64,000 bases of DNA, from contig CM060989.1 of assembly GCA_030765065.1 (NCBI GenBank), forward strand, positions 59,596,001-59,660,000. The letters run 5' to 3'. Within the stretch, counting starts at the first letter, position 1. The number at the start of each line of letters is the position of its first letter. Below are positions 1-64,000 of the stretch, piece after piece. Below the pieces are notes generated by a model, which made no database searches, had not been told where the DNA came from, and saw only the letters and a list, made by a program, of their open reading frames with translations. The position numbers and the translations under genes were made by a program. This DNA comes from Deroplatys truncata (Eukaryota; Arthropoda; Insecta; Mantodea; Mantidae).

Positions 1-599
1 CAGAGTAGAATCTAGCAGCTTTAATATTAGTTGGACTAAGACCTTTAAAAGAAAGTATTGTATCACAACGTTGGCCAGTTTTATTCATGTTTATAAACTC
101 ACGAGAGAGTTGACTATTGATGGCTGCCAAACAATTATAAACAATGTACATTGCCAAACTTCAAAATTAAGCTTTATAAGGGCAGTACTATTTATCACAG
201 TCATTTGTTTGAAACAACCGTTATATACGTCAGGTCAGGTACTTCTGCGACTGGCCTCGTATCTAGTTAGTCATCTTTGATCAAGTTTTCCATTATCTTT
301 TGTTCTAGATTTACCAATAGTTTGTAACACAAAGCAGTAAATGCACATATGCAATTATAACAATTATAGTGTCTGTAGCAGAACTTAATCCCGGATAGAA
401 GCAGAGGTAATATAATATCGCCAAACCAGCATAGATTATATTATTACAGACACACGCACTAAGCTCTCCATTCCCCTAATTTGCTGCGGTTACTCTTACG
501 CAAGATTAGGCTCAATTTTCCATATGTGAATCATGAAATCCCGGCTAATTAGCAGTATATTCCTGAAGAATATACCCTTTTGGTAAATATTTTTGGAAA
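1..599. other. Unassigned AT-rich sequence
   Basis: No coding frame longer than chance, no tRNA-like box and no terminal repeat is visible here. It precedes the first copy of repeat X, whose left edge I cannot place exactly. Confidence 0.4.
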
Positions 600-1054
600 T
601 ATGTTGATTACTAGAGCTCGCGCGGAATACGATGTTAACCTCGCTACAGCAATAACATTTCGCGCTCTGAGCCAACGAGCCATTATTGACAACACGCCTG
701 AGGAAGATTGTAATACTTCTTCCTTTCCTAATGCCAGCTGTTGCATTGTTTTAATAAAATAGTGAATACTTAGCACAATAAAGCGTATGGTAAATGGTCA
801 ACTACAAAAAAGTATTGATCTGCGACTGGGAAATCGATAATTTTAATACTAACTCATTGTTTTGTTCATTAACACGATAGCTTTATTGTTTTTTGCTTCC
901 CATGTGGGTGAAAACACAGTACTGATCTAAGAAAAATGCAACAATAGCCTCTTTAACAACAATACATAACAGACTCAATAATACTTACAAACCAGCGTGG
1001 GAGTGTAAAAAGTATTCAACTGATAAAAGGGTTTTCCATAAAAAATACATAGTA

Positions 1055-1958
1055 CGAGGGCTGATCAACAAAGACTGAGACTGATTTTTTCCTGTAGCTT
1101 CCGTGATAGTTTCGTATATGTAACATAAATATTTGAAAAGAGCGGGTTTTTATGTATAATGTTGGTAGGCGGCAGCACTCTCGTATTGGTAGGTTGGTAG
1201 TAATGCTCTATTTTGTAGACCCTACGTGCATTTCGCATACCAGACAATCAGGTGCTGCGTCTCTTTACTGATGGAGGGGATGCATTTTTTAAATCGATTA
1301 TCACCGGTGATGAGTCATGGCTGCATCATTATGATCCTGAAGGAAAACAAGCCAGCACAGTGTGGAAATCGCAGGTTCTCCAACACCAAAAAAGGCAAAA
1401 GTTGTTCTATCTGCAGGGAAAGTGATGGTGATCACATTTTTTGACTGTAATGGAATGATTTACCAGCATGCAGTTCCCCCTCACACTGCTGTTACAGCAG
1501 CATACTACACGTCAGTATTGGCTACACTGAGGAAGCACATTGCAAAGAAACGACCAGAGCTTTCTCGGACTGGGTGGCGACTTCATCATGACAATGCACG
1601 GCCTCACGTCACAAATCAAGTCATGCAGTTTCTGGCTCGATTCAACATTACCTGTGTACCACATCCACCTTATAGCCCCGATCTTGCACCCTGTGACTTT
1701 TTTTATTCCCATCACTAAAGGCAAAGCTTAGGGGTATTCGATTAGAGAACTCTGAAACAGTGCTTAAGAAAAGTGAGGCGATTCTCAAGAACCTGACAAA
1801 GAATGGTCTGCAGCACGTGTTCAAGGACTGGCAGAGACGCTATAAAAAGTGGATTGAAGTAGGAGGGGACTACTTTGAAAAAGATCATGCAAACATTGAA
1901 TTGGAGTAATAAACATCTGTGAAAAAAATCAGTCTCAGTCTTTGTTGATCAGCCCTCG
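1055..1958 (+). mobile_element. mariner element, internally deleted
   Basis: Both ends carry the same inverted repeat of about 36 bp, beginning CGAGGGCTGATCAACAAAG, and both are flanked by TA (1053-1054 and 1959-1960), the mariner target duplication. The element is 904 bp against about 1.3 kb for a full mariner, so roughly the first third of the transposase is missing. The paralogous sequences near 13611-13660 and 49418-49465 show the same site without the element. The identical TIRs suggest a fairly recent insertion. Confidence 0.92.
1226..1909 (+). pseudogene. mariner transposase relic (D34D type)
   Basis: This is the catalytic part of a cut-and-paste transposase that would act on the flanking TIRs. 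The first Asp sits in TGDESW (codon 1309-1311), the second in HHDNARPH (1590-1592) and the third in PDLAPCDFF (1695-1697). Exactly 34 residues separate the last two, as in the mariner family. A frameshift lies between the first Asp and the segment SPTPKKAK (near 1365-1385), and a second shift near 1700 breaks the end. A C-terminal block reading RYKKWIEVGGDYFEK is followed by a stop at 1907-1909. The N-terminal DNA-binding half is deleted, so the gene is dead. Confidence 0.88.
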
Positions 1959-2130
1959 TAATTGAAGAGTGCAAATTTAAAGAAATAATATTTACAGCTT
2001 ACACTGCATTAAGAGAATAGTGGAATTTAGTAAATTTAATATATGGGATATGGATATTTGATATTTCTGTAATGTTTTGTCAATATGTAAATTAAATTGA
2101 GTTTTATTTATGGACTCTCTTTAACTACTA

Positions 2131-2375
2131 TGGTCCTTAGCGCCCCATTCTATACTGGGCGTGAAGGACCGGTAATCATGCTTATAGGCCTCTTTATCAG
2201 GCTTGAGGTTCTTTTACTTGATGTAAATCTACGACCACCGGCTTTACTTCCCTTCCGAAGGAAGCCATGCTAAGGATTTTTACGCCCGAAAAAAAATCCA
2301 GCGCCCTCCGCAGGGCTTGAACCCGCGCCTCTGGAACGAGAGGTTAGCATGGTAACCACTACACCACGGAGGACG
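2131..2375 (-). mobile_element. tRNA-derived SINE (family D) inside repeat X
   Basis: Read on the minus strand, the head has a pol III A-box-like segment (GGTGTAGTGGTTACCATG) and a B box (GGTTCAAGCCC), as in a tRNA gene. A body with no acceptor-stem pairing follows, so it is a SINE and not a tRNA gene. It interrupts sequence that is continuous in repeat X copy 2. Confidence 0.7.
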
Positions 2376-2599
2376 ACTGCTGTTTTAATTGGTAAATGAA
2401 TAAACGATTGTGCCTACGTCAATGCTTTTCATTACTGATAGTGGCTGTATTAGTGCCTAGTTTGAATAGGCACAACAAGTGCCTATTGCACCGAGCTCTA
2501 GTGATTTCACATCCTTTTTGCTTTTGCTACTACATACTTACAGCAAGTAGTCGATGCTGTGATTTCATCGGAAATACAGGCTTTGACGATCAAATAGGA

Positions 2600-2692
2600 T
2601 TTTAAAAAAAAAGGCCTCTGTATGTGTAGTGTCTCCCTGTGAACATCATAACTCAAAAATGAAAAGTCAGCAATTTAAGTTTAGCATTTTCC
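2600..2692 (-). repeat. HINE-like fragment
   Basis: A short reverse-oriented piece matches the segment after the microsatellite of the HINE family (words GTGAACA, CATAACTCAAAAA, AAAAGTC). It is diverged and truncated on both sides. Confidence 0.45.
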
Positions 2693-2719
2693 AGGAATGT
2701 GACAGAAAATTTCGATATA

Positions 2720-3661
2720 GAAAATGTTAGGGATTTCCGTGTGTCCCTGTGCCCTGTCTGCTTGAGGGCTGTAGTCTTTTGCGGTTCCTTCATTTTGTCG
2801 CGGTATCTCGTGTTATCTTTTTGCTGGGCGCCTGTTATTGTATTACTAGTTCGAATTTTGCGTTCTTTGTCCTCCGGCTAGCTATTATTTCTCAGTCGGG
2901 CATATCTCTTAAACAGGGTGTGTAAACGGAAAGGATTTATTACTGAAAGATAACACTGATAAAAGAATTTGTTTTTACACTTTTATTGCCGTCACACTTT
3001 ATTCATTTCACAAATTATTCTTGATACACGCCCGACTGAAACTGTTATATTTTTTATGTTACTATAATCACTTATTTGCTGCACATTATTAATTCGCGTA
3101 TTTCACATTTATAACTAACTTTACGACGCGAGAGATTCTGTTAAACTGTGCGACGTGTAACCTTTGTATGATTCTGTTAAACTGTGCGACGTATAACCTT
3201 TGTATGATTCTGTTGGACTGCACGACGTATTACCCCCGAATGCTTCTGTTGGACTGAGCGATACTTGTCTCTGGCTTCATAATATATACTCCCTCACCCC
3301 AATATGCCTAAACATTATAACAGAGCTGCTATTGGTTAATAAAACGCGCCAACATTAGCGTCTATTTTTATATCCAATCAAAATTACGAACACATATGCT
3401 CTAAGGAAAATATTCCCTCCATTTCTACAGAAAAGCGCGCTAATCTGACGTCATTTGCTTGTCTCTTCTAATTAATAAACAACTCACCCCATCGTTTTAT
3501 TGTTACCCGCTCCTATTGTCAGTTTCAGTGAGGCCGTGTAAACTTATTTCCTAACAATGCTTATAGTTAACAAACATCTCAAATCAATGTCATACAATAA
3601 TGTTAATTTACACTATAATCACTCTGGCATTTACAGTGTTGTGATATAAAATACTGCCACA
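2720..3661 (-). mobile_element. Solo LTR of the tandem-PBS family, inverted copy
   Basis: The reverse complement starts TGTGGCAGTATTTTAT at 3661, as the other four LTRs do, and contains TATATATT (3282-3289), a poly(A) signal near AATAAAAGTG, and the conserved block GCTAGCCGGAGGACA (rc near 2868-2882). Four tandem units of about 35-40 bp carrying GCGACGT lie at about 3125-3262. The other end is diverged: I see a weak primer-site-like word (GGCGCCCAG) but no clear CA terminus or target duplication, so the left edge is approximate. Confidence 0.7.
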
Positions 3662-4149
3662 ACTTCATCCATTCTTCTTGGGATGGTAGCCGCAATAATC
3701 TGTGTAAGTCGTGGTGCAAGAACTGTCCCCTGCGTTGTATAACCTATACCTGTATTTATAAAGGTAAGGTAAAGGCACGGAGGAACGGAGAGGTCCCCCG
3801 CAACCGAGGCGGGACACCGCAAGTAGGGAACGCCCACTTTTTGCTTCTACCGTGATCCCTGGAAGTGAAGGATGAATTAGAAAGAAAAGGGGAAAAACAT
3901 TAAAAAAAAGAAAAGAAGAAGAAGAAAAAAAGAAATTAAAAAGTAAAAGAAAAAAAAGAATAAAAGAAACTATATTTATGTACACAAATAAGTGTAAACT
4001 GTAAATAACCCTCTATCCCTTGTACATTTCCCTCCACCCGCTGCATGTACCCTTCCCAGAGCTCACTTTTTGTTTCAGGACCAACAGCATCACGCTGAGG
4101 ACAGCTAGACGACTCAACTCCCTCTCCAGTTGAAGCCACATCACCGGTA
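3662..4149. other. Low-complexity and unassigned sequence
   Basis: It holds a GC-rich repeat-like segment at about 3765-3845, an A/G-rich run at 3880-3965, and otherwise unassigned sequence. No gene seen. Confidence 0.35.
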
Positions 4150-4525
4150 ATGTACCTACATCATTAACTCAGCACGACACCTTAACCCTGCTCCTTCTGC
4201 ATGAGCATGAATACCACCACTAACAATAGGACCCTGGTCTGGGCATCTGTCAAGACCAGTACCTACTCCCCACTCTGTCTGTATACTCTCTTGTATGCAG
4301 GCATCATTTTAGCAATCACCCACTAACCTTCGGTTTGCTTCGGCGGTACCGGACACCACCTTACCTTCGTTTTCCTTCCATCACTGTAGCGTAGCTAGTG
4401 CATGGTAGGGGAGGCGATGTAGATCCCTTTCAGATGATCGCCACCTGGTGTGGCGGAGGCGGGGCCACACCATTAAAATTTAAAAAAAAAATAAAAAAAA
4501 ATAAAAAAAAAAAAAAAAGATGAGA
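4150..4525 (+). repeat. 3' end of a non-LTR retrotransposon (candidate)
   Basis: The segment ends in a long A-rich tail (4479-4519). Just before it is a hairpin-prone block GAGGCGATGTAG...GATCGCCACC that recurs near 26913-26960. A shared 3' terminal hairpin followed by poly(A) is typical of a LINE tail or a SINE using that LINE. No ORF is recognisable. Confidence 0.5.
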
Positions 4526-4940
4526 GGATACCTGAGGAGCGACCAGTTCTGGATGACGACGTGGTGCTTACGTTACCAGATCGAACGTATCCGACGTGCC
4601 CGAGTCTCCCTACAAGCCTCCGAACCTCCGGCGGTTCCCCCTGGTGCGGCGGGTCCTAACTAGCAAGCCCGTCACGACGACAGGGAAGAAATCTCTACAC
4701 AGCGCATATCAAATGCCAAGCCTCCGAACACCGTCGCCCGGTCAGATGACAAGGAAGATGAAGGGTACAGAAAATTAGGGGTAAAAAAGTCGTGGTAGTA
4801 GATGAACCACTCAAACATTCGCCTGCCAACCCGGGAAAACCACGAAAAACCCATCGGTCCAGGGGGCAGTCGCCGGGAATCGAACCCGATAGCTCCCCAA
4901 TGCGATTTGCACACGTTACTACGTCACCATATCGCTCGGT
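4526..4940 (-). mobile_element. tRNA-derived SINE (family A), minus strand
   Basis: On the minus strand the head has the B box GGGTTCGATTCCCGGCGAC, followed by the family word GATGGGTTTTTCGTGG and GTTGGCAGGCGAATG. The same order recurs at 16525, 21523, 27010, 55470, 57330 and 57989. The distal part (4526-4700) is GC-rich and diverged from the other copies. Confidence 0.75.
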
Positions 4941-5667
4941 TATAAAGGTAAATAGTAAATAAAGTTCAAATATATGCCTGTCATTTGAAATTTCAAAAAA
5001 GAGGTGGCTAGGAGTGCGAATGAAACCTAAAATACGATTAACTACAATTTTAAACGTCCCCCTCAGTGTATAAATTTACATGATGTTTAAAAAATTTACG
5101 TTATAAGTAAATAAATACTTATTTAGCGTGGGAAGTTTTGAAGTGAAACTTTTGTAAGTAGAGATAAGATTATGGTTAGCAGTAAAGTCTTATTTTTCGG
5201 TTTAATACAAATGCTGGTTTATTCTGCTCCATTTCCTCCAGAAGCACTTTAATCACAACCGCCATGTTCTTGTCGTAGATATCGCTCATACAAGAGAGAA
5301 AAAATATGTAAATGGAAGTCGCCTACAGAGAAGTTGAGCGTACAATATAGCATCAGAATTATCAGTCTCGTTCTTAGTGAATATAGTTCCTCAGGAACTC
5401 ATTTGCATAGAAGGCTGTGAACGCGGCAGAGCGCCAACTGAGACCTAGCCATGCATTCCTAATGGAATATAAAGACGTACTGCGTGGATTTGCTATATAG
5501 TCTTGTGTTATCGCGTATTTCTCCACTTGATTTGCCTTCTCTACGAATACATCCGTACAAAAAGAGGCTGCTATGTCGTCTTGAAGAGGAAAAACGTACA
5601 TTGTCGTGATAATCGAGCCGACGTATCGATAGCAATCTTTGAAATGCTTTTCAAACTTATGTTATAG
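4941..5667. other. Unassigned sequence
   Basis: AT-rich. A 75-codon minus-strand frame at 5374-5601 resembles nothing I know and has no support beyond being open. Confidence 0.3.
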
Positions 5668-5685
5668 GGTCTCGCTACTTACATA

Positions 5686-7032
5686 CGAGGGCGGATTGAT
5701 AAGTAAGTTACTTTTTAAACAAAATAACATTTTTTTCTACAAAATCAATTTTATTTCTCAATATAGTCTCCTTTCAATTCAATACACGCTGTCCAACGCC
5801 TCTCCAGGTTTTTTAACCCTTCCAAAGAATATGATTTTTCGAAGTCTGCAAAACATGAGGCTGTTTCTACCATGATGTGTTCACTGGACGTGGATTTCTA
5901 TCCCAACGAGCCAATTTTTCAGGTTTGCGAAGAGGAAGAAGTCTCTCGGAGCCAAATCTGGAGAATATGGTGTGTGAGGTAGCAGTTCATAGCCCAATTC
6001 CACAAATTTTGCGATGGCAATGGTTAACTTGTGTACGGTTGCATTATCCCGGTGAAACAGAACCTTTTTCTTCACCAAATGGGGTCGTTTCTTTAACAAT
6101 TGCTTATAAAACCGATCCAGCATTGCAGCATAATATGAACCTGTGATCGTTTTACCCTTTTCCAGATAGTGGTTGTCTATCACCCTTTGTGAATCCTAAA
6201 AGACAGCTGCCATGATTTTTCCTGCCGACGGAATGGTTTTCGCTTTCTTTGGAGCAACTTCGTCGAAGGAAATCCACTGCTTTGATTGTTGTTTGGTTTC
6301 GGGTTGATCCAAGTTTCATCAACCGTACTATAACGCCTCAAAAACTCATTTGGTTTGCACTGGAACATGTTCAAACATCCCTGTGAAATGGTCACACGAT
6401 TCCGCTTGTTCTGTGAGCAGTCGCGGCACCCATCTAGCTGACAGCTTTCTCATACCCAAAAATTCGTGCAGCATGATGTACACCCATTCACTAGAGATGT
6501 TTACGGTCTTGTCTATCTCACGGATATTCATTCGGCGGCCTTCCAACACAATATCGTTAATTTTGTTCATCATTTCTTCTGTTGCGACCTCAACTAAAAA
6601 TTTTAATACCTGTAGGAACAACAATAATTATAGTTGCTCCTGTAAAATAAGCTCGTGTATCAACATCTATCCTGTGCGCACGTCATCTCTTGTGCTCGAA
6701 CGGCCACATCGAAATTCTGTGAACCACTTGTGAACCATGTCATGTGATGGAGCAGAGTCCCCATAATACTTGTTCAGCTTTTCTTCCGTTTCCTGTACCG
6801 TCTTACCACGCAAAAAGTAGTGCTTTATCAGAACACCAAATTCACTATTCCCCATTTTCTACGAAGCAACACACACCTGCTTATTTTAGACGCTCTCAAC
6901 AATGTTCTAAGAAACAAATGACGAATATCTGCGATTATATCCAGCATAGATGTAAGACTTGGGTGCAAACAAGGAACCTGTAATTAGAACGCTATCTGTC
7001 GTCAAAGTCATGGACTTATCAATCCGCCCTCG
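5686..7032 (-). mobile_element. mariner element, near full length
   Basis: Inverted repeats beginning CGAGGGCGGATTGATAAGT lie at both ends, with TA duplications at 5684-5685 and 7033-7034. Length 1347 bp is normal for a mariner. The TIR differs from that of the mariner at 1055-1958 after the shared CGAGGGC, so these are two subfamilies. Confidence 0.92.
5881..6855 (-). pseudogene. mariner transposase, decayed (D34D)
   Basis: Starting at 6855 on the minus strand, the N-terminal DNA-binding part is readable (FLRGKTVQETEEKL, HKWFTEFRCGR). It is followed in shifted frames by a second helix-turn-helix segment (RRMNIREIDKTVNIS), the first catalytic Asp in VDETWI, the second in HRDNATVHK and the third in PDLAPRDFFLF. 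Thirty-four residues separate the last two. At least three frameshifts or stops break the frame between 6180 and 6700, so it is inactive. All catalytic positions survive in the DNA. Confidence 0.88.
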
Positions 7033-7144
7033 TACAGTAAGAAGAGAAGCATTGTAGTACATCTATGCCAATATTTCACCGGAAATACATACTTTGGGGC
7101 CCCTGTAACAAAAAACAAACATTTTTGAAAAAAGATAGGAGTGC

Positions 7145-7146
7145 GT

Positions 7147-7187
<41 letters not shown>
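7145..7187. repeat. (GT)n microsatellite
   Basis: A nearly pure GT run inside the HINE copy, matching the microsatellite position of that family. Confidence 0.95.
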
Positions 7188-7190
<3 letters not shown>

Positions 7191-7397
7191 AGCATAACTC
7201 AAAACGAATAAGTAGTACATTTTATATTTGAGTCGGATACTGTTTAAACATTCCAAGCGAGGATTTTCAAGAGAATTCCACTACCAAAACCACCCTACCA
7301 CTTGGTTGTGTTTCCCTTTATCAAAAATCGTATAACGACGTTCATTAAAATATATTTCAAGACATGTGTATGACCAAGAAGACAATACCTTGTTATC

Positions 7398-8094
7398 ACT
7401 TTCTCTACCACGTACCCATGTAGTAGGTAGAGAAGGTAATGCATTCCAACCAAAAATTCGATATAGGGATTTCACCGAAAATACATGTTTTGAGAACCCT
7501 TGAATAAAAAAGGACTTTTCAGAAAAAGGTTTTATATGTGTGCGTGTGTGTATGAAGATACTGAACGACAGGAACATTTTAAAACAATTCAAGATTTTTC
7601 CTAATTTTCGATTTTTTCCAAAATGCATCAACAATTCTGATTACGATATCATGTCTAACGTATTTAAATAACAAATAAAATGTATATATTTAATTTTCTG
7701 GGAACACGCCAGTAAATATTCTTCTTTCAGAAGGAACGTTGTATAATTTTGTATAACTGGTAAACCATAGACAAAAATATACCACCCAAAACATAGATCT
7801 CTTTAAAAAACACAATTTATTTCAAATAACATTTTTGTGGCCTCGACAATTTAGGATCAATTGTTATTGGTTTGAATTTTCCATACTTTCGACTTTTTTT
7901 AAATCGCTACCGCAATACAGTTGTTTGTCACGATGTCAGAGAAAGAGTATGGAATTTCAAGATTAGCATACACGACATCTGACTATTGATTCATTCAGTT
8001 TCCTCAATCCGCCTTGTAACTTCAACGAAATCTGTAATGAAAGCCATTTCTGTAAAGGGTTATCTCGATTAACATGAAGTAGATAGAAAAAAAA
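7398..8094 (-). mobile_element. Older HINE-family copy (reverse)
   Basis: Begins ACTTTCTCTACCACGTAC (a variant of the family start) and runs through CATGTTTTGAG and the terminal AACATGAAGTAGATAG. It abuts the next, forward copy through a run of A. Confidence 0.7.
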
Positions 8095-8985
8095 TCTGAT
8101 GTGTTACACTCACATGACTTTCCCTACTCTTGTACAAACTATTTTTACAAACGCTTATTCTCCATCTACTTCATGTTAATCGAGACTCTATCTTATTGCT
8201 AATTTTTTTTGTAGATGTAAGGGAAATATATATTTACAAAGGCAATATAGAAATACAGTAGCCTTTAAACATAGACATATCTCTTAATAGCTGGCTGCTA
8301 TGTGCAGCACCAGATTAATACTGTTTGCATATCCAAGACAAAAAATGAATAACGAATTCCCATTTGAGAAAAGTATTGAAAAATATAAGGGAATAACAAG
8401 CAATATCTCGAAAATGGTTCACTCAACAAAACAATGTATATGACATATATTGTGTATTTTACCGCGATCTACATTTTTTGTGCAGTAAAATTTTGTCTAT
8501 CTCAAGGTTTAAAAGTTATGCAAAAGTCGTTCACAATGGAGAATACTTTTGGAGACATTCCCAGAAAATTCAAGATATATACATTTTATTTGTCATGAAA
8601 ATATCTTAAACATATGATATTTTAATCAAAATCGTTAGAGCCAGTTTTGCGAAAATTAAAATTTTCGAAAAATGTTCCATGTAAAGGGTAATCTGGGGTG
8701 GGGGGATTTTCTTGAAAACCTTCGTGTCGCAACTCTGGAAGATACTGAACCTAAATACCAAGTTTGGTGTTTATCCGACTGTTCGTTTCTGAGTTATGCT
8801 GTTCACAGACAGACACACACACAGACGGACAGACCACACACAGACACATACACGGACATGTTTCCAAAAATGCTTGTTTTTGGATTCAGGGGATCTCAAA
8901 ACATGTATTTCCGGTGAAATCTCGGTATCTAATTTTTGGGTGGAATACAATACTTCCCCTACTTACGATACCTAGTAGAGAAAGT
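8095..8985 (+). mobile_element. HINE copy (forward)
   Basis: Left end TCTGATGTGTTACACTCAC, then ACTTTCCCTACT; right end CTAGTAGAGAAAGT. Inside are the block CCATGTAAAGGG and a CA-rich microsatellite. A-runs flank both ends. No functional ORF; the open frame starting at 8672 is the same spurious frame seen in many copies. Confidence 0.88.
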
Positions 8986-8991
8986 AAAAAG

Positions 8992-10820
8992 TCTGTGTTA
9001 CACTCACATAACTTTCTCTACTCTTGTACAAACTATTTTTACAAACGCTTATTCACCGTATGCTTCATGTTAATCGAGATGTTAATCTTATTGCTAATTT
9101 TCTTGCAGATGCAAGGGGAATATGGTAGGCTTTAAGTGATAGTCAAATCTTTAACAGCTGATTGCTATGTGGAGTATTTCATTCTCTTTGCATGTCCAGG
9201 AATAAAAGAATTCCCTTTTGAGAAAAAGTATAAATATCGTAAAATTCAAACAAATATCTAGGAACATCACGATAATGGGTCACTCAGACGAAACAGTGTG
9301 TATCACATAAATTGTGTGTTTTAACGAGATCTACATTTTTTTGTGTATTAAAATTTTGTCTATCTCTTACGGTTTACCAGTTATGCGAAAGTCATTCAAA
9401 ATGAAGAGGAATTTTAGGGACATTCCCAGAAAATTGATACGGTAATTTGTATCACAAATTACTTAAATGTAAATAATGATTGTAATATGAATATGTATTT
9501 TTATGTGACATTGATTTCAGATGTTTATTAATTGTAATTATTATTGGTAAATAATAATATACGGCTTTACTGAAACTGTCAGTAATGGCGCAATAATGCA
9601 GCGATGGGGTGAGTTGTTTATCATTACCGGGAACAAGGAAGTTACGTAATGTTTCGCGCCTTTTCGGTAGAAGCTTCTAGAATGTTTTCCTAAAGCATAT
9701 GTATTCCTGGTTTTCATTGGATATTAAAATAGACGCTAATGTTGGCGCGTTTTATTAGCCAATAGCAGTTCATTTATAATGTTTAGGCATGTCGAGGAGT
9801 GGGAGTATATAAGCCAGGTCCGAGGTAGATCGCCCCGCAGTTCAACAAAATTCTCAATACCTTACACGTCGGTCGCTCAGTTCATCAAAATTTCTAGCAC
9901 GCTGTCTTCAGTTCGTCATAAGTTACGCGCAGCAGAATTACGAGAATCTAAAGTATTATACAGTTAAATATACACAAAGTTGAAGTATGCGAGTTAAAAG
10001 TGATAAGTAAGAAGTTATTACAAACAGTTTCAGTTTGGCGAGTATCCAGATCAATATGTAAAGGTGTTTGTGAACGTGTTCGGCAATAAAAGTTATAAAA
10101 CCAATTTCTTCATTAAGTATAATTTCTGGATAAAAGATTCCTTTCCGCTTCACAACCTGTAAGAGATATATGTTCTACCAAGATAAGATGATAGCTAGCC
10201 GGAGGACAATCTACGAAACTTAAATTCTTTCGAGCACTAATTGATGCAAATTGCTACGCCAGATGGAGCTACAAACCAAACAAGGAGTGACGTCATAAGA
10301 TGGCTTCAACACACGTGATGTAAACAACATTACGTGAGAAACATTATTTTATCGCAAATTGGCTTCCACAACGTGGGGCTACAAATACACAAAAACTTAT
10401 TAAACAAGCATCTACCGTTGCAAAATTCAAGATATAAGTTTTATTTGCTATAAAATATCTTAAAGATGTATTTTAATAAAATCGTTAGACCATTGTTGAG
10501 AGACTCAACAATTTCGAAATATCTTCTATATAAAGGGTAGTCTGAGGTAGGGGATTTTCTTGAAGGTCTTCGTGTCGTATCCTTGGAACATACTAAAACC
10601 GAATACCAAGTTTGGTATTTATCCGACTGTTCGTTTTGAGTTATGTTGTTCACAGGCAGACACACACGGACATGATTCCAAAAATGTTTTATTTGGATTC
10701 AGGGCACCGCAAAACATGCATTTTCGGTGAAACCTCGGTATTGAATTTTTGGGTGGAATGCAATACTTCCCCTATTTACTATACGTAGTAGAGAAAGTCA
10801 TGTGAATGTAACACAAGATA
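8992..10820 (+). mobile_element. HINE copy (forward) split by a solo LTR, with a swapped right end
   Basis: It starts TCTGTGTTACACTCAC, six bases after the previous copy ends, so the two are head to tail. The LTR 9435-10422 interrupts it. The right end AGTAGAGAAAGT (ends 10798) is followed by CATGTGAATGTAACAC, which normally belongs, inverted, to the left end. This copy therefore ends in an inverted left terminus. Confidence 0.85.
9435..10422 (+). mobile_element. Solo LTR, tandem-PBS family
   Basis: Starts TGATACGGTAATTTG and ends TACCGTTGCA, an imperfect inverted repeat, with AAAT at 9431-9434 and 10423-10426. TATATAA is at 9806-9812 and a poly(A) signal near AATAAAAGTT (about 10085). The conserved block GCTAGCCGGAGGACA lies near 10195. 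After it come three modules of the type GCAAATTGGCTTCC...GTGGGGCT, the clearest at 10353-10380, resembling a tRNA-Lys primer-binding site inside the LTR. No gag or pol is present. The flanking HINE sequence is continuous across it. Confidence 0.88.
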
Positions 10821-10849
10821 TTGGTTTTAGCAACCCGATCCATGATCCT

Positions 10850-11268
10850 CTAGGATTTTCATTTTCTAACCTTCCAAACTTTCGCTTTACTTAATTATAC
10901 TGAGGGAAGATTATTACAGCTATCACCCCTCCTACTTAGTGACACTGATATAGGTTGTAGCTTAGGCTAGGTATATTAACAGTGAAGAGGAGCAGAAGTG
11001 AATTAAATTAGATTTAATTAGAAATAATAATTTAACAAGCAAGGGGGATGAGCTGTTGTAATATTTAGCTCACACAGTGATGAGGGAAAATATACCACGT
11101 TATTAAATATTTGTATAATCTGCACACTGACGATAAAATCAACCACGATAATGAGTATCATTATCCGCTTCTGTCATGTTTGTGAGTAAACTAAAACATC
11201 ACTGAACAAGCTTCACATCATTAATAATATTCGTTAGTGTATGACGCAAATAATTTTCAGAGATTATA
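10850..11268. other. Unassigned AT-rich sequence
   Basis: No ORF, tRNA-like box or known repeat recognised. Confidence 0.35.
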
Positions 11269-11440
11269 CAGGGTCTTTCATAAATAAGGAATAATATAAA
11301 TAAAAGTAAAATTAACTAATTTTTTAAATTTATAATTTTAAAAGAAAAATTTTCAGCCATTATTGTACACCCGTGGACAAAAAAAATAGTTATGTCTTGA
11401 TCGTCAAATTTTTCTAAGTCCTACACGGTACAGCGCTTTG
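11269..11440 (+). repeat. One terminus of the long-TIR transposon family
   Basis: After TA (11267-11268) it begins CAGGGTCTTTCATAAATAAG and continues AAAGTAAAATTAACT, matching the left end of the element at 31131-33068. The opposite terminus is not found nearby, so this is a truncated copy. Confidence 0.6.
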
Positions 11441-12489
11441 TTTACACCATACGTAATACAATTGTGTAGCCGCTGCAGCAAGTTGCTGTATGGCACTATT
11501 AAACATCCCCATTCCTCAGAGATTTCTACCTGCCATTATTTTAGGTATGTTGTACTACATTCAGATGAGTTTCTCTACCCAATATGTTTGGTTTTTGTAT
11601 ATTTTCTGCAAATTAGTTTGTTTATTACGCTGCTAAAGGTTCCCATGACGAGACTGTTTTTCGGAGTGTTAACAGCCCCACAAGCAGCTATTTTAGAGAG
11701 CGTGTACTAACAAATAATGTCCGATAACGACAAATTACTGTAAAAAAATTGCCTTGTTAACTTTTTGCAATGAAAATAAGATTGAGAAGAATTGAACAAT
11801 TATTTCTATGCATTAGATATGCTTCAACAGTACTGAGGATCGGTGTAATCTCAGGCAGCAGATGCTATTTTAATAATGTTGCTGCAATACCGCTGCGCAT
11901 TGATCTCTCTCGCCCACAGATATAATTTCTGGCCTGTCACGCCTCGAATAGAATGAACAAGCGAAGTTGATTGGATGCCAATGTCAATAATACCCCCAAA
12001 TAATTGTCGTTTCATGAACAAGGATTGTTAAAATGTGTGCCAAAATATGTATAAGAAACATCTCCTAAAAGGTCTTATACTCCAAAATGGCTAATATCCA
12101 CACCGTTTCTTTATATGCCTGTGTATTGCATTTAGTTGATAAGCCAGATTGAAAATTCTTCTTTTCTCCACTTTATGGGCAAGTCAAACTGCCTATTCCG
12201 CCCTTACATATGAACACTCCTTCCGTCTTTTCAGCAATCTGCTATATACTTGTGGTTATACCTACTTTCAGCTTCAGCTAACCTTACTGTCCCTTTCCTT
12301 TAAACATATTCCATGTTATATCCACTCCCTTAAAGTATTTGAATGCTTCATTATATTATTCACCAAATATATAATAACAGAGCTCGGCATTTGCCTATTT
12401 CGTTCTCTTGTTTAGAATCGTAGGTTTTGTATACCGTGTGAGTCTTCTCATCCTGCGAATTGGTAACTAGGCAACCCTGTATTTTACAT
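11441..12489. other. Unassigned sequence
   Basis: Open frames of 88-90 codons occur (11438-11710, 12149-12415) but are AT-rich, hydrophobic and resemble nothing known. No repeat match within the window was noticed. Confidence 0.3.
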
Positions 12490-12640
12490 ACGATGCTAAA
12501 TGCAGGTGCTGACACCGTATTCACCAGCCCGCGGATTACAGCTACGGTGGTGCTCGCTGTTAACATGCTGGCTAGTTGTAGTGAAGGTCGGAAGTTCAAA
12601 TCTCATCTGCGAAAAAATTGGTGTTTTTATTCATTTCTTG
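12490..12640 (+). mobile_element. tRNA-like SINE fragment
   Basis: An A-box-like segment (TGGCTAGTTGTAGTGAAGG) and a B box (AAGTTCAAATCTC) are spaced as in a tRNA, without a closing acceptor stem. Confidence 0.5.
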
Positions 12641-12784
12641 CATTTATTTTTGATGATTGATGTTTCATTAAAGCATATTTTAACAAGTAACAATTTGTGT
12701 TTTAATGAAATTCACATAATTAAACTAATTAATTGAAACGACACTTCCATGCCAAACTATCAGGTCTCGTTAAATTTACTAAAC

Positions 12785-12895
12785 ATAAAAAGTGTGGCAA
12801 TATTTGAACCTGGGACCTTCACCACCGAAAGGCAACGCGTACATTGTTGCGCTACGAGTGCAAGTCAGCACACGCACGCACGCAAAGCAGTTATT
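12785..12895 (-). mobile_element. tRNA-like SINE fragment, inverted
   Basis: On the minus strand: GTAGCGCAACAATGTACGCG, then a B box GGTTCAAATATTG. It faces the SINE fragment at 12490-12640. Confidence 0.5.
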
Positions 12896-13039
12896 TCGGC
12901 CGAAATTGATACGATGCGATGCAGTGGACAATGTTTAGGCATAGTCTGTACAACGCCAGGACTGCATAACTTCTCAATCCGCAGAGTGAGAAGCCTCACC
13001 CGGTATATATTTATTTCATGCTTATTGGAGTAAAGTATA

Positions 13040-13990
13040 CCAATTTTATAGTGCCTGTAATTGCCTATTTTTATAGTTTATGCCTTTTCGTAGCTTGAGG
13101 GCCCATTATGGCCTTTTTCTAATGTGAAACTTTATCAAGGATTTTGCCTATTGTAATTGCATTATTTTTTTATTGGCTATTATTATTATCATTATTATTA
13201 TTATTATTAATGTGATGTTAACTCTAGTATGTACTGCAATTAATATTGCGCACTTTGAACCAATAAGCCATTGTTAACAACACACCTGAGGAAGTTTGTA
13301 ATACCAGCATTCCTTTCCTAACATCAGCACTTGCATTGCTTCGTGTAACAATAAAATAGCTCTACTTAGCACAATAAAGCGTGAGGTAAATGGTGACCAT
13401 CATTTTAGTATTAACTCATCGCTTTGTTCTTTAATACGATAGTTTTATTGTTTTCTATTTCAGAGTACTGACCTAAAAAAACTAGACTTATTTCATTGAA
13501 AAGGCAACAATAGCATGTTTAACAGTACAACAGACTCAATAATAATTACAAACCAGCGCGGGAGTGTAAAGAATTCAAGAGAGAAATTACTTAAAAACTT
13601 ATAATAGGGTTTACCATAAAAAATACACAGTAACTGAAGAGTGCAAATTTAAGGAAATAATGTTTACAGTTTACAATTAAGAGAACAGTTGAATTTAGTA
13701 AATTGAATATATGGTATATGGCTATTTAATATTTCTATTTTGTTATGTCAAAATGTGTTTTTAAGTAAATTAATAAACGTTTGTGCTTACTTCAATACTT
13801 ATCATTACTGACAGCGTCTATATTAGTGCCTATTTTGAACTTGCTTATGCTGTAGCACCCTTTTGCCTGCATATTTTAAGCTTTTATTGCTTATTGTTCC
13901 GGGCTCTTGTAATAAACACTACTTGTGCTTTCCTTATTAATTCGTTTTATTCTTGTAAATACACCCTTTAGTTTTTCTAAGAAAGTTCAT
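13040..13990 (+). repeat. Repeat X, copy 2 (uninterrupted)
   Basis: This is the most intact copy on the plus strand. It begins near AGTGCCTGTAATTGCC, has a degenerate ATT microsatellite (13180-13208), the core ACACCTGAGGAAG, and the mariner-free site at 13611-13660. It contains no transposase. It supplies the pre-insertion reference for copy 1. Confidence 0.65.
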
Positions 13991-14019
13991 CTTTGCATGT
14001 TGTACTCATTTGTATTTTT

Positions 14020-14735
14020 CTTTCCCTACCACGTACCTAGTAAGTAGGGGAAGTATTGTGTTCCACCCAAAAATTCGATACCGAGATTTCACCGGAAATA
14101 CATGTTTTAAGGCACCCTGAATTAATTTTTTTCAGAAAAAGCTCCACGCGCGCGTATGTGAGTACAGTAGGACTCACAAACGATAAGTCGATTAAATATT
14201 AGACTTGGTACTTATGTTCAGTATCTTTCAAAGACGCGAAACGAAAATTTTCAAGAAAATCCCTCCACCTTTATATGAAAACATTCTGGGTGTTTTTATT
14301 TACTCAAAAATGGCTCTATTAACGATTTTAATTAAAATATCATATATTTAAATAAAATGTACATCTTGAATTTTTTTGCGTGTGTTCTTTTTCATTCGGA
14401 AGGAATTTTGTATGATTTTGTATAACGGGTAAACCATAAAAGTAGATATAAACATACTACACAAAAATATAGATAGTTTTAAAACACACAATGTATTTCA
14501 AATAGATTTTTCTAACATTACCAATTTCCGAACCATCCGTTATTATTGGTTTGAAATTGTAAATATATTTATATGTTTTAAAATGTTGTCGCTATTCAAT
14601 TGTTTCTCGTTATATCATTTTTAAACGCTTGTCCATCTCAGTTTCCTGTATCTTCCTTGTACGTACAACAAAATGTGTATACAAAACTATTTATGCAAAG
14701 CTTTGTGACAATTAACATGAAGTAGATAGAAAAAA
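14020..14735 (-). mobile_element. Older HINE-family copy (reverse)
   Basis: Starts CTTTCCCTACCACGTAC, contains TTCGATACCGAGATTTCACC, and ends AACATGAAGTAGATAG. The microsatellite has shrunk to a short CGCG/TGTG tract. Confidence 0.7.
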
Positions 14736-14966
14736 TAAGTTTTCGTAAGAATAGTTTGTGTAAGCCATATAAAAATAAACGATAGTGATTAAGAAAACTT
14801 TAATTGAATATAACCCGTTATATTTCTTCTCATGAAGACATAAACCAACAATTTCTACTGCATTTCAACAACTAAGGTTAAAGCTAAAAGTACAATGTAA
14901 CTTAAACTGGACGAAGTTAAAATCTTATTGAAGCTTGGTTAAGTGACACTGTAGGTATAGGTTATA

Positions 14967-16319
14967 CAGGGTGATTTCTGAATAACCGACACATTTATTT
15001 CTTTAGTTGTTTCAAAACGAGTTATGCTACCGACAACTTATTATACTTGAAATGCAGAGGAATTTTGGGAGATTATTTACCTCTATAGGAAATGTTGAAA
15101 ATGTCCTCCATTCTGCATAAGGCACAACTCAACACGTCGTTCACATGTTACTGGCCAGTCGTTGGAGGACTCTGTAGTCAATGGCTTGAATCTCCTGTGT
15201 AATGTTGTGCTTCAGATCGTCCAATGGCTGGGGACGTGTGGCATAAACCCTGTCTTTTAAGTAACCCCATAGAAAGAAGTCCGGCGATGTCAAATCCGGA
15301 GATCTCGGTGGCCACAGGTTTTTGGAAATTATCCGGTCGTCAAAGAAACTTGCAATTAGTGCCACGGATTCATTTGATGTATGGCATGTAGTGCCGTCCT
15401 GCTGGAAATATCCTTGACTCAGTCAACTCTACATGGTATAGTTGCTCAGCAAACTCCATGAAAATCCGTCGGTACTCTGCAGTGTTCACATTGTTTTAAA
15501 AAAATGGACCCATTATTCTCTGTGCGGATATTGCGCATCAAATTCCGATTTTAACCGGGTGCATAGCTGCTTCATGAATAACATGTAGATTTTCGCTGGC
15601 CCAATAGCGTGAGTTATTTGAGTTCACATAGACGGATAAATGGAACCATGCTTGATCTGAGAACCATGTGATGGACAATATGCCAGGATTTTGCACAATG
15701 AACGCCTGAAACCAATGACAATAATTCAGTCGTCTATCCTTATCTGGTTCTTGTAACTGATGGACAACCGTAATTCTATATGGCTTTAGACCTGCATTTT
15801 TCACAGCTCTCTGACACATTGAGTAGCTCTACCTTGTCTCCTGCGACAAACGTCTATATGATTTTTTTTGTGACAGTCGTGCACTTAATTCAATAACAAC
15901 CGTGGTAAGCCTAGATGAATGAGTTTTGCCTTTTTAACTCACCAGAGATCCAGTTGTTTCCAATGTGTTTACCAGTCCCAGTATTGTTTGTTTTGGAAGG
16001 ATTCCGAACGCCAAATTCTCTCTTGTATGCTCTTTGAGTGGCTGTAATTGAATTTGTAATCGAGTATTGCTTTACAAGGAAGAGTCGTTCATTTAATGTC
16101 CACCATTTTCAAGTTCACTAGATCAGCTGCCGACTCAAAAAGTTGCTGACAATAAAAGTAACAATTACGAATAAAACATGAACATCTGCGCATCTACTGA
16201 TAGGCAATCGAAACTCCAGAGCATTCTTGCTTAATTTGGTGCTAAAGTTTGGATGTTGAATGACTTTCGAGCAGAAAAATTAAAGAAAGAAATATGTTAG
16301 TTCTTCATAAATCACCGTG
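14967..16319 (-). mobile_element. IS630-Tc1-mariner element, copy A
   Basis: Inverted ends CAGGGTGATTTCTGAATAAC and (rc) CACGGTGATTTATGAAGAAC, flanked by TA at 14965-14966 and 16320-16321. Length 1353 bp. The same family recurs at about 20295-21964. Confidence 0.88.
15100..16113 (-). pseudogene. DDxD transposase, copy A, frameshifted
   Basis: The start context near 16110 matches the intact start of copy B. Readable parts are LKPYRITVVHQL, the first Asp in FSDQAWFH, the segment SRYWASENLHVIHEA, the second Asp in QQDGTTCHTS (15396-15398), and the third in TSPDFFLWGYLK (15279-15281), then PLDDLKHNITQEI. Thirty-eight residues separate the second and third Asp, more than the 34 of classical mariners. 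All three Asp survive, but shifts near the start and near 15510 break the frame. Confidence 0.85.
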
Positions 16320-16329
16320 TACAACGAAA

Positions 16330-16524
16330 GGGGTACACCTCGCGCACTACAACCTACATAGATCGATTGTGGCTACCACCCCCAAGAGGAAGGGTTGTAG
16401 TGAAAGAACCGCAGGAGGCCACAGGCCGCAGGCAGAGAGGCCACAATTACGCGCGGAAGTCCCTAACAGTGCCAGGTTCGAGAATCTCTGCCACTGCTGG
16501 AACTGCCTAGAGCGGGAGATGGCT
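16330..16524 (-). repeat. SINE family A tail fragment, inverted
   Basis: On the minus strand it reads the family A tail: CGCTCTAGGCAGTTCC, AGCAGTGGCAGAGA, GGGACTTCCGCGCG, then the block ending GGTTCTTTCAC. The same order occurs at 57340-57460 and, on the plus strand, at 27240-27400. Confidence 0.6.
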
Positions 16525-17000
16525 CCGCGATAGGTTCGTATTCGGGAGTTGCTGGATTCTATTCTTGGAACCGATCACTCTGACCATGGATTTTATGTGG
16601 TTTTTACTGGCTGGCTATGCAAATGCTGGGGTGATTTCTCTTCTACCACGAGTTTCCTTCCCCTCATATACTATCACTTCGCTTGCTCATCTTTCAGGTA
16701 GTCTTAGGTGCTGTGCAGTGCCTGTCGGTGTTGGAGAGATTGCTTTGCTCGTTGGAAAGTTCTTCTCGACCCTGCCAGATAGCAGCCTTCTCTGAGCCGC
16801 GTCACATTTGTCTAGTACTCCGCGGTTTGTTCCGTCAGAGGGAAGTCTTCGTGCGATAGGTGTGTTCAAGTTTGGAATCTTTAGGGACCTCTACGCGTCT
16901 TTGTCGGCCAGCCTGCCTGTGGCCTATAGCCACCTGCGATTTCTTCAATTCATCCGTTCCTACTGGCGGTGGTAAGCACAAAATATTAGTGTTGGGTCTT
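16525..17000 (+). mobile_element. SINE family A copy
   Basis: A degenerate tRNA-like head is followed by CTCTGACCATGG, GGCTATGCAAATGCTGGGG and the tail block TTAGGGACCTCTACGCGTC. It forms an inverted pair with the tail fragment to its left. Confidence 0.65.
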
Positions 17001-17618
17001 GGTGGGAGGTGTCCTCTTCGTTTCCTGGTCATTCAATCGTCCAAGCGGACACTATTGTATATAAATTAACATCTATAATTTTAGTTTATAACTGGTGCAA
17101 AATGTCAACGTAATTTTATGATTAATTCAATTAACTTTTATCCGGATTTACATAAAATGCCTCACTGAATAGTTTTAACTCCTTTGTGCTCATAATGGAC
17201 GATATGAGTCCATACAGATGTGGGAGCAAACATTACATTAATTAGCTTCGCTCGCTAACTAAAATATTTTAATTACACTAACTTTTAATTCTGTAAAAAG
17301 GATCAGCAATCTTTCTACAAACGAAACGTGTAATAGCTTTTAATTAGTACGTACCTACTAAAATTTGTTAAAATTTGAATTGCAAGTGATTATTTTAAAA
17401 TAATAAAAATGATTTTTAAAGAATAAACTAGGCAGCTTGAAAAGGAAAACACAAGAGCGTAGACTTATAAATCATTTTTAAAGCATCTTTAAAATGATAT
17501 CACCAAAGAACTAACTTTCTCATAAATGGCAACTCCCAAAGTGTTATATTCACATGCATTTCTCTTCCTACTATCGTTTACTTTTATATAGCTGCTAAAA
17601 ACTAATATTATGAAAGCT
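17000..17618. other. Unassigned AT-rich sequence
   Basis: Nothing recognised. Confidence 0.35.
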
Positions 17619-17680
17619 TATTACTTCTACCACGTATATAGTAGGTAGAGAAGGTAATGAAGTCCAACGAATAAAAAAAA
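17619..17680 (-). repeat. Older HINE fragment next to a younger copy
   Basis: CTACCACGTATATAGTAGG matches the start of the older subfamily; it breaks off where the forward copy begins. Confidence 0.55.
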
Positions 17681-18549
17681 TCTTATGTGTTACACTCACA
17701 TGACTTTATCTACTCTTGTACAAACTATTTTTACAAACGCTTATTCTCCATATGCTTCATGTTAATCGAGATATCGAGATGTTTATCTTATTGCTAATTT
17801 TCCTGTAGATGCAAGGGGAATTGGTAGGCTTTAAGCGATAGTCAAATATTTTAAGAGCTGGTTGCTATGTGGAGTATTTCATTCTCTTTGCATTACCAGG
17901 ACAAACAAAAATGAATTACGAATTTCCATTTCAGAAAAAGTTTATGTATTGGAAAATTTAAGGTAATAAAAAGCAATATCTCGAAAATGGTTCACTCAAC
18001 AACAAAAATGTATATGATATAAATTGTGTATTTTAACGCGATCTACGTTTTTGTGTACTAAAAATTTATCTATCTCTTATGGTTTAATAGTTATGCAAAA
18101 GTCGTTCACAATGAAGACTACTTTTGGAGACATTCCCAGAAAATTCAAGATATACATTTTATTTGTCATGAAAATATCTTAAACATATGATATTTTAATC
18201 AAAATCGTTAGAGCAATTTTTGAAAAAATTAAAATTTTCGAAAAATGTTCCATGTAAAGGGTAGTGTGGGGTGGGGGATTTTCTTGAAAACCTTCTTGTC
18301 GCATCTTTAGAAGATACTGAATCTCAATACCAAGTTTGGTGTTTATTCGACTGTTCGTTTCTGAGTTATGCTGTTCACAGACAGACAGACAGACAGACAC
18401 ACATACAGACACACACACGGACACGTTTCCAAAAATGCTTTTTTTTTATTCAGGGGGTCTCAAAACATGTATTTCCGGTGAAATCTCGGTATCGAATTTT
18501 TGGGTGGAATACAATACTTCCCCTACTTACTATACGTAGTAGAGAAAGT
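17681..18549 (+). mobile_element. HINE copy (forward)
   Basis: Left end TCTTATGTGTTACACTCAC, subterminal ACTTTATCTACT, right end GTAGTAGAGAAAGT, with a GACA/CA microsatellite at 18379-18420. Confidence 0.88.
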
Positions 18550-18559
18550 AATAATTACA

Positions 18560-19095
18560 CATTTTGTTGAAAGTATAAGAGGAAACCAAAGCGACAAGAA
18601 GATGTTTAAAAACCCGGTCGCTATATGCTGTCCTAGAAATTTCATACTCTTTCCACGATTTTGAGAGAAACAACTGAAAACGACAACACTTTAAAAAGTG
18701 ACAGAGTATTGAAAATTCAGATCAATAACAGCGGATATCTCGGAAATGGGAGATACACAAAAAAATCTACAATCTACGTTCTATGGTCAACCAGTTATAC
18801 AAAATTATACAAAATGGCTTCGGAATGAAGAGACCATCACAGGCTATTTCCATAAAATGCAAGATATATTTGGAATGTAAATATCTTAAACATAAGTTAT
18901 TTAATCAGAATCGTTAGGATGCTGAACTTAAATACAAAGTTTGGTATATATATATATATACACCACACCCACCAAGATCTTTTTCTAAAACGCTGCTTTT
19001 TATTCAGGGGAGTTCAAAATATGCATTTCCGGTGAAATCTGAACATCATATTTTTAGGTGGAATACAATAATTCCTCTTACCTTGTCCTGTTTTG
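18560..19095 (+). repeat. Degenerate older HINE-family copy (forward)
   Basis: Weak matches in order (AACCAGTTATACAAAA, AATCGTTAGGATGC, CATTTCCGGTGAAATC, GGTGGAATACAATAATTC), with a short TA run near 18946-18960 in place of the CA tract. Confidence 0.5.
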
Positions 19096-19679
19096 TCTTG
19101 TTCGATACAGATTTCTGTCATTGCTCTGGACGCACTTCAGCCTTGGGCTTATTATGCTATCTGTATCGGTTTAAAGCCAATTCATTATGTCTGCACCCTT
19201 TACCAAGGAATACAGTCTCATAACAGATATGCTTTAAATTTTTCTGGTTCTAAAACATTTTCCCAAAAGCAATATGTCTGCTGTGAGCCAAATTAATTTC
19301 TAATACCCAGCACGTACATTACTTGGCTGCAGAGGACCTTCGCGTGGTGTGGAGGTTAAGAGGAAGGCGTGGGTTTTTCACTGCACAAAATCCATAACAC
19401 AAATCTACTCACACATCCCTAGATATATTTCCCAACGGTTTGGGGTTCCTACATTATTAATAATGGAAGGTGGGAGGAGATGTCCACCGATCCAAAGCCT
19501 GGCTTACACGCGCGGTCCGTTCCTCACGGAATCCTAACTGAGAGTGGCGCTATACCCCACTACTCGTGGCTAGCAAAGCTACTAGTCAAGAGTGACGTAA
19601 ACAACAATGTGTCTGGTAATGACAATGTAAGACAATAATGTAACCTCCCAAATTATTAATATTCCACATCATAATGTGC
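19096..19679. other. Unassigned sequence
   Basis: A mildly GC-rich stretch at 19320-19600 looks repeat-like but has no recognisable boxes. Confidence 0.3.
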
Positions 19680-20200
19680 TGGGATGTTATAGTTTCTTTC
19701 TTGCACAATCTGCAACCTACCCCCATCGTGTAAAAATGCTTTTCACAGGGGCATGACCTGTGAAAAATGTTTTCTTCAGATGAAGGAGTTCCTCCAGATG
19801 AAGAAGCAGATGGAAATCGCTTGGTGTCAAATCAGGACTGTAGGGAGGGTGGTAAATTGTTCCCAGCCAAATGATGTAATCAGATCTTGAGTTTGCTTGG
19901 TTGTGTGAGGCCAAGCATTGTCACTCATTATTGTTTCTCCATAAACCTCACGCATTTCTCGCATTCAAAAAATGAGTTGACGATGAGTTGTGAAACAAGA
20001 AGTGCAGACTTGACTTTCAAGACAGGCGGCACCATTCTTTGATGAAGACATACAAAAACTGGTTTCCCGTTACAAGTGCAAGAATAACGCCGGTGACTAT
20101 GTAGAGAAGCAGTGTTAGGTGTAAGATAATGAATGATCATAAAGTTGTTTTTTTAAAAAAAAAAATTATTGGTACACACTTTAAAAACACGCCTCGTACG
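19680..20200 (-). pseudogene. mariner-like transposase relic
   Basis: On the minus strand MSDNAWPHTTKQTQDL carries the second catalytic Asp, and after a shift HPPYSPDLTPSDFHLLLHL carries the third. At 20040-20130 the plus strand reads DIQKLVSRYKCKNNAGDYVE, like the C-terminal tail of such proteins, so pieces of two opposed relics may be fused. No termini found. Confidence 0.6.
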
Positions 20201-20498
20201 TTTGTTTGTCTATTTATCTGGATTTGCAAAGTTCCTCGTCTTTACAAGTTAACAAAATTGTATTGTAAAACAGAGTTTACACGAATCTATAATACACTGT
20301 GATTTATGAAGAACTGACACATTTCTTTCTTTAATTATTGTATTCGAAATTCACGCAATACCCCAATTTTAGCACCAAATTAAACAGAACGTTCTAGAGT
20401 TTCGATTGCCTGTCACTAGGTGCGCAGATGTTCATTTTTTATTAGTAATTGTTAGTTTTATTGTCGGCAACCGTTTTTGAGATTTTGTTCTAGTCAAC

Positions 20499-21284
20499 GT
20501 GAAAATGGAGTACACATTAAATGAACTACTCTTCCTTGTAAAGCAATACTGGATTACGAATTCAATTACAGCTACTCAAAACGCAGACCAGAGAGAATTT
20601 GTTGTTTGGAATCCTCTCCAAAGAAACACTATACTGGGACTGGTAAACAAATTAGAAACAACTGGATCTCTGGTGAGTGAAAAAGGCAAAACTCGTTCAT
20701 CTAGGCTTCCCACGGCTGTTGTTGATGTAAGAGCACGACTGTCACCCAAAAAAATCATTAAGACGTTTGTCCCAGGAGACAGGGTACAGCTGCTCAATGT
20801 GTCAGAGAGCTGTGAAAGTGCAGCCCTAAAGCCGTATAGGATTACGGTTGTCCATCAGTTACATGAACCAGATAAGGATAGTCGACTGAATTATTGTCGT
20901 TGGTTTCAGGCGTTCATTGTGCAAAATCCTGCCACATTGTTCATCACATGGTTCATAGATGAAGCATGGTTCCATTTATCCGGCTATGTGAACTCAAATA
21001 ACTCACGCTATTGGGCCAGCGAAAATCCACATGTTATTCATGAAGCTCCTATGCACCCGGTTAAAATCGGAGTTTGGTGCGCAATATCCGCACAGAGAAT
21101 AGTGGGACCAATTTGTTTTGAAAACAATGTGAACACTGCAGAGTACCGACGGATTTTCATGGAGTTTGCTGAGCAGCTAGACGATATAGAGCTGAGTCAA
21201 GGATATTTTCAGCAGAACGGCGCTATATGCCATACATCAAATGAATCCATGGCACTAATTACAAGTTTCTTTGACTACGGATAA
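20499..21284 (+). pseudogene. DDxD transposase, copy B, truncated
   Basis: This is the longest intact transposase frame in the window (about 260 residues against roughly 340 expected). The protein starts at MEYTLNELLFL (20505) with a helix-turn-helix region, then LKPYRITVVHQL, the first catalytic Asp in FIDEAWFH, and YWASENPHVIHEAP. At the second position it reads QQNGAICHTS: the Asp is replaced by Asn (codon 21216-21218). It stops after FFDYG; the third motif and C-terminus lie downstream in broken frames (PPRSPD..., LDDLKHNIT...). It is both truncated and catalytically dead. Confidence 0.85.
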
Positions 21285-21522
21285 TGTTCAAGAACCTGTG
21301 GCCACCGAGATCTCCGGATTTTACATAGCCGGACTTCTTGGGGTTACTTAAAATACAGTGTTTATGCCACACGTCCTCAGACATTGGACGATCTGAAGCA
21401 CAACATTACACAGCTATTGACAACAGAGTCCTCCAACGAGTGGCCAATAACATGGACCGACGTGTTGAGTTGTGCATTATGGATCATGGAGGACATTTTC
21501 AATATTTGCTATAGAGGTTAAT

Positions 21523-21898
21523 ATTCATTCGCTCATTCAATCTCTGTTTACCCTCCTCTTACATCCCCCAGGACGTACAGGCGGGTGCCTGGGGACAGAG
21601 GCCCGTCGAGGAGCAGACACTCATGGATCAGACAGAACATCCAGTATGGGTGATCAGCCCGATGCCTGGTATGGGATGAAGGAAGTAGATGAAACGAAAT
21701 GTTGGTGAAATGGATGAAAGGAAAGGTGATGATGGAGTAGTCGGTGGAATGAATGGCGGGGGAAACCGGAGAACCCGGAGAAAACCCGCCCAGACGCCGC
21801 TTCGTCCATCACAAATCCCACATGCAGGTCCCTGGGATTGAACCCGGGTCGCCTCGGTGGGAGGCGAGCGGTCTAACCACTCGGCCACGGCGCCGCCC
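21523..21898 (-). mobile_element. tRNA-derived SINE with target duplication
   Basis: The minus-strand head near 21898 has CCGTGGCCGAGTGGTTAGAC (A box) and GGGTTCAATCCCAGG (B box). It is flanked by a 13-bp imperfect duplication, TATAGAGGTTAAT (21510-21522) and TATAGAGATAAAT (21899-21911). The head resembles a Leu/Ser-type tRNA. It lies inside transposon copy B. Confidence 0.85.
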
Positions 21899-21964
21899 TA
21901 TAGAGATAAATAACCTCCTAAAATTCCTCTGCATTTCAGGTATAATAAGTTCTTCATAAATCCC

Positions 21965-22944
21965 TAATTTGTAAATTGTAAATATTGTGAAACAGGATCC
22001 AGGTGTGAACACACTACGAAAGTAACTTCTATACAAATTACTCATCGTTCTTACTTCGACTCCCAAGCAGTGTAACGCTCTCACCTAACACTATCCACTG
22101 CTGCCACGCTGCAGATAAATTATATTCGATGTATTTATGTGATTCCTTTTAGCAGCATGATCCCCTTTGCCCTAACCTCTCCTAAACTATATGCTTATAG
22201 GAGGGTATTAGCCGTTATGTACAAACAACAGGAGTTAGGATTGCCTCGGATCCTGCAACATTAACCACCTCCAGTTACATTAGTATAGTACATGGTGAAA
22301 TAAATGATTCATTTACTCCAATATCCGCTTACGGACATGCTTCGTTTAAAGAAGGTAAAAATCCTATATTTTTGTAGCCAGAAACATAAGCTCGAAAAAG
22401 CATTAAATAATTTCTACTGAAAAGAGAGGCAAGCAAACAATGCGACTACATAGGCAGATCTATTTCCATGGCAACCAAACAGAATTATTTCGTACTGTTA
22501 CTCAATCTCCGAGTGTATAGCTGCAATCTGTTTTTAATCCGTCCAGGTTTGCTTTGTCGCTTTTAGTTGAGTCGGTTTAATAGTGTAATCGCTTTAGCCT
22601 TTTCCCCCTTTTCTGGGAAACAACAAAAGGCTCGACTCGATGCGCCCGTCCCGTAGATCCAGGGTATACGCCACACTGAAAGATTAACAGGATTTTTCTA
22701 TTTCATAAGCACAGATAATGACGCTCTTTGTATTTTTACCTTTGCAGAGAAAACATCTGCAAATCATCATATGTACCAACAGCAGCAGATCGTACAAAGG
22801 ATATCATTGCCTCTCGTTACATGAAGGGACATTTTAAATTATGAGCTTGATTCTAAATATAACTCCAAGAATTTTAGATGAGAAAACATTCCTCATACGA
22901 AACAGTCACACGACTTTCTTTACCCAGAACCAATGATTCAATGG
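21965..22944. other. Unassigned sequence
   Basis: Mixed composition with no convincing ORF; a short GC-richer segment at 22600-22680. Confidence 0.3.
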
Positions 22945-23025
22945 CTCCACTGTAACGTGTGAGGCTCGTTCCGGAGGTTTCGATTCCCGGTGACCGTCCA
23001 CTTTCACGACCTCTATCTCTGTTTG
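22945..23025 (+). repeat. SINE family A head fragment
   Basis: GTGTGAGGCTCGTTCCGG and the B box TTTCGATTCCCGGTGACC, then CGTCCACTTTCACGACC; the body is missing. Confidence 0.6.
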
Positions 23026-23362
23026 ACAGACATCTTTCCAACACAGACTACGACGACAAATAACAGAATTTCTAGACAACCTTTTACAATAATTTTACAA
23101 TAATCCACGTTCTCTTTGCTTCCAGTATATCTACATCACACCATCCACTTCACAGCTGCCCTTGAAGTCCTTCTGCTACACAGCAAAGGCGGGCTCGGGA
23201 GATGAGGGCCTCACCGCGAGTGGCACTGGCCCGCACCTGCACTATCAGGCAGGCAGCCAGCCGAGTGTCCACTCTAGACGACCCAGCACGAACGCGGGCC
23301 CAGTATTGGTAATCATTGACGACGCCCTCAGGTCGTACACGGAAGGACTGACACGGCTCCGA
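23026..23362. other. GC-rich block of unknown nature
   Basis: At 23160-23360 GC content rises sharply and a 70-codon frame is open on the plus strand (23162-23374). I recognise neither a domain nor a repeat. It ends at the left TTAA of the piggyBac element. Confidence 0.3.
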
Positions 23363-23574
23363 TTAACGCTTTGAAGCACGCATTTAGGAAAAATTGTAAA
23401 TAATATATTTAACACTAAAATTTCGTTTATATTTGTGTAAGAAAAATCATAAAGTTTTAATATTATACTTTTTTTTAAATTTATAACTAAAAAAAATGGT
23501 GTTCATGGTGAAACCACTATGCATTACAGCATTAACATTGACTCATTTTGAGCGGAAACTAAAGAAACATTTTT

Positions 23575-24439
23575 ACTTTCTCTACTACGTACAGTAAGTA
23601 GGGGAAGTATTGTATTCCACCCAAAAATTCGATACCGAGATTTCACCGGAAATACATGTTTTGAGACCTCCTGAATCCAAAAAAAGCATTTTTGGAAACA
23701 TGTCCGTGTGTGTGTGTCTGTGTGTGTGTGTGTGTCTGTGTGTGTGTCTGTGAACAGCATAACTCAAAAACGAACAGATAAGCACCAAACTTGGTATTTA
23801 GGTTCCGTATCTTCCAGAGATGCGACACGAAGGTTTTCAAGAAAATCCCCCCACCCCAGACTACCCTTTACATGGAAGATTTTTCGAAAATTTTAATTTT
23901 CTCAAAAATGGCTCTAACGATTTTGATGAAAATATCATATGTTTAAGATAATGTCATTTGAAATGAAATGTATATCTCGAATTTTCTGGGAATGTCTCCA
24001 AAAGTATTCTTCATTGTGAACGACTTTTGCATAACTGGTAAACCATAAGAGATAGACAAAATTTTACTACACAAAAAATGTAGATCGCGTTAAAATACGC
24101 AACTTAAGTCATATACATTTCTTTTGTTGAGTGAACCGTTTTCGGGATATTGCTTGTTATTTCCTTAAATTTTCCAATACTTATACTTTTTCTCAAATTC
24201 GTTATTCATTTTTTTATGTCCTGGACTTGCAAAGAGAATAGAATGCGCCACATAGCAACCAGCGTTAAAATATTTGACTATCGCTTAAAAGCTACCATAT
24301 TACCCTTGCATCTACATGAAAATTAGCAAGAAGATTGACATCTCGATATCTCCATTAACATGAAGCATAAGGAGAATAAGCGTTTGTAAAAATAGATTGT
24401 ACAAGAGTAGAGAAAGTCATGTGAGTGTAACACATCAGA
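23575..24439 (-). mobile_element. HINE copy (reverse) inside piggyBac
   Basis: Begins ACTTTCTCTACTACGTAC and ends GTGTAACACATCAGA, with T-runs on both sides. The GT/CT microsatellite is at 23705-23755. Confidence 0.9.
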
Positions 24440-24444
24440 TTTTT

Positions 24445-26114
24445 TTATCTCATTTAGACAGAGTGCCACTCCACAAGTGTTACAAGTCCATTTACTTCTG
24501 TGTGGATTATATTTAGTGCTGAACTGAGCACAGCATCTTCAAGTCCCACGCACAGGCATATGCGCCACCTTGTCAAATCTTTTCTCATAGGGGACAATGG
24601 GCTTGAAATAACTCACAGGCTTGGTAAGAGGTGATGGCACAAGTCAGAAATCAGCCAAATGTATTTACGAACATTAGCATTGAAATATATGGATCCCTAA
24701 GTGTGGATTACTTGACCAGTAATCTCTGTACGAGGGCAGTTTTTTACTCCCATTAGAATATTTATGGCCAAGAAAACCATTATTTCATCCAAAGTTGCAG
24801 GTTCAAATTGTTTACCTGACTGGGTAGCTAGTTTGATATAATATATGCTCTAGCAATTCTGTAGTAAATGTGTGCAAGAAAATATCAATAGGAGATTCCA
24901 CAGTTTCAGGAATATTAGAACCATAATCTTTCACCAATACATCATTCTCGAATCTACAACGCTTTTTTCCCATATTCCATCCATATTTGTGTCTGACACT
25001 CAGTGGTTTCACATCACTATCTTCAACACCTCATCAGGGACACTAGGTTCACCACTGTTCTCATCTTCAATTTCAATTGCACAAACAGGTTCATTGACAG
25101 TAGCTGCCACTTCCATTTCGTCACTATCATAAAAAATCTGATGTGTTACACTCACATGACTTTCTCTACTCTTGTACAATCTAATTTTACAAACGCTTAT
25201 TCTCCATATGGTTCATGTTAATCGAGATATCGAGATGTCAATCTTATTGGTAATTTTCTTGTAGATGCAAGGGGAATACGGTAGCTTTTAAGCGATAGTC
25301 AAATATTTTAACGCTGGTTGCTATGTGGCGCATTCCATTCTCTTTGCATGTCCAGGACATAAAAAAAATGAATAACGAATGTGAGAAAAAGTATAAGTAT
25401 TGTAAAATTTAAGGAAATAACAAGCAATATCTCGAAAACGGTTCACTCAACAAAAGAAATGTGTATGACATAAGTTGTGTATTTTAACGCGATCTACATT
25501 TTTTGTGTAGTAAAATTTTGTCTATCTCTTATGGTTTACCAGTTATGCAAAAGTCGTTCACAATGAAGAATACTTTTGGAGACATTCCCAGAAAATTCGA
25601 GATATACATTTCATTTCTCATGACATTATCTTAAACATATGATATTTTCATCAAAATCGTCAGAGCCATTTTTGAGAAAATTAAAATTTTCGAAAAATCT
25701 TCCATGTAAAGTCTGGGGTGGGGGGATTTTCTTGAAAACCTTCGTGTCGCATTTCTGGAAGATACGGAACCTAAATACCAAGTTTGGTGTTTATCCGACT
25801 GTTCGTTTTTGAGTTATGCTGTTCACAGACACACACACAGACACACACACACACACAGACACACACACGGACATGTTTCCAAAAATGCTTTTTTTGGATT
25901 CAGGAGGTCTCAAAACATGTATTTCCGGTGAAATCTTGGTATCGAATTTTTGGGTGGAATGCAATACTTCCCCTACTTACTATACGTAGTAGAGAAAGTA
26001 AAAATCAACAGATTCAGGATCGCTAGGGATTTCATTCAGTATGTCATTTATGTTATTCTCCAAATTATCCCATATCAAATGACCAAGATGATCCCAAGTT
26101 ATCCTTGTAGCCAT
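24445..26114 (-). pseudogene. piggyBac transposase relic
   Basis: The start ATG is at 26112-26114 (MATRITWDHLGHLIWDN). The frame runs to PESVDF, is interrupted by the HINE 25137-25999, and resumes as YDSDEMEVAATVNEP with the acidic N-terminal stretch usual in this family. Next come ESPIDIFLHTFTTELLEHI, LAINILMGVKNCPR and DYWSSNPHLGIH, all typical of the N-terminal half of piggyBac transposases. Then it jumps to KPVSYFKPIVPYEKRFDKV and a Cys-rich tail CNTCGVALC near 24485. The catalytic Asp core between these parts is missing and stops are scattered, so it is dead. Confidence 0.82.
25137..25999 (+). mobile_element. HINE copy (forward) inside piggyBac coding sequence
   Basis: Left end TCTGATGTGTTACACTCAC, right end GTAGTAGAGAAAGT, A-runs on both sides. 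Because it splits a coding frame, the empty site can be deduced: a run of five T (minus strand). Confidence 0.92.
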
Positions 26115-26563
26115 TTCAATTGAGCTGAAATAAAACGAACATTTTGCAGATTATGGTGTCTGCCTACCCTACTTGCAAGGTGGTTACGTCTAGAAACCAC
26201 GTAATATTTATAATAATAATGACACTTCAATTCATGTGTATGCGTTTATAGTAATCAAAGTATATACAGAACGTTTAGAAGAAACAAATAACCATACAAA
26301 ACATACCTAGATGCAATATTCGAGCATGTAACAGAAATGAAAATGTTTACTGCTGTTCCCGCAACAAAGCAAGCTGCATCAAAACCTGACAACTTAGTTT
26401 ATACAGGCTGGTCATACAAAACGCAGAGTAGTAAAATTTCCATGTATTTGTAAACGGTCAGTGATTGTAGCGAGGTGGTAGTGAATTGGAACCATCATGC
26501 AGCAAGGAAGAAAACGCTGCATTAAAAGGTGGTTACGTCTGAGCGCCACTATGCTTCAAAGGG
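26115..26563. other. Non-coding 5' part of the piggyBac element
   Basis: GGTGGTTACGTCT occurs twice (about 26180 and 26528), a subterminal repeat such as transposases often bind. Otherwise AT-rich, no gene. Confidence 0.5.
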
Positions 26564-26567
26564 TTAA

Positions 26568-27008
26568 GGAGACCTCGCAGAATCACAACTCATTACCGCT
26601 CCCACCATCCCATTACGCAACTGCATGCTAACCTCACGTAATTACTAAATGCACGTACAAACCACTATTAACCAAATCACCACACATCACTAGCAAGCCA
26701 CCAAATCTTACCTTACTTACACCATCAAACCCTCAGGCTGTACTAAGGACTTGTTCATGGCTGCAGCCTGGGAATTCATCTTTTGACGCGCTCGCATGCA
26801 AAGCATGCCAGCAACACACATCACGAAATTAACCGGGGTGCTTATGCGGGACCCGACTAACCTACTCACTAACTCATAACCAACTCCCTGCATGTTAGAC
26901 ATTAACTGCACGAGGGAGGCGATGTAGTTTGCACGGCAACGCATGCCGGACGATCGCCACCGGGACGGGCGGGTGTGGGGCACGTCCTTTTTCCCCTTAG
27001 GGGGTTAT
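26568..27008 (+). repeat. 3' end of a non-LTR retrotransposon (candidate)
   Basis: Contains GGCTGCAGCC, GTGCTTATGCGGGACC and the hairpin block GAGGCGATGTAG...GATCGCCACC, ending in an A-run. The first two recur at 48570-48670 and the last at 4410-4460. No coding sequence recognised. Confidence 0.5.
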
Positions 27009-27009
27009 T

Positions 27010-27437
27010 TAAAAAAACAACTTGGGTTTTCATGGTCGGTAGGTGAATGCTGGTGTGGTTTCTCATCTACTACATCATCCTTTCCATAATTTCCCTTTCA
27101 TTCCGTTTGCTTCTCAACTTTCAATTGTAGGTTCTAGTTTCGTGATGTATGACGGTGCCGGACAGATGGCGCGGATGTTTTCTTAAAAGAAAAAGTACTT
27201 TCAGTGGACACTAGAAGGCTGCTTGATCGACAGGTCGTTCATCGCCCTCTGTAGGCAGCTCTAGCAGTGGGACGGGTCTTTGAGACTGGACACTTAGGGA
27301 CTTCCGCGCGTCTCTGCCTGCGGCATGTAGCCTCCCGTGGTTCCGTCACTTCATCCCTTCCCCCTGAGGCGATAGCTACAATAGCTCTAGTAGGTCGCAA
27401 TGTGCGAAGTCTCCCCCTCCTTTGTATAGCCTGTACC
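27010..27437 (+). mobile_element. SINE family A copy, head missing
   Basis: Starts within the body (TGGGTTTTCATGGTCGG), continues GTATGACGGTGCCGGACAG and the tail GGGACTTCCGCGCGTCTC, and ends TATAGCCTGTACC, close to the end of the copy at 57989-58443. Confidence 0.7.
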
Positions 27438-27590
27438 TACACTTACCAGGCGGAACAACTAGCAATAATTAAAGGTTTAGAAAGTATACACAAATTACAA
27501 GATGCTGTTAATGGGATTCGCTCAGCAACTATAATTACTGAGAGACAAATATCTTTGGACAAGAATATAAAAATATTAAGTAAAAAAGTT
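27430..27590 (+). pseudogene. LINE RNase H fragment, N-terminal half
   Basis: Reads YQAEQLAIIKGLESIHKLQ, then ATIITERQISLD: the Glu-bearing helix and the next strand of the RNase H domain found at the end of many insect LINE polyproteins. The catalytic Asp of the TDS motif is replaced (TERQ). The rest of the domain follows on the opposite strand. Confidence 0.65.
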
Positions 27591-27599
27591 AGTTTGCCA

Positions 27600-27802
27600 T
27601 TTGATATTAATTGTCATTCTCTTTGCCAACTCTCGTAACTTAGGTTCTGCAGTTGATTGTATATTTCACATTTTGGCATTTTATTGTAGTATGCTTCTAA
27701 ATCATTGCCATTTGCTGCCTCCTTTGCTAGTTGGTCCACCACTTCATTACCAGAATGTCTCACGTATGCCTTTATCCATTTGAAACATATTTTCCAGTTA
27801 TT
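27600..27802 (-). pseudogene. LINE RNase H fragment, C-terminal half, inverted
   Basis: On the minus strand: NNWKICFKWIKAYVRHSGNE, then VVDQLAKEAANG and LSYESWQRE. This is the second half of an RNase H domain, with its final Asp. Its upstream end is cut by the HINE starting at 27803. With the plus-strand N-terminal half at 27430-27590 it makes one domain in two opposed pieces. Confidence 0.75.
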
Positions 27803-28361
27803 ACTTTCTCTACTACGTATTCCACCCAAAAATTCGATACCGAGATTTTACCGGAAATATATGTTTTGAGACATGTCCGTGTGTGTGTCTGTGAACAGCA
27901 TAACTCAGAAACGAACAGTCGGATAAACACCAAACTTGGTATTTAGGTTCAGTATCTTCCAGAGATGCGACACAAAGGTTTTCAAGAAAATCCCCCCACC
28001 CCAGATTACCCTTTACATGGAACATTTTTCGAAAATTTTTATTTTCTCAAAAACGACTCTAACATTTTGATTAAAGTATCATACGTTTAAGACATTTTTA
28101 TGGCATATATAATGTACATCTTGAATTTTCTGGGAATGTCTCCAAACGTACTCTCCATTGTGAACGACTTTTCCATAACTGGTAAACAATAAGAGTTAGA
28201 CAAAATGTTACTACACAAAAAAGTAGATCGCGTTAAAATACACAATTTATGTCATATACATTTTTTTTTTTTGATGAGTGAACAATTTTCGAGTTATTGC
28301 TTGTTATTACCTTAAATTTTCAATGCTTATTTTCTCAAATGGGAATTCGTTATTCATTTTT
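27803..28361 (-). mobile_element. HINE copy (reverse), 3'-truncated
   Basis: Starts ACTTTCTCTACTACGTATTC with a small deletion before CCACCCAAAAATTCG. It is cut at the internal T-run in ATTCGTTATTCATTTT, exactly where the next copy begins. Confidence 0.85.
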
Positions 28362-29288
28362 ACTTTCTCTACTACGTACAGTAAGTAGGGGAAGTACTGT
28401 ATTCCACCCAAAAATTCGATACCGAGATTTCACCGGAAATACATGTTTTGAGACCCCACGAATACAAAAAAAGCATTTTTGGAAACATGTCCGTGTGTGT
28501 GTCTGTCTGTCTGTGAACAGCATAACTCAGAAACGAAAAGTCGGATAAGCACCAAACTTGGTATTTAGGTTCAGTATCTTCCAGAGATGCGACACGAAGG
28601 TTTTCAAGAAAATTCCCCCACCCCAGATTACCCTTTACATGGAACATTTTTCGAAAATTTTTATTTTCTCAAAAACGGTTCTAACGATTTTGATTAAAGT
28701 ATCATATGTTTTAGACATTTTTATGGCAAATAAAATGTACGTCTTGAATTTTCTGGGAATGTCTCCAAAAGTACTCTTCATTGTGAACGACTTTTGCATA
28801 ACAATGTTAATACACAAAAATGTAGATCGCGCTAAAATACACAATTTATGTCATATACATTTTTTTTGATGAGTGAACCATTTTCGAGATATTGCTTGTT
28901 ATTCCCTTAAATTTTTCAATGCTTATTTTCTCAAATGGGAATTCGTTATTCATTTTTTTGTCTTGGTTATGCAAAGAGTATTAATCTGTGGCAAAGGGAA
29001 TGGTGCTGCACATAGCAACCAGCTATTAAGATATATGTCTATGCTTAAAGGCTACTGTATTTCTATATTTCCCTTGCAAATACAAAACAAGGGGAACTAG
29101 TACGCCTTAAGCGATAGTCAAATATTTTTAGAACTGGTCGCTATGTGTAAAATGTAATTCTCTTTTCATGTCAAAAGATCGTTTCTGCAAATATTTATCT
29201 CGATTAATATGAAATAGATGGAGAATAAGAGTTTGTAAAAATAGTTTGTACAAGAGTAGAGAAAGTCATGTGAGTGTAACACATCAAA
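28362..29288 (-). mobile_element. HINE copy (reverse)
   Basis: Complete: ACTTTCTCTACTACGTACAG to GTGTAACACATCAAA. It sits at the internal T-run of the copy to its left, but the rest of that older copy does not continue on the right. Confidence 0.9.
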
Positions 29289-30070
29289 TTTTTTTCTATA
29301 CACCTGTATATGGCATATAAAGTTTTGCATACGAGATTCTTTTTATGACAAATCACTACTCAGACTGAAATTTGGTTTGGGAATTCCCTGTCTACAGATT
29401 TATAACAACAGCCTGAACTATCTTCAGGAGTTCCACGAGTTTTGATAGTTTTGGGGGTGATTTTAGATCCCTAGTTGAAATGAAGAAGAGATTATAGCAA
29501 TAAAAAATTTAACGTAGGAGAAACAATTATGAGTTACTAGTTTTTGAGAATAGCACTTTAAAACTATTGATTAAGCTCAACGCTTATTGGTGAATAAGCT
29601 ACCAATGAGGACCGTACATTGGCTGAAAGACACTCGCGTGTAATTATCAACAATAGTAGCACAAGTGCTGATATTTTCTGACGATTTGATTAAAGTTAAT
29701 GAATGCTTCTTTTCATGATAATTATTTCAAGGAACTCGGCTTGAAAGATGACAAGTTTATTTATTATGAACTTGCATATTTTAGCCGCACCCAGTGCTGT
29801 AGTCTTCGTCACTAACCGAACCGTCAATTTTATAATTTCTCACTGCACAGAATGCTGAATATGGTTCCACAGCATACTCTTGTTCTTCTTCGTATTTTCA
29901 GGTGTTAAACTGTCTACAGCTGCTCTTATATTAGCAATATTTTGACTACCAAAGTGCGCCATGTTTGAATTATAATTATTGTAGTCACGGCCTACGTAAT
30001 CTCACACAATGCATTCCTATAAATTAAAAACAAGTGCACTACGACTTTGATTGGTCATCTATCTAATAGA
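29289..30070. other. Unassigned AT-rich sequence
   Basis: No repeats or ORFs recognised. Confidence 0.35.
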
Positions 30071-30572
30071 CAGAGTTATTCAAAAAGAAGGAACGGATTT
30101 TAAATATTTATTTCTAATGAACGACAATAGATGGCGACACATGCGATACATCACTGAATAGAGAAAAGTTCAAAGTTTTGTTTTATATGTTCAAAATGAG
30201 CACCATTTGTTATGCGGGGACGACCAGTACTTTTCCGTTTGCATACACAACCATCTTCTACGAATTTATTGTGTTAATTGTAAATTGTTTATGATGAGGC
30301 GGCTCGTTGTTGAACTTGCAAGGAAATGCACGCTGCAATGAAACAGTGGATTCACTCTTTGCATAATGCAGCACACAAAACGACTTTTCCTGTGGTGTCG
30401 CCATTTTCTCGTAAACAAACCCAATGTCGCGTTAGGCACTGAATGGAACTAATAGGTGGGGCTTAAAACTTTGAACTTTCCTCTATTCAATGACGATTGT
30501 ATGTGTCGTTATCTATTGTCGTTCATTAAAAATGAATATTTAAAATCTGTTCCTTCTTTTTGAATAACCCTG
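30071..30572 (-). mobile_element. Short Tc1/mariner-superfamily deletion derivative
   Basis: Inverted repeats of about 110 bp (outermost words CAGAGTTATTCAAAAAGAAG and, rc, CAGGGTTATTCAAAAAGAAG); a TA remains on the right (30573-30574). The minus strand still encodes the N-terminal start of a transposase, MATPQEKSFCVLHYAKSES (from about 30413), a sequence common to insect members of this superfamily. Everything after about 60 residues is gone, so it is non-autonomous. Confidence 0.82.
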
Positions 30573-30574
30573 TA

Positions 30575-31130
30575 CTTTACCTATCATTGGCTAATGGAAT
30601 AGTGAGTGCTTTGTAATTATCATCCTAACATCCCCACAACAAATTGTGGTCTTGTTTTCTTTTAATAAATAAGTTACAATGAGCAGTATTTTTCTAAGTC
30701 TAGAGGAGGAAGTGAATGTAAAAGCAGCTTTTGAAATGTTATTTTCTCAGGAAATTTGGGCCACCATGTCATCAGCACACCGTGGGGAATATAAGAGAAC
30801 AGAGGGAACGCTGCACAACCCTCGGGCTAAGCTTTCACACATTTCTCTAACAACGGCAAGCTGCATTGCAATATTACTCCTGTAGCAAATTTGGTGATCC
30901 GGGGAGAGACATTTGGCAACGCAAACTATACTGCATACTATAGCCCATATGTTTATAGTGTATGTATGGTTTTACATTCCGCATAAACTCAGCCTTATCG
31001 GCCATAAAGTAAGTCTTTATGGGAGCGATACAGAAGACAATAAGGCTTCATATAACATTCACCGAAACTTTCTGACAATTTACATTCATGCCCAGTTGAT
31101 TTCATTTAACGATATTATATTACTGCTATA
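30575..31130. other. Unassigned sequence
   Basis: Two frames of 68 and 78 codons (30679-30885, 30913-31149) are open but unrecognised. Confidence 0.3.
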
Positions 31131-31192
31131 CAGGGTGTTTCATAAGTAAGCAGTGATGCAAATGAAAGTAAAATTAACTCTTTTGTAAAAAA

Positions 31193-31904
31193 TCTGATGT
31201 GTTACACTCACATGACTTTCTCTACTCTTGTACAACCTATTATTACAAACGCTTATTCTCCATATGCTTCATGTTAATCCAGATATCGAGATGTCAATCT
31301 TATTGCTAATTTTCTTGTAGATGCAAGGGGAATATGGTAGCTTTTAAGCGATAGTCAAATATTTTAACGCTGGTTGCTATGTGGCGCATTCCATTCTCTT
31401 TGCAAGTCCAGGACATAAAAAAATGAGTAACGAATTTGAGAAAAAGTATAAGTATTGGAAAATTTAAGGGAATAACAAGCAATATCTCGAAAACGGTTCA
31501 CTCAACAACAAAAAATGTATATGACATAAATTGTGTATTGTAACGCGATCTACATTTTTTGTGCAGTAAAATTTTGTCTATCTCTTATGGTTTACCAGTT
31601 ATGCAAAAGTCGTTCAGAATGAAGAACACTTTTGGAGACATTCCCAGAAAATTCGAGATATACATTTCATTTGTCATGAAAATACCTTAAACATATGCTA
31701 TTTTAATCAAAATCGTTAGAGCCATTTTTGAGAAAATTAAAATTTTCGAAAAATGTTCCATGTAAAGGGTAGTCTGGGGTGGGGGGATTTTCTTGAAAAC
31801 CTTCGTGTCGCATCTCTGGAAGACACTGAACCTAAATACCAAGTTTGGTGTTTATCCGACTGTTCGTTTCTGAGTTATACTGTTCACAGACACACAGACA
31901 CACA

Positions 31905-31947
<43 letters not shown>

Positions 31948-32084
31948 ACACACGGACATGTTTCCAAAAATGCTTTTTTTGGATTCAGGGAGTCTCAAAA
32001 CATGTATTTCCGGTGAAATCTCGGTATTGAATTTTTGGGTGGAATGCAATACTTCCCCTACTTACTATACGTAGTAGAGAAAGT
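31193..32084 (+). mobile_element. HINE copy (forward)
   Basis: Left end TCTGATGTGTTACACTCAC, right end GTAGTAGAGAAAGT, with a long pure CA tract at 31908-31942. Inserted in an A-run of the left TIR of the surrounding transposon. Confidence 0.92.
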
Positions 32085-32214
32085 AAAAAAAGCTTGAACA
32101 CTCAAATTTATTACTTTGAAAGAAAATTTTACAAAAAACAAACAAAATTTCAGCATTATTATACAGGATGTGAGATCATCGATCAAATTTTTAAATGGTA
32201 ACATACCTTTTCTT

Positions 32215-32425
32215 TCTTGTAATTAATTGTTTTTCCACACAAACCGTGTGTTGGACAAGGTTGGAAAGTTAGAATTAGACGACTGAAAAATTCACTACCA
32301 TTGCCGGGGTTTGAATCTCCCGGTCTCCATTCAGTTGCTTTAATCACTGAGCTACCACGGGAACATTCCGGTACGTCTGATTCTACCTTACCAACCTTGT
32401 TCAACACACGGCTTGTGTGAAAGAA
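32215..32425 (-). mobile_element. tRNA-derived SINE (family B), minus strand
   Basis: Minus strand: TCCCGTGGTAGCTCAGTGAT (A box), GAGATTCAAACCCCGGC (B box), then TTTTTCAGTCGTCTAATTC and a tail with ACACACGG/TTGTGTGG. It pairs inverted with the copy at 32575-32720. Confidence 0.75.
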
Positions 32426-32574
32426 CAATTAATTCCATTAATTGACCTAATAGTGGTTGAAACTATGAAGCCCGGGACTTAAATACTTACAGCATTGTAA
32501 GTCGACATTGGGGTATTCATCACAATATAATTTGAGATCTCCTTATAGTTTACCGGGAAAAATTCGAATCAGTT

Positions 32575-32720
32575 GGGGAATTTAATGTCGTACCGGCATG
32601 TTACCATGGTGGCTTAGTGGTTAGAGCAACCGTACGGAGACCGGGAGATCCGGGGTTCAAATCCTGGCGATGACATTGAATTTTTCAGTCGTCTGATTTT
32701 ACCTTACTAAGTTTTTCTTT
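32575..32720 (+). mobile_element. tRNA-derived SINE (family B), plus strand
   Basis: Upstream family word AATTTAATGTCGTACCGGC, then TGGCTTAGTGGTTAGAGCA (A box) and GGGGTTCAAATCCTGGC (B box), then TTTTTCAGTCGTCTGATT. Confidence 0.78.
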
Positions 32721-33155
32721 CTTGTTTTCTGTAAAAGTAACAGCTTAATTGTTGGCTTATTTAAAAAAATTCTCTATAATTTATGCATCTACGGTAACAA
32801 ATGAAGTTCTAATTATTTAAAAGGGTGTTCAAAGTGTTCCCATAGTAACCAAATCTTTTGTATGAGACAAATGAATTTGTTCATGCAGAAACAATAATGT
32901 TGCAATTTAAAATGTTTGTTGATAACATTAATGTATAATCGCTGAAAATCTTGTTTATTTTTGTAAAATTTTCCTTTCAAAATATTAAATTAATGTGTCC
33001 GAGGATTTTTTAAAAGATGAATTAATTTTAGTTTTATTTGCGGCATTCCTTACTTATAAAACACCCTGTATAATGTACAGATGAAGAGCGTTACTTATAT
33101 ATTGCAATCAACATCATTGAAAATATAGGTTTTGAAGTGCCTTTAAAAGAAAAGT

Positions 33156-33181
33156 CCACACACACACACACACACACACAC
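33156..33181. repeat. (CA)n microsatellite
   Basis: Pure CA run at the expected position of the HINE family. Confidence 0.95.
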
Positions 33182-33979
33182 GTGTATTTATGTATGTGTA
33201 TGTGTGTACAGCCCGGAATGTTTTAAGTCTTGGTAAACAAATGTGAAAATGTTCAATGTTTTGTTTTTTGCATTTTATTATACTTGTAATTTGTAGTTTC
33301 ATACTGCACAATGGGTTTTTTAATATCAACAATTTTAAAGCCACAAATGGCTATTTAATCGGTTCTGTACCATTCAGGTAAAGCACCGCATTGAACTTTA
33401 AACTCCATTTTCCTCAGTTCTTTTTTCCAGAATTTTTCACTATTTAGAACACTCATTACACCACAGTGTATAACCAATTAGCTCGACATTTTTAGAAGAG
33501 TTTCAACAATTACGGATTGTGTATCAGTTAAAAATATTAAACAGTTCAGTTGAAATTAATTATTTTCCAGAACTCACATTGAAAAACTACAAAAATGCAC
33601 ACAAAATATTTTTCTCTTGAAATAATTAAAATTAAGAAACAAACAAAACGTAAATCTTGTATTTTCTGGAAGTTCTCTACATTATAAATGACCTTTGAAT
33701 AAACAGGTAGACAAAAATGCTATTACACAAAAAATGAAGATCTATTTAAAAAAAACAATTTATTTGAGAAAAAAAATTTTGGAACGCAGGAGCCATTTCC
33801 ATTAAAATTGGTTTGACTTTTTCAATACTTTGTAGTTCTTTAAAACACTGTCACTATTCACTTGTTTGGAAAGAGTATAGATTTTAAAAGCCGGCATGTA
33901 GCAAGCCGCTTTTTAACATCTGACTATCGATCAGGTTTCCTCCATTCCCCTTGTACCTAGAACGAAATGTGTAATGAAA

Positions 33980-35957
33980 TTTCTTCTTCTTCACTTTAGG
34001 GATTAGGCATTTCTGACTTTTCCGTCTTCGCTTTCCAACAACGACTCCCATCTTCATCCACGAGGATTATAACTTGTTATTAATACTGGTATTCTTTCTT
34101 CGCTCATTCTATTCATAAGTTCTTTCCAATTCTGTTTATTTTCTTCTATTTTATCTTGTAATTTATATATGCCTAATTCCTCTCGAATATTTTCATTTCT
34201 TATTAAATCTCGTCTGTTGCATTCTTTAACTCTACTTAAAAACCTCATTTCTGTGCCTGTATTTTACGTTTGTCTCTTTCCTTTAATATCCAGGACTCAC
34301 TTCCATACATGAGCACTGAAACTGACATATTTTTATAAAATTTCTGCTTCGTTTCTCTCCTTATTTTGTTATTCAAATTTCCACATATCTATGGTTCCAC
34401 AAATCTGCTGAAACTCGTTTATCTTGTGTTCTAAAACCTTTTATAAATCAAACCTTACTTCTCAGCCAAAATAGTTGAAATTCGAGAGCTGTTCCAGGCA
34501 TTTATTTTCAATACTTACTTTTGACCTTACCAGACACTTTCCTTAATGTGACATTATTTGTTTTTCTTTGTGCATATGTTTAAATTATATTCCTTTCCCA
34601 ATAAATACATTTTATACACGAACGTTGGAGATTCTTTTCATTGTCCTTTTTTATCACTGCATCATCAGCGTAGAAAATCACATTTAAATTGTTATTTTGA
34701 TGCAGTAATTTGTATCACAAATTATTTAAATGTAAAGAATGATTGTAATATGAATATGCATTTTTATGTGACATTGATTTTAGATGTATATTGATTGTAA
34801 TTATTGTTGAGAAGTAAGTTTATACTGCCTTACTGAAACTGACAATAATAGCGTGCAATAATGCAGCGAGGGGGTGAGCTGTTTATCATTATTAGAGACG
34901 AGGAAGTTACGTAATGTTGGCGCGTTTTTTTTCTTAGAATTTGCTGGAACATTCTCCCTAGAGCATATGTATTCATAATTTTCATTGGATATAAAAATAG
35001 ACGCTAATGTTGGCGCGTTTTATTAGCCAATAGCAGCTCAGTTATAATCTTTAGGCATATCGGGGTGTAGGAGTATAAAAGGGCTAGGTTAGAGGTAGAG
35101 TCCGTCAGTTCGTCGAAAATATTTGTATGCTACACATCGCCTTCAGTCCGTCAGTTCGTCGAAAATATTTGTATTCTACACGTCGCCCTCAGTCCAGCAG
35201 AAATATTTGTAAAGTATACGTCGGCTATCGATTCGCAAGTTACGCGTAGCAGAGTTATGAAAAATCTAAAGTGTTGTAAAGTTAATTATACAAAAAGTTG
35301 AAGTACGCGAATTAGGAATGATCAGTAATGAAGTTATTATAACAGTTTCAGTTTGGCGGGTGTCAAGATCAATGTGTAAATTGTGATAGTGAATGTGTTC
35401 GACAATAAAAAGTGTAAAACAAATTCTTTCATCAGTGTTATCTTTGGATAATAGACTCCTTTCCGTTTACACAACCTGTATAAAGAGATGTGCTCGACCA
35501 AAAAGATCATAGCTAGCCGGAGGACAGTAAACCAAAATTAAATAAAATAACAGTAGCATTCTTTCAAACAAACACTAATACTGCCGCAAATTGCTAACAC
35601 CAGATGGAACTAACAAACATTATAAAGAATCACGTCACAAAATGGCTTCAACAGTGAAGTAAACACAAATACACAAACATTATAAATTTACCATCGCAAA
35701 TTGGCTTCCAGAACGTGGGGCTCAATCAACAAATAAATATAACAGAAGTATACCACCGCAAATTGGCGCACAACGTGGGGCTACAAAAAATGTTAAATAT
35801 AAATAACATTATACCATCGCAAATTGGCTCCCAAACGTGGGGCTCAACAAATTAAATAATATTACAAGTATACCACTTCAATTTCTATTCAGTTGTATTT
35901 CTTCACTCACTTTCTTCCAAATTTTAATCAGATCATCCACGCGTGGGAGAAATAGCC
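33980..35957 (-). mobile_element. 5'-truncated LINE, split by a solo LTR
   Basis: Flanked by TGTAATGAAA on both sides. On the minus strand the reverse transcriptase reads VDDLIKIWKKVSEEIQLNRN (35942-35881) and, after the LTR, NNLNVIFYADDAVI with the catalytic YADD box (34661-34672). Further down come FYKNMSVSVLMYGSESWIL and the tail IREELGIYKLQDKIEENKQN. The element ends in a GAAGAAGAAG-type tail without long poly(A). Frames are broken and most of the 5' part is absent. Confidence 0.85.
34698..35880 (+). mobile_element. Solo LTR, tandem-PBS family, longest copy
   Basis: TGATGCAGTAATTTG ... TATACCACTTCA with ATTT on both sides (34694-34697, 35881-35884). TATAAAA at 35074-35080, poly(A) signal AATAAAAAGTG near 35404, conserved block GCTAGCCGGAGGACA near 35513. 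After that block are five primer-site-like modules; the three best are at 35694-35722, 35756-35784 and 35817-35844, each containing CGCAAATTGGC and ACGTGGGGCT, with a period of about 60 bp. The LTR's last bases (ATACCACTTCA) look like the start of a further module. No internal genes. Confidence 0.9.
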
Positions 35958-36065
35958 TGTAATGAAACTATTTCTGCGATTAATATTTATCTCGATTAAA
36001 GTGAAGTAGATATAAGAATAGTTTCGATAAGCTATATAAAAATAAACGATAGAGGATTGAGAAAG

Positions 36066-36605
36066 GCATCCTTTTGACAACTGGTTAGGAGACACGTGTC
36101 ATAAGATGCCAGACTCTTCTGTTATCAATTCAGTAATTGTCTTCAGTTTACAAAAGATGCAATTAATTGTTGTATGAAGTTATACACTAGTAATTGCACA
36201 GAGTAGTCATGTTACGTCTGTAATTACTGTGGTACCAGCCTATTTGATATTGTGTCAACATCAAAATATAGTATTTTTCAAATAGTTTCATGAACCTCGA
36301 TTATATATTTCCTTCAGCAAGCCATTTATAAGAAAATTAGGGTGATTTCCATGTGAAACTAGAATAGACGGTATAAGCCTAGTTAGTTCAAATTGCATAT
36401 CTTTATTTGCAAAAGTGAGGTTAAAATAAGTACAGAAACTAATTTCTAGCTGATGAAAATAGTGACTATAGAACTTATTTTCATGCTATTCCAAGCTATG
36501 TTTTGGTTTTTGACGTCAGCATTATTTTACCAGTAAATATTTGTTACAAGCTCATAGTAAAACTAAAGGTTTTGTCAGTTTATGCACCATTTTATGTCAG
36601 TTTAT
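36066..36605. other. Unassigned AT-rich sequence
   Basis: Nothing recognised. Confidence 0.35.
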
Positions 36606-36974
36606 GCATTCCACCCAAAAATGCGATACGAGGGTTCACCGAAAACACATGTTTTAGAAAAATGTCCACCTTGAATACCTAACGTGGTTTATGTTCAGCA
36701 TCTTCTACAGATGCAAGATGAAGATTCTCAAGAAAATCTTCCCAATCCAAAGTACCCTTTACATGGAACAGTATTTAGAAATTTTTATTTTCTCAAAAAT
36801 GGCTCTAACGATCTTGATTAAAATACTATGTATTTAATATATTTACATAACAAACATAAAATAAAATGTATATCTTGAATTTTCTATTTTTTGTGGATTT
36901 AATAATTTCCCTGTTATTGGTTTGAATTTTCAGATACTTAACTTTACTCAACTGGGAAGAAGTTATTCGTTATT
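36606..36974 (-). repeat. HINE fragment (reverse), both ends missing
   Basis: CCACCCAAAAATGCGATACG through AACTGGGAAGAAG. It lacks the hairpin end and is cut where the next copy starts. Confidence 0.65.
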
Positions 36975-37699
36975 ACTTTCTCTACTACGTATAGCAAGTA
37001 GGGGAAGTATTGTATTGTACCACAGAATTCGATACCGAGATTTCACTGGAAATACATGTTTTGAGGCCCCCTTAAGAAAAAAGCATAACTAAAAAATGAA
37101 AAGTCGGATCAACACCAAACTTGGTAGTTAAGTTCAGTACCATCTAAAGATGTGACACGAAGATGTTCAAGAAAATTCTTCTACCCCAGACTACCCTTTA
37201 CATGAAACATTTTTCGAGCATTCTGATTTTCTCAAAAATGGTTTTAACGATTTTGATTAATAGATCATATGTTTAAGATATTTTCATGGCAAATGAAATG
37301 TATATTTTGAATTTTCTGGGAATGCCCCAAAAGTCCTCTTCATTCTGAATGACTTTGACTAGATAAAGTTTTACTGTACAAAAAGTGTAGCTCTCATTAA
37401 AACACGCAATTTATGTTACCTACAATTTTTTGTCAAGTGAACCTCTCAAATGCTAATTAGTTTTTTTTAACGCCCTGGACATGAAAAGAGAATGGAATGC
37501 TCTACATAATAACCATCTCTTAAAAGATTTGACTCTCGCTTAAAACCTACCATATTCCCCTTGCACCTACAAGAAAATTGGCAATGAGATAGTTTCTGCA
37601 AATGTTTATCTCGATTAACATGAAGTAGATGGAGAATAAGCGTTTATAAAAATAGTTTGTACAATATTAAAGAAAGTCATGTAAGTGCAACAGATCAGA
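36975..37699 (-). mobile_element. HINE copy (reverse), no microsatellite
   Basis: ACTTTCTCTACTACGTATAG to GTGCAACAGATCAGA. The CA tract and its flanks are deleted (37075-37090), and the left subterminal repeat is mutated (ATTAAAGAAAGT). Confidence 0.8.
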
Positions 37700-38057
37700 T
37701 TTTCTTTTTAGTTAATCATTTCAGAGATATTCCTTGTTAGTAGTTTGAAATTTAACTTACACTTTACTCAACTGGGAAGAACTTATTAGTCTGTTTTTAA
37801 ATGTTAATTGAAGGTTTATTTTTTTCGGATAAAACTAATATCTGACTGAAGCTGTTATTTTGCTAACCCATTGTGCTTATCGTTCAGCTACTGAAATGAA
37901 AATATTGATTGTAAATGCTCCAAAAAATATATAGCAGTAATTATGAATCAAAATAAGCATTAGACTATTCCTATGACAGCTAGGGAAAATTTCGTGTGGT
38001 AATCTTTTAATATTTCCTAGAAAATAAAATGTTTATGCTAGTTTAATTGCAATAACT
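37700..38057. other. Unassigned AT-rich sequence, probably intronic
   Basis: It lies just downstream of the splice donor of the proline-rich exon, so it is likely intron. No feature recognised. Confidence 0.4.
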
Positions 38058-38085
38058 TTAATAGGAGAAAGTGCAATTAGCTACC
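38058..38085 (-). other. 5' splice donor of the proline-rich exon
   Basis: The minus strand reads CTCAG/GTAGCT with the exon ending at 38085 and GT at 38084-38083. The frame runs only nine codons beyond it to a TAA, which suggests that the true exon ends here. Confidence 0.65.
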
Positions 38086-39866
38086 TGAGATCCTCCTCCT
38101 GGTCCAGGACCGCTGCCCTTTGTTCCTGATTGCTGTTGCTGAGTCTTCACTACGGAAGTAACTACTTGCTGTTGCTGCTGTTGCTGTTGCTGCTGCTGTT
38201 GTTGTTGATGGTGATGTCTCCCGGATAGGATCTTCCGACAAGCACCGCCTCCGCAGCTCTCAGCTGCCTCACTGGCAGCTGCTGCCGCTCCTTTAGCACC
38301 AGCTCCCGCACCTCCACTGGCACCCATCTCTATGCGCACCAAGGAAGCCAAAGAGGAAGACTTGCTGGAGGATGCTCTGAGCGAGCTCGAGTCTGGGGGA
38401 GGTTCGTCAGTACTGACCACGCTAAGAACTTCCCCGCCGCTTGTCACCACTTGCACGATCTCGCCCTCGAACTCGCCGTCGATGATAATACGTGCTGGAG
38501 ATGCACTTCTTCGTTTACTGGTGCCGGGTTTTAGACCTGGAGGGGTCTGCTGTCTCACCAACAAAAGCTCTTTCTTGGGAGATATTCTAGGTGGTATGGA
38601 GAGCGATGAAGTCGATGTACCGGGACTCAGAAGGAGTAGCGAAGGGGCCGTGCCGCTGCCACTAGGGGTAGTAAAGGATTTAGTGAGACTCCGAAGGGAT
38701 GGGGGTGGTGGTGGTGGAGGGATGTCCTCGTCCTCTCTCTTCTGGTCAAGTACAAAAGCGACGCTTTTAGGTCTCGCGGGTGTTGGTGGTCTCTGTTGTG
38801 CAGAGGCGCACTGACACTCAGTTTGTTTGACTAGGACAAACTCTGCTGTAGTGAGGTTAGTTCGGCTACCTGACTTAGAGCCCCCACCGACGTTCTTGTA
38901 CAGGGGCTCTACCAGAGGTGACTTGCGTCCGTCTGATGGCTCCGGCTCCAGTAATAAGTACAACAGCGACGATGCCGGTTTGGGGGGAAGTTTAGGAGGA
39001 TTTTCTAGCGGTTGTTCCACTACTGGCGCTGGTGTTTTCGGCGTAGAAGCTTGTAAAGAATGGAAAGTTCTGGGGGGTGGTGGAGGTGGAACTTTACTAC
39101 CAGCAGCTTCTGTCTTCTTCTTCTCCGGAAGGAAGGTTGAGAGTTGTGGTGTCTTAACTGGTGGGGATGGTGTTTCAGAAGACTCTGTCTTAATAGTTTC
39201 CTGCTCCTTGAACGGAGTTTTCGAAGGAGGAATAAAGTCAGCTACAAGTGTAGTGATTGAAGCAGACTTCCTGATGATCGGTATTTTAGGAGTGTCTTTC
39301 TCGGTGTCTTCTTGTTCGTCAGTCTCCGAGGAAGACTCTTGCGATGAAGAGGATTCGTCAGGAGGCGATGGGTAATATGCAGGCGCAGTTTCGTCTTCTT
39401 TCTTGCTTTCCTCAGACTTAGGCGTTTCTTCGCTGGAGTGCGGAGGCTCTGGTGTTGTCGCCGGCGAGTAAAGTGGCGATGCACCTTTTTTTCTATTTTC
39501 TAGGGTTGCAAATTTAGTGCTGGGAACTACTGGGGGCGGCACGGGGAGTAACCCTGGAGGAAGTCTATGTTGTCTAGAAACACAGTTGGCGGCTTCCTCG
39601 GGGACAGGCAAAGCGGCTCCGTTCAGCTTGCACCCTCCGATCCGGCGCCTCACAAGCAGGTCCGTGTTTTCTTCCGTGTTCCTGTAGTCAGGGGGGCCAG
39701 TGAGCATGTCGGGGGGCACAGGGGGCACGGGCTCGGCCAGGCGCGCTTGCTGCGTGTCCGGCTGGGAGCCCCCGGACACGGGGTCCGGCCTGAGGGGGAG
39801 CGCTCCGACCCCGTGGAACCACACGTTGGAGAGATTGAAACTTATGGTGGGAACCGCCGACCTCAC
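38085..39866 (-). CDS. Large coding exon of an unidentified proline-rich, polyglutamine protein
   Basis: This is the only long open frame in the window (about 600 codons) and is GC-rich against an AT-rich background. The frame is open from a TGA near 39896; the first in-frame ATG is at 39705-39707 (MLTGPPDYRNTEE), while upstream codons begin without ATG. In order it shows a proline-rich N-terminus (LPPGLLPVPPP), a Ser/Glu/Asp-rich acidic stretch, three polyproline cores (VPPPPPPR; IPPPPPPPS) that could bind SH3, EVH1 or profilin partners, a less disordered segment (IIIDGEFEGEIVQVVTSGG), Ala/Gly-rich runs, and HHH followed by 14 Gln. I see no membrane segment, enzyme motif or zinc finger. An adaptor or cytoskeletal scaffold is plausible but only inferred. 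It probably continues in exons to the left of the window's exon end. Confidence 0.75.
38168..38215 (-). repeat. Polyglutamine-coding CAG/CAA tract
   Basis: Mixed CAG and CAA codons encode 14 Gln after three His. Interrupted codons make this less prone to slippage than pure CAG. Confidence 0.9.
39789..39805 (-). other. Possible internal 3' splice acceptor
   Basis: The minus strand reads GCGCTCCCCCTCAG/GCC, a pyrimidine-rich tract ending CAG/G, with the exon beginning at 39789. If used, the N-terminal part of the open frame upstream of it would be intronic. It leaves one base of a codon, which does not match the small ATG exon at 40162-40177. Confidence 0.35.
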
Positions 39867-39999
39867 ACCACGGCGGCTTGTAGCTCCCTCAACGGGAGAT
39901 CATGATCACTCTACCACTAGTTAAAGTTTCATTACCTCCGAGACAAGCTTATGACCTAGCAAAGGCTACCCACCCCCCTGCACTTGTAACACATCCTTC

Positions 40000-40450
40000 A
40001 CAAAACAAGGTACACACGCTCAGTAAAGGGTAGTCTAGAGGTACCGCCCCGCCGACATGTCACTATCACACACACCACACACTCGCGGACACATTTCCAC
40101 GCACTTCACCATAAGTTCGCGATAGAGCAGTGAATTTCGCGAGTTTAGGTGAACAGCTCACCTCCCAACGTAGCCATGCGGCCTGGCACAGGGAAACGTT
40201 ACCTCGCGCGATATGTGCTGCCGGTTTTCCCCGCTAGGAGGCACGCGCAGCGTCCGATCGAAGATCCGACCGACGGTGCTTGGGCGTCGCTACCCCCACC
40301 CCTCTTATAAGCGCCGCCGAATGACCCGCCCTGCCTACAGAGGGCTCCGGCAGTGGTCCCCACATATTCACCCAAACAACGGGTGGGCAAAGGTCAACCT
40401 CCAGACTAAATATTGCCGGTCGTATTCCCGGGTCAATCAAGCAAATCTTT
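40000..40450 (-). promoter_or_regulatory. CpG-rich promoter-like region for the minus-strand gene
   Basis: CG dinucleotides and GC content rise sharply here, upstream of the exon. The minus strand has TTATAAGAGG at 40310-40301, a TATA-like box preceding GTGGGGGTAGCGACGC, so initiation near 40270 is plausible. Within the transcript is ATGGCTACGTTGGGAG/GTGAGC (40177-40160), a start codon followed at once by a good splice donor. All of this is inference from sequence. Confidence 0.45.
40162..40177 (-). CDS. Candidate 16-nt first coding exon
   Basis: Minus strand ATGGCTACGTTGGGAG followed by the donor GTGAGC. It would encode MATLG plus one base. Its phase does not fit the best acceptor upstream of the big exon, so it may be an alternative start or chance. 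Confidence 0.25.
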
Positions 40451-40459
40451 TTTTTTTTG

Positions 40460-41403
40460 TTTCCATCATCAGCCGTTTTTGATACGTTTTGCATACGTGC
40501 CAAAATCAGATTCCGATAATTCTAGCACTTTATTTATGAACGGTGCGCAAGAGTGACATGTTTTACATACACTGATCTCGTAAATTGGCTTACATACATT
40601 TTCATTAGCTTAAATAATAAAACGATTAAGTGCTTGTTTTACTGGTTAAATGGCAGTTAAACTCAGGTTAGAGGTCAGCCACGTGACGCCCTAGTCACCC
40701 GATTAAATATTTATCGACGATCTTATAGGAAACTGGGTCGCCTCCCAGTGTCTAACATTTTTAGAATGTTATAAATAAGTTGTCTCGTTACTGGGCGGGG
40801 GAAGATATTTTATTGCAAGCTCTTACTCATTGTATTATTTTTTTATTTATTTATTTGTTTTTATTGCAAATGAGCCTATGTAGGACCACGCAAAATACTT
40901 AGAGGCTTTCTTTGTTTTCCTTTGAATCCATAGTTCTTTCATTCTTTGCTGTGGGCTTTCTTTCTCTCGTCGGTCCATGTTGTTCCAGTTTTTTTCTTCT
41001 GTTTGTACCTTTGGTCAAATTGCCACTTATGCACTTTGAAGATATCTTTGTTTAGGAGATCTTCTTGCATAATACCTGCCAATTTAAGTCTTTATTTATT
41101 TCACCAATGCACTTCATATACTTATGCTTTGCTTCTATTTTCGTAGAATTCCAGCCTGTTTGAGTTCATTCGTTTAATGTGTTCATGAAATTTAAACCCT
41201 CGTTTTCTAATGTCACTGAAATGTCTGTATATATTTTTATTTAATTTTTACTTCTGAGTCTGCACTGTTCACCTATGACTTCTGGACCTAAAATTTTTCT
41301 TAAAATTTTGCGTTATTTTTTCACATTATTTTCATTATCTGCTTTTCTATTAAAAATGAACTTCTTTCTGCTTCATAGAGGCACCCTGATTTAATTAAAT
41401 TGT
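40460..41403. other. Unassigned sequence
   Basis: AT-rich, with low-complexity TTTA runs near 40835-40860. No reliable feature. Confidence 0.35.

Positions 41404-41404
<1 letters not shown>

Positions 41405-41442
<38 letters not shown>
41405..41442. repeat. (AAT)n microsatellite
   Basis: About twelve AAT/ATA units in a row. Confidence 0.95.
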
Positions 41443-41446
<4 letters not shown>

Positions 41447-41584
41447 CTGTCACATATTAAAATTATATTAATTCTTAATCCATATAAATCCATCCCATAA
41501 ATACAGATGATCAGATATTAATAGCGAAAAGAGAAGAGGAACTTCAAAGGATGACATAAAAACTAAATTTTATATAAAAAATAT

Positions 41585-42192
41585 ACAGCATGGAAATCTC
41601 AACTGAAAAAACTAAAGTTATGGCATTTAAAGGTACTCACTCGGTCCGGTCTAAAGTAATTATAGAAAATAAAAGTATATAACAAGTGTCAAGTGTTAAT
41701 TTTCTAGGATGTGAAATAACATATGGGTCTGAAATAGACATTAATAAAAAGCTAAATAAATTCAGTTACATAACGGGAACCATAAAGAGAAGACTAAAAA
41801 ATAAAATTAGAAAAGATTCAATAATAAAATTGTATAAAGCAATGGCCATCCCCACAGTAACTTATGGGTCTGAAACATGGACAGTGACAGCAGAAAATAA
41901 AAGAAGAATACAGACAGTTGAAATGAAATCTCTTAGACCTATAAAAGAGCCAAACAACGAAATAAGGCAAAAGTTAAAAATAAAAGAATTAAATAAAGTA
42001 ATAATAGAATATAGAACTAACTGGAAACATCACTTAGAAAGAATGTCATTAAATAGGATACCCCCGGATACCTACAGACCCCAAGGATATAGAAACCCAG
42101 GACGATCAAAAAAGTGATGGACACAACAAGATTTTGGAGCCGGAACAGGCTAAACGGTCTAAAACCGTGAAGTGGAAGAAGAAGAAGAAATG
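41585..42192 (+). pseudogene. LINE reverse transcriptase, C-terminal tail
   Basis: From MEISTEKTKVMAFKGT (41591) the sequence matches the thumb and tail of an insect LINE polyprotein: VNFLGCEITYGSEIDINKKL, KDSIIKLYKAMAIPTVTYGS, then WKHHLERMSLNRIPPDTYRP. A stop at 41681 (VI*) and loss of everything upstream, including YADD, mark a 5'-truncated dead copy. It ends with the GAAGAAGAAGAAATG tail also seen at 33980. Open part 41686-42117. Confidence 0.85.
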
Positions 42193-42763
42193 CAGGGAAC
42201 ACTTCAGTGAATATTCTTTTTTTCTTCCAAAATGTTTCCTTGTGTTATTTGCTAGCAATTTTATTTAACAAGTTTGCTCCAATAACATATGGATGCTTAT
42301 TAATTACATGGAAATTATGTTTATTCCTTGTATTATAAGCAGGAATTTTACTATTGCTTCTGTTTGTATTAGTGAATTTTGATAATAGAACTAGAGAGAG
42401 GAGAATTAAATTTAAAAAATCCGACAACTTAACGACTGAAAATGATTAAATTAATTTAGTTACATGTTTATTTTAACTTATCTTAGTTGCAACACTTTGA
42501 ATTTGAAGCAAAGACAATTTGTTTACGTATGACTATTTTTGTATCGTTTTATTTATATTATTGTTTGACACACACACATACTATAAACTATCTTAAAATC
42601 AATTAGTATCATTGTGGAACTTGAAATTCTCTAATTTGTTGCACATTCTTAAATATGAGCGTTTCTTTATACATTTTTAACTATGCCATATTTAATATGA
42701 ACTGCAGAACAGTAGAAGGGTCGAAAAAATGAGAACATAGGAGAGGTATCAATTCTAGTTTAC
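42193..42763. other. Unassigned AT-rich sequence
   Basis: Nothing recognised. Confidence 0.35.
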
Positions 42764-42990
42764 TCTCTCTATTACTTACTACAGAGAAAGTACTGCATTC
42801 CACTCAAAAATACGATACCAAGATTTCAGCGGAAATACACGTTTTGAGGCACCTGAATAAATTAAAATAAAAGTATTTTAAGATAAAGGTCCGTATATTT
42901 ATATAGTGCATGTGTGTGCGTGTGTCAGGTCAGTCTATGAGCAGCATAACTCAAAAACAAAAAGTCAGTTAAATACCAAACTTGGATTTA
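42764..42990 (-). repeat. HINE fragment (reverse)
   Basis: TCTCTATTACTTACTACAG, CCACTCAAAAATACGATACC, a short GTGTGTGCGTGTG tract, and CATAACTCAAAAACAAAAAG; then truncated. Confidence 0.6.
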
Positions 42991-43042
42991 ATGATAATTA
43001 ACTGCTCTTTCACATAAGACCTGTGTAGGCTAAAGTTAAAAA

Positions 43043-43861
43043 TCTGATGTGTTACACTCACATGACTTTCTCTACTCTTGTACAAACAATTTTTACAAAC
43101 GCTTATCCTCCATATGCTTCATGTTAATCGAGATGTTAATCTTATTGCTAATTTTCTTGTAGATGCAAGGGGAATTGGTAGGCTTTAAGCGATAGTCAAA
43201 TATTTTAAGAGCTGGTTGCTATGTGTAGTATTCCATTCTCTTTGCATTACCAGGACAAAAAAATGAATAACGAATTTGAGAAAAAGTATAAGCATTGGAA
43301 AACTTAAAGGAATAACAAGCAATATCTCGAAAATGGTTCACTCTACAAAACAAATGTATATGACATAAATTGTGTATTTTAACGCGATCTACATTTTTGT
43401 GTAGTAAACTTTTGTCTATCTCTTATGGTTTACCAGCTATGCATAAGTCGTTCACAATGAAGAATACTTTTGGAGACATTCCCAGAAAATTCGAGATATA
43501 CATTTCATTTGTCATGACAATATCTTAAACATATGATATTTTAATCAAAATCATTAGAGCCGTTTTTGAGAAAATGTTCGAAAAATGTTCCATGTAAAGG
43601 GTAGTCTGGGGTGGGGGGATTTTCTTGAAAACCTTCGTGTCGCATCTCTGGAAGATACTGAACCTAAATACCAAGTTTGGTGTTTATCCGACTGTTCGTT
43701 TCTGAGTTATGCTGTTCATAGACACACACACGGACATGTTTGCTAAATGCTTTTTTTGGATTCAGAGGGTCTCAAAACATATATTTCCGGTGAAATCTCG
43801 GTATCGAATTTTTGGGTGGAATACAATACTTCCCCAACTTACTATACGCAGTAGAGAAAGT
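43043..43861 (+). mobile_element. HINE copy (forward)
   Basis: Left end TCTGATGTGTTACACTCAC, right end GCAGTAGAGAAAGT. The CA tract is short (43722-43731). A-runs flank both ends. Confidence 0.9.
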
Positions 43862-43874
43862 AAAAACTTGGAAT

Positions 43875-44005
43875 GAGACAAAAATCTAATGCCATAGTCG
43901 TGACTTGAACCACGAATCTTAAGCTTTCGTGTTGTTGCTCTACCAACAGAGCTTAATTTAGTAACACGCCAACATGACATTAAATCCTCCAACTGACCGC
44001 ATTTT
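43875..44005 (-). mobile_element. tRNA-derived SINE (family B), minus strand
   Basis: Minus strand: GGATTTAATGTCATGTTGGC, GCTCTGTTGGTAGAGCAAC (A box), CGTGGTTCAAGTCACGAC (B box). It lies directly beside the HINE. Confidence 0.72.
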
Positions 44006-44024
44006 TTCCGGTAAACCACAAGGC

Positions 44025-44515
44025 GTATTATGTTCAGCGTCTACCAAGGCAGCGACACAAAGATTTTCATGAATATACCCCACCCAAACTACCGTTTATA
44101 TAGAAAAGAATTACTTTTTAATTTCTCAAAGATGGCTCTAACATTTTGATTAAAATACTTTTAAAATATTTGATTGAAAGGTGAAGTCTTCAAGGAGTTT
44201 TGAATAATTTTGTATAAGTAGTGAGAAACGTACTACACATAAAAAATGTAGATCTCTTTAAAACACAAATTTTATTCCAAATAACTTCTTTTGTACCATC
44301 AGCAATTTCCAAATTATCCGTTATTACTGGTTGGAATTTTTCAATAAATTACTATCGCTATTTACTTGTTTCTCGCGAAGTCATGAAATTTCTAAGTGAG
44401 CATCTAACTTAGATTCGGTTTTCTCTTTTTCTTTGTACCTTTAACGAAATTTCTAATGAAACTGTTTCTGTGAAGATCTATTTCGATTATAATGAAGTAG
44501 TTAAAAAAATTCTGA
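44025..44515 (-). repeat. Older HINE-family fragment (reverse)
   Basis: Matches only in the distal two thirds (GCGACACAAAGATTTTCATG; GTAGATCTCTTTAAAACACA; TATTTCGATTATAATGAAG). Confidence 0.55.
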
Positions 44516-44595
44516 TGTGTTACATTAACATAGCTTTCTCTACCTCTATCATTTATTAATGGGTATAAAAACTATTGTTATAAAAGTTTATTTTT

Positions 44596-45544
44596 ACTTT
44601 CTCTACTACGTATAGTAAGTAGGGGAAGTATTGTATTCCACCCAAAAATTCAATACCGAGATTTCACCGGAAATATATGCTTTGAGACACCCTCAATCCA
44701 AAAAAAAAAAAAAAAACATTTTTGGAAACATGTCCGTGTGTGTATCTGTGAACAGCATAACTCAGAAACGAACAGTCAGATAAACACCAAACTTGGTATT
44801 TAGGTTCAGTATCTTCCAGAGATGCGACACGAAGGTTTTCAAGAAAATCCCCCACCCCAGATTACCCTTTACATGGAACATTGAGAAACTTTTAATTTTC
44901 TCAAAAATGGCTCTAACGATTTTGATTAAAATATTATATGTTTAAGATGTTTTCATGACAAATGAAATGTATATCTCGAATATTCTGTAAATGTCTCCAA
45001 AAGTATTCTTCATTGTGAACGACTTTTCCATAACTGGTAAACCAAAAGAGATAGACAAAAATTTACTACACAAAAATGTAGATCGCGTTAAAATACACAA
45101 TTTATATCATATACATTTTTTTGTTGAGTCAACCATTTTCGAGATATTGCTGGTTATTCCCTTATGTTTTTCAATACTTTTCTCAAATGTGAATTCGTTA
45201 TTCATTTTTTTGTCTTGGATATGCAAAGAGTATTAATCTGTGGCAAAGAGAATGGTGCTGCACATAGCAACCAGCTATTAAGAGATATGGATGTCTATGC
45301 TTAAAGGCTAGTGTATTTCTATATTGCCCTTGCAAATACAAAACAAGGGGAACATAGTAGGCCTTAAGCGATAGTCAAATATTTTTAGAACTGGTCGCTA
45401 TGTGTAAAATGTAATTCTATTTGCATGTCAAAAGATCGTTTCTGCAAATGTTATCTCGATTAATATGAAATAGATGGAGAATAAGAGTTTGTAAAAATAG
45501 TTTGTACAAGAGCAGAGAAAGTCATGTGAGTGTAACACATCAGA
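44596..45544 (-). mobile_element. HINE copy (reverse)
   Basis: ACTTTCTCTACTACGTATAG to GTGTAACACATCAGA. It contains a 17-base A-run before the shortened GT tract. Confidence 0.9.
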
Positions 45545-45554
45545 TTTTTCTATC

Positions 45555-46325
45555 TACTTATTTTAATTGAGACAAACCTTTCCAGATGTAGCTACACTAC
45601 ACATTTAGTTATAAATGCAAAGCGAATAGAGACAGTCAAATGTTTAAAAACCGGACTGTATATCCTGGCCTTAAACTTCCATACTCTTTACATGTAACCG
45701 CCAGAAATACCTGAATGTTGACTAGAATGACAAATAATTTAACAATTTGAACTATTAATAACGATATGTCGGAATTGTCTGGTGCTATAAAAAGTTATTT
45801 AAAATAAATTTTATGTTTTAAGGGGTTCTACCCTTTTTGTGTAGTACATTTTCGTCTGTCGCTTAACGTTTACCAGTTATACGAGATTAAACAAAATTTC
45901 TTCTAAATGTATAGCACTTCATAGGCTAGTCCGAGAAAATTTAACATATACATTTTATTTGCTACGTAAATATTTTTAATTTATGGCATTTTAAACAAAA
46001 TCATTAAATATTGTTTAGAAAATAAAAAATTAAGAAAGGGCACCTGGAGTGGGGAGATTTTCTTGAAAATCTTGTCACATCTTTAGAGGGTACCGAACCT
46101 AAATAGTTTAGGAATTTATTCGACTTTATATTTTTGAGTTATGCTGTTCATAGACACACACGCACATACGCTGGCACACACATGGACCTTTTTCTAAAAA
46201 TATTTTTTTGGATTCAGGGAACATCAAAACATATTTTCGGTGAAATCTGGTATCTGTAGAAGTTATATCAAAATAAATGACATTGGGTAGAAAAAGTCAT
46301 GTGAAATTGGTAAGTCGCTAATCGT
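45555..46325 (+). repeat. Older HINE-family copy (forward)
   Basis: Diverged but ordered: AACCGGACTGTATATCCTGG, GTTTACCAGTTATACGAG, GGAGTGGGGAGATTTTCTTG, a CA tract (46155-46183), TTTTCGGTGAAATCTGG. It ends GGTAGAAAAAGTCATGTG, again a right end fused to an inverted left end. Confidence 0.6.
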
Positions 46326-46329
46326 TTTC

Positions 46330-46562
46330 TCTCGTGGTCACGCAAGGGGCATAGAATTTCAAAGCCATCACACGGCATTTCGATTTTTAAAACTCGGATT
46401 AATGCTTTAGCCTTCTGTATTCTTTTTATACCAACAACGAAAACGTAAATGCGTAATGAAAGTTTATCTCGATTAATACCAAGTAAATAAATAGAAATAG
46501 AAGATTTTGTAAGAAGTTTATAGAAAAGCGAGTAGAGAAAGTCATGTGAATGCAACACATTC
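46330..46562 (-). repeat. HINE tail fragment (reverse)
   Basis: TTTATCTCGATTAATACC through GAGTAGAGAAAGTCATGTG and GCAACACATTCGA. The next copy starts after a shared run of five T. Confidence 0.6.
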
Positions 46563-47347
46563 GATTTTTACTTTCTCTACTAGTACAGTAAGTAGAGGAA
46601 GTATTGCATTCCATCCTTATCGGAATTTCACCGGAAATACATGTTTTGAGGCGCCTTGAATCCAAATAAAGGATTTTTGGAAACATGTCCGTATGTGTGT
46701 CTATCTGGGAACAGAAATTCAAAAACACAAACTCGGATAAATACCAAACTTGACGAGTTCATTATCTTTCAGAGATGCGAGAGGAAGATTTTCAAGAAAT
46801 CATGGCTCCGACGATTCTGATTAAAATACAGCGTTTTTAAGATATTTAAATGACAAATAAAATGTATATCTTGAATTTTCTGGGAATAGCCTAAAAAGTC
46901 CACTTCATTCGGAATGAATTTTGTATAATCTTGTATAACTTTAAAATGTTAAGCGATAGATGAAAACGTAACACACAAAAAAATTAGATATCTTTAAAAC
47001 ACACAATTTACTTAAAATAAGTTTTTCTGTGGCATAAGCCGTTTCTGAGATACTCGTTATTATTGGTACGAAATGTTCATGGCTTATTCTTTTGAAATTT
47101 CATCCATTTTCAGTTGTTTCTCGCGATTGCATGGAAGCAGTGTGGAATTTTAAGGCAGCATATAGCGTCTAGTTGTTAAACATTTGACTATCGCTGTTCT
47201 ATTTGTATCTATAACGAAATGTGTAATGTAGCTATTCCTTATACAAGCATCATCAACAGGTTTTCCTGGCTGGACAGTTTGACAGCACTTCATCCACACT
47301 CACAGCTATCACCTAAGCCATCCGGGTCTCCTCTCTTGGTTCCAGGA

Positions 47348-48289
47348 TGTGGCAGTAATTTGTATCACAATAATGTAAATGCCAGATTGATTATAGTGTA
47401 AATAAGCATTATTGTATGACATTGATTTGAGATGTTTGTTAATTATAAGCATTGTTAGGAAATAAGTTCACACGGGCTCACTGAAACTGACAATAAGAGC
47501 GGGTAACAATGAGCGAGGTGGTGAGTTGTTTATCAATTATTAGAGACAAGCAAATGACGTCAGATTGGCGCGCTTTTCTGAGAAATGGAGGGAACATCTT
47601 CCCTAAAGCATATGTGTGTTCGTAATTTTGATTGGATATAAAAATAGACGCTAATGTTGGCGCGTTTTATTAACCAATAGCAGCTCTGTTATAATCTTTA
47701 GGCATATTAGGGTGTGGGAGTATAAAAAGCTAACGCCAGAGGCAAGTATTGCCCAGTTAAACAAAATCATCCACGCGTTACACGTCGCTGAGTCCAACAG
47801 AATCATCCAGAAGTTAAACGTCGCTTAGTTCATCAGAATCGTTCGCGAGTTACACGTCGCAATTCTACAGAATCTCTCGTGTCTTAAAGTTTGTTATAAA
47901 TGTGAAACACGCGAATTAATAATGTGCTGTAAATAAGTGATTATAGTGATATTAGAAAATATAACAGTTTCAGTCCGGCGTGTATCAAGAGTCAATATGT
48001 GAACTTAATTAATTGTGACGGTAATAAAGGTGTAAAAACAAATTCTTTTATCAGTGTTATCTTTGAGTAACAAATCCTTTCCGTTTACACACCCTGTTCA
48101 GGAGATTTGCTCGACCGAGAAATAATAGCTAGCCGGAGGACAATGAACCCAACATTCAAAGTAGTAATTCAATAACAGGCGCTCAGAAATAAGATAACAC
48201 GAAGTGACCGCGACAAATTGGCTTCCATACGTTGAGCATATAAACATGAAGCATCTTCTACCAACTACCAACAAATAAATACCACTGCA
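47348..48289 (+). mobile_element. Solo LTR, tandem-PBS family
   Basis: TGTGGCAGTAATTTG ... ATACCACTGCA with AGGA at 47344-47347 and 48290-48293. TATAAAAA at 47721-47728, four leader repeats with ACGTCGC (about 47745-47885), and GCTAGCCGGAGGACA near 48129. One clear primer-site-like word, TTGGCTTCCATACGTTGAG, at 48218-48236. Confidence 0.9.
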
Positions 48290-48298
48290 AGGACCAAG

Positions 48299-48727
48299 AT
48301 GAACCCGGAACTCATCCGAGAACTTAAAGACTCATCAGCTGCTCAGCAAGGTTTCCTAACTGAGCAGTTCGACAACATATTAATAAGACTCAACGCCACA
48401 GACGACTCCATCCGAAACTCTTGCGCCAACAACCAGATTCAGGAAAGACCCAGCCAGTGTCGCACGCTTCTTGCAGCAATGCAAGGAGTACAACCAGCAA
48501 CATCAGCATCATCAGTACAATCCTCAGTCCTAACCCTCGCCATTTCCACTAGTGCTGCAGTCAGGTTTCATGGCTGCAGCCGAGTAATTACCTTTACCCG
48601 CTCCCCCCCAATGGGCGGCAGCTTCCATCTCTCACATACTAACGCGGGTGCTATGCGGGACCGCACAAAGCCACGCCATTCCACTTTTACCTTCTTCCAT
48701 TTTTCCATCCGGTGGAGGAGTTTTTAG
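48299..48727 (+). CDS. Uncharacterised ORF in the retroposon
   Basis: The frame of 142 codons starts MNPELIRELKDSSAAQQGF, nine bases after the LTR's target duplication. The first 70 residues look like a helical, Gln-rich segment, such as those in retroelement gag or ORF1 proteins. The later half overlaps the repeated 3' module, so it is probably not protein. It may be the start of an ORF1 or simply chance. Confidence 0.3.
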   Translation: MNPELIRELKDSSAAQQGFLTEQFDNILIRLNATDDSIRNSCANNQIQERPSQCRTLLAAMQGVQPATSASSVQSSVLTLAISTSAAVRFHGCSRVITFTRSPPMGGSFHLSHTNAGAMRDRTKPRHSTFTFFHFSIRWRSF

Positions 48728-48959
48728 TGGGTATGCCGACTATTGGTGAGTCCCACACTCTCAGTCCCGACTCCCATCGGGGCTGGAGTCAGTGATTAAA
48801 TTATTTTCTCCTCCACTCGAAAAAAAAGAAAGCTATTTCTGCAAATGCTCATTTGAATTAAAATGTAGTATACGGAAAAATAAGCTTCGGTAAGAATAGT
48901 TTGTTTGCCCATTAATAAAATAGAGGTTAGAGAAAATCATGTGAATGTATCATATCAGA

Positions 48960-49213
48960 TTGTTTTGTTCTCTTTTTCCCTGAGGTGTTTCATTATTCTA
49001 CAAAACAAATGTTCCTCTTAGAAAGCTTTTAGAGAGTGGGTTCATTAATCACCTTTATTCATTCTCCCTGAAAATCCGAGGTGTTCTAGTGGACGTGAAA
49101 CTGCATTCATAGACGAAGTGGTAGCTACATTCCATTATGATAATTTTAAAATAATATAAACTAATTTTACAAATCTTGTGGTATCAGTAGTTTTCCACGT
49201 TGTCCTCTGTGTT
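48960..49213. other. Unassigned sequence
   Basis: Nothing recognised. Confidence 0.3.
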
Positions 49214-50015
49214 CATTACTAAAGCTCAGCGCAAGGCTCTAAAATACTTAAAATAGGCAGCGAAATATGATAAGCATTTAAGTAGGCAAAATCATTTATT
49301 CGTTTAGCACTTAAAAACACACTTTGACATAAACAGTATAGAAATATCAAATATCTATATCCCATATATTAAACTTACTAAATACACTGTTAACATTATT
49401 TCTTTAAATTACACTCTTCAGTTACTGTATTTTTTATGACAAACCCTATTGTCTCTCTCGAACACGTTCTACACACCCACGCTGGTTTTTAATTATTACT
49501 GAATCTGTTACATATTATTATGAAAAAGGCTATTGTTGCGTTTGCAATGAAATGGCTAGTTTTTTATGTCAGTACTCTTGTTTTCTACGTGGGAGGTAGA
49601 AAACAACAAAGCCATCATATTAATGAACAAAGCGATGAGTTAATGCTAAAATGAGGAATTTCCCAGTCAGCTGACCATTAATTACCATACGTTTTTATTG
49701 TGCTAAGTAGCCATATTTTATTATTATACGAAACAATGCAACTGCTTGCGTTAGGAAAGGAATGCTGGTATTACAAACTTCTTCAGGTACGTTGTCAACA
49801 ATGGTTTAATGGTTCAAAGCGCTAAACATTAATTGCAATATTAAGGTTAACGTCACATTAATAAACAATATTAATAAATAACCGCTAATAACAAAAATTA
49901 AATTACGGTAAGCAAACCCTTGATAAAAGTTTTCGTTAAAAAGGCCCTTAAGCTACGAAAAGGCACACACTATGAAAATAGGCAATTATAGGCACTGTAA
50001 AATTAGTATATTGTA
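49214..50015 (-). repeat. Repeat X, copy 3, inverted
   Basis: On the minus strand: AGTGCCTATAATTGCC, CTTTTCGTAGCTTAAGGGCC, the core ACGTACCTGAAGAAG, AGCACAATAAAAACG and the mariner-free site near 49418-49465. It gives a second empty-site control for copy 1. Confidence 0.65.
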
Positions 50016-50427
50016 TATAGTATTAGTATATTTTAGTCGCGTTTCATTTGGAGGCCGTTTTGATTGTAATTTTTGGTTAAATATAATTTTTTTAAATTGG
50101 AACCTAACATTTTTATGTTGTTTTCTCCCTCATAAAAAGCCAAACAAGTGTACAAAGCACTTTGCAATTATTCTTACACCAACGTAAATAACAACGAAAA
50201 TTCTGAATTACCGTATACGAAGAGCGCAATGAATGGTTGGACCATCCATTGGTAGTCATTTGAGGGTCAAGTTATGTTTCGTAATTGGGAACGAACATTT
50301 TTTATTTTGTTTCCTTATTCCTCACCACAAAATAAAGATCTTTTTATAAACCATTTTCTAATGAGAAAACAACATACAAAATGCAGGTTCCCATTTTTAA
50401 AAATTAAATTCAGCCTAAAATAACCAC
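50016..50427. other. Unassigned AT-rich sequence
   Basis: Nothing recognised. Confidence 0.3.
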
Positions 50428-51222
50428 CATAACGTCCTCCAAACAAAACACAACTAATGGCATTTACTTTCCCCCATAATATAAATAAACTTTTATTAAA
50501 GACATTTCTTTCTACAACTCTTAGTTTTGGAGATATTGTACAGTCTCAATTTAAATGGTTCATCCTGTATAGGTATTCTAAACCTACGGTTAAGTAAATG
50601 CAGATCTCTATTCTTTACATATGGTTAAATAAACAGAGACATCCAAATCAACAATATCTGCTTCTACATTGCTGTCATAAAACACTAACATGGACACCCC
50701 TGTTTTGCCACATCTCTACCTGACATTATTCTAAACCTACAAAGGAACAAAATAGGCAAATAGTAAATGCCAATCTTTATTCTTTACATATGGTTACATA
50801 AACAGACATGCAATACAACAGTGTCTGCTTCTGTATTGCTTGTCATAAAACGTTAACATGGACACCCCTGTTTTGCCACAGCTCTGCCTGACATCATAAC
50901 GTCCTCCAAACAGAACACAACTAATGCCATTTACTTTCTCCCATAATATCAAGCAACTTTTATCAAAGACATTTCTTTCTACAACTCTTAGTTTTGGAGA
51001 TATTGTACAGTCTCAATTTAAATGGTCCATCCTGTATAGATATTCTAAACCTACGATTATAAACAAAGAAACAAAATGCGCAAATAGAAAATGCCAATCT
51101 TTATTCTTTACATATAGTTAAATAAACAGAGACATGCAATACAACAGTGTCTGCTTCTATATTGCTGTCATAAAATCCTAACATGGACACCCCTGTTTTG
51201 CCACATCTCTGTCTGACATTAG
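50428..51222. repeat. Complex tandem array A-B-B-A-B
   Basis: Unit A (about 150 bp; AACGTCCTCCAAAC to ATCCTGTATAG) occurs at 50428-50573 and 50896-51046. Unit B (about 160-180 bp; TATTCTAAACCTAC to GCCACATCTCTGCCTGAC) occurs at 50574-50730, 50731-50895 and 51043-51222. Copies are closely similar. No ORF. Confidence 0.85.
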
Positions 51223-52120
51223 AGTCACCACTTATGACAGTAAATTTTAATCCCCATTACCTTGGCTCACGTGTACGGTTTATTATTGCATGCTCATGGT
51301 GTACCGTGGTTCCATCCTCCTGTATTAAAGATGTGACACCTTTCGACAGGCACATAGTAACTGTAAGCAAATGTAGATACGAATTTATAAAGTGACAGTG
51401 AGTGAAACTGGAGTATAGTAGTGCAAGGCAATTTTTGCACTACTTGTTAGGCTAAGTTTAGTCAAATTTGACGTTTCCTTTGCGTGCAAAATAGTAATTT
51501 ATACAAGTGGATAATGGCACAAGTGAATGTTTCTCGTTCGTGCAACAGTTTTCACGAGCGTCATAATAAGATCATCCAGAGTTGGATACAACATTTTATG
51601 CAATTTTAGTATTATAAATATTAGGAAATAAATCATTAAGTAATTCGGCATTCATAGCTGATATAAGTGAGAGCGTCTTCATATGTTCGTAATTGAGACG
51701 TTAGCTTCTCTCCCTGCATTTCATTTGTTATTACCTGTCGTGTTGAACCGATAAGCCCTGGGACAGAAATGAGCAGGAGTTATGGACTGTGTTGTAGCAT
51801 ATTATCGGAACAGCATAATAAGTAATTTAAGTGAAAATTTTAATTGTTCGATGTATACTTAATAAATGCCAGATGTTTTTATATCTTCGTTGCTAGAATA
51901 AAATATATCACAAAGTTTTTCATATTCCCTCTATGAGCCACCGCAGCTTGGAATACCGATATTGCGCCATTGCTATTATTGGCAGGTGTGCTATAATTAA
52001 CCAATTATGCAAGGTATTGAATATAGTAACAACCTGTTTATAATGCTAGATTGCATAAAATGTTTAAAAGATACCTAAGCTATGAGACAAACCCTAGACT
52101 GGTTAACATATATCATAAGA
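51223..52120. other. Unassigned AT-rich sequence
   Basis: Nothing recognised. Confidence 0.35.
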
Positions 52121-52124
52121 CACG

Positions 52125-52425
52125 TATAATAGGTGTTGGAGCGTGCTGCTCCAGTTGTAAGCCACAGAATGGGTTCGAGTCCACCTATGTGGGTGCGGAT
52201 TTTTGGGCCCATGTTTAGGACAGGTTCCCACACAGCATCGGTTAGCTGCGATAGATAGCGGTCTGTAGGAAATGAAAGCCAACGTTCCGCGTGGGGAAAT
52301 TATAGTGTTGACCACATCACCCCTATCGGCTGGATGACCGCCCGCGTCTATCTTACGTATGTAGGCGTGAGTCCGCAGCCGAGTTGGTAGGCCAAGGGCC
52401 ACTAGTGCGTAGTACCACAGATCTA
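52125..52425 (+). mobile_element. tRNA-like SINE (family C)
   Basis: GGAGCGTGCTGCTCCAG, then GGGTTCGAGTCCACC (B box), with a GC-richer body ending GCCGAGTTGGTAGGCC. A single copy in the window, so the limits are approximate. Confidence 0.55.
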
Positions 52426-52685
52426 ACTTTTAATGTGGAAAGCTGCTGCTTCAAACAGACCTGAAGAATAAGACTCTGGATGTAAAACAAAAGCTACTGG
52501 CATGATTAGGCACAGCGTTAGGCCGTAGGCTGATAAAAATTAAGCAATTTTTACACGTGTGGCATACACTATGTTTTAGACAACGCTCGAATCTGTAAAA
52601 TATCAATAATATTATATTGATTCCTGAAACTAACAGAGATCACGTTTAGAACGCGTTCTTGAAACAACAGAAATGACGTTAAAAA

Positions 52686-53506
52686 TCTAATGTGTTACAC
52701 TCACATGACTTCTCTACTCTTGAACAAACTATTTTTACAAACGCTTATTCTCCATTTGCTTCATGTTAATCTTATTGCTAATTTTCTTGTAGATGCAAGG
52801 AGAATTGCTAGGCTTTAAGCTATAGTCAAATATTTTAAGAGCTGGTTATATGTGGAGTATTCCATTCTCTTTGCACGTCCAGGACAAAAAAGAAATGAAT
52901 AACGAATTTGAGAAAAAGTATAAGTATTGGAAAATTTAAGGGAATAACAAGCAATATCTCGAAAATGGTTCACTCAACAAAAAACTGTATATGACATAAA
53001 TTGTGTATTTGAAAGCGATCTACATTTTTTGTGTAGTAAAATTTTGTCTATCTCTTACGGTTTACCAGTTATGCAAAAGTCTTCACAATGGAGAATACTT
53101 TTGGAGACATTCCCAGAAAATTTGAGATATACATTTCATTTGTCATGAAAATATCTTAAACATATGATATTTTAATCAAAATCATTACAGTCATTTTTGA
53201 GAAAATTAAAATTTTCGAAAAACGTTCCATGTAAAGGGTAGTCTGGGGTGGGGGATTTTCTTGAAAACATGTCGCATCTCTGGAAGATACTGAAGCTAAA
53301 TACACAGTTTGGTGTTTATCCGACTGTTCGTTTCTGCGTTATGCTGTTCACAGACAGACACACAGGCACACACACGGACATGTTTCCAAAAATGCTTTTT
53401 CTGGATTCAGGGGGTCTCAAAACATGTATTTCCGGTGAAATCTTGGTATTGAATTTTTGGGTGGAATACAATACTTCTCCTACTTACTATACGTAGTAGA
53501 GAAAGT
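52686..53506 (+). mobile_element. HINE copy (forward)
   Basis: TCTAATGTGTTACACTCAC to GTAGTAGAGAAAGT, flanked by A-runs. Confidence 0.9.
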
Positions 53507-53511
53507 AAAAA

Positions 53512-54138
53512 GTGAGTTGTTTTGATCTTTCGTTGATTCGCTAGCAGTCACTTTCAGTGAAATTATTTTCAACATGTTTTACCTTACACTAGGCAATGAA
53601 GGGATTAATGTTATATCAGTGCAGTAATTCTAATGTTATTCTTTCTGCTACTTCTGTAATTTCACTTCCATTTCGGGTTTCTTATGAATTGATAATTTCG
53701 CCATTTAATCTTTATGCAGGTTAGACAAAAGAGTAACGTTTTAGATAAAAGAAAGCTGCCAATATAACGTATAGGCTAACTCTACAACGAATTGCGATAA
53801 ATTGAGATATGACGATCTGTATTGTGCACAGGTAATAAGAGCGCCATGAGAAATAATTCATGTAAAAAGACATAATGAAAAGTAAAACCTAATCAAACCA
53901 AGTCGAGTTGTTAAACATGTGCAAATACAAAGAACAATTGCCATGTGATTGAACTTGAAACCAAACTTGATATCTAAAGCTCGTGTGCTCTGTGTTAGAA
54001 GTTCTACTTTTAGACCATACTGTCTAAAAACAATACTATGATACATAACTAAAGCAGTAACTTAAATTCAACATTAGTATGTCATACGTACATGGGCAGA
54101 GCCATAATCTTCGTGTTTTTGCAGTTAATTATAAAACG
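53512..54138. other. Unassigned AT-rich sequence
   Basis: Nothing recognised. Confidence 0.35.
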
Positions 54139-54143
54139 TTTTT

Positions 54144-54938
54144 ACTTTCTCTACTACGTATAGTAAGTAGGGGAAGTATTGTATTCCACCCAAAAATTCG
54201 ATACCAAGATTTCACCGGAAATACATGTTTTGAGACCCCACGAATACAAAAAAAAGCATTTTTGGAAACATGTCCGTGTGTGTGTGTCTGTGAACAGCAT
54301 AACTCAGAAACGAACAGTCGGATAAACACCAAACTAGGTTCAGTATCATCCAGAGATGCGACACGAAGGTTTTCAATAAAATCCCCCCACCCCAGATTAC
54401 CCTTCACATGGAACATTTTTCGAAAATTTTAATTTTCTCAAAAATGACTCTAACGATTTTGACTAAAATATCATATGTTTAAGATATTTTCATGACAAAT
54501 GAAATGTATATCTTGAATTTTCTGGGAATGTCTCCAAAAGTATTCTTCATTGTGAACGACTTTTGCATAACTGGTAAACCATAAGAAATAGACAAAATTT
54601 TACTACACAAAAATGTAGATCGCGTTAAAATACACCATTTATGTCATATACATTTTTTTATTGAGTGAACCATTTTCGAGATATTGCTTGTTATTCTCTT
54701 AAGTTTTCCCATCCTTATACCGTTTCTCAAATTCGTTGTTCATTTTTTTGTCCTGGTAATGCAAAGAGAATGGAATACTCCACATAGCAACCAGCTCTTA
54801 AAATATTTTATTATAGCTTAAAGCCTACCAATTCCCCTTGCATCTACAAGAAAGTTAGCAATAAGATTAACATCTCGATATCTTGATTAACATGAAGCAT
54901 ATGTAGAATAAGCGTTTGTAAAAATAGTTTGTACAATT
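54144..54938 (-). mobile_element. HINE copy (reverse), 3' end lost
   Basis: ACTTTCTCTACTACGTATAG at the start; it breaks off after GTTTGTACAA and a T-run, lacking the subterminal repeat. Confidence 0.85.
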
Positions 54939-55469
54939 TTTTTTTTCATTTTCCCTTCTGCGTTAAACTCTATAGTGATATTCTCTTTGTGTATTATTAG
55001 TGTTACAGTACAGGCGTTTCTCAGGCCGCACGTGTGTGATTAGCAGAAGAAATAAACTACACTTGCTCTAAGTGAGAGATGAAATGTGATCATGTGTGCA
55101 TGACTATGGAACTATTACTAGAACCAAATTGGATGTATTGTATAGCTGCTGAGCTTAGGGTCACAAACAACAGTGCTATGTTGACATTCAATCAAGTGAA
55201 ATGAGCATGAATAATGGATCGGTATACATGCCCCTTGTGTCATAGCAGTGATTGACAAGGGCTGCTCTTTATTAGGTAGTGATACCCGCGTTGGTTAGAC
55301 CAACACTTAAGAACACTAAGAATAGTGCGGCATGGGAACCTAGCAATCGATTTCTGTGACAGTATCTGAATTGAATTATTGGATTACTGGTTTCAATGTT
55401 TTGTGAATATTTTCATGATATACCGGCAGGAACGAAATTTCTCCGTATAGTTAAAGGTTGTAAACTAGC
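54939..55469. other. Unassigned sequence
   Basis: Nothing recognised. Confidence 0.3.
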
Positions 55470-56860
55470 GATATGACTCCGCGGTAAGTGTGAGGCTCGC
55501 ATTCGGGAGGTTCAGGGTTCGATTCCCTGTGGCCGCTCACTCTGACCATGGGTTTTTCGTGATTTTCCTTAGTTGGACACAGGCGAATGCTGGGGTGGTG
55601 TATTCCACCACGGAGTTACTCTCTCCCGCATTTTCTCTCAATTCCTTTCCCTCTTTCATGTATGAGGTTTGAGGCAGTATTTTTAACACTTAAAATGATT
55701 TCAGTCAAATTATATAATATATAAATTCAATAATAGCCCGCCTTAAAGCAATATGTGTATGTAACAGTCATTGCATATGCTTATATTATTGTAAACATGT
55801 TCAATAATGTTATGTGAATGCATTACGTAATTTAATAATGTAGGAGCTATGAGAAATAGGTTTAAAGTTGCTAACAATGAGGTAACCTTGAGGCAATAAT
55901 GAGTGAGGAAGTTTAATAATACTATTAGTCATTATTGGAGCAACAATAATGTAATTTTAGTGACAGTTTATAAAAATAGCCAATCAACAACCAGAAAAAA
56001 CTTTAGTTAAAAGAGGGTATTCTATTGGATTAGGAATAGCCAATCAGAGACTTGAAATACAGAAATTTACAAATTTAGGCGGTGGAAAACAGTTCAGTTG
56101 CTTCTAGACAGTGCTCATAACCAGACGCGGGATGTGTCCTCGAGAAATTAAATACGTGTGAGTCGAAAATAGTTTACGTGTTAAAAAAGTGTAATTAATT
56201 AAATAAAAGAATCTCATAGCTCTCTATGTCAGTGAAGTGCTATTTAATTAATAAAAAGGAGTGAATTAAAACTTAAAATCTGTGTAAGCCTACATTCTTC
56301 AGTCGCACCACAACCCTATCAAGAGAAACATGTCAAATTACAAAGCTAATATTTTTAAATTTGGGGCGAAGGCTACCGGAAACCGGGTACTATACGTGTG
56401 GTTGCAACAACTTCAAATTCGGCTCCCCAACAGTTGAAATATAATACAACCCCTACAATAAAAAACACCTACTTCAAATTGACATCCATACGTGGTGAAA
56501 GCAACGTAAAGAAAACACTAACTTCAAATTGGCGCCCAGCGTGGGGCAAACATCGTAACAGAAAAACACCTACTTCAGGTTGACTCCGGAGTTGTATTCG
56601 GTCGAGCTCGGGCGGAGACTTGCGAATTGGAGCTTCTTTTCGGCCCTGCTAGAGGAAAGTCTGGAGTCTCCGCTGCTGGGTCGTGTTTCCTCGGTCCCAC
56701 TAGAGGGACGTCTCCGAGCGATTCTTCCGTGGCCGGGTGGTCAAGCTTAGAACTATTAGGTGCACGTCTCTGTCGACTTGCACTGGCCTATATTGCAACC
56801 CATACGTCTCCTGCGGTTTCCTCACCTCATCCGTTGCTTCCAGGGATGTATGCATAAAAC
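55470..56860 (+). mobile_element. SINE family A copy split by a solo LTR
   Basis: Head: GACTCCGCGGTAAGTGTGAG and GGGTTCGATTCCCTGTGGCC, then CTGACCATGGGTTTTTCGTG and GCGAATGCTGGGG. The LTR 55670-56577 follows, and the SINE tail resumes at 56578, including GTCTCCTGCGGTTTCC. Confidence 0.72.
55670..56577 (+). mobile_element. Solo LTR, tandem-PBS family, divergent copy
   Basis: TGAGGCAGTATTTTT ... CTACTTCA with GGTT at 55666-55669 and 56578-56581. Near the 3' end are three modules starting ACTTCAAATT: TTCGGCTCCCCAACAG (56418), TTGACATCCATACGTGG (56479) and TTGGCGCCCAGCGTGGGGC (56529-56547). The last is nearly a perfect tRNA-Lys-type primer-binding site. The middle of the LTR differs from the other copies, so it is a second subfamily. 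Confidence 0.85.
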
Positions 56861-56924
56861 ATCCATTGGGATCGAGGTCATAGGTGTCCTCTCCACCAAA
56901 TGGTCAGGTCATAGAGGGTGTGCC

Positions 56925-57180
56925 AGACTAGACAAAATACGAAATGAAGTTATCCGAGAAGTGCTGGGAATATATAGTATGAAGAAACAAATAGAAGAAT
57001 ACAAACAAAAGTGGAGGAATTATTTAAGTCACATGGACAGGCAAAGAATACCAGTGATGATATAGAGTATCAGCCAAACGGAAGGGACGCCCTAGGAACG
57101 CTGAGAACAATTAAATAGGCATATAGTGAAAACGGAATAGGCATAGCTAATCCATATAGTGAAGAAGACGATGAAATCTC
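56925..57180 (+). pseudogene. LINE polyprotein tail fragment
   Basis: DKIRNEVIREVLGIYSMKKQ, then IEEYKQKWRNYLSHMDRQRI: the same C-terminal segment as in the copies at 33980-35957 and 41585-42192. It ends with a short GTGAAGAAGACG tail. Confidence 0.78.
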
Positions 57181-57329
57181 TGGTGTGTTCCCTGCTGAAA
57201 ACATTATTATACCAGCTTTCTAAATGATGGCAAAATTGGGACTGCACTAATTTTCTTCTTCCATAGAGTATAAACAATAGGATACAGAGTATTCAGCGGG
57301 GGGGATACCTCACCGTTGAATAACCTACA

Positions 57330-57715
57330 AGGGATTGGGGATGAAGCGAACGAACCACAGGAGGCTACACGACAGACCACAGAGGCGCGCGTAAATCCCT
57401 AACCGTTCCAGGCTCGAAGAACTGTCCCACTATTGGAGCTGCCCAGAGAGTGCGATGAACAACACGTCAACCAAACCGTCCTCTAGTGTGCACAGGAATA
57501 CGGCAAGCATCAGCGCTATCTATTCGGCGCCAGCTCACATTAAAGCTATAAACACATTGAAAGGGACATGATGGAAAGGACATGGTGGTAGACGACCATG
57601 CCAGTATTCGCCTACCAACCAGGGAAAACCACGAAACACCACAGGTCAAAAGTGGTCGACAGAATGAACCGGTTCTCTCGAATGAGAGTCTCACACGTTA
57701 CCAACTAGTTCCGCA
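57330..57715 (-). mobile_element. SINE family A copy, minus strand
   Basis: Minus strand: GTGTGAGACTCTCATTCGAG, TTTCGTGGTTTTCCCTGG, GTTGGTAGGCGAATACTGG, then the tail GGGATTTACGCGCGCCTC and CCTCCTGTGGTTCG. Nearly complete. Confidence 0.75.
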
Positions 57716-57973
57716 TAGGTGAATATAATACCGGCGATTAATTGAATTATAGATCCTAATAATGATAAAATATTTTGTAGTATAAGAATCAAGTTGTTAT
57801 GAATATTGTGGAAGCATATCCTCCAACATCCCACGAAGTGTTGTATTAAAACAGCAATATCACAAGGGCGCATTTCTAGAATAGAAGGGAAACGTAAATA
57901 AAAATTAATGAAGTTATAGATCGTGGTAATGATAAAACACTTCGTAGCCATACAGTTCTGAAAATTGTGGAGG
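57716..57973. repeat. Locally duplicated AT-rich unit
   Basis: Two related stretches (57740-57835, 57900-57985), both with TATAGATC, TAATGATAAAA and GTGGA.G.ATATCCTCCAA, suggest a local tandem duplication. Confidence 0.5.
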
Positions 57974-57988
57974 TATATCCTCCAATGA

Positions 57989-58443
57989 GGTTCCGGGTTC
58001 GAACCCGGCGACCGTCCACTCTGATCCATGGGTTTTTCGTGGTGCCTCCGGGTCGGCAGGCTAATGCTGGGTGGTTTCTTCTGTACTAGGATTTCCTTTC
58101 CATCATTTCTCTTTCATACCATCTCTTCAGCTTTCAGGTGTGCTTCTAAGTTTTGCGGTGTATGACGGTGCCGAACAGATGGCGTGGATACTTGCTCAAT
58201 GGAAAGAGTAATTTCCGTGGAGGGTTGCTTGATTGGTTGGTCGTTCATCACCCTCTCTAGGCGGCTCCAACAGTGGGACCGGTCTGCGAGCTTGGAAATG
58301 TTAGGGACTCCTGTGCGTCCCTGTGGCCTGTAGCCTCCTGTAGTTCCTTCACCTCATCCTTTCCTCCTGGGATGTGGTGGCCACAATAGACCTCTGTAGG
58401 TTGCAGTGCGCGAAGCGTCCCTCTCGGTTGAACAGCCTATACC
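57989..58443 (+). mobile_element. SINE family A with perfect 15-bp target duplication
   Basis: Flanked by TATATCCTCCAATGA at 57974-57988 and 58444-58458. It begins at the B box (GGGTTCGAACCCGGCGACC) and runs through CCATGGGTTTTTCGTGG to a tail ending GAACAGCCTATACC, without poly(A). It defines the family's 3' end. Confidence 0.9.
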
Positions 58444-58588
58444 TATATCCTCCAATGATCCCAGGAAATGTATCAATGCAGTAATATCACCAGGGCATAT
58501 ATCTAGACTAGAAATGAAACATAAATAAATAAATAAATAAAAACAAAAACGCAGACACATATGCGCACATCTCAAAGCTCAATTATAT

Positions 58589-59051
58589 GTGTTTATTTTG
58601 AACTAGAGAGTATAAAATGAATTGTTCCTTGCTGCTGCTGCTGCTGCTGCTGATGCAATTTGAGGAACAGTGCCTGCAGTAAACTGTATTTACCAGAGGA
58701 AGCATGGAATAATTTTTCTACCTCCAATTTTACGTGAGTTGCGTCTAAAATCTATCAATAACCTGTTTGTACGTGCCTTTGAAGGTAATACTACATTACG
58801 ATACAAGTGCAGTAGGTGCATTTTTTCAGAACGAAGAAGAAGTTTGTATTTTGACTTCCAAGATTCTGCACTTGTATCGTAATATAGTATTACCTTCAAA
58901 GGCACGTACAAACAGGTTATTGATAGATTTTAGACGCAATTCACGTAAAATTGGAGGTAGAAAATTTATTTACTGCAGGCACTGTTCCTCAAATTGCATT
59001 AGCAGCAGCAAGGAAGAATTCATTTTATGCTCTATAGTTCAAAATAAACAC
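58589..59051. repeat. Large imperfect palindrome (foldback element)
   Basis: Arms 58589-58811 and 58868-59051 are inverted copies (outer word GTGTTTATTTTGAACT; inner word ACGATACAAGTGCA), around a spacer of about 56 bp. The left arm has a CTG expansion (58631-58652) and an extra segment absent from the right. Both arms can be translated across ARTNRLLIDFRRNSRK, but only because they are copies of each other. No target duplication was resolved. Confidence 0.85.
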
Positions 59052-59059
59052 GTACTGTA

Positions 59060-59399
59060 TACTTTTTTTTGACGATTGTGAATAATAGAAAATATGATTA
59101 CGCGAAAATAAAATTAAATCCCTTTAAGCTGTTCTAAAGCAGTAGTGTTGACCAAGTCAACAACTGAAGGAGACATGGCTGCTTGCGCCGAGATACTATT
59201 AAATGCTGCATGAATTAAATCGTAAGTAAATGTTAACAAATAAACGAAAGTAAAGACGGTAAGATTTAAATGGTGAAATATAACTATAAAATATTATTAT
59301 ATTGCATGTCTACCACAATAAATATACATACGAGTAGTTGGAGGATTAAATAAACTCTTATTACTCTGCGATAAAAAATGCAAAATGCACGGTGTGCAG
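59060..59399. other. Unassigned AT-rich sequence
   Basis: Nothing recognised. Confidence 0.3.
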
Positions 59400-59419
59400 C
59401 AATTTTAACTTCCCTAGCA

Positions 59420-59715
59420 TGATAGCATGAGCGGGAGGTGGATCAACCTGGACACACAAGTAAGACAGGCTCGTGAGCGGGAGGTCTATAGTTCAAATCT
59501 CGCCAGGACCATCCTTCCTGATTGAGCTTTTTTCCAAGTGTTCCTCAGTCCTTATAAGTGGCAAATACTGGGAATGTACCCTAAACCTAGGACTGGAACG
59601 TTTCCTTCATAAATTCTGTTTCCTATCATTTCATTTATCATCAATGTCTTCCGCCTGTGGTGCGTATGTGCTAAGAACCGCCGTTAAACACTACTAAAAA
59701 GAAAAAATATTTATA
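59420..59715 (+). mobile_element. tRNA-like SINE (family E)
   Basis: GAGCGGGAGGTGGATCAACC, then TATAGTTCAAATCTCGCC (B box), a body with GGCAAATACTGGGAATGTAC, and an A-rich tail (59690-59740). Confidence 0.6.
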
Positions 59716-60114
59716 TTAAAGAAAAAAGAAAAGAAAATTCAGCAGATTATTTTCAGATGGATTCTTCCTGTACTGTTCTCTTCGCTTTCGGCCCCCTTTA
59801 ACTAATGCTTTCCTGGCCCTAATGTTTTCCTTTCCATTTGCAGTTCCAACTCCTGATTTCTTCCTGTCTTTACCTGATTTTCCACTTGAGGAGGTAATCA
59901 CTCTTACAGAACCTTTGCTTCCTGAAGATCCTGTCGAATATGTGGTCAAGATATCCAGACTGAAGACATATTTTAGATTCTGCAGCATCCTGTTTATCAG
60001 ACAGTGCGGTGTCATTTTCATCTCTATACGAAGGAAATATTTTGTCTCAACACCTTCTTTATTAACAGGGTAACGCCCATTATTTTTACGAAAGTAACTA
60101 TTGATCGATTTCAT
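59716..60114 (-). CDS. Hypothetical ORF, basic Ser/Gly-rich
   Basis: 132 codons from an ATG at 60114. An ordinary-looking N-terminal half (MKSINSYFRKNNGRYPVNK) is followed by a Gly/Ser/Lys-rich basic half. I recognise no domain. It is longer than most chance frames here and a CRE-like TGACGTCA lies just upstream (near 60135), but it could still be random or part of a repeat. Confidence 0.25.
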   Translation of the reverse strand: MKSINSYFRKNNGRYPVNKEGVETKYFLRIEMKMTPHCLINRMLQNLKYVFSLDILTTYSTGSSGSKGSVRVITSSSGKSGKDRKKSGVGTANGKENIRARKALVKGGRKRREQYRKNPSENNLLNFLFFFL

Positions 60115-60179
60115 ATTTGGAAACGGTATGTTTATGACGTCAGCTGTAATGGTAATAAGTGAATATTATTTGTTCAGAC

Positions 60180-60720
60180 AAATTTGAGAGGATACGTTTT
60201 GATCTACATCACCTCTCTTGGAGGCAGGGACACAAAGAATATGCAAGGTCTACCAGGGCAAGCACCGTAGCACAAGCCCCCTCCGAAGTCCTAGGGCCCG
60301 CCCCATCCGAGTGGCTCTCCAAACCATGGGGTTTTCCCATGAGGTCAATACCTGACAATTAAAAAAGCCCGCCCCCGCTTGCGCAAGGATGGAAGTGAAT
60401 ACGCCACTTACGGGCGTCATCCCGAAAAATCTAGCATGCCATCTACCGGCTACCAGATCAGTACCGGAGGACATTGAGGCGTCTCACAACCGCGCCTGCA
60501 CAGAAACCCGCACAATTGTACCCAATCTTCCATGGGTCTCGGGAACCCTGCCCCACCGAGTCCAACCCAATCCGAACAACTCCCCATCGGGAGGGGCTTG
60601 AATTTTCGGCCCGACGTACTTCTAGTAACGTCAGAAATACCACGAGTGCTCAGGGTACGCAGCGCCCGCACCACTGCAGCTGAAGGGGTCGGACCCCCCC
60701 CCCTTGCGGGAAGGTAGGGA
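60180..60720. other. GC-rich block of unknown origin
   Basis: GC content is far above its surroundings, and overlapping frames are open on both strands (up to 92 codons), a usual effect of high GC. There are no tRNA boxes or recognisable domain. It may be the 5' region of a retrotransposon. Confidence 0.35.
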
Positions 60721-60729
60721 CACAGCACA

Positions 60730-61200
60730 TTCGAGTCATTTGGGGAATTTAGTACCGTACCGACATGTTGCTACGGTGGTTTAGTTGGTTAGAGAAGCAA
60801 CACGGTAAGCCGAAGATCCATGGTTCAAATCCCAGCTGTGGTATTGAGTTTTTCAGTCTGATTCTACCTTTCCAACTTTAGCCTACACACAGCATGTGTG
60901 AAAGAAAATTAATTATTATTTATTGACGTAGTAATGGTTAACTATGAAGTCCTAGACTTCAACTACTTATAACATTGTAAGTCGCTATTGGAGTATATTA
61001 TAATAAATTGCAGAACAGCTTGTGGTTTACCGGAAAAAGTGTCAGTTTTGAGGAATTTAATATCGAACCAGCATGTTGTCATGGTAGTTCAGTTGGTTAG
61101 AGCAGTGGCAAGGTAAAACTGAACACCCATGCTTCAAATCCCGGATGTAGCATAGCATTTTTGTCTGATTCTATCTTCCCAGCAGCTTATTTATTTAGAG
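60730..61200 (+). mobile_element. Two SINE family B units in tandem
   Basis: Unit 1: GGAATTTAGTACCGTACCG, GTGGTTTAGTTGGTTAGAG (A box), ATGGTTCAAATCCCAGC (B box). Unit 2, about 303 bp later: GGAATTTAATATCGAACCAG, GTAGTTCAGTTGGTTAGAGC, TGCTTCAAATCCCGG. The same linker (GTTTACCGG...) precedes the copies at 32575 and 43875. Confidence 0.75.
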
Positions 61201-61710
61201 TCGCTTTAACCCCTTGGTCAATCGCGACTGATTACAATAAAATAGTATTGATAAGTTAACAATGAATGATAAACAAGGATGAATACCAAAAAATTGAAAT
61301 AATAAGTATAAAATACAGCAAAGGAAATAATTACATTACATTTCGTTATAAAACTTTGTGTTTTTAAAGAACACAATTATACTTTTGGACATTTGAGGGT
61401 TGTATAGAATTGAGAGATCATTTGGGATATTGAGCTTTACTCTGAGTATATCATAAAGTGGACACTCTTTTATTATACGAGACAGGAGAGAGAAGGTTTA
61501 CATCTGTTATTACATTGAGGTTAATACTCTCTAGAAAGAATGTACGAATGAGTTAATCCTGTATGACCTATTTTTAATCTGGATATGAAGATTTAATGTT
61601 TCCTGCTTAAGGTTCCTGTGGTATATTTGCCTTTTCTTGGGGTGAGTCTGGCCAGTACAGTTCTGAGACCAGGCATCCTTCCAACAGGTATCTTTTTTTT
61701 TTTTTTTTTT
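61201..61710. other. Unassigned AT-rich sequence
   Basis: Ends in a T-run of about 20 bases, the target of the next HINE. Confidence 0.35.
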
Positions 61711-62659
61711 ACTTTCTCTACTACGTATAGTAAGTAGGGGAAGTATTGTATTACACCCAAAAATTCGATACTGAGATTTCACCGCAAATATGTATTTTGA
61801 GACCCCCTGAATCCAAAAAAAAGCCTTTTTGGAAACATGACCGTATGTTTATCTGTGTGTGTCTGTGAACAGCATAACTCAGAAACGAACAGTCGGATAA
61901 ACACCAAACTTGGTATTTAGGTTCAGTATCTTCCAGAGATGCGACACGAAGGTTTTCAAGAAAATCTCCCCATCCCAGATTACCCTTTACATTGAACACG
62001 AAAATTTTAATTTTCTCAAAAATGGCTCTAACGATTTTGATTCAAATATATTTTAAAGATATTTTCATGACAAATAAAATGTATATCTTGAATTTTCTGA
62101 GAACATCTCCAAAAGTAGTCTTCATTCTGAACGACTTTTGCATAACTGGTAAACCATAAGTGATAGACAAAATTTTACTATACAAAAAATGTAGATCGCG
62201 TTAAAATACATAATTTATGTCATATACATTTTTTGTTGAGTGAACCATTTTCGAGATATTGCTTGTTATTTCCTTAAATTTTTCAATACTTATTTTCTCA
62301 AATGGGAATTCGTTATTCAATATTTGTCTTGGATATGCAAAGAGTATTAATCTGTGGCAAAGAGAATGGTGCTGCACCTAGCAACCAGCTATTAAGAGAT
62401 ATGTATGTCTATGCTTAAAAGCTACTGTATTTCTATATTGCCCTTGGAAATACAAAACAAGGGGAACATAGTACGCCTTAAGCGATAGTCAAATATTTTT
62501 AGAACTGGTCGCTATGTGTAAAATGTAATTCTCTTTGCATGTCAAAAGATCGTTTCTGCAAATGTTTATCTCGATTAATATGAAATAAATGGAGAATAAG
62601 ACTTTGTAAAAATAGTTTGTACAAGAGTAAAGAAAGTCATGTGAGTGTAACACATCAGA
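61711..62659 (-). mobile_element. HINE copy (reverse)
   Basis: ACTTTCTCTACTACGTATAG to GTGTAACACATCAGA, between T-runs. Confidence 0.92.
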
Positions 62660-62660
62660 T

Positions 62661-63144
62661 TTTTTTTGACAGATTAATTTTATTTATATCCGTGTGAAGT
62701 GTAAGGATTCCAGCATCCTGATAGTTGAGTGGTAGCTTTACTGCTTCATCTGCGCGTTTTTACTTTTGTCTAAGAGTAATAATACTGTAATAATCAAGGG
62801 TAAAACATGAGAGTTCATCTACATTAGACATGTCATTTTGTGACACTCGGTGTCATTCTCCTTTCTCCCCTACTTCGTGTGTTGGTAGTGTTCGGACTTC
62901 ACAGGGAGAGTGTTAATACAAGGTTGTTAATACAACTATTGGCCAGTAAAGCATGGCTACTTCCCCGTGAAACGATAAGGTCTTACCCGCCAGTGCCGGT
63001 GCCAGGTGTGCGGTTATCTAGTCGGTTGGAGCACACGGTTCTTGAGGACTGGCCGTGTTACATGCAGCTCTCTATTTACATTGTGTAATAGTTTACGTGT
63101 TACCTAGCATTATTATTGTTAATTACACCGCCATTCGTATAGAA
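62661..63144. other. Unassigned sequence
   Basis: One 82-codon frame (62840-63088) is open but unrecognised. Confidence 0.3.
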
Positions 63145-63522
63145 CACAGAGTGTTTATGTTCGACAATTACGTGAAACTGGTTCTTGCAGAGAAATGGTA
63201 AGGCGCTTTGTAAGAGAATACCTTGGTAATCGAGTTCCAAATAAAAAAATGCTCGACGACTATTACAAAATTTCCGAGAGACAGGATCTGTGAATGATAG
63301 GAAACGGATTACAAGCCGCGTGTTGTTACTTAAGAGAGGATAGACACAATAGGGGAACGTTTCGAACTTTCGCAGAAAAAATCACTCCGTGATTTTGCTC
63401 AGGAGACAGGTATGTTAAAACCCTTAGCCAGAAAAGCAACCAAATTACTTAAAACCGGGAATTTCATATGCAAATGTCATCGGTATATTGTTACTGAGGA
63501 GCATTTTCAAATTCGCTTATAA
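63145..63522 (+). pseudogene. Transposase N-terminal relic (IS630-Tc1-mariner type)
   Basis: In shifting frames the plus strand reads EHRVFMFDNYVKTGSCREMV, REYLGNRVPNKKML, SVNDRKRITS, then QKKSLRDFAQETGM and ARKATKLLKTG, the DNA-binding region of the transposase lineage found at 20499-21284. At least two frameshifts; the catalytic part is absent. Confidence 0.72.
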
Positions 63523-63991
63523 CAGAGGCAGTGTTTATTTATTATTATTAATCATAATATATTGTTGTTTTCAGTAATGTGTTAAATAAACATGTTACAC
63601 CCGACAAAACAGGGATATGTGTTAAACCTTGTGTTCACTCCAGTGGAATCCCAGATATACATGAAGCATAATAATATGTTTATTGTTAATAACACATAAG
63701 ATAAAAATAACTTAGGTTAAAACTACCAAAACAAAAATGCAGAATAGAACGCTACGGTATGCTAGAGATTAAGATACTTGACTTCGCTGTGCAAAGAACG
63801 TATTAATTCACATTCCTGTGAACTTCAAATGTCTAATTTCCATGATGCTGTATACCGCACATGGTATCGTGACCAGTTTTGGATTATAACACTATCTAAA
63901 GTCACGAGTTCATGCTTTAGTATGGCAATTACTAGGAAAACATGAAACACCCAAGGCAATGATTATAATTCCCAGGCTCCTGCCACTTTAT
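63523..63991. other. Unassigned AT-rich sequence
   Basis: Nothing recognised. Confidence 0.3.
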
Positions 63992-64000
63992 ACTTTCTCT
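63992..64000 (-). repeat. Possible start of another HINE copy cut by the window edge
   Basis: The window ends TTTATACTTTCTCT, the first nine bases of a reverse copy. Nine bases alone prove little. Confidence 0.3.

Follow-up and report, generated by a model that had tools for sequence, protein, structure and literature searches.

Long terminal repeats (LTRs) of Deroplatys truncata carry, in their 3' ends, tandem modules that each join an LTR-end word to a primer-binding site (PBS) matching tRNA-Lys. It is highly probable that these modules can prime reverse transcription and thereby set the LTR boundary, and that shifted or inter-RNA transfer reshuffles them. We also lean towards the stronger view that inheritance does not fix the position of the LTR boundary, that each reverse transcription picks a module, and that PBS-anchored strand transfer between RNAs shuffles the modules, so that most insertions are born with non-identical LTRs. 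In the textbook scheme the U5 end is dictated by where the PBS lies and an element is born with identical LTRs, which is the basis of LTR dating and annotation. Here the U5 end is apparently a choice, and LTR pairs differ at one defined place. If the reading as an array of cassettes is true, the PBS is a recombination hot spot and the rule of LTR identity at insertion is broken.

PBS modules in the solo LTRs of the window

The window is the whole stretch of 64,000 nt that was analysed (CM060989.1, 59,596,001-59,660,000), taken from a genome of 4.29 Gb. An initial annotation had set the limits of four LTRs by TG...CA ends and 4-bp duplications (TSDs). This is borne out, as all 4/4 have TG...CA ends and exact 4-bp TSDs. 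The features are as follows.

9435..10422, + strand: solo LTR of family 1 with one clear PBS module (PBS 10360-10379, 3 edits); TSD AAAT
34694..34697, no strand: left copy of the TSD ATTT of 34698-35880
34698..35880, + strand: solo LTR of family 1, TG...CA, with three intact PBS modules in its 3' end; TSD on both sides
35578..35611, + strand: eroded module 1, with end word ATACTGCCGCA, AAT and a decayed PBS
35630..35659, + strand: eroded module 2, with end word TCACGTCACA, AAA and the decayed PBS TGGCTTCAACAGTGAAG
35699..35760, + strand: module 1, with AAT, PBS 35702-35721 (4 edits), leader and end word TACCACCGCA
35761..35821, + strand: module 2, with AAT, PBS 35764-35781 (1 edit), leader and end word TACCATCGCA
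35822..35880, + strand: module 3, with AAT, PBS 35825-35843 (2 edits), leader and the LTR end TACCACTTCA
35881..35884, no strand: right copy of the TSD ATTT
47348..48289, + strand: solo LTR of a diverged subfamily of family 1, with internal PBS 48219-48237 (5 edits); TSD AGGA
55670..56577, + strand: solo LTR of family 2 (U3 unrelated to family 1); TSD GGTT
56480..56497 and 56530..56547, + strand: PBSs inside 55670-56577 (6 edits and 1 edit, respectively)

A module consists of an end word in CA (e.g. ACCACTTCA, ACCGTCGCA), a 3-nt spacer AAT, a PBS of 18-20 nt and a short leader, rich in A/T, that extends as far as the following end word. Being composed of end word and PBS, each module has both things that a U5/internal junction needs, namely a site for the primer and an end of integrase type. 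In the window copy 34698-35880 the modules are arranged in tandem with a length of 59-62 bp, all three intact PBSs sit behind ..CA and AAT, and the two eroded modules are located in the first stretch ("base") of U5. Tandem modules of LTR end, AAT, PBS and leader inside solo LTRs, as described initially, are thus confirmed by three intact and two eroded examples in this LTR. The module numbers given at the time (about 1, 3, 3 and 5) hold for 9435-10422 (one) and 34698-35880 (three plus two eroded) and have to be corrected for 47348-48289 (one) and 55670-56577 (one to three, of which one PBS is near-perfect and the others are degenerate). The LTR 47348-48289 shows a second, weaker CA/AGGA end 194 bp beyond the TSD-fixed one.

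Both strands of the window were scanned for TGGCGCCCAACGTGGGGC with ≤ 4 edits. Five sites were found on the + strand, all within three of the four LTRs, and none on the - strand. Twelve dinucleotide shuffles returned three sites in total (0.25 per shuffled strand), all with 4 edits, and chance likeness of the PBS words was rejected on these grounds.

All four LTRs had been assigned to one family. This could not be maintained: 55670-56577 gives no blastn match at E 1e-5 to the other three window LTRs and hence represents a second family with the same layout. A further copy close to 47348-48289 (87%) lies at 2791-3661 on the - strand of the window, for which the TSD scan gave no supported end.

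Module arrays and primer tRNA across the genome

First-look searches of the genome returned 3,365 and 3,668 candidate places. Using the internal leader as query, we took 24 elements in rank order among the 40 matches listed (leader-selected set). Allowing ≤ 5 edits, the number of PBSs before the leader is one in 3, two in 9, three in 10 and four in 2 of these arrays, giving two to four tandem PBSs in 21/24; a single PBS is usual, though not obligatory, in Ty3/Gypsy elements. CA and a 3-nt spacer precede 55 of the 59 array PBSs, the spacer being AAT in 53/59. The PBS flanks are likewise well kept, with TGGC at the start in 53/59 and GTGGGGC at the end in 52/59. A length of 19 or 20 nt was found for 50/59 PBSs and a perfect match to TGGCGCCCAACGTGGGGC for 4/59, while the terminal PBS beside the internal region is mostly the imperfect TGGCACCCAGAACGTGGGGC or near it. 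In 50/59 PBSs an insertion of 1-2 nt is seen in the middle with the flanks intact (e.g. 35702-35721, 35825-35843), as though a bulge divided the pairing with the tRNA into two blocks.

Given the mid-PBS insertion and change in most copies, some of the PBSs may not really prime. Two further findings count against the explanation that we favour: an imperfect terminal PBS still bounds the LTR in L038, E2, F2 and AUT, and only one PBS is present in each of L029 and L034, which are coding-type copies. The imperfect middle would also suit an array that serves some other role, e.g. binding of a host factor or tRNA-fragment decoys, with the PBS likeness reflecting ancestry only. We regard this as hardly probable at all, because the PBS flanks and the CA-AAT junction are kept together and because LTR ends and tRNA joins (see below) use the PBSs.

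A tRNA-Lys(CTT) gene was called by ARAGORN in L084. As read, it is without encoded CCA; its last 15 nt plus CCA predict the PBS TGGCGCCCAACGTGGGGC exactly. The comparison of the modules with the 3' end of the host tRNA-Lys, which had been proposed initially, thus yields an exact match and contradicts the notion that they pair with no tRNA 3' end. A different primer tRNA was considered and rejected: the host tRNA-Lys(CTT) fits the perfect PBS copies exactly, and the extra 1-2 nt of most PBSs would imply an acceptor strand longer than a tRNA can have. The identical PBS word is described for SERV endogenous retroviruses, where, in genotype Cer-SERV-2, it forms the complement of tRNA-Lys1,2 (PMC8775094).

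The tRNA-Lys pattern has 140 matches in the genome, and among the matches listed all after the first eight fall in one cluster on C9. The cluster is large and consists of tRNA-Lys(CTT)-type genes in tandem with a unit of ~144 bp; it extends from C9:191136768 to at least 191186056 and is covered in part by L084.

We compared 46 modules from 28 arrays with each other. Pairs from the same array (26) have a mean similarity of 0.529, pairs from different arrays (1009) one of 0.562. That modules are no more alike within than between arrays argues against recent local duplication and for exchange among copies, and simple local tandem duplication was therefore rejected as the origin of the arrays. For a number of modules another element contains a near-identical one (0.9-0.97), in some cases at a different position. 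By sequence, the arrays look shuffled among copies.

LTR ends, tRNA joins and LTR pairs

LTR ends were examined in several sets. A set selected by U3 only comprises eight LTRs in rank order among 40 matches listed, without the window copy and both LTRs of L035. Six of the eight are solo LTRs with exact TSDs, all of which close at a module end, after 1, 2, 2, 1, 1 and 2 modules; the other two are parts of two-LTR elements. In a tail-selected set the TSD stands directly behind a module end word in 13/16 single LTRs, mostly after three modules, a set that is biased since it was picked by likeness to a three-module tail. Ends after four modules occur in L016, L011 and L012, the latter two having common flanks, so that they may represent a single event. 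The 3' LTRs of two-LTR elements contain 0 (L030, L035), 1, 2 or 3 modules. Of the 24 leader-selected elements 17 were evaluable in this respect (L029, L034, L036, L039, E3, E6 and F3 were dropped with a 3' LTR outside the fetched stretch or a disrupted LTR), and their 3' LTRs contain no module in 2, one in 11 and two in 4 cases. Overall, TSD-fixed LTR ends are found after 0 to 4 modules.

Ends after differing module numbers agree with the initial proposal that priming at a downstream PBS builds the upstream copies into the LTR. LTRs ending before the first module, which had been named as evidence against it, do occur (L030, L035), but alongside copies ending after 1-4 modules, and this combination is the pattern predicted by variable priming. 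The initial proposal needs an amendment in that the boundary moves both ways.

Modules outside the LTR point in the same direction as the variable ends. In 4/9 elements with concordant LTRs (L010, L013, L030, E1; see below) an extra module is left between LTR and terminal PBS, as expected for unused modules when priming at an upstream PBS sets the LTR. A PBS copied from the tRNA should moreover give a perfect PBS right behind the LTR. Such a PBS is present in L030, E1 and L009 and absent in L010, L013, L038, E2, F2 and a copy that was read at its two LTRs, whose starts are separated by 7.8 kb; this copy has two modules in both LTRs and the TSD TAAT.

Ordinary tandem repeats of U5, generated by slippage or unequal crossing over, would leave a single outside PBS to prime and the LTR end fixed. 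It is true that the modules follow one another in tandem and differ little in length (59-62 bp in the window copy), and that in L009, L038, E2, F2 and the 7.8-kb element the arrays of the two LTRs match and a single PBS lies outside. Nevertheless we consider ordinary repeats very unlikely: they are contradicted by the TSD-fixed ends after 0-4 modules, by the extra PBS modules outside the LTR in L010, L013, L030 and E1, by a within-array similarity not above that between arrays and by tRNA joins behind different modules.

These joins were found among the eight listed places outside the C9 cluster. We call a place a fossil if a longer tRNA sequence plus CCA is joined on. Seven of the eight (L083, L105-L108, L110, L111) contain 3' parts of tRNA-Lys of 30-76 nt that are CCA-joined to other DNA; the eighth, L109, was rejected, as ARAGORN calls a tRNA gene there. 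In L083, taken together with L104, the join runs into a family-1 U5 in which two PBS modules precede the primed site, giving a tRNA-joined end behind upstream PBS copies. In L111 the tRNA is joined at GCGACA-AAT, a site homologous to the internal PBS 48219 of the window LTR 47348-48289 and also to a PBS present in decayed form in the U5 of E4, F2 and F5. L108 shows a family-1-like end word and, at the margin of the stretch, the last part of a PBS; L106 shows CA and a 3-nt spacer. L110 has one PBS-like word upstream of the join and belongs to an element of another family. A clear LTR end at the join was not found in 2/7 places (L105, L107). The exact pattern tRNA arm-CCA-NNN-TG has four matches in the genome (L083, L106, L110, L111), the reversed control none.

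On a plain reading, the CCA-joined tRNA-Lys ends would be cDNA that kept its primer, although L107 and L110, where nearly the whole tRNA is present, could be of other origin. So understood, the joins show, in a small number of fossils, that array positions of more than one kind are primed, among them a position that other LTRs contain internally. The end behind upstream PBS copies in L083 with L104 is in line with downstream priming as initially proposed. For stepwise growth of the LTR, also put forward there, the eroded modules and L111 give indirect support, while the arrays look shuffled rather than locally duplicated.

Two observations accompany the fossils. L110 represents a third type of LTR end, a hint that a third family has the same layout. 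In L111 an LTR-end-like word, CGATACCGCGACA, recurs after a 44-nt tRNA-Lys stretch, and the join may belong to an end-to-end product. As a separate candidate, 68 exact matches of TTCGAG, PBS and AATT were considered as tRNA read-through and rejected; the 2/68 that were read represent a shared leader of the 55670 type (TCGAAGAGAC...).

Comparing module number between the 5' and 3' LTRs of single elements had also been suggested. By eye, 11/17 evaluable elements differ in the last module(s) (L031, L032, L033, L035, L037, L040, E5, F1, F4, F5, F6; discordant), 5/17 show classical behaviour (L030, L038, E1, E2, F2; concordant) and E4 is ambiguous (1/17), with a 3' PBS of 5 edits. Other searches add four concordant elements (L009, L010, L013 and the 7.8-kb element) and a discordant one, L025, in which the 3' LTR exceeds the 5' LTR by one module and the TSD ACGT stands on both sides. 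Exact TSDs are found in 9/12 discordant elements. In L040 3/4 bases match, in E5 none was seen, and F4 is without its 5' end, which may be due to a deletion.

Outside the last module(s) discordant LTR pairs are mostly about 98% identical. Eight of the 12 discordant and seven of the nine concordant elements were pooled, leaving out L025, L035, E5, F4, L038, the 7.8-kb element and E4. In the discordant pool mismatches amount to 32/1746 upstream vs 47/295 in the last module, a contrast that the P of 2e-21 only describes, since the set had been sorted by eye before the test. The concordant pool has 19/1480 vs 5/250 mismatches (P 0.38). F6 alone is not significant (P 0.13), because its difference spans most of its U5; that of E5 starts at the first module. 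In neither case would a one-step shift be expected to extend so far upstream. The last module of E1, an element classed as concordant, contains a 4-nt indel. Rearranged 5' LTRs are seen in F4 and E6. Self-alignment of the LTRs of 12 elements gave nine pairs, seven of which span from the LTR start to within or near the array. The exceptions are L038, which is cut by the stretch, and L039, where the alignment breaks ~250 bp upstream because the 3' LTR is disrupted there.

DNA-level gene conversion can also cause differences between 5' and 3' LTRs. Discordance and mixing as a whole would then be owed to gene conversion or ectopic recombination after insertion instead of reverse transcription. More than 3,000 candidate places in the genome offer partners, and the rearranged 5' LTRs of F4 and E6 as well as a tandem product in L010 fit in. 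We nevertheless judge this unlikely, for exact TSDs are kept in 9/12 discordant elements and 7/9 self-aligned pairs run from the LTR start to within or near the array. Moreover, such events would not readily place TSD-flanked solo-LTR ends at different modules, nor make tRNA-CCA joins.

For priming within the array, we propose the following course. A single junction of LTR end, AAT, PBS and leader would have become a tandem array of interchangeable modules, each with a ..CA end and a tRNA-Lys(CTT) site. With tRNA-Lys priming from the PBS that follows module j, minus-strand strong-stop DNA, and hence the new LTR, should stop at module j. Upstream PBSs would then enter U5 and downstream modules remain internal, a step backed by the LTR ends and the tRNA-joined fossils. 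Since several sites of the array are available for pairing at plus-strand transfer and two RNAs can take part, the minus- and plus-strand PBSs would frequently be matched out of register or across RNAs. Mispaired transfer would give the 5' LTR another last module than the 3' LTR; the difference itself is observed, its cause presumed. Over generations the LTR boundary would shift both ways, modules would mix, and unused PBSs would erode inside U5. Net growth of the array would presumably need exchange between RNAs.

A simpler version manages with a single RNA, whose minus-strand PBS pairs one module upstream. Only discordant elements whose 3' LTR has at least two modules are informative here (L025, F1, F5, E5), and in 3/4 of them (L025, F1 and F5, not E5) the shared modules stop one before the 3' LTR end, as this version predicts. 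F6 and E5, which differ over most of U5 and from the first module on, respectively, would in contrast need a second template, and module types shared among copies point to exchange between RNAs. The single-RNA version is thus a possibility of some weight, albeit with less than even chances.

Element type and known systems

Judging from their sequences, the elements are Ty3/Gypsy-like and so of a known kind of LTR retrotransposon, with an apparently new layout. TG...CA LTRs with a short TSD are present, and the PBS is complementary to the 3' end of the host tRNA-Lys. E3 shows the order protease, reverse transcriptase (RT) and RNase H with no integrase between protease and RT. Its protease-like fragment in L049 matches RVP_2 (E 0.0075) and RVP (E 0.021), both below the Pfam cut-offs, and the adjoining L082 matches RVT_1 (1.7e-20) and RT_RNaseH_2 (4e-22). 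Integrase-type matches come from L038, an internally deleted copy separate from that of the E3 RT (H2C2 3.2e-13, rve 1.4e-8, SH3_Tf2-1 8.2e-9). Integrase downstream of RNase H, the order expected of Ty3/Gypsy elements, is also that of BEL/Pao elements. L034 has an open frame of 675 aa in gag position, in which no Pfam gag match was found. Several internal regions are ~2.2 kb long with gag-position pieces; the coding-type copy E3 has the same array, with three modules and a terminal PBS.

For family 2 six 55670-type copies were scanned (window, L016, L018, L019, L021, L022). A TSD stands behind a module-like end word in 4/6 (window, L016, L018, L019), with 0-2 PBS-like words inside; for L022 several ends come into question, and none was found in L021. 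Two family-2 members that include the terminal junction (L112, L113) show a three-module array and a zero-module array before an exact PBS.

With Ty3/Gypsy elements (Metaviridae) the families share TG...CA LTRs, the 4-bp TSD, a tRNA PBS 3 nt behind the LTR, a gag-position frame, protease-like, RT and RNase H matches and integrase domains with H2C2 and SH3_Tf2-1-like matches. Unlike them, they have two to four tandem PBSs (21/24 arrays), a variable 3' LTR boundary and last modules that are often non-identical. Several short copies retain only LTRs and part of the gag-position frame and resemble TR-GAG and LARD elements in this respect; to our knowledge PBS arrays are no part of the definition of either.

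Multiplied priming sites are described elsewhere in other forms. HIV-1 MAL has a natural partial PBS duplication, a 23-nt insertion downstream of the PBS seen in 14% of isolates (PMC3185550). It is one partial copy outside the LTR, and the account of it does not report LTR growth or shifted ends (PMC3185550). The lentiviral vector design LTR1 is described as carrying out reverse transcription from an RNA with two PBSs (PMC5542766); it is engineered, and the design as presented places the PBSs separately, without a tandem array inside the LTR (PMC5542766). Sireviruses are described with natural multiple PPTs, about four per element (PMC2829016). There the multiplied site is the plus-strand primer, next to one conserved PBS junction, as opposed to the PBS array here (PMC2829016).

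A limited search of open-licence PMC full texts found no natural LTR family with tandem PBSs. The element type is known, and the tandem-PBS layout is apparently new in the open-licence literature searched. The elements offer a natural system for testing the effects of primer choice, strand transfer and RNA co-packaging on retroelements, and the module record of U5 may be a stratigraphy of past priming. They are also a warning that LTR boundaries and LTR-pair dates are open to misreading in such families.

Some copies show additional structure. Family-1 LTRs sit between two parts of family-2 LTRs in L005, L008, L016, L019 and L021, indicating nested insertions. L010 is a tandem of LTR-internal-LTR-internal-LTR with a spacing of 3479 bp, near-identical units and AATT at both outer sides. 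Satellite-like tandem repeats lie beside the elements in L013 (1-2312) and L009 (8721-9844), both in reverse-complement coordinates, with units of ~68 and ~139 bp.
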